Shown here in pieces: positions 1 through 23,652 of a DNA stretch of 23,652 nt (position 1 is its first letter; every line of letters starts with the position of its first letter). A model generated the notes under the pieces. The model made no database searches. It saw only the letters and a list, made by a program, of their open reading frames with translations, and had not been told where the DNA came from. The translations under genes were made by a program, and so were the position numbers. This stretch comes from a virus, in the IMG/VR virus record IMGVR_UViG_3300046331_000166, positions 1 to 23,652 of that record; one strand, written 5' to 3'.

Positions 1-2558
1 GTAGTACCTGACTGCATGTAGAAGTCTTCATCAAGGGTTAGAACCGTTCCCGATACCCGTTCCTTGATTCGCCCACTACCGATACCCCACAAAGGTACGT
101 CGTGCATCACCTTTACTCTATCACCTCTGTTGCAAATAAGGTATTCAATATCTGTGTTTAGTGAGTAGGTTTCAGGTCTCAGTTTACCTTGTGCGAACTG
201 CCAGCGAATAGCATCTACAACTAAAGCGCTCTTGGTCACACCCGGTAAACTTATGCTCTCGAACAAACTAGCATTGCTGGAATCATAACCTGTGTTATAC
301 ACGATTATTTCTGACTCTTGGTAACCTTGCGCTTCATCAAAGTACTGCACCTTCATTCCGTGTGGAATAACAGGTAATGCTTTCACTGCTTCAAATCCCC
401 AACTGTTGTGAGGTGTGAAATGCTGTACTACGCTTTTTTCTTCATCAATAATAACAGTATCTTTACTATCTTTTATTGTAGGAGAAGCACGACCAGCAGC
501 AGCTATATCTTTGAGTACTTCAGTAAGACTTCGTTGTGTAGCAAGAACTGCGTTGTACTCGAAACCGCGACTTGCACAATAATCATAAAAATAAGCAAAC
601 TCAGGGTAATTGATTTGACCTGCTGTTCTACGTTTTGGATTTGCAGGATGAGTAAGCACGTACAGCATCAACGAAGCAGGATTGCTCGTGGGAGCATCAA
701 CCCATGCTCCACCGTTCCAAGTAGGAGCTATTGTTTGTACAACAGCATTGAACCCCTCAAGGTTGCCGTTTAACTGATCTGTCGCTTTGATTTTTATAAC
801 AGTCTTGGCAATCTTACAATTCGGAGGATCAATCGATGGAGTTACGTTTGCAGTAAAAGTCACAAGCTGGAGCACAGCAGAATGGTAATACCTAAAATCA
901 GGATTGTCTTCTGTGTTGTCACCAGTCTCTCTACGTACACGTATATACTTTAACTGCGCAGTATCTGGATCACTGTATGTTTTTGAAAGCGTGAAAGCGT
1001 CTTTCTTTGCAATTGGCTCATTCACAACATGAGACGTTTCAGTTGTGATCATGTTATCAAAACCATCAGGAGTATACAGAACAGTAGTGACTACTCGTGA
1101 GACAGTAGCAGAGGCATTGAATGCGTCTAGTGCGTACCAGTTGATACCGTCAGGACTTCGTTCAACACGTAAGAAAACGTTTGCTCCAGAAACTTCACCA
1201 CTGCTGTCTCCTTTTACTTTTATTCTTCTCAATCCTTCCGGAAAATGAAAAGCTAAAGTTACTCTATCTACTCCTTGAAGTGTAGAGCATTCCGACCAAG
1301 GCCCCGGTGGTGAATAAGACTCGGGGTTACCATCACAAACTAAAAGCTGCTGAAGAACTTTCTGGTCAACATCTCTTCCATAGAGGGAATCGAAGTTCCG
1401 TTTCTCGGTATCCGATAGTTCAACTTGTCGATCTTGTGTTATCAGCGTGTAATCTGTGAAATTACTCAAAGGAACTTCACCAAATCTATAACTTGCAGCG
1501 TCTATGCTCAAAGGCCCAAATCCCCACTCAAGTAGCATAGAAAGATAACTGTCTCTCTCGTTCTCGTAAGTCAAATAGTTTTGCGCACCTAACAGTGGTG
1601 TGACTCTTGCTTTTCCAAGTACAACTGGTTTTGCACCATAAGGATTGGCTCGATTAGCAGCACCTGACACCATGATTTGACGTTCAGAACTTCCGGGGTC
1701 ACGAGCCTCTGCGGGAGGTCTTTGACTACCTCTTAGGAGCGCTAAAGCGGTTAAGGTGATAGCTCCTTTAGCAACAGCTAGAAACGTAGTGGCTGTACCG
1801 AATACACTAACAGCAGATGCTACACCTACAGAACTAAGCAACGCTGCTGATAACTGAGGTGCAAAGATGAGCGCAACAATAGCAAACACCTTAACAGCGT
1901 CGTCACCGGGAAGACATCTATATTCTATCGAATCGTGCTCTTTAACTAGAGTAGTCTCCCATTTATTTTTTGTGATAGGAACACCGTTAATCATAATCAC
2001 GAAAGTAGATTCGTAATCAGGGGATATGTCGTGATCGGTGTTGATTTGTTCAACAACACTAGCAATAGTAGTACCTTCTAGGACAGCTACTGTAAATCGC
2101 TCGGTTTTAAGCGGATGAGGAATAGCGTTTAATATAGCTACTTTCCTGCTCAAAGGTTTATCTAAGCATGATTTGTTTTCTACATAACGAAAGAAGCCAG
2201 CAACACGTTTATTCCACTTAGGGTTGCTAAGGTACTCCACGACAGAATCAGAGCCTTCACGGACGTGTAGGAAGCTCTCAGGGGTAATCATGACTCCTAT
2301 GTGTCTGACTTTACCAAGTACACGGAACAAAACAACATCGCCGTGTAAAGGTGTAGTTACTTCATCCCAACCCTCACGGTATTGTGCGAACAATTCTTGT
2401 ATACGCTGTTCTTCTGTAGCTTCGTACTCGCTGTCAAAAGCTGGCAAGTCTATTTTCAGTTCTTCTTTGTAGAACAACCGAACCAAGCCGTAACAATCAG
2501 TACCAGAGAAATCTCTTCCCTTGGCTTTATACCGTAGCCCAATGTATTTCTCTGTCAT
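1..2558 (-). CDS. Tail-tip fusion protein: NlpC/P60 peptidase + gpI-like + gpJ-like central hub (partial, C-terminus outside window)
   Basis: I translated this frame by hand: it is open for 852 codons from ATG at 2558 to the window edge. Residues 1-125 look like an NlpC/P60 cysteine peptidase (lambda gpK C-terminal domain type): Cys22 in GTDCYGLV, His86 in RHIGVMI, and a third polar residue, His98. Residues about 133-220 resemble the small beta-grasp part of gpI (FVIMINGVPI), followed by a hydrophobic, glycine/alanine-rich stretch at about 223-285. From about 300 the sequence is gpJ-like, with ANPYGAKPVVLGKARVTPLL, then ASPTIKDSKDTVIIDE and PHNSWGFEAVKAL farther on. In lambda these are three separate genes (K, I, J). 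By family knowledge the peptidase cuts peptidoglycan at entry and the hub binds the receptor. The Shine-Dalgarno is weak (AAGAAAAGAAA). It follows the DUF1833 gene by 16 bases. Family calls are from memory of motifs, not a search. Confidence 0.85.
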   Translation of the reverse strand, partial: MTEKYIGLRYKAKGRDFSGTDCYGLVRLFYKEELKIDLPAFDSEYEATEEQRIQELFAQYREGWDEVTTPLHGDVVLFRVLGKVRHIGVMITPESFLHVREGSDSVVEYLSNPKWNKRVAGFFRYVENKSCLDKPLSRKVAILNAIPHPLKTERFTVAVLEGTTIASVVEQINTDHDISPDYESTFVIMINGVPITKNKWETTLVKEHDSIEYRCLPGDDAVKVFAIVALIFAPQLSAALLSSVGVASAVSVFGTATTFLAVAKGAITLTALALLRGSQRPPAEARDPGSSERQIMVSGAANRANPYGAKPVVLGKARVTPLLGAQNYLTYENERDSYLSMLLEWGFGPLSIDAASYRFGEVPLSNFTDYTLITQDRQVELSDTEKRNFDSLYGRDVDQKVLQQLLVCDGNPESYSPPGPWSECSTLQGVDRVTLAFHFPEGLRRIKVKGDSSGEVSGANVFLRVERSPDGINWYALDAFNASATVSRVVTTVLYTPDGFDNMITTETSHVVNEPIAKKDAFTLSKTYSDPDTAQLKYIRVRRETGDNTEDNPDFRYYHSAVLQLVTFTANVTPSIDPPNCKIAKTVIKIKATDQLNGNLEGFNAVVQTIAPTWNGGAWVDAPTSNPASLMLYVLTHPANPKRRTAGQINYPEFAYFYDYCASRGFEYNAVLATQRSLTEVLKDIAAAGRASPTIKDSKDTVIIDEEKSVVQHFTPHNSWGFEAVKALPVIPHGMKVQYFDEAQGYQESEIIVYNTGYDSSNASLFESISLPGVTKSALVVDAIRWQFAQGKLRPETYSLNTDIEYLICNRGDRVKVMHDVPLWGIGSGRIKERVSGTVLTLDEDFYMQSGT

Positions 2559-2574
2559 TTTCTTTTCTTCTTAA

Positions 2575-3093
2575 TTAGAACAACCCAGGATTGAAACGGG
2601 GTGTGTATGTGTAAGCAGGGAAAGGTTCTCTATCCTGCTCTGGAGTCATCAATTCAGCAGTGACTTGCCCTGCGTTGTACTGAAAGTTTGTGATATAGAA
2701 ATTATCGAACACGATCTCTACCACGTCTGGTGTTTTTGATAGAACAAGCTCTATTTTGATTTTAGGAGGACTAGCTAGCGATCTGATTATCGGTGTAATG
2801 TACCGAGTAACGTCTTCAAGCACTAGACTACACCTACTAGAGCCTTCTCTTTCTTCTGATGGTAGTGCTATTCGCAGAGGAAGAAACGTAAATGAATCTC
2901 CTCTGCTGACAACACCGTAAGTCACATCTTCGGAATCTTCACTTATACGGGAAGTATAGTTATCAGCTAAACGAACCCTAGGTGTAACTCCATCGGTATC
3001 GTAGATAGTCAAGAGTACTATTAAAGTAGAATCCCCATCTGGACTAAACATCTGTTTAATCGCTTCAGGGGACATTGTTGCTAGTCTGCTCAT
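2575..3093 (-). CDS. DUF1833-family tail protein (tail tip, gpL-like position)
   Basis: This 172-residue protein resembles the DUF1833 phage family, which typically lies between tape-measure and tail-tip genes. The recognisable parts are the N-terminal MSRLATMSPEA, a beta-rich middle, and the C-terminal PFPAYTYTPRFNPGLF ending. It occupies the slot of lambda gpL and probably forms part of the ring that joins the tube to the central hub. I chose the ATG at 3093 because it overlaps the stop of the upstream gene in an ATGA arrangement, which suggests translational coupling. The longer open frame would begin at a TTG at 3126 inside the upstream gene. No catalytic motif is visible. The family call is fairly sure; the exact structural role is inferred from position. 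Confidence 0.8.
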   Translation of the reverse strand: MSRLATMSPEAIKQMFSPDGDSTLIVLLTIYDTDGVTPRVRLADNYTSRISEDSEDVTYGVVSRGDSFTFLPLRIALPSEEREGSSRCSLVLEDVTRYITPIIRSLASPPKIKIELVLSKTPDVVEIVFDNFYITNFQYNAGQVTAELMTPEQDREPFPAYTYTPRFNPGLF

Positions 3094-3455
3094 GGTAGTA
3101 TTTCCATCTGCATAGACGTGCTCCAAACATCGTTCGTAATATAAGAAACGGTGTACATTTCTCCGTTATCAGTAGCGACAAGTCTTGCCTCTACGATAGC
3201 TCCTGTACGTGGATGTGGGAAACCAAATCTTGCAGTACCTTTGATGGTATCTTCTACAAACACACGCAGTGCTTCTACTTGCGATGTACGCATGTGAAAG
3301 GTACACTGCATTGTGTGTATACGCTTACCTATTCTTCTTTGCTTCGCAGCACCCTTGTCTTGGGGAGTTCTCAGAAGCAGAACACCACCTGTCTCTGAGA
3401 AGTTCTCCTGTGGACTTTGCGGCAATGTTGGAGGCCATGTGTAACTGTATGCCAT
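3090..3455 (-). CDS. Minor tail protein, gpM-like position
   Basis: A 121-residue protein with the layout of a common siphovirus tail-tip family: an N-terminal WPPTLPQ motif, a basic KQRRIGKRI stretch, a helical TSQVEALRVFVEDT segment, FGFPHPRTGAIVEARL, and a C-terminal MEILP ending. It sits directly after the tape measure and before the DUF1833 protein, the place of lambda gpM, so it is probably a distal-tail adaptor. A good Shine-Dalgarno (AAAGGATAAA) lies just before ATG 3455. Its stop overlaps the next start by four bases. No enzyme motif is seen. The family resemblance is from memory and the function is inferred from order. Confidence 0.7.
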   Translation of the reverse strand: MAYSYTWPPTLPQSPQENFSETGGVLLLRTPQDKGAAKQRRIGKRIHTMQCTFHMRTSQVEALRVFVEDTIKGTARFGFPHPRTGAIVEARLVATDNGEMYTVSYITNDVWSTSMQMEILP

Positions 3456-3463
3456 TTTATCCT

Positions 3464-6400
3464 TTATCTTGAAAGCAGAGAAGGGCGCATACCGAAGGTT
3501 TGACCGATTGAGCGTTGCACAGAACTACCAGAGCGTTGTGCTTCACCTGCAATCATTTCACCCACGGTTACTTCTACTCTACGATTACCTCTGCTATCTA
3601 CAGTTTCTTTCTGCGAAACCTGAGCACCAGAGTTGTTGTTAATAACTACCTGTACGCTAGTACCGCTAGAACCACGAGTAGCACCTTTAGTATGATCTAT
3701 GACGGTTTCCTGTGGGTGCATTACTGCGTAGTACCCACCTTTACCATCAACACCGCCTGATCTGCTACCGTTGCCCGTGTAACCACCACCATCATACGAG
3801 GGGAAGAAGCTCTTAATTAAGCCGAAGATACCTTGGCTACCACCAGCAGCAGAAGCTGACTCGTATGCTTTCATGAAGGACATACGCAACTCAAGTTTAG
3901 CTAAGTCGATTAACATTGATTTGATCATGTCACCAAACGAGGATTTACCTGTAGCGGCGAAATCAACAAGTATATCTGCCGCATCACCAAAACCTTTCTT
4001 GAAAACATCATTGAAAGCTATCTGTCTTTGGTAATCATCGTCAAAGGTTTTACGCACGGCCTCGGAAGATTGTTCTACTAAATCACGTTTAGCTATATAA
4101 AACTCTGTTAAACGTACCAGAGAATTTTGAAGGTCTACACCTTGCTCTTCTCTCATACGAGTATCAACTTCTTTAAGATATTCAACATCGAGCTGTTTAT
4201 ATCTTTTCTGTAGGTCGTACTGATTTTGAAGTTGTTGTCTTACTTTCTCAGTTTTACCCCTAAGAGACTCAGTAAATTCAAAATCTTCTTTCTCGATCTT
4301 AAATTTCTCAGAAGTACCCTTATCTTCTATCTCTTGTTTGCGAGAAAACTTATAAGTCTGTGAAAACTTTATAAGGTTCTGTAGCCTAACTTCTGCTGCT
4401 TTTTCTGCTGACAACATTCCTGCTGCCTCTAGACGATTGATCGAAGCGAGTTGTCGTTCGTATTCAGCACCGTTTGCAGAAAGTTTTTGCTCGATGATTA
4501 GGATTTGTCGCTTGTCTTCTAGGTGCTCTTTGTCAATATCTGACCTGTCTTTCTCAATCTGCTCAAGTAGACTTTTCGTTGATATTTCTTCCTTGGCTAG
4601 CTTCAGTAGACCAGCAGCACGAACTTCAATTTTTTCGTTTGCCAACCTACCTTGAGCAGTTTCACCCTGCTTTTTGTACATTGGATCATTACGAATATCT
4701 AGTATCTTTTTCTCTAACGGAAGCAACTCGCGTAGTCTACCGATGGTGCTTATGTAAGCATCACTAAGCTGTTCCTCTACAGTCAACGCAAAAGGTTTTG
4801 ACTTGTCTACAGGTTCTTTCTTTTTGAACCTATCCTGAATCTTTTTCTTACGTTCATCGTAGTCTTCCTTGTCTATCTTACTACCTACAGCTCTGTAATC
4901 TTCTTCAAGCTTTTTAAGCTCTAGATCAGCTTTCTTTCTTTCACTGAGATACTCTAAATGATTCTTTTCGTTCTTCTGTATTTGTTCTGCTTTTTCTTTA
5001 TTGAACTTAGCTTCTTTTATTTCTTGTTTTTCAATATCAAGATAAACCTTTAGCTCCTTTTCTTTTGCAGCAACTGTAGCAGCTATACCTTCTCTGCGGA
5101 AAAGGGTATTAGCACCTACGTTTTTATCAGAATCAATCTGGGCTAGTTTAAGTCTACCTTCAGTTATATCTTGTGTTAATTTTTGAACAGGTGACTGATT
5201 ACCAGCAAGACGGTTCAAAGAAGAAACAACATCGTCTACTCTCTGCTTGAATGAAATCCAGTAGTTTGTCAGGGGAGTCAAATCTCTTTCCATTCGAGCA
5301 ACAGCAGCGGTTGTCTGCGTAGCCATTGCACCCATAGCCAATGCAACCAAGTCAGCTTTTCTACCCTGTTGTTCGAGGTCATAAGCAAGTTGCAGGACTT
5401 TAGGGGACACATCACCTGTTTTAATAGCTAACTCTGTCAAAACTTTTACAGGGTCTTTAGCAAGGTCTTGGAAGGCTTTAATGGTGTCTTTAATAGCAAC
5501 ACCACCGTATCTTTCCATATCGATCGCAGCCTTACCCACAAGACTAATTTGAGAAGCAGAGAACGTACCCGCATCGGACATTAAGCCGATAATCTCAGTG
5601 GCTTTCAGTGTAGTTGCACCAAGGTTTGTTAAGTTGTTTATATAGTCCGAACTAGCTGCTTTTGTTACACCAAAAACATTACCAGTAACAGCTAAACTTC
5701 TTGTCAAGTCATCATTGGCAGAGATTAGCTTTACCTGCTGATAAACAAGTGTACCAAGTGCTGCTATCAGACCAGTAATACCAACACCCATTAGGACACT
5801 CATTGCGTTTCGTATCGTATTGAATGAACCCGCTAGAGCAGGGAAACGGTTGCTTAACGAATCCATTGCTAAGGATAAACCTGTGAACTTCAAACCAAGG
5901 TCAACAACAGCACGACCTGCGTCAGCTAAAGCACCAAAAGTTAATGCACCAAGAGCACTTACTGTTCCACCGATTGACCTAACCATGTCAGATGCTGCTG
6001 TCTTAAAGACTGTTTGTAGTTTTTCCGTAGCTACACCAGATTGTGCAATCAAATCTCGGATTTGCAAACCTTGCTGCATGATAACTAAGTGCAACGGCAT
6101 ACCACCTGCGACAGACACAGCAACGTCTGATATTTGAGGGGTTAACGATCTTGATAATCTGGTAGCAGCACGCTTCTCGTCTTGTGATGCAACTTCCTGT
6201 ACTTTCTTTCTGTATTTTTCAAGCTGTGTAGAAGCCTCTGCTCCGCTTACACCTGCACGCTGCAACGCTACGGAGTACTTAGATACAGCAGCAGCAGCAC
6301 GTTCTCCTGTCGCTACGTTTAAACCAAACGTGCTGTTCATTTCAGCTAGTACAGCATCTACACGCATCATTTCTTGTGTCAAGAACTTGTTAGCTGCTAC

Positions 6401-7042
6401 GTTTTGCTTCAAAACCGTACTACGGTCTTTTTCTGCTGTACTTAGCACGTTAGCAGCCTTAGCAGTATCAAGATACACACGCTCTTGTTCTTTTATTCTA
6501 CGAACATATTCAGCGCTATCAGCAAGTTTAGGGTCTTTACCCCCTGCCTTCATCTGTCCTTCTACTTCAAAAGGAATACGGCTAAATTCACGCATTTGTT
6601 TTGCAGTAAGCAACAAACCTTCGTTCGCTAATGAAATTCTGTTTTGCAGTTGTTCAAAATGCTGTGTAATACTACGAACAGAACCAATTGCAGAATCAAA
6701 AGGGTCTTGTGATAGTTTACGGATTCCAGCAAGCTGTTCTCTGACGTCCTCAAGCGGAACACCCATCTGACGAGCAGCACGGAGTTGGCTAGCTTCCCAA
6801 CGGGTAGCACCTGATGCTAAATCCTTGTACATATCTGCAAGTTTAGTCAACAGGTCTAGTTGCGGCTTCAGTGGATTTCCACCACCCCCTCTACCCGATC
6901 CTCCCCCAACAGGTGAACTAGGAGCACTCGTTGGCTTCGCTAGTTGTCTTGCGAGTTCAACTAACTTCTCGTATTTACTAATTGCTTCAGTTAATTGGTT
7001 TGTATCTACTGTAAATACAAGTTTACTTAGTTCCACAGACAT
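3464..7042 (-). CDS. Tail tape measure protein
   Basis: At 1192 residues this is the longest gene in the window. It carries the lambda gpH-type block LTPQISDVAVSVAGGMPLH with MQQGLQIRDL near residue 310-340, typical of the prophage tail length tape measure family. Hydrophobic segments follow at about 360-390 and 415-440 (VLMGVGITGLIAALG). Residues roughly 640-960 are highly charged and probably coiled coil. The C-terminus has the lambda-type motif FGDMIKSMLIDLAKLELRM and the conserved GGGYTGNGSRSGGVDGKGG / VMHPQETVIDHTKG. It sets tail length and leaves the tail during DNA ejection. The open frame starts at a GTG at 7051, but that GTG lies within the ribosome binding site AAAAGGTG of the ATG at 7042, so I use the ATG. 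The gene sits after a terminator, so it needs its own promoter or read-through. Confidence 0.93.
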   Translation of the reverse strand: MSVELSKLVFTVDTNQLTEAISKYEKLVELARQLAKPTSAPSSPVGGGSGRGGGGNPLKPQLDLLTKLADMYKDLASGATRWEASQLRAARQMGVPLEDVREQLAGIRKLSQDPFDSAIGSVRSITQHFEQLQNRISLANEGLLLTAKQMREFSRIPFEVEGQMKAGGKDPKLADSAEYVRRIKEQERVYLDTAKAANVLSTAEKDRSTVLKQNVAANKFLTQEMMRVDAVLAEMNSTFGLNVATGERAAAAVSKYSVALQRAGVSGAEASTQLEKYRKKVQEVASQDEKRAATRLSRSLTPQISDVAVSVAGGMPLHLVIMQQGLQIRDLIAQSGVATEKLQTVFKTAASDMVRSIGGTVSALGALTFGALADAGRAVVDLGLKFTGLSLAMDSLSNRFPALAGSFNTIRNAMSVLMGVGITGLIAALGTLVYQQVKLISANDDLTRSLAVTGNVFGVTKAASSDYINNLTNLGATTLKATEIIGLMSDAGTFSASQISLVGKAAIDMERYGGVAIKDTIKAFQDLAKDPVKVLTELAIKTGDVSPKVLQLAYDLEQQGRKADLVALAMGAMATQTTAAVARMERDLTPLTNYWISFKQRVDDVVSSLNRLAGNQSPVQKLTQDITEGRLKLAQIDSDKNVGANTLFRREGIAATVAAKEKELKVYLDIEKQEIKEAKFNKEKAEQIQKNEKNHLEYLSERKKADLELKKLEEDYRAVGSKIDKEDYDERKKKIQDRFKKKEPVDKSKPFALTVEEQLSDAYISTIGRLRELLPLEKKILDIRNDPMYKKQGETAQGRLANEKIEVRAAGLLKLAKEEISTKSLLEQIEKDRSDIDKEHLEDKRQILIIEQKLSANGAEYERQLASINRLEAAGMLSAEKAAEVRLQNLIKFSQTYKFSRKQEIEDKGTSEKFKIEKEDFEFTESLRGKTEKVRQQLQNQYDLQKRYKQLDVEYLKEVDTRMREEQGVDLQNSLVRLTEFYIAKRDLVEQSSEAVRKTFDDDYQRQIAFNDVFKKGFGDAADILVDFAATGKSSFGDMIKSMLIDLAKLELRMSFMKAYESASAAGGSQGIFGLIKSFFPSYDGGGYTGNGSRSGGVDGKGGYYAVMHPQETVIDHTKGATRGSSGTSVQVVINNNSGAQVSQKETVDSRGNRRVEVTVGEMIAGEAQRSGSSVQRSIGQTFGMRPSLLSR

Positions 7043-7122
7043 TGCAGTCACCTTTTCTTATTGTTCTTTTTCTAAAGACTTTGCTGGTTTGCTTTTCTGT
7101 CAAAAGACAAGTCAAAGTACTT

Positions 7123-7148
7123 AAAAAAAAAGCCCTCTTTTGGAGGGC
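7123..7148 (-). terminator. Intrinsic terminator after chaperone genes
   Basis: A six-base-pair G+C-rich stem (GCCCTC 7132-7137 with GAGGGC 7143-7148) has a five-base loop and is followed, on the minus strand, by nine T (A run 7123-7131). It separates the GT chaperone gene from the tape measure. The hairpin is identical to the one after the capsid gene. Confidence 0.9.
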
Positions 7149-7185
7149 AAGTTTATAGTTATATTATTATACCTAGATGTAAAAC

Positions 7186-7545
7186 CTAGGTTGCGGATTT
7201 ACTCCGCTTATGATTCAAGTAGACAACATCAAATCTATCAATCATACTTATCTCCCACTCTAAGGGTTGAAGTTTAAACAACTGAAAGAAAGCAATCATT
7301 TCTGTGTAGGTGATGGGATTCTCACCATCAAAACCACTAGTTCTTTTGTTGTTTAACACCCAAAACCAATCCCAACATCTCCACATCTTTCGAGGGAGTT
7401 CTACTAAGTTGTCTAGCTCTTTTGGTAAATTTTTTGCTTGTCGCTGGACACTTAGTAGTTGACTACGGAGTGAACTAGGGTCTGACTCCGAACCTAGTTT
7501 AAACTCCTGTCTTGCAAACTCAAGTGCTTGGTTTATCTCGTCCGC
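7186..7545 (-). CDS. Tail assembly chaperone, gpT-like extension made by frameshifting (GT product)
   Basis: This frame is open for 119 codons (reading from 7545 to a TAG at 7186) in the +1 frame relative to the gene ending at 7520. Its own first ATG is only at 7386, without a ribosome binding site. The upstream 53 codons give a plausible soluble sequence (ADEINQALEFARQEFKLGSE...), so the natural reading is a fusion: 133 residues of the G-like protein, then these 119. The C-terminal part has the tryptophan-rich look (MWRCWDWFWV, LQPLEWEISMIDRFD) of second chaperone ORFs in siphophages, where the T domain recruits tail tube subunits to the tape measure. The upstream frame is closed by a TAA ten codons before the slippery run, which narrows the shift site tightly. 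Frame continuity is seen; use of the shift is inferred from lambda and relatives. Confidence 0.8.
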   Translation of the reverse strand, partial: ADEINQALEFARQEFKLGSESDPSSLRSQLLSVQRQAKNLPKELDNLVELPRKMWRCWDWFWVLNNKRTSGFDGENPITYTEMIAFFQLFKLQPLEWEISMIDRFDVVYLNHKRSKSAT

Positions 7546-7945
7546 GAAAAAAGTTTGTAGGCTCAGCCGACTCCTTGATTACTTGCAAAGCAATCCATTC
7601 GTATTTGGAGATCACACCTGAGATGAGAGCTACATCGTTGCCAACTTCCTTACCACCATCTGACAACCCAACAATACTTTCCACCCTTGAAGCAATCCTG
7701 CGATTAATAACGCTCTCACGCCACAACAGGTCTTCTTCGGTTTGTGGGTCTGATGCTTTACGACCTTTGCGGGCTAGCATCTTCTCACGGTTGTCTTCCT
7801 CTAGTTCAAGCAAGTTGTTTATTTCTTTTACTTTTGGGTGAAAGCTACTACGAATAGTAATTGTCACATCCTTTAGGATTTCACCGTTAGGAGTTACAGG
7901 GTTGAACTTGTGACTGTCGGATTGTATGGTTGATGGATCAAACAT
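7520..7945 (-). CDS. Tail assembly chaperone, gpG-like
   Basis: A 141-residue protein, hydrophilic and largely helical in appearance (LLELEEDNREKMLARKGRKA, with many charged residues and WRESVINRRIASRV). It sits between the tail tube and tape measure genes, the invariant position of the first tail assembly chaperone of siphophages. In these systems the short product and the frameshifted long product coat the tape measure and guide tube assembly; they are absent from mature virions. The start is ATG 7945, with AAAGGAAAA about eleven bases upstream. A strong promoter lies 58 bases before the start. Its last eight residues overlap the shifted reading frame. The identity rests on position, size and the frameshift layout more than on sequence motifs. 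Confidence 0.8.
   Translation of the reverse strand: MFDPSTIQSDSHKFNPVTPNGEILKDVTITIRSSFHPKVKEINNLLELEEDNREKMLARKGRKASDPQTEEDLLWRESVINRRIASRVESIVGLSDGGKEVGNDVALISGVISKYEWIALQVIKESAEPTNFFRGRDKPST
7546..7557 (-). other. Probable programmed frameshift site (+1 or -2)
   Basis: Minus-strand codons read ACA AAC TTT TTT CGC, with a run of six T (A run 7547-7552). A +1 slip at TTT C, or a -2 slip on the T run, joins the G-like frame to the downstream frame. A -1 slip reaches a stop (TAA) after four codons (TCG CGG ACG AGA), so the usual lambda-type -1 event does not fit. Confidence 0.7.
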
Positions 7946-8002
7946 TGTGTATATTTTCCTTTGTTGTTAATTAAAGTAAACTTATTGTCTACGTGTGTTG
8001 TT

Positions 8003-8031
8003 ATTTTAACACTCAAACACCTAAAAGTCAA
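8003..8031 (-). promoter_or_regulatory. Sigma70-type promoter for the chaperone genes
   Basis: On the minus strand TTGACT (8026-8031) is separated by 17 bases from TAAAAT (8003-8008), with a TGT just before the -10 (extended -10). Each hexamer matches the consensus at five of six positions. Transcription would start near 7996, giving a leader of about 50 bases before the ATG at 7945. The bases TAAAATAACAACA recur exactly at the promoter at 14648. Confidence 0.85.
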
Positions 8032-8106
8032 GCGGAATACGTCAACTTATGTTATTGTTTGTTTTTCTTTCGGAAACGGCTAAAGCGGGTGGCCTTCACC
8101 TCTCCC

Positions 8107-8129
8107 CTAAAAGAAACAGCGCTAGCTGT
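8107..8129 (-). terminator. Probable intrinsic terminator ending the structured RNA
   Basis: On the minus strand ACAGC-TAGC-GCTGT (8129-8116) is followed by TTTCTTTT. The stem is only five base pairs, so efficiency may be modest, but the T-rich tail and its place between an upstream promoter and the next promoter fit a transcript end. Confidence 0.55.
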
Positions 8130-8468
8130 CTTATTACTTAATCAAAGGATATACTTAAAAGATAAATATATTAAAGATATAAATAAATAGGAAATAAGAA
8201 GAACCACCACTGCTCCATTAGATAAGCGCTTCTGTCTTATTCTAACCAAGTGTGCATGACACATATATTCATTGAGTCTCATAGCAACGCCGCCTTGCCA
8301 CCATATTCTATGAGAGTCTACTCTAGTCCCTATATGAAGGCTAGAACGGTACTGTTTGGTCTTGAGTCCAGTCCGATTGTCTTTCATGGGAGGCAGCCGA
8401 TTTCAAGCTCACGACACTAACGTGTTCCCAGACGTATCTTTTATTTAAAGCAAGAGATAACCTTGCTA
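8107..8468 (-). ncRNA. Candidate structured noncoding RNA of unknown class
   Basis: A stretch of about 360 bases lies between a strong promoter and a probable terminator and contains no convincing gene. Read on the minus strand from about 8468 it can form at least eight local helices (plus coordinates): 8462-8467/8449-8454; 8426-8430/8387-8391 enclosing 8421-8424/8410-8413 and 8407-8409/8395-8397 (a three-way junction); 8369-8375/8347-8354 with one bulge; 8341-8345 plus 8338-8340 with 8322-8326 plus 8329-8331; 8308-8318/8274-8284 (10 of 11 pairs); 8259-8262/8250-8253; and 8236-8245/8218-8226 (9 pairs, one bulge). The stretch 8205-8430 is also less A+T-rich than the flanks. It is not a tRNA or tmRNA that I recognise. 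An 81-codon frame (8142-8387) lacks a ribosome binding site. Hand folding cannot prove function. Confidence 0.6.
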
Positions 8469-8474
8469 TCCTCA

Positions 8475-8503
8475 ATAGTAGCACTAGATTTGCTTGTTGT
8501 CAA
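8475..8503 (-). promoter_or_regulatory. Strong sigma70-type promoter for the structured RNA
   Basis: On the minus strand a perfect TTGACA (8498-8503), 17 bases, then TACTAT (8475-8480) preceded by TGC (extended -10). Just upstream is a very A+T-rich stretch (about 8510-8550) that could act as an UP element. The predicted start is near 8468, immediately before a six-pair hairpin. A seven-base inverted repeat (TTGCTAT 8463-8469, ATAGCAA 8503-8509) brackets the promoter and could be an operator or chance. Confidence 0.85.
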
Positions 8504-8509
8504 TAGCAA

Positions 8510-8641
8510 CACAGTATTTATTACAAACAAAATAAATTAATTTAAATCACCACACAAGCCATTAAACTACTTCACGGCTACCAAGGTATTGATTGGTTGT
8601 GATAGCAGCTTAAAAGACTGTTTAAATCAATCCTAGACGCA
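8510..8641 (-). other. A+T-rich spacer upstream of the structured-RNA promoter
   Basis: There is no gene here. The part nearest the promoter is almost pure A/T. Farther away a small ACCAA/TTGGT hairpin occurs around 8579-8596. I see no other signal between this and the tail-tube terminator. Confidence 0.5.
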
Positions 8642-8683
8642 TAAAACAAAACCCCTACTAACCGATTAAAGCTAGTAGGGGTT
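8642..8683 (-). terminator. Intrinsic terminator after the tail tube gene
   Basis: An eleven-base-pair perfect stem (AACCCCTACTA 8650-8660 with TAGTAGGGGTT 8673-8683) encloses a 12-base loop and, on the minus strand, is followed by TTTTGTTTT. It lies 17 bases beyond the tail tube stop codon and ends the head-tail joining/tube transcript. Confidence 0.92.
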
Positions 8684-8700
8684 CTAATTAATAAACCAGA

Positions 8701-9912
8701 TTACAAAGAAGTATCTTGCACCATGATCGTGGTTGCAATAGCTCCACCAGAAGTAACGCTGTTTTCCAGTGCTACAAAACTACCGGAGGCCATGATACCG
8801 TTCTCACCATCGGCTTTAGTAAATTCGTTCAACTTTACTCTCGGGAAAGTAAAAGTCATCACGTTAGCAGCAGCGAGATTACTTTCAGTCAAGGCAAACG
8901 TTATAGAGAACTCGGTTTCATCGGTGAATCTTGTTCGTACATCACCGTCAATAAAATAAACACTTAGGTTACCGTTTGCACGGATACGACCTGTGAACAT
9001 GTCTACAATAGTATTACTACCAACAACAGCAGCATTTTCTGTTTGACGCTCTACTGCAAAATCAGCGGAAGTAATAACACCAACAACAGCACCGTCGAGA
9101 ATCAACGCACCGTTAGCACCAGAGAAAATCCCTGTACTAGATTGTGCAGAAGGCGATGTAAAATACGGTGTAACGTCTGCTCTATCACGGTCTTTGCCCA
9201 TAAAAGAGAAGTCCACGGTAACAAGACCGTTTGAAGGAATCTTGACCGACATGTTACTGACTTTGTTTCCAACATATCTTTCATATTGGTTAATATCCGT
9301 GTAACGTTCTTCTACTGTGAAAGACTGGTCTGTATGGCCTGTTAATGGTGCGTATGTTACCTTACCCTTAACCAGCATAGTTGCTGCTGTTATAGCAGCT
9401 TCTGGAGTCATTGCACTACCGTTTAAGACCTTCACGGTCAACGCAAGAGCAGTTGATGTCAGAACCAAAAGGTTTTTGTTCAAGTTAGGCACAGCAAAAG
9501 AACCTGCTGTTAACTGCACCACCATACCCGGCGCTACACCACCCGATAAAAACGAACCTGCTGCACGAGTCACTACATAGTTTTCACCAGAAGCAGTGAT
9601 TGTGATGGTCATACCAGTCAGTGCGGATACAGCAGCAAAGTCCCTGGCCAAGATAGCTTCTGTTAGGTCAAAGTACGAACCAGTTGATAGTTCTCCGTTC
9701 AATGAGCCTTCGGTGCTTTTAGTACCGTGACGACTGTCACTAATTTGTTGGGAAGTACGAATTTCAGCAGACTCGTAAGATTCCTTTTTAAGATTAAAGT
9801 TAGCTGTGACTCTTCGTAGTTGACGAGCCGAACCTGCTACTGGTGCAACACCCCACGTAACCTCTTTGGAGACAGCCACGACTTTGTTCACGCCTTTTGC
9901 AATGATACCCAT
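8701..9912 (-). CDS. Major tail tube protein
   Basis: The 403-residue product begins with the pattern of the Phage_tube_2 family of tail tube proteins: GVNKVVAVSKEVTWGVAP, then RQLRRVTANFNLKKESYESA, TSQQISDSRHGTKSTEGSLN and ELSTGSYFDLTEAIL. Later come a tube-type segment VEERYTDINQYERYVGNKVS and a second beta-rich half. Subunits stack as hexameric rings to form the tail shaft around the tape measure. It is longer than many members, perhaps with an extra surface domain in the centre (about residues 95-180, threonine/alanine rich). It sits between the tail terminator gene and a strong terminator. The Shine-Dalgarno is weak (TTGAAAGAAAT). A five-pair CTAGG/CCTAG hairpin (9937-9955) lies in its leader. 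Confidence 0.88.
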   Translation of the reverse strand: MGIIAKGVNKVVAVSKEVTWGVAPVAGSARQLRRVTANFNLKKESYESAEIRTSQQISDSRHGTKSTEGSLNGELSTGSYFDLTEAILARDFAAVSALTGMTITITASGENYVVTRAAGSFLSGGVAPGMVVQLTAGSFAVPNLNKNLLVLTSTALALTVKVLNGSAMTPEAAITAATMLVKGKVTYAPLTGHTDQSFTVEERYTDINQYERYVGNKVSNMSVKIPSNGLVTVDFSFMGKDRDRADVTPYFTSPSAQSSTGIFSGANGALILDGAVVGVITSADFAVERQTENAAVVGSNTIVDMFTGRIRANGNLSVYFIDGDVRTRFTDETEFSITFALTESNLAAANVMTFTFPRVKLNEFTKADGENGIMASGSFVALENSVTSGGAIATTIMVQDTSL

Positions 9913-9964
9913 AATATTTCTTTCAAGTTGTTATACCTAGGGTAATTGTTCCTAGATTTTATTT

Positions 9965-10369
9965 TTAAGCTGATATTTCTGCTATTACTGTGATGATCAC
10001 AGGGCAGAGTATTCTGTCACCTATGACTACAGTTCCACTAATAGCGGGAGTCTCAGGTACATGTATTGGTACTTGTTGCTCTATAAGAGTCGTTCCCTTC
10101 TTGAAGTGCTGTCGTAGCGCTTCAGCACGGTCTAGTACTTCACCAGTGCCTTTGTTGATTTCACCATAAACAAATACTTGGATTTCAAGTCGTTCTCTAT
10201 AGTAACCTTTCCCAAGAACAGGGTCATCAGGTTTTGATATTCTGAACTGAACACGTTGGTGCATTCCTGTCGGTGGAGTAAAACTCACACCTTCGTATGC
10301 GGTAGGTAACGCTGGTGAAAGCGTTTGTAGGTGTTTTATTAATCCTACTTGTGTTTTCTTAATTGACAT
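9965..10369 (-). CDS. Tail terminator protein (gpU-like, DUF4128-type)
   Basis: A 134-residue protein with the features of the phage tail terminator-like family: an N-terminal helix (VGLIKHLQTL), then LPTAYEGVSFTPPTGMHQRV, a beta-strand-rich YYRERLEIQVFVYGEINKGTG, a helix with DRAEALRQHFKKGTTL, and a final VIGDRILCPVIITVIAEI strand pair. Proteins of this kind form a hexameric ring that caps the finished tail tube and joins it to the head. It lies between the gp10-like neck protein and the tail tube gene, as expected. The start is ATG 10369, nine bases after the previous stop; the ribosome binding site is weak, so coupling is likely. Confidence 0.82.
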   Translation of the reverse strand: MSIKKTQVGLIKHLQTLSPALPTAYEGVSFTPPTGMHQRVQFRISKPDDPVLGKGYYRERLEIQVFVYGEINKGTGEVLDRAEALRQHFKKGTTLIEQQVPIHVPETPAISGTVVIGDRILCPVIITVIAEISA

Positions 10370-10378
10370 ACAAGCTGG

Positions 10379-10852
10379 TTATCCTCTATCAAAATGAAGC
10401 CTAATATCTGATGCATATGCAGCTAGTACTCCGGCTTCAGTCACCTTAGCTCTAATACCATCACGTTCGTTAAGATACGCGATGTTTGGTGCAATAGAAC
10501 CGATGTAGAAAGTATTACCTAGTTTGTAATTCGCAAGTGCTTCACCCTCTACTTGATTCTGTACCATGTCTATTGATTTAATCACGGGGTCTAATACAAG
10601 CTCTCCTTCCGTGTACTGCCAAGAGCCTTGGTGAAATCCACGACTCATCGGTATTCCAAAAGCAGTCTGACGCTGTGCATAGAGCGCTTGGTGACTTTGT
10701 ACGTACTGTTCTGTTGCTATTGGTGTGTTGATAGCTGCTTGCATTGCTACATCACCTGCAAACCCTGCAATCATGTGCTGCAACTTCTTCTCTAGGTTTT
10801 CTTTGTACTTTTGCAACGAACCAGCTACCTCGTTTCCGTTGTTAGTAATCAT
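10379..10852 (-). CDS. Neck / tail-completion protein (HK97 gp10- or gpZ-like)
   Basis: This 157-residue protein has the pattern of the HK97 gp10 / minor tail protein Z group: a long N-terminal helix (YKENLEKKLQHMIAGFAGDV), INTPIATEQYVQSHQ, a middle with FHQGSWQYTEGE, and near the C-terminus NTFYIGSIAPNIAYLNERDG, the equivalent of the NPYA..LNDG signature. It probably helps attach the completed tail to the head. It starts one base after the upstream stop (TAA G ATG), so translation is probably coupled. No enzymatic motif is seen. Confidence 0.75.
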   Translation of the reverse strand: MITNNGNEVAGSLQKYKENLEKKLQHMIAGFAGDVAMQAAINTPIATEQYVQSHQALYAQRQTAFGIPMSRGFHQGSWQYTEGELVLDPVIKSIDMVQNQVEGEALANYKLGNTFYIGSIAPNIAYLNERDGIRAKVTEAGVLAAYASDIRLHFDRG

Positions 10853-10853
10853 C

Positions 10854-11210
10854 TTAGTTCTTTACCGCAACGAAAGCATAAAGAACAACATCACCGTTTG
10901 CTGTGTGTTTTTCAAGATTTTCTATTGTATAAGAGCTACCTAGATAGACTATCTTGTCACGAATCTTTGGGGTGAACAGCAGATTATTGTTCGCAAGATA
11001 AAACATACCAACTTCCTTGCCAACAAGATTAGGGTAGTTGTATTGATTTACCTTGATACTACTTTGAAACGTGGTGACAGTATGTGTAGTCTGGGTGTTT
11101 ACTACACCGAGAGTATTGGGGTCAAAAACACCTTGAGCAACTTCAACATACGACGCTGATGTTCCGTGTTTACTGATACCTTTAATTGATGCTTTTAAAA
11201 AAGGATTCAT
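10854..11210 (-). CDS. Head-tail stopper / head closure protein candidate
   Basis: A 118-residue, beta-rich protein between the head-tail adaptor and the gp10-like neck protein, the usual position of the head closure (stopper) protein. The visible features are an N-terminal LKASIKGISKHGTSASYVEV, a central FQSSIKVNQYNYPNLVG, and a C-terminal VYLGSSYTIENLEKHTANGD / VLYAFVAVKN. Proteins of this kind usually hold a short strand barrel with a loop that plugs the portal channel. A clear ribosome binding site (AGGATAGACA) precedes ATG 11210. The call rests mainly on size and order. Confidence 0.65.
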   Translation of the reverse strand: MNPFLKASIKGISKHGTSASYVEVAQGVFDPNTLGVVNTQTTHTVTTFQSSIKVNQYNYPNLVGKEVGMFYLANNNLLFTPKIRDKIVYLGSSYTIENLEKHTANGDVVLYAFVAVKN

Positions 11211-11218
11211 TGTCTATC

Positions 11219-11680
11219 CTATACTTCAAAAGCACCACGAAACGTATTCTGTTCTTGTTTTTGATAAACAGGAGAAGGTATGTAATTGTTGTCAGAGTTA
11301 GACACGTTTGCAAGCATGTCGCTGTTAGATATACCGCCAGCGTAGACAGGGTTCTGTGTATCTCCGTTTACATCTACAAAGCTACCCAAACCACTTAGAA
11401 CTGGGTTTAGATAAGGGGACTTCAGATACAACTCTAATGCGAGACGATACTGCTCTGCTACTTTACTTCCTTTTACAGAAATAATACCAACCATGTCATC
11501 GCCAGATTGAGCCAGCTTCATTAAGATGACTCTTGCAGCATCTAGGCTAGCTCTTTTAATTGACTCAGTGTTTTTAGTTAAGAAATATGTTATTTCTAAA
11601 TCAGAGAGAATAGGTAGAGCTGGGTCAAAATCTGCTGTCTCTAGCCGAACAGCGTTGATCATATCGGGTGTGACAGCCAT
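11219..11680 (-). CDS. Head-tail connector (adaptor) protein
   Basis: A 153-residue, mainly helical N-terminal half (SDLEITYFLTKNTESIKRAS, then DAARVILMKLAQSGDD) followed by a less ordered C-terminus with YAGGISNSDMLANVSNSDN. This layout, including the YAGGIS.SD tail segment, is common in phage head-tail adaptor proteins that bind beneath the portal ring. It is the first gene after the capsid terminator and the first of the neck cluster. The start is ATG 11680 with AAAAGGAAAAAC upstream. The leader contains a 12-base inverted repeat. Confidence 0.75.
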   Translation of the reverse strand: MAVTPDMINAVRLETADFDPALPILSDLEITYFLTKNTESIKRASLDAARVILMKLAQSGDDMVGIISVKGSKVAEQYRLALELYLKSPYLNPVLSGLGSFVDVNGDTQNPVYAGGISNSDMLANVSNSDNNYIPSPVYQKQEQNTFRGAFEV

Positions 11681-11698
11681 TGTTTTTCCTTTTGTTAT

Positions 11699-11738
11699 TT
11701 TCTTTCTAAAACACTCTATTGAATACTTTAGAAAGAAA
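11699..11738. repeat. 12-base perfect inverted repeat in the head-tail leader
   Basis: TTTCTTTCTAAA (11699-11710) and TTTAGAAAGAAA (11727-11738) are exact reverse complements around a 16-base spacer, and abut the capsid terminator hairpin. On the minus strand it would sit in the leader of the connector gene. It could be an operator, an RNA processing hairpin, or an extension of the terminator. Confidence 0.7.
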
Positions 11739-11755
11739 GCCCTCTTTTGGAGGGC
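11729..11755 (-). terminator. Intrinsic terminator after the major capsid gene
   Basis: GCCCTC (11739-11744) pairs with GAGGGC (11750-11755) and is followed on the minus strand by TTTCTTTCT. It lies 21 bases past the capsid stop codon. The hairpin and its flanks are identical to the terminator at 7123-7148 over 22 bases. Partial read-through would let neck genes be made at lower levels than capsid. Confidence 0.88.
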
Positions 11756-11775
11756 AATCTTATCAACTTATTTTA

Positions 11776-12798
11776 TTAAGCTGTTGCAGTGCTCTTGACA
11801 ATACACTGAGGACGACGAATCAAGTTAGCAAAGTTAGACTCGCTAGAAATCTTGATTGAAGTGTTATCTTCGCTACGTTGTGTCCACATGTAAGCCTCTT
11901 CACCGAGTGTGTTGATCGTGTCAAAACGCTCAGCAGGGCCGTGGTAGGTAACGAAAGTATCCTGAGTACCGAGAGGCAGAATGTATGCTTCGTTCAAAGG
12001 AATCATTGGAGAACCATCGGGACGGAAACCAAAGTAACGGATATAACGAATATTACCGAAGGTAATTTCGTCGTATTGCCCTTTACGGAAGCCTTCACGG
12101 TTGTACATCTCAAGAGTTTGAGTAGCACGCCAAGCATCAATCACACCTACTTGTGACACCATCTTGTCGAAATAGTCAGGGTTGCAGAGAGCAACAAAGC
12201 CATTAGGAGTTTCACCAGACATGATGTTTTTCTGAATGCTGTCAACAGCAGAGCGAGAAATATCACGGATGATGGTAGGAGAGGTGCTTGCTGCACTGAA
12301 AGTAGTAGTAGTCTGAGTCACACCGAAGTCAGTGTAGAAGTTCGCAGACACAGTACCGTTAGGAGCAAACTGAGAACCAGTAACTAAGGTGTGAACTCGT
12401 GCAACTTCTTTAGTCATTGCATGAGATTTACGGATACGTTCCATTTTACGCATGATTGCAGCGGCTTCGTTTTCTGCCATGTCAGCAGAACCGTATGCAC
12501 GTTTGCCAACCAGTTCACGAGCAGTCAACTGATCGTCGAGTGGGAAGTGCGCTAGGATGTAAGCGTGTGCCTTGCGTTGGTCTTCAGATGACATAGTATT
12601 GCGTGTTCCGCGATACTGGTCAGTAACCAAGCCAAGGGTTTGGTTGTTGGCTTCAAATTGAACCACGTTTTGAGCAACAGGTTCGCTACGGAAGATACCA
12701 AGTTCTTGTGTCAAACCATACATGTTAGGCAACTGGTTTAATTCCAGAGTCCAGTCAACAATTTCGTAGGCAGACGTTAGTGAACGTGCAGTAGTCAT
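11776..12798 (-). CDS. Major capsid protein (lambda gpE family)
   Basis: At 340 residues it matches the usual length of the gpE-type capsid family (lambda gpE is 341). The N-terminal part SLTSAYEIVDWTLELNQLPN and GLTQELGIF, the conserved FPLDDQLTARELVGKRAYGS, and the C-terminal half with FVTYHGPAERFDTINTLGEE and RSEDNTSIKISSESNFANL fit the family. It forms the icosahedral shell. It follows the decoration gene by 19 bases and ends in its own terminator, consistent with high expression. The Shine-Dalgarno before ATG 12798 is modest (AAGTAAGAT). Unlike HK97-type capsids there is no fused scaffold domain, agreeing with a separate scaffold gene upstream. Confidence 0.93.
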   Translation of the reverse strand: MTTARSLTSAYEIVDWTLELNQLPNMYGLTQELGIFRSEPVAQNVVQFEANNQTLGLVTDQYRGTRNTMSSEDQRKAHAYILAHFPLDDQLTARELVGKRAYGSADMAENEAAAIMRKMERIRKSHAMTKEVARVHTLVTGSQFAPNGTVSANFYTDFGVTQTTTTFSAASTSPTIIRDISRSAVDSIQKNIMSGETPNGFVALCNPDYFDKMVSQVGVIDAWRATQTLEMYNREGFRKGQYDEITFGNIRYIRYFGFRPDGSPMIPLNEAYILPLGTQDTFVTYHGPAERFDTINTLGEEAYMWTQRSEDNTSIKISSESNFANLIRRPQCIVKSTATA

Positions 12799-12817
12799 AT
12801 TAATCTTACTTTCTTAT

Positions 12818-13180
12818 TTAGATTTGTGCGTTGACTTGAATGTCGCGTGCTTCTAGCAAAGCGTTCACTGCAAGTTTGTTTGGGTTGGTAGCTCCACCGA
12901 AGTACGTCAGTGCGTTTGCACCAACTACAGCTTCACCTTTTACCAAGATACGCTTCTTAGTAGGGTCTTCTTTTGTAGCATCTAAGACAATACCGATGGT
13001 GTCGGTAGAAAGAGGGACTGCGGTAATAGCAGCCCATACAGCACCAGTTTTAAGCATTATCTGCCCCATGACAGCAGCGGTAGTATATACCTCTAGACCG
13101 TATCCTTCGGACTCCATCCAAGGGTGATTACGCTTGAGCAAGTGGCTCAGTGACAACGATTCAATAGCAATTTGTGCCAT
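12818..13180 (-). CDS. Head decoration protein (gpD-like)
   Basis: A 120-residue protein of the lambda gpD decoration type: after a short N-terminus come YTTAAVMGQIMLKTGAVWAA, then IGIVLDATKE, KRILVKGEAVVGANALTYFG and LLEARDIQVNAQI. Such proteins trimerise on the expanded capsid and stabilise it against internal DNA pressure. It lies directly before the major capsid gene, the usual pairing with gpE-type capsids. The ribosome binding site AAGGAAAAATT precedes ATG 13180. Nothing odd is seen. Confidence 0.88.
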   Translation of the reverse strand: MAQIAIESLSLSHLLKRNHPWMESEGYGLEVYTTAAVMGQIMLKTGAVWAAITAVPLSTDTIGIVLDATKEDPTKKRILVKGEAVVGANALTYFGGATNPNKLAVNALLEARDIQVNAQI

Positions 13181-13189
13181 AATTTTTCC

Positions 13190-14221
13190 TTATTTATTTT
13201 TAGTAGCAGCAATTTTTGCTTGAACTGCTTTTTTAACATCAGACTGAGTATCTGCCTTGGTTTCAGGAGCACCTTCAGCACCAATAGATTTAAACAAATC
13301 AGAACTATTCGATGCTGCTTGCAAATCATTAAGTGCTTTGATTACTTCACCAAACACCTGCTCATCTTCCACAAGACCAACAGCTTTGAACAAAACTTCT
13401 GCTTGCTCTTTGCTCTTAATTACAGCATCGAGCTTCTCTTTACGAGCCTTGATGACCGCTTCTTGTTTTTCTCTTTCAAACTGCTTGACGAGTTCCAAGG
13501 CTTTCGTAAGTTCTACTTTTTGATCATCAAGTGCTTTTTGCACTTCAACCAAAAAAGACTTTTCTACAAGCTCTTTTTCAACATCAGCGACAACGGTTTT
13601 AACCTCTTTTGTCATATCTACTTTCTTCTTTATTAAAGAGCCTGTTGGCTCGGACGATTGCCCAACAATCTTTTGCTGAGTAACAGACTCTAGGGTTACC
13701 CCATCGTCAGATTTCTTTGGTTTTACTTTAGCTGCTTGCTTGATTGCATCAACTTGAGTAAACACTTGTTCTAGTTTTTCCTGATCCTGTAGAAACTGAA
13801 TATATTGTTCACCGTTCATTTTTGAGATGACATCTACAAACTCAGATTTGTCTTTGAGTGATTTCATCACCTCGATAGACCCTACTTTCTCGTCAATATA
13901 CTTACGATAATCCTCTGCATAATCAAAGGTTTCTTTTTCAGATGCTTGTGTCGTAAAGCCCAGAGCTGTTGCTAGTACTTCGGCATCATCCCAGTAAAGA
14001 CCATAGAAACGAGTTAAATACTCTTCTATTGATAGTGTTACTTTTACCTTGGTTGCTTTTTCGATTATCTCGTCAGTAAACCCTTCACCTGCTTTCAAGC
14101 ATACTGCGTAGTTTTGGAGGTTTGCAGCACCACCCACAGCAGCACCGACTAAGGCTATGTGTCCTTGATCGTGGTCGAACGACAAGTTTTGTAGTTGTTT
14201 CTTTTTTGTTTTTACCGTCAT
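13190..14221 (-). CDS. Capsid scaffolding protein candidate with extra N-terminal domain
   Basis: A 343-residue, lysine/glutamate-rich protein. Residues 1-170 form a distinct region starting with LSFDHDQGHIALVGAAVGGA and NLQNYAVCLKAGEGF, which I have seen beside XkdF-type proteases, followed by helices. Residues about 205-280 look like a coiled coil (VEVQKALDDQKVELTKALEL, VKQFEREKQEAVIKARKEKL). The C-terminus has DLFKSIGAEGAP and an alanine/lysine tail. Its place between protease and decoration/capsid genes fits a scaffold that shapes the prohead and is then cleaved. Its ATG overlaps the protease stop (ATGA), indicating coupled translation; GGAAGAAC supplies a ribosome binding site. The scaffold role is an inference from position and composition. 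Confidence 0.75.
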   Translation of the reverse strand: MTVKTKKKQLQNLSFDHDQGHIALVGAAVGGAANLQNYAVCLKAGEGFTDEIIEKATKVKVTLSIEEYLTRFYGLYWDDAEVLATALGFTTQASEKETFDYAEDYRKYIDEKVGSIEVMKSLKDKSEFVDVISKMNGEQYIQFLQDQEKLEQVFTQVDAIKQAAKVKPKKSDDGVTLESVTQQKIVGQSSEPTGSLIKKKVDMTKEVKTVVADVEKELVEKSFLVEVQKALDDQKVELTKALELVKQFEREKQEAVIKARKEKLDAVIKSKEQAEVLFKAVGLVEDEQVFGEVIKALNDLQAASNSSDLFKSIGAEGAPETKADTQSDVKKAVQAKIAATKNK

Positions 14222-14613
14222 TGTTCTTCCGTTTCGATTTCTACTCTTTCACCGATTGCTCCGATAGAAACACCAGAGAAAGTTCCGTCTTTTTGAGCTT
14301 CCCATATGGCATCACTACTTGTTTCTGAGACAACTAACCAACTACCTTTAGGTATGTAGCGGAGAACTCCGTTGGAGTCTGCAATGTTTATATCTGTTGG
14401 GAGAATATAAGATTCTACAAATTCAACATCTGTAGTCATCATTTTATGGAAAAGATTTGCCCGTTTAGGGCTTCTGTTGAATGCGTGACATGCTTTCCTT
14501 ATCTCGTCGATACTGGTGTTGTCACCGTGTGCATCTTCAATTGGGAGCATACAAACGTATGTGGCTTGACGAAGCTCGTCATTGAATGCTTTTACTATGT
14601 TGTTTTTACCCAT
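14218..14613 (-). CDS. Prohead maturation protease, XkdF-like (peptidase S78_2)
   Basis: The 131-residue product resembles the XkdF putative phage serine proteases: PIEDAHGDNTSIDEIRKAC near residue 24-42, His56 in ANLFHK (probable catalytic His), VESYILPTDINI, IPKGSWLVVSE, and Ser116 in FSGVSIGA (probable nucleophile). It should cleave scaffold and other prohead proteins before packaging. I chose ATG 14613, with AGAGGAAAC just upstream, over the longer frame from 14676, whose first codons lie inside the promoter. It heads the protease-scaffold-decoration-capsid operon and overlaps the scaffold start by four bases. It is compact for the family. Confidence 0.85.
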   Translation of the reverse strand: MGKNNIVKAFNDELRQATYVCMLPIEDAHGDNTSIDEIRKACHAFNRSPKRANLFHKMMTTDVEFVESYILPTDINIADSNGVLRYIPKGSWLVVSETSSDAIWEAQKDGTFSGVSIGAIGERVEIETEEQ

Positions 14614-14647
14614 GTTTCCTCTAGTACAAACATTGTTATTTGTTGTT

Positions 14648-14676
14648 ATTTTATCACAGAAATGGAGAAAAAGCAA
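14648..14676 (-). promoter_or_regulatory. Sigma70-type promoter for the protease-capsid operon
   Basis: On the minus strand TTGCTT (14671-14676), 17 bases, then TAAAAT (14648-14653) preceded by TGA (extended -10). The predicted start is near 14641, 28 bases before the protease ATG. Its -35 lies in the downstream arm of the preceding terminator. The 13 bases from the -10, TAAAATAACAACA, match the chaperone promoter exactly. Confidence 0.75.
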
Positions 14677-14711
14677 GTGAAATCGTTTTTTGTGTTGACT
14701 TTCACCTGCTT
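14668..14711 (-). terminator. Intrinsic terminator after the packaging/virion block
   Basis: A 12-base-pair stem (AAGCAGGTGAAA with TTTCACTTGCTT on the minus strand, 14711-14700 and 14682-14671, one G-T pair) has a 17-base loop and is followed by TTTTTC. It begins 13 bases after the stop at 14725. The 3' arm doubles as the -35 region of the next promoter. Confidence 0.88.
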
Positions 14712-14724
14712 TTATGGTAAATAG

Positions 14725-15264
14725 TTATGCGGACAATGCTACAGCAAGGCTTGCTTGTTGTTTAATCTTCACCAAACTATGGTTGTCTGTAGTAAAACCA
14801 GCACCTTTTATTGAATTGAAATCTGGTTGTAGAGCAGCTAGTACAGCGTTGGCAATATCAGCAGTAGAACCTCCACCTACGGTTATTGTTCTAACCTCGA
14901 CAGCAGGAACTTGTACATCAATGTCTACGTTTGAGACAGTTGTTGTCCTGTCGAAGCACTCCGCAGCCGATCTACCATCATCTGAGAACGTTTCCCTAAT
15001 TAGGGTAATTTTCCCAGAAGAATCAAAAGGAACTAAAGTAGCACCGTATAACAATTGCACATAGGGTTGTGTGTATGTACTTGCTGTTTTCTGAATGTTA
15101 CCACCACCAACTATTATTGGTCTATACCTGCGGTGAGATTCGTTTGTTCTACGCAAGTTACGAACCTCCCGATAAACTTGCATAGTGTCAAACGTAGCAC
15201 CCAGAGCATCAGTAGTTAAATATATACGCTTTGTGGCGTAATCAACACTAGCAACTAATGGCAT
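14725..15264 (-). CDS. Conserved phage virion-associated protein of unknown function
   Basis: A 179-residue protein beginning MPLVASVDYATKRIYLTTDA. It is beta-rich, with ALGATFDTMQVYREVRNLRR, YVQLLYGATLVPFDSSGK and a C-terminal VRTITVGGGSTADIANAVLA. I have a general memory of proteins with this start near surface proteins of other siphophages but know no function. It is the last gene of the block from terminase to here and follows the 502-residue protein by 16 bases. GAGGTG lies 8 bases before ATG 15264. The C-terminal STADIANAVLAAL resembles a short helix found at the ends of phage appendage proteins. Head fibre, appendage adaptor or other virion part are all possible. Confidence 0.6.
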   Translation of the reverse strand: MPLVASVDYATKRIYLTTDALGATFDTMQVYREVRNLRRTNESHRRYRPIIVGGGNIQKTASTYTQPYVQLLYGATLVPFDSSGKITLIRETFSDDGRSAAECFDRTTTVSNVDIDVQVPAVEVRTITVGGGSTADIANAVLAALQPDFNSIKGAGFTTDNHSLVKIKQQASLAVALSA

Positions 15265-15280
15265 GTTGTTACACCTCTAA

Positions 15281-16789
15281 TTAAGCGTTGTTGTCGCTAG
15301 GTGGAGCACATGTAACAGAAACTATAGTGCTTCTTGTTGTTGTGAAAAAAGTAATAGCTTGACCAGCAACACCGTCGCCCTCGACCAGTACAACCATTGG
15401 TTTGTCTACCCCTGCTGATAACCCTGCTTGAGTGTTAGTATCGTACCCGTATGAGAACAGTATTTTTCCAGCAACTTGGTTTACTGAAACATTACCTTTG
15501 ACAGGATTACCTGCGCTGTCGTTAACAGTAACTGCACCAGTTGTATCGAAGTCAGCGGTGGATGCTCCGTCAGAGTAAAACACATGATACCAAGCGTTTG
15601 CATCTGATACCGCTGCTGCTCCTACAGTGATTTCTACAGTAGGAAAGAACGGGTATGTTTTAGAAGCAGCAGCATCATCGGTCATGATGATATTTTGCTT
15701 TTCTACGGTGCTCAGGTTCTCGATAAAAAGACCCTCACCACCTATGCTTGCTGTAACTACTTTACCGCTTGCGTTCCTGCTATACCATACTCGACCTTTA
15801 CGCCCATTGTATGAACCTGTCCCTGCATCTACATCAGAGTCTTGCAGAGTCACAGCATCTAAGTATGCCGCACATTGTTGAACAGTTCCACCAGCAGGAT
15901 TGTTTAAAACCCATCGGAAATTCCCGTTTGCTTCGTTGAACCCTGTTTCAACCTGAGGGGTCGCAAGTCGCTCAAGAGTCATTGTACTAAAAGGAGCTAC
16001 AGCAGCACCTCCATACACGTTAGCAAGTACGTAAGGATTACTTGGATTAATAGATTCGCCTACACCGTATCCTGCTGAGAATCCTGAAAACTCTGCGATA
16101 CCTGTAGCAACAGATGTTGTTTCGCCAGCGTTGTAACCCCAACTGCGAACTCGAACAAACACGTTGCGGGTTGTGTAGTCGAAATTACCTGCGGTTGCGT
16201 CACCATTCGCTGTAGTCCCAAACACTTGAATGGCTTCGTTAATGTCGCCAGCACGAATAAAGTTTGTCCAAGTAGCTGCTTGTAGCGTTGCCTCAGAAGG
16301 GGATGCACCAACAACCAAAGCCCAGTAAGGTACTGTTCCTGTTTGAATATCTACAAGAGAAAGAATACCATGATAAATACGGTCTTTTACCGTCTGACCA
16401 TCTCCTGTTGCAGCATACTCAATCCAACCTGAGTTACCGATTTTATTACGGTCGTTCGCGTCAAGTTTTACACCGTTTACAAAATTGAATGCACCCGCAA
16501 AACGATAATCACCATCTGTACCTCGTTTGTACTTGCGCATATCCTCATCTAGCCTGCGACGCAAGTTCTCGAAGTTGTACAAACCTCGCAGGGTGATACG
16601 GTCAAAATTATTTAAAGGATTTGTTACTAATCCTGAACCAAAATCTACAGTAGCAAGTTCGTCTGCACCGATAAGTTGAATCTTATTATTCGCAAGATCG
16701 AAATAAACGTTTCCGTTTGGACTAGAACCTCTTGGGTTGGTGGATCGCTTTAGTGTAGTGGTGTAGTTACTGTGGTCAATAAGTGCCAT
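15281..16789 (-). CDS. Large virion-type protein of unknown function (502 aa)
   Basis: This 502-residue protein has low charge and many Gly, Ala, Thr, Asn and aromatic residues, as in phage surface proteins. The N-terminus (LIDHSNYTTTLKRS, NVYFDLANNKIQLIGADELA) is followed by RGLYNFENLRRRLDEDMRKY, a middle with WVLNNPAGGTVQQCAAYLDA and VWYSRNASGKVVTASIGGEG, and a C-terminal half with repeated strand-like segments suggesting Ig-like or jelly-roll folds (VTVNDSAGNPVKGNVSVNQV). No enzyme motif is seen. It lies between the 861-residue protein and the 179-residue protein, probably cotranslated with them. The ribosome binding site is weak (AGAGAAGACACAC). A virion surface structure is inferred from composition and context only. 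Confidence 0.6.
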   Translation of the reverse strand: MALIDHSNYTTTLKRSTNPRGSSPNGNVYFDLANNKIQLIGADELATVDFGSGLVTNPLNNFDRITLRGLYNFENLRRRLDEDMRKYKRGTDGDYRFAGAFNFVNGVKLDANDRNKIGNSGWIEYAATGDGQTVKDRIYHGILSLVDIQTGTVPYWALVVGASPSEATLQAATWTNFIRAGDINEAIQVFGTTANGDATAGNFDYTTRNVFVRVRSWGYNAGETTSVATGIAEFSGFSAGYGVGESINPSNPYVLANVYGGAAVAPFSTMTLERLATPQVETGFNEANGNFRWVLNNPAGGTVQQCAAYLDAVTLQDSDVDAGTGSYNGRKGRVWYSRNASGKVVTASIGGEGLFIENLSTVEKQNIIMTDDAAASKTYPFFPTVEITVGAAAVSDANAWYHVFYSDGASTADFDTTGAVTVNDSAGNPVKGNVSVNQVAGKILFSYGYDTNTQAGLSAGVDKPMVVLVEGDGVAGQAITFFTTTRSTIVSVTCAPPSDNNA

Positions 16790-16800
16790 GTGTGTCTTCT

Positions 16801-19386
16801 CTAAGTGTTGTTATCTGCAACTAAAAGTGCAGTGAAAGTTGAACTTGTTGAACCAAGTAAAATTTGTTGTCCGAACTCTGCATAGCCTGTTTGCATTATT
16901 TGAACCCATACAGAATTAGATGCTTCAGTTTGAATACTAAGAGTCTCAGATACCGAGGACTCTGTACCCCCAAGTTCCGTACCTAGACTCCCAGTTGGTA
17001 GATTGTCAAGATCGTAAACTCGAATTTCAGCACCTATCAGTGAAACTTGAGCAGCTACTGTAAAAGTAATTGGGTCAAGAACATATACTTGATTTTGGTC
17101 TGTGCTTGTTGTGACAGTAGGGATTGCAATGTTTGTCAACAAGTTACCAGCGTTGGCTATTGTACATGTTGCCCTTATTTTCAACCGAATACCTGTTGCT
17201 GGAACAATAGCGCCAACTGCTGTAAGATTTGCTGCGTTTAGAACCAACCAAACACCGTTGTAACCAACACCTTTATCGTACTGAAACTCGTAAGACAGGT
17301 TAGCGGTGTTTGTCCCTGTTAGCGTAATTGCTAGGTTTGCTAACGCAGTATGCCCTTTTGCAAAATAAGGCATTTCCCATTGAACCTGCTGTCCAAGAAC
17401 AGTCATTGCAAGTTGACCAACGCTGTTGAACTGTGGTGTTCCGCTTGCAATCAAGCATTGCGACGCACTAGCTGTCGTTGGCTCATTGCATAGTATTTCA
17501 ATCTTACCTACAGTAGCGCTAGTGAAACTGTCCTTCCAGTGTGACCCATAAACAGCAGTCTGCCCTGTTGTTGCCCCCAACAGCTTGCAACCTTTCATGA
17601 TTGTGTTCAATGAAGTAATTACTGAAGTATCAGCGTAATCTCCTACTACTGATTCAAACACTATGTTGTTGTCGGTGTTGGTGGAAGTATGAGTACCTGT
17701 TCTAGTGGTAGATGTGTAGCATCTCTGAACAGTAGCGTTGTCGCAATTACCACCGAAGTTCACAATAACACCTGTCTGGTTTGCGCTGCCTAGACTGAGA
17801 GGGCTTATTGCAGTTCCAATGTTTCTGAGCCTGATATTATAAGAAGCTGTAAAACTTGCAATACCGTTATAAGGGTGTTGATTGACAAGTCCAGCAAAAG
17901 ACAATCCATTAACCAATGGATTTGTGCAACCTGCTGCAAATTCTAAACTGTAGTGTGGATTAGCTGTGCTAGTTGTACCGCTGAAGTTGTCCAAATACTT
18001 GTGACCAATGTAGGTAGTGTATTGGTCACTAGCGTGGAGTGAGCGAGCACCTATATCCAGACAGTCTGTCCAAGTACAATTGATGTTTTGGGTACAAGTC
18101 CAAGTACCAGTAGTTGCATTACCTCTGTTCAACAACGTCTGCGTTTTCACATTAGTAAACGTTACGTTTTTATTGTAGTTTACAGTATTAATATATGCAC
18201 CGCTGGTGGCAAGACTGAATCTTGTAAACAGTGAGTTCTGTATGCTTCCACCAGCAAAGTTAGACACACAATTGAGGGCTACCTGTAGTTGTGCCTGCGT
18301 AGGGGATACAGTTATGTTATCCACATTCAATGCTGACGCAGACTCTTGAATAATCAACGAATCAGATATAAAACTGTTTTTTACCACTGCTCTATATGGT
18401 TGCACAAAATTACAATACCACTGAACAACAGCACCATTGATACTTATGTCACCCGCGCTTGTAGTAACAAACTCTTGCCTAGTAGCTATCGTTGCATTCG
18501 GTAGAACTCTTATACCAGAACCACCTGCTGTGCGTGTACAGTTAGTTAAAATGGCAGCAGGGATACGTACTTTGCAACCAACAGGAGGGAGGTATCCTAC
18601 GTTGTTTGTACCGTCGAAGCCTATGCGAATACCTGCTGTGGTTTGCCAAATTATTTTTCCACGTTCATCTGTCGGGATAGCCGCCAAAGCAACGATAGAA
18701 CCTGCTGAAGCAAATCGTTCGTATATTCCCGATCCTGCTGTTGTCTCTATCCAAACACCGGGGAAAATACCTGCGATGTTACCTGTTGTCGGACACGGTA
18801 TAACTTGATTTCTTACTCCAGTTGTAGTTCCTAGTTCAAAATAAGATTCTACTGTTTCAAATTTACCAATCCGTGGAACAGTAATAGTCGAAACATCTGC
18901 ACCGCGTACTTCAATCCATGCTTGCTTTTGAATACCAGAACACGTTGCTGTGATTCCAGTCAATGCACCTGCTGCAAAATCACCAACTACGTTACCTATT
19001 TTTATAAAACCAGTTGCTCCAATAGCAGCAGCGGGTACGATTGGTTCGGATTGCCAGTTTGTCCAAGCTCCAAGAAATACACCAGTAGCTCCCCCTGTGC
19101 TTGTAATCGTTGTACCAAAAGCAGGACTGTTACCGCTACCTGCTGTGTATGCGATGTACTTCACATACGTTGGGTCAATACGAACAACCCCTCCTGTACC
19201 GGAAAAAGAAACCGTATCTAGGCTACCAACTGCTGTGCTGTGGTTTGTACAAGCGTAAGTATCTGTTCGTATTAACAACGTAGTAGAGTTGCTTATGACA
19301 TGCGTGTCAACAGCAGCTACTGCTGAACCACCCGTTAAGGATTCAAAAGCTATCGTAGACCCTGTATTATGTGTATATGCCGCCAT
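16801..19386 (-). CDS. Very large virion-type protein, probably beta-helical (861 aa)
   Basis: The 861-residue protein is dominated by Thr, Gly, Ala, Asn and Ile with few charged residues. Successive short strand-turn units such as NITVSPTQAQLQVALNCVSN, VTFTNVKTQTLLNRGN and TWTCTQNINCTWTDCLDIGA suggest a beta-helix, as in tail spikes and head fibres. A conserved-looking block, DERGKIIWQTTAGIRIGFDG with TNNVGYLPPVGCKVRIPAAI, recalls proteins found in several unrelated phages. The last 130 residues look like Ig-like domains. The coding position between portal and protease is unusual for a tail spike, so a capsid-bound fibre or other virion part is possible. The ribosome binding site is weak. 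No catalytic motif is recognised. Confidence 0.6.
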   Translation of the reverse strand: MAAYTHNTGSTIAFESLTGGSAVAAVDTHVISNSTTLLIRTDTYACTNHSTAVGSLDTVSFSGTGGVVRIDPTYVKYIAYTAGSGNSPAFGTTITSTGGATGVFLGAWTNWQSEPIVPAAAIGATGFIKIGNVVGDFAAGALTGITATCSGIQKQAWIEVRGADVSTITVPRIGKFETVESYFELGTTTGVRNQVIPCPTTGNIAGIFPGVWIETTAGSGIYERFASAGSIVALAAIPTDERGKIIWQTTAGIRIGFDGTNNVGYLPPVGCKVRIPAAILTNCTRTAGGSGIRVLPNATIATRQEFVTTSAGDISINGAVVQWYCNFVQPYRAVVKNSFISDSLIIQESASALNVDNITVSPTQAQLQVALNCVSNFAGGSIQNSLFTRFSLATSGAYINTVNYNKNVTFTNVKTQTLLNRGNATTGTWTCTQNINCTWTDCLDIGARSLHASDQYTTYIGHKYLDNFSGTTSTANPHYSLEFAAGCTNPLVNGLSFAGLVNQHPYNGIASFTASYNIRLRNIGTAISPLSLGSANQTGVIVNFGGNCDNATVQRCYTSTTRTGTHTSTNTDNNIVFESVVGDYADTSVITSLNTIMKGCKLLGATTGQTAVYGSHWKDSFTSATVGKIEILCNEPTTASASQCLIASGTPQFNSVGQLAMTVLGQQVQWEMPYFAKGHTALANLAITLTGTNTANLSYEFQYDKGVGYNGVWLVLNAANLTAVGAIVPATGIRLKIRATCTIANAGNLLTNIAIPTVTTSTDQNQVYVLDPITFTVAAQVSLIGAEIRVYDLDNLPTGSLGTELGGTESSVSETLSIQTEASNSVWVQIMQTGYAEFGQQILLGSTSSTFTALLVADNNT

Positions 19387-19403
19387 TAGTTTATTTCTTT
19401 TAT

Positions 19404-20009
19404 TTAACTGTAAGTAACAGCCACCAAATCATTTACTGAATAGGTGAGGGATTTTGTTAGTTCAATTCCGCTTGGTGTTGTACCTGACAACACAATACTA
19501 CTTAACAGATTTGACGTGTAATTGAACGTTTTGACTACACCATTGGAGTAAGTTATTGTATACAGGTCACCACTAGGTAAGTAAGCATATACAGCATCAG
19601 AAGAAGGTAGGTTTTTACTTACTGTTTCAAACGCTTCAGCCACGCCTGTTACGTTGTTATTAGGGTTAGATGTAGAAACGACAACCGAGCTTCTGATTTC
19701 ATTAACAGGTACTGGTTTTGATACCAGTTTATCCCCGTTATCAAACTCTAAGACTAACCGTGCTTGCTTGTCCCATTCAATACCCACCAAGGAACGGCTA
19801 GGATCAGGTTCTAGGCTACTGTCGTTGTCTTCTAAGGGGGTAGCTAGCTCGTTACCTGAAAGCGTCTCAGAAGGCGTTGAATCAGCTTTCCTCATTGCCA
19901 AAATAGCTGCAAGATGTGCTGGTACTGGAGTTGTTTGCTTCTTTACTACTACTTTCTCATTATCGAGTAAAGACTTGTCGTTTGTTGTTCTTATTTTTAC
20001 TTTTTCCAC
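19404..20009 (-). CDS. Hypothetical virion-associated protein (201 aa)
   Basis: The 201-residue product has a charged, low-complexity N-terminus (residues 1-70, rich in Lys, Ser, Glu, Pro), a short beta segment (LVGIEWDKQARLVLEFDNGD), and a C-terminal strand-rich part with two YD/RHS-like hairpins (YLPSGDLYTITYSNGVVKTF, NYTSNLLSSIVLSGTTP). It starts at a GTG at 20009 with AAGGTG nine bases upstream; there is no suitable ATG. It lies directly after the portal gene and before the 861-residue protein. The C-terminal repeats could serve for attachment to another virion protein. I do not recognise a function. Confidence 0.6.
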   Translation of the reverse strand: MEKVKIRTTNDKSLLDNEKVVVKKQTTPVPAHLAAILAMRKADSTPSETLSGNELATPLEDNDSSLEPDPSRSLVGIEWDKQARLVLEFDNGDKLVSKPVPVNEIRSSVVVSTSNPNNNVTGVAEAFETVSKNLPSSDAVYAYLPSGDLYTITYSNGVVKTFNYTSNLLSSIVLSGTTPSGIELTKSLTYSVNDLVAVTYS

Positions 20010-20024
20010 AAGTCTTCACCTTAA

Positions 20025-21515
20025 TTATGCTGCGTTGTCGCTGTTCATATCTGATCCGTTACCAGAACCACCGTCAGCAGAACCCGTACCTGAGTTAAGT
20101 CCCTCAGACATACCTTGTCCTGATTTAGATGTTTTTTCAGACAGGATAGCATCAAGTTCTTCCTGCGTAGTAGTGTCGGGTAGCTCATCTACACCAATGC
20201 TGCGTAGAACCGCGTTGATTACATCAAGGGTTTTTGGAAGCATACCAGTAGCCGCTGCTCTTTGAATCATCTTGCTGAATGTATCTAGGTCATAGTCCTC
20301 GAAACCTTCGTAGTCAATCCTACAACGCTTAGAAGCATCCCAACCATTCAACTCGTACAACTGTCTAATCAGATCGTTATTGAGTACAGCAACAATCTGT
20401 TTGACATAGTTTTCAACAGCAGTACCAGTCAAGGAGTTCTTAATTGCACCTAGCGCAAAACTACCTGTCTCGCTGTTACCTGCTAAAAGAATATCAGAAG
20501 ACATACCTATGAAAATCATCATACGGTAGTATTCTTTAATCTTCGTTGTATCGTAGTTCTTCTTACCTTCGTTCGACAACAGTTCTAGTTTGAACATTGG
20601 TTGTCTAGTCTCAGGGTCATACATCAACGGATAAACAATTCCCGATTGACTGTTCATCTGTATGTTGCGTACTAAGTTCTGAGCGTAAGTGTAGAAAGAC
20701 TTTTGCTCTGGACTTGCATCAGCAGCCATGTATTGAGGTGGAATACCAAAACTAGGCAACCCCTGCAAGTCTTTAGCTACACCGGATGCCTCAAGTTCCT
20801 CAATTGCTTGTAGGTACTTCCAAGGTAAGTAAACATTACGCAGAGGACTTGTACCGAAGGGGTTTGTCTTCTTGTCTCCAGCAGCGAAAAGCATGATCTT
20901 GTTACGGGGAATCACAGGACTCTTGACAGAAAGTTTTACGTATCTGTTGTATGGGTCGGAGATCAAATCAATCTCTTGTTTTATTCCTAGTATTTGTTCA
21001 CCTGTGTCATCAAACACAAATTTACTAATACTTCTTTGATGTCTTAGACTGAGTTTGCGAATACCAATAAGACCATCATCATAGAGACTTCCAGCATCCT
21101 TGGTTCTACGCCTGAAGATTTTTTCCAACGGAGCAAAACCATAGTCAATCATTGTCATTGCTTCTGCGACAACATCAGGGAGAGTAGTCTCCATGTCACC
21201 AAACATTTCTTCTATGATTCTAGTCTGAGACTTTTGTTCTTCTGTTGCGTCTTTTGGAGGTAGAAACCTGAAGGTTGTTTTTCCGACCATTGATTTATGT
21301 AACGCAACAGAAGCGTTGATGGAAGGGTGAAGCATCATTTTTTCAAAAGTATCATTTGACTTTGGATACTTCAAGTCGTCAACCATCTCGGTTTCAACAA
21401 CACCATCAAAAATCTTCAGACCACTGTAACCTATCGAGGAGAGTTTAAAACGGTCTGGAGTATCAGTACCAGATGCTTTCTCAATTGTTTCTTTTGTATT
21501 TTTACGAGTAGCCAT
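20025..21515 (-). CDS. Portal protein (DUF935 / Mu gp29-like)
   Basis: At 496 residues the protein has the size and pattern of DUF935-type portals: FEKMMLHPSINASVALHKSM near the N-terminus, a clip/stem part with EAMTMIDYGFAPLEKIFRRR and DGLIGIRKLSLRHQRSISKF, FAAGDKKTNPFGTSPLRNVY, and YPLMYDPETRQPMFKLELLS followed by SDILLAGNSETGSFAL. The portal dodecamer forms the DNA channel at one vertex, docks the terminase, and later holds the neck proteins. It follows the large terminase by 14 bases, with AAAGGAAAG before ATG 21515. The last 40 residues are acidic, glycine- and serine-rich. No Mu gpF-like head protein follows it. Confidence 0.92.
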   Translation of the reverse strand: MATRKNTKETIEKASGTDTPDRFKLSSIGYSGLKIFDGVVETEMVDDLKYPKSNDTFEKMMLHPSINASVALHKSMVGKTTFRFLPPKDATEEQKSQTRIIEEMFGDMETTLPDVVAEAMTMIDYGFAPLEKIFRRRTKDAGSLYDDGLIGIRKLSLRHQRSISKFVFDDTGEQILGIKQEIDLISDPYNRYVKLSVKSPVIPRNKIMLFAAGDKKTNPFGTSPLRNVYLPWKYLQAIEELEASGVAKDLQGLPSFGIPPQYMAADASPEQKSFYTYAQNLVRNIQMNSQSGIVYPLMYDPETRQPMFKLELLSNEGKKNYDTTKIKEYYRMMIFIGMSSDILLAGNSETGSFALGAIKNSLTGTAVENYVKQIVAVLNNDLIRQLYELNGWDASKRCRIDYEGFEDYDLDTFSKMIQRAAATGMLPKTLDVINAVLRSIGVDELPDTTTQEELDAILSEKTSKSGQGMSEGLNSGTGSADGGSGNGSDMNSDNAA

Positions 21516-21529
21516 CCGGCTTTCCTTTA

Positions 21530-22993
21530 TTATGATAGTTTGGTAACTAAGTGGCTAGGTATTGTTGTGTCTTGAAAACCGAACGAATTTGTTTTCGATG
21601 CAAAATCAGGAAGAACGAAGGAAGATGGAAGCTGGATACCTTGGTTTAAATGGTAGAAACTATCTGATAAAGCGTCAGCTATATCGTCGTGTGTGTTTTG
21701 ACTAAAATCCATTTTTTCAAGTTCAGTAAACGCAGAGTCTGTCCAGCTTGCTTTAACACATTGCACGTAACCAGCTTCGCAAGCACTGGCAAAAGGAAGA
21801 AATCTCTGAAGTTTTCCTTTTTCTGGGCGAATAAGTTTTACATGAAAACCACGCTCAGACAAACGCCTAGCAAGGTCTTTGCAGTATGCCCCACCAGTTG
21901 CACCGGGGTCGAGAGGAAGAGATATTACAACTTCCTTGCCATCGCGTTCTGCTGTTTTAAAAATCACATCTTCAACAACATGTACCTTATCTCTGACAAT
22001 AGCTAAATCTTCAAACGTGTAAACAGAAGCTTTGTCTTTAGACAAAAGAACTCCTGCTGTTGCATCTACATCAGGACGTACTTCAGATGGAGCACTGAAT
22101 GCTAAATCCCAAGCACGAACTCTTTTAAATGCTGAAAAATTCGCAGTGTCCACCATTTTCAGGTTTTCACGTTTGAAATATCCAGATTTACTTTCCCTAA
22201 CCCAAGCACCATGTAGGAGTCTTTTTACCTCGACAGGAGGTAAGGCTTTCAAAGTACTTATGTAGTCTTTGTTTTGTTCAAGTCCAATAGGGTTGTCATA
22301 TATTTTACCGGGCACAAACCTGTAGCTCTTGACTGGAGAATTTCCCCTAGCATCTGCTGGATGTTTTCTCCGTGCCTCTTCTGCATCAGCGTAGAAGTGT
22401 GTGCCAAAACTATCTCGAACAAAGTATCTTTCAATATCTGCCACAGAGCTATCTGGTATCATGTCACTGTCTAGACTAAACTCGACAAAAGGCATTAGGA
22501 ACGAATCTGGGTCTGGGTTGCAAGTAATATTGGCCTGCAAAGGATAGTCTACTATGGTTGATCTGAGTCTACTGAGCGCATACGCCACGTTATCACCATC
22601 TAGTTGCTGTCCCTCATCCAGCGAGATACGACTAAACTCCTTACCTTGTAAGTTCATGCGATCCGCAATCTTATCAAGATAGGTGAACTGTATCTGAGCA
22701 CCAGAGCTAAACACTAGGGTTAAATCTCTAGTTTTTATTTTAAGTTTTGGATCAATTTTACTATAAAGCTGTATGGCTGCATCAAACAAACTACCACTAC
22801 CAGACAACATTTTTGTCGTCTTACGTATAACTAGTGCTCTAGTTCCCTTGTGGTGTATGATAGGTAGCATACTCCCCAGTAGACACATTGATTTACCAGC
22901 AAAAGCAGCGCCACCGTATATCGTTAACCAGCTTTTACTCAATAAGAATGCCTGTTGAGCAGCACTAGCTGGCGCAAATAGTATTTTACTCAA
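21530..22993 (-). CDS. terL: Terminase large subunit
   Basis: The 487-residue protein carries the ATPase and nuclease motifs of large terminases. Walker A is GGAAFAGKS at residues 27-35, Walker B ISLDE at about 123-127, and the RNase H-like nuclease is marked by VRAWDLAFS, SLPLDPGATGG and HDDIADALSDS near the C-terminus. It cuts concatemeric DNA and drives it through the portal. The start is a TTG at 22993 preceded by AAAAGG seven bases upstream; the only nearby ATG is followed at once by a stop, and the first in-frame ATG lies after Walker A. Portal is directly downstream, small subunit directly upstream. Confidence 0.95.
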   Translation of the reverse strand: MSKILFAPASAAQQAFLLSKSWLTIYGGAAFAGKSMCLLGSMLPIIHHKGTRALVIRKTTKMLSGSGSLFDAAIQLYSKIDPKLKIKTRDLTLVFSSGAQIQFTYLDKIADRMNLQGKEFSRISLDEGQQLDGDNVAYALSRLRSTIVDYPLQANITCNPDPDSFLMPFVEFSLDSDMIPDSSVADIERYFVRDSFGTHFYADAEEARRKHPADARGNSPVKSYRFVPGKIYDNPIGLEQNKDYISTLKALPPVEVKRLLHGAWVRESKSGYFKRENLKMVDTANFSAFKRVRAWDLAFSAPSEVRPDVDATAGVLLSKDKASVYTFEDLAIVRDKVHVVEDVIFKTAERDGKEVVISLPLDPGATGGAYCKDLARRLSERGFHVKLIRPEKGKLQRFLPFASACEAGYVQCVKASWTDSAFTELEKMDFSQNTHDDIADALSDSFYHLNQGIQLPSSFVLPDFASKTNSFGFQDTTIPSHLVTKLS

Positions 22994-23004
22994 AACATTT
23001 CCTT

Positions 23005-23361
23005 TTATTCTTCTTTTTTGCTTCCATCAATTACGTGCAAGCTAAACGAAGGTGTAGAATCTTTCTGAATCTCTTCACCTTTTTCGTCATCATACTTTTC
23101 TTGATACAACTCTACACTTAGGCTACGGTTGAACTCCATAATCCATTTACTCGCTTGGAATCGGACATTAGCTGGTGTTGCATTATCTTCCAACAACATG
23201 ATCATGGTCTTCAAAGCCTTAGCCATGTGTGGTTTTACTTTCCTAGCAAGAGAAAGTAGTGTTTTTTCACGAAGCTCCCTATTGGTAAGATCGTCTGTAA
23301 CGGTAGGTTCTTTAACCTTGTGTCCGAGAAGTTTTTTCTGAACGTTTGCGTCAAATGGCAT
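23005..23361 (-). CDS. Terminase small subunit candidate
   Basis: A 118-residue, highly charged, mostly helical protein immediately upstream of the large terminase. Segment KALKTMIMLLEDNATPANVR with FQASKWIMEFNRSL recalls the small terminase pattern in which helices precede an AA.WILE-like motif; the C-terminus is acidic/lysine-rich. The small subunit recognises the packaging site and regulates the large subunit. I use the ATG at 23361 because the longer frame (to 23409) would start inside the terminator of the tRNA cluster. Upstream sequence is purine-rich (AATAAGAAAAATAAA), a weak ribosome binding site. The call rests chiefly on position. Confidence 0.7.
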   Translation of the reverse strand: MPFDANVQKKLLGHKVKEPTVTDDLTNRELREKTLLSLARKVKPHMAKALKTMIMLLEDNATPANVRFQASKWIMEFNRSLSVELYQEKYDDEKGEEIQKDSTPSFSLHVIDGSKKEE

Positions 23362-23379
23362 TTTATTTTTCTTATTCTG

Positions 23380-23416
23380 AAAACGACAAAACCCCGTGCT
23401 AAAAAGCAAAGGGTTT
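23380..23416 (-). terminator. Intrinsic terminator after the tRNA cluster
   Basis: AAACCC (23389-23394) pairs with GGGTTT (23411-23416), and TGCT (23397-23400) with AGCA (23405-23408) inside, separated by a symmetric two-by-two internal loop. On the minus strand it is followed by TGTCGTTTTC. It lies between the last tRNA and the terminase genes. Confidence 0.7.
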
Positions 23417-23431
23417 GAAATTAATTATGTT

Positions 23432-23506
23432 TGGAGTATCCTAGGTGAATCGAACACCTGTACTTTACTTAGAAGGAAAAGAGTCTACCGTTAACTTAAT
23501 TGGTAC
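23432..23506 (-). tRNA. tRNA-Arg(UCU)-like gene with defective acceptor stem
   Basis: On the minus strand the T arm (AGGTG TTCGATT CACCT) is perfect, the anticodon loop CTTCTAA (anticodon TCT) sits on a four-of-five stem, the D loop has AACGGTA, and the 3' end reads AGGATAC-T-CCA. The matching 5' strand GTATCCT is absent: only GTACCAA is available, giving about four pairs, and these bases are already the 3' end of the tRNA-Glu gene. It may be a degenerate gene or one with an unusual acceptor. Confidence 0.6.
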
Positions 23507-23576
23507 ACACACGGAGAATTGAACTCACGATTCTTTGGTTGAAAACCAAATATCCTAACCACTAGACGATGCGTGT
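23501..23576 (-). tRNA. tRNA-Glu(UUC)
   Basis: The 76-base cloverleaf includes an encoded CCA. The acceptor ACACGCA pairs with TGTGTGT (one G-T), the anticodon stem TTTGG/CCAAA holds loop TTTTCAA (anticodon TTC), and the D arm reads GTCTAGTGGTTAGGAT. The T stem (GTGAG/CTCCG) is imperfect and may contain a bulge. Confidence 0.88.
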
Positions 23577-23593
23577 AAATTATTGCTATCAAA

Positions 23594-23652
23594 TGGTCTA
23601 TGTGGATGGATTTGAACCACCGACATCTTCCTTCCAAGGGAAGTAGGTTACC
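23594..23652 (-). tRNA. tRNA-Pro(UGG), 5' end cut by the window edge
   Basis: The anticodon stem CTTCC/GGAAG is perfect with loop CTTGGAA (anticodon TGG). The T arm is GGTGG TTCAAAT CCATC and the 3' end CACATAG-A-CCA. The acceptor 5' strand and part of the D arm lie beyond 23652. It reads into tRNA-Glu, 17 bases downstream. Confidence 0.82.

Follow-up and report, generated by a model that had tools for sequence, protein, structure and literature searches.

A lineage-specific insertion between the tail tube and tail chaperone genes of a tailed phage probably carries an independent, apparently noncoding transcription unit

Morons are usually portrayed as genes for proteins. We compared an overlong gap between two phage tail genes with the morons of lambdoid and Mu-like phages (PMC4378225), with the free-standing homing endonucleases inserted in phage structural operons (PMC10448857, PMC2988022) and with phage-encoded small RNAs that have their own promoter and terminator. 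The gap lies in a 23,652-nt window (the whole stretch of DNA analysed), part of the genome of an uncultivated, freshwater-type tailed phage whose terminase, portal, head and tail genes are all on the minus strand. An IMG/VR contig of 31.5 kb, 3300048573_000182, comes from the same species, with 22 differences from the window over 21.8 kb; the 11.2 kb surrounding the DNA described below contain no difference. Among named phages, the closest by tail tube protein are Limnohabitans phage DC31 (50% amino acid identity) and Curvibacter phage P26059A (48%). Because both infect freshwater Comamonadaceae (PMC12195039, PMC5964084), the window phage likely has a similar host. A cluster of tRNA genes (Glu, Pro, Met, Phe) stands ahead of the terminase genes both in the window (23442-23652) and at L120:1603-2136; a fifth tRNA-like match at 23442-23499 covers only model positions 7-64 and is possibly decayed.

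The gap separates the tail tube gene from a tail assembly chaperone gene, whose DC31 equivalent matches the tail assembly chaperone family phrog_313 (E 9e-20). Near the end of the chaperone ORF stands AACTTTTTTCGCGG (7520-7560, minus strand), likely a site of programmed frameshifting such as other long-tailed phages have; the next frame is open in another phase (7186-7386 and upstream). The original prediction held that the late genes here are otherwise packed end to end, so that a noncoding unit between them would be out of place. Searching with a tail tube protein profile brought 72 IMG/VR loci, in most of which the tail tube gene adjoins the chaperone gene. The gap between the two normally measures about 110-195 nt in some 58 relatives, where a terminator and then a sigma-70 promoter occupy it. 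A strong terminator was found in 52 of 60 loci and a sigma-70 promoter likewise in 52 of the 60, two of which are the window's own phage. The premise of end-to-end packing was thus wrong, since a terminator and a promoter at this junction are the conserved layout of the relatives.

The true anomaly of the gap is its length, 755 nt. Because the terminator-then-promoter arrangement is normal in relatives, the strong terminator behind the tail tube gene and the chaperone promoter P2 are, judged by this comparison, the ancestral elements of the junction, now separated by about 580 additional nt (Table 1). This DNA was absent from all relatives found: neither the complete records of 50 relatives nor the closest one contained homologous sequence, and the gap of most relatives is too short to house such a unit. 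Its G+C content is 38% overall and 43% in its middle (8190-8470), against 42-44% in the neighbouring genes. What is odd about the gap is better captured as a lineage-specific insertion at a junction that takes other inserts as well.

Table 1. Features at and around the tail tube/chaperone junction, in window coordinates.
Feature	Position	Strand	Remarks
Tail tube (major tail structural) protein gene	8701..9912	-	phrog_290 tail, E 9e-55; upstream neighbour of the gap
Tail tube gene terminator	8647..8686	-	16-17 bp stem, -24 kcal/mol; position conserved in relatives; upstream limit of the insertion
Lineage-specific insertion, ~580 nt	8060..8640		limits approximate; between the conserved tail tube terminator and P2
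P1, sigma-70 promoter with extended -10	8475..8503	-	TTGACA-N14-TGC-TACTAT
Predicted P1 transcript, ~360 nt	8107..8468	-	from promoter and terminator positions; no recognisable gene or RNA family
46-aa ORF (inner start of the 81-aa ORF)	8142..8282	-	only plausible small-protein candidate; codon-usage z -0.5
Probable weak intrinsic terminator ending the P1 unit	8107..8129	-	7-bp stem, -7.7 kcal/mol, U-rich tail
P2, promoter of the tail chaperone genes	8003..8031	-	TTGACT-N14-TGT-TAAAAT; conserved in relatives
Tail assembly chaperone gene	7520..7945	-	downstream neighbour; 60% amino acid identity to the L123 equivalent, 27% to that of P26059A

We scanned both strands of the whole window for TTGACA/TATAAT pairs at a spacing of 16-18 with at least 10 of 12 matches. 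Exactly two sigma-70-type sites, P1 and P2, were returned; both lie in the gap, on the coding strand, and both are TG-extended. P1 has the form originally predicted, a TTGACA followed by a 17-nt spacer and an extended -10 element, and the proposal that a second promoter serves the chaperone genes is borne out by the conservation of P2 in relatives. Dinucleotide shuffles yield 0.42 TG-extended sites of this quality per 23.6 kb where two were observed. Without the TG condition they yield 6.7 sites per window, so it is the TG and the position of the sites that carry the weight. In a regional scan at 9 of 12 matches the promoter count did not exceed chance, with 2 sites against 2.5 expected. The phage's other strong sites have CTTGACTTTT...GTGnTAAAATA in common, at 8031, 24663, 14656 and 33011 (the last on the other strand; those at 14656 and 33011 partial), positions beyond 23652 being taken from the second contig. 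P1 (TTGACAACAAG...AGTGCTACTATTG) is less like this usual type, which may also be written TTGACTTTT...GTGnTAAAATA, than like the plain host sigma-70 consensus. Its sequence type would fit DNA of other origin, but is only suggestive of it. An imperfect 20-nt direct repeat (8472-8491 and 8500-8519) overlaps P1.

The hairpin originally proposed to end the unit is present as well. Only five strict intrinsic terminators occur on the minus strand in 33 kb of this phage, and it is one of them, the weakest; three of the others (7148, 8683 and 11755) sit just after genes. Because promoters and terminators of this quality are both rare in the genome, their occurrence 350 nt apart in the correct order is unlikely to reflect chance. 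P1 transcripts may also read through the weak terminator into the chaperone genes. Together, the rarity of both signals and the absence of a coding signal make it probable that the insertion contains a transcription unit independent of its neighbours, apparently noncoding and started and stopped by signals of its own.

The longest ORF in the insert encodes 81 aa (8142-8387), and 7% of shuffled sequences contain an ORF of at least this length. Codon-usage z-scores of the insert ORFs ran from -1.2 to +0.6, compared with 4.2 to 18.9 for all 20 phage genes. The 46-aa ORF begins at an inner start, its ATG preceded at 7 nt by an SD-like AAGGCGG; the N-terminal half of its product is basic and the C-terminal half hydrophobic. 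Because the DNA encoding the hydrophobic stretch has only 22% G+C, such residues would be expected by chance through T-rich codons. Neither this ORF nor the 81-aa ORF enclosing it matched a Pfam or NCBIfam family above cut-off, PHROGs gave only a weak match (E 0.048), and the 81-aa ORF had no phage match. With ORFs free of codon bias and of significant family matches, the unit contains no recognisable protein gene, in agreement with the original prediction.

Folding gave a different outcome. The original prediction had described, by eye, at least eight local helices and a 10-of-11-pair stem in a structured RNA. The stem exists (8274-8284 with 8308-8318) and eight hairpins are predicted in the unit, but shuffles contain 5.4 ± 1.5 and 8.5% of them reach eight, a chance-level count that provides no evidence of a selected fold. 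The supposedly structured part, 8190-8468, folds at -71.3 kcal/mol, compared with -71.0 ± 4.9 kcal/mol for dinucleotide shuffles (z -0.07). The full 8107-8468 reaches a z-score of -1.8, for which the terminator and the A+T-rich 3' part are responsible, and sliding 120-nt windows over 8161-8580 gave z-scores of -0.75 to +0.95, ordinary for a genome with a mean of -0.56 ± 1.29. A structured RNA is thus unsupported by folding at chance level and by the Rfam result given below. Folding at the level of shuffles is also seen in some genuine functional RNAs, so the result removes support for a structure and does not disprove one. The part of the insert upstream of P1 (8480-8640, minus strand) folds better than shuffles (z -2.3), and the window's strongest folding signal, exceeding the insert's, lies at 22021-22140 on the minus strand within the terminase large subunit gene (z -5.0, -43.8 kcal/mol).

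We ran the Rfam covariance search that had been proposed, and the only matches in the window at gathering score were the tRNAs at its far end, consistent with the statement that the unit is not a tRNA or tmRNA. A permissive Rfam search of 7950-8720 returned matches far below gathering scores, mostly on the tail tube terminator. The proposed BLASTN comparison likewise yielded no insert homologue among related phages beyond the conspecific contig: across BLASTN in phage and plasmid collections, a scan for the 81-aa ORF, three exact DNA patterns run over IMG/VR and BLAST in the complete records of 50 relatives, that contig was the only homologue. Since this sole other copy of the insert is identical throughout, there is no variation in which to seek covariation; and without homologues there is no sign of selection on the predicted RNA. 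Matches of 17-30 nt to the insert in L006 and L115-L118, most inside open frames, were judged to be chance, as was a 31-nt resemblance of 8134-8164 to the relatives' chaperone gene. The insert is not a duplicate of any other part of the phage that we could find, and the tail tube profile identified no prophage relatives in bacterial genomes.

Other DNA occupies the same gap in some relatives. Four of them carry ORFs of the GIY-YIG homing endonuclease type there, in either orientation. In L021 and L039 (7260-7929) the ORF is 222 aa long, that of L039 matching the homing endonuclease family phrog_314 (E 7e-13); in L046 (5345-6532) and L056 (7281-8177) GIY-YIG-like ORFs lie on the opposite strand. 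The closest relative found, L123 (IMGVR_UViG_3300043423_000046; tail tube 63% and chaperone 60% identical), has a gap of 1195 nt at this junction (L123:1806-3000) that is mostly noncoding. In antisense orientation it contains a 50-aa ORF with a good ribosome-binding site (1936-2088) and a stretch of about 450 nt that has no 50-aa ORF, the latter lying between a TTGACT-17-TACACT promoter (2779-2751) and a hairpin resembling a terminator (2316-2296). We rejected this gap as a homologue of the window's insert, as their alignment scores were about those of shuffles. L123 also has, between its second chaperone frame and its tape measure gene, a 70-aa GIY-YIG N-terminal fragment that is probably decayed (L123:3872-4084).

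The reading we prefer, with a probability of roughly 50%, is that of a moron-like insertion that would give rise to a transcript about 360 nt long and probably untranslated. The insertion, its place, the rarity of its promoter and terminator signals and its want of a coding signal can all be read from the DNA itself. In the mechanism we propose, about 580 nt of DNA would have been placed between the conserved tail tube terminator and the conserved chaperone promoter, bringing with it a host-type sigma-70 promoter and a weak terminator. Host RNA polymerase would then initiate near 8468 independently of the late operon, and the released RNA, of about 360 nt, would most likely act untranslated if it acts at all. 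That the P1 unit is transcribed, that it escapes translation and that it has any effect are inferences, and we attribute no function to the RNA; most weight falls on an untranslated transcript because the coding signal is absent. The L123 gap favours such a reading, being likewise long and mostly noncoding and harbouring an antisense promoter-terminator unit of unrelated sequence. Counting against it are the weak terminator, the chance-level folding, the lack of homologues that might show selection, the SD-like sequence of the 46-aa ORF and the conceivable case of a foreign gene free of codon bias.

In another reading the insertion is a moron encoding a small membrane peptide, its P1 transcript being the mRNA of the 46-aa protein, which might for example act in superinfection exclusion or lysis. 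A promoter and terminator round a single ORF are the textbook moron layout (PMC4378225), the ORF has its SD-like sequence, and its C-terminal half could be a membrane segment; but its codon usage, the lack of a family match beyond the weak PHROGs one, the lack of phage matches to the enclosing ORF, the frequency of such ORFs in shuffles and a hydrophobicity expected from base composition make this unlikely. Also unlikely, though marginally less so, is an origin as the leftover of mobile DNA, a decayed element such as a free-standing homing endonuclease in which P1 is a relic or a spare promoter; in the latter form transcription from P1 would pass the weak terminator to supply the chaperone and tape-measure genes, the RNA being only a long 5' leader. 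The GIY-YIG-type ORFs in the same gap of four relatives, the decayed GIY-YIG fragment in another tail-gene gap of L123 and a terminator that is the weakest of five all speak for it. No GIY-YIG or HNH endonuclease remnant was found, however, in any frame of the insert by comparison with the relatives' GIY-YIG ORFs and with the ORFs of every locus retrieved, searches of Pfam, NCBIfam and PHROGs gave nothing or nothing significant, and rare promoter and terminator signals at the ends of a unit are unexpected of decayed coding DNA.

Two further readings keep the RNA as the product. We consider very unlikely the conserved regulatory or structural RNA of the original prediction, with relatives that happen to be unsequenced. 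In its favour are a noncoding unit equipped with signals of its own, a hairpin count slightly above that of shuffles and an ensemble slightly better defined than theirs, but the supposedly structured part folds like shuffled sequence, Rfam has no match, and about 60 relatives and the phage and plasmid collections hold no homologue. It is also quite unlikely, if less so, that exchangeable promoter-terminator cassettes at a fixed tail junction make untranslated RNAs that regulate host or tail genes; the cassettes would then be the sense unit of the window and the antisense unit of unrelated sequence in L123.

If the preferred reading of a moron-like insertion with an untranslated transcript is true, a protein-free promoter-terminator cassette would extend the moron idea to RNA cargo, and its presence at a site filled elsewhere by homing endonucleases or unrelated DNA would make the junction a hot spot for insertions. 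If the RNA is inert, the locus would still be a useful caution, since shuffled sequence also yields hairpins of the kind that the eye picks out in an intergenic gap. The insert differs from known morons in having no coding region with a detectable coding signal, and the window phage is not known as temperate; like them, it is extra DNA between genes that adjoin in relatives, with its own predicted sigma-70 promoter and terminator; a G+C content a little below that of the flanking genes, for the insert as a whole but not for its middle, may be another likeness. With homing endonuclease insertions it shares the site, as used in four relatives, and the same lineage-specific presence and absence, although it contains no endonuclease sequence or remnant. 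Set beside the small RNAs that phages encode under a promoter and terminator of their own, the unit is predicted from sequence, lies inside the tail-gene region and has no conserved structure or known target; what it has in common with them is its form, a short, apparently untranslated unit with its own signals.
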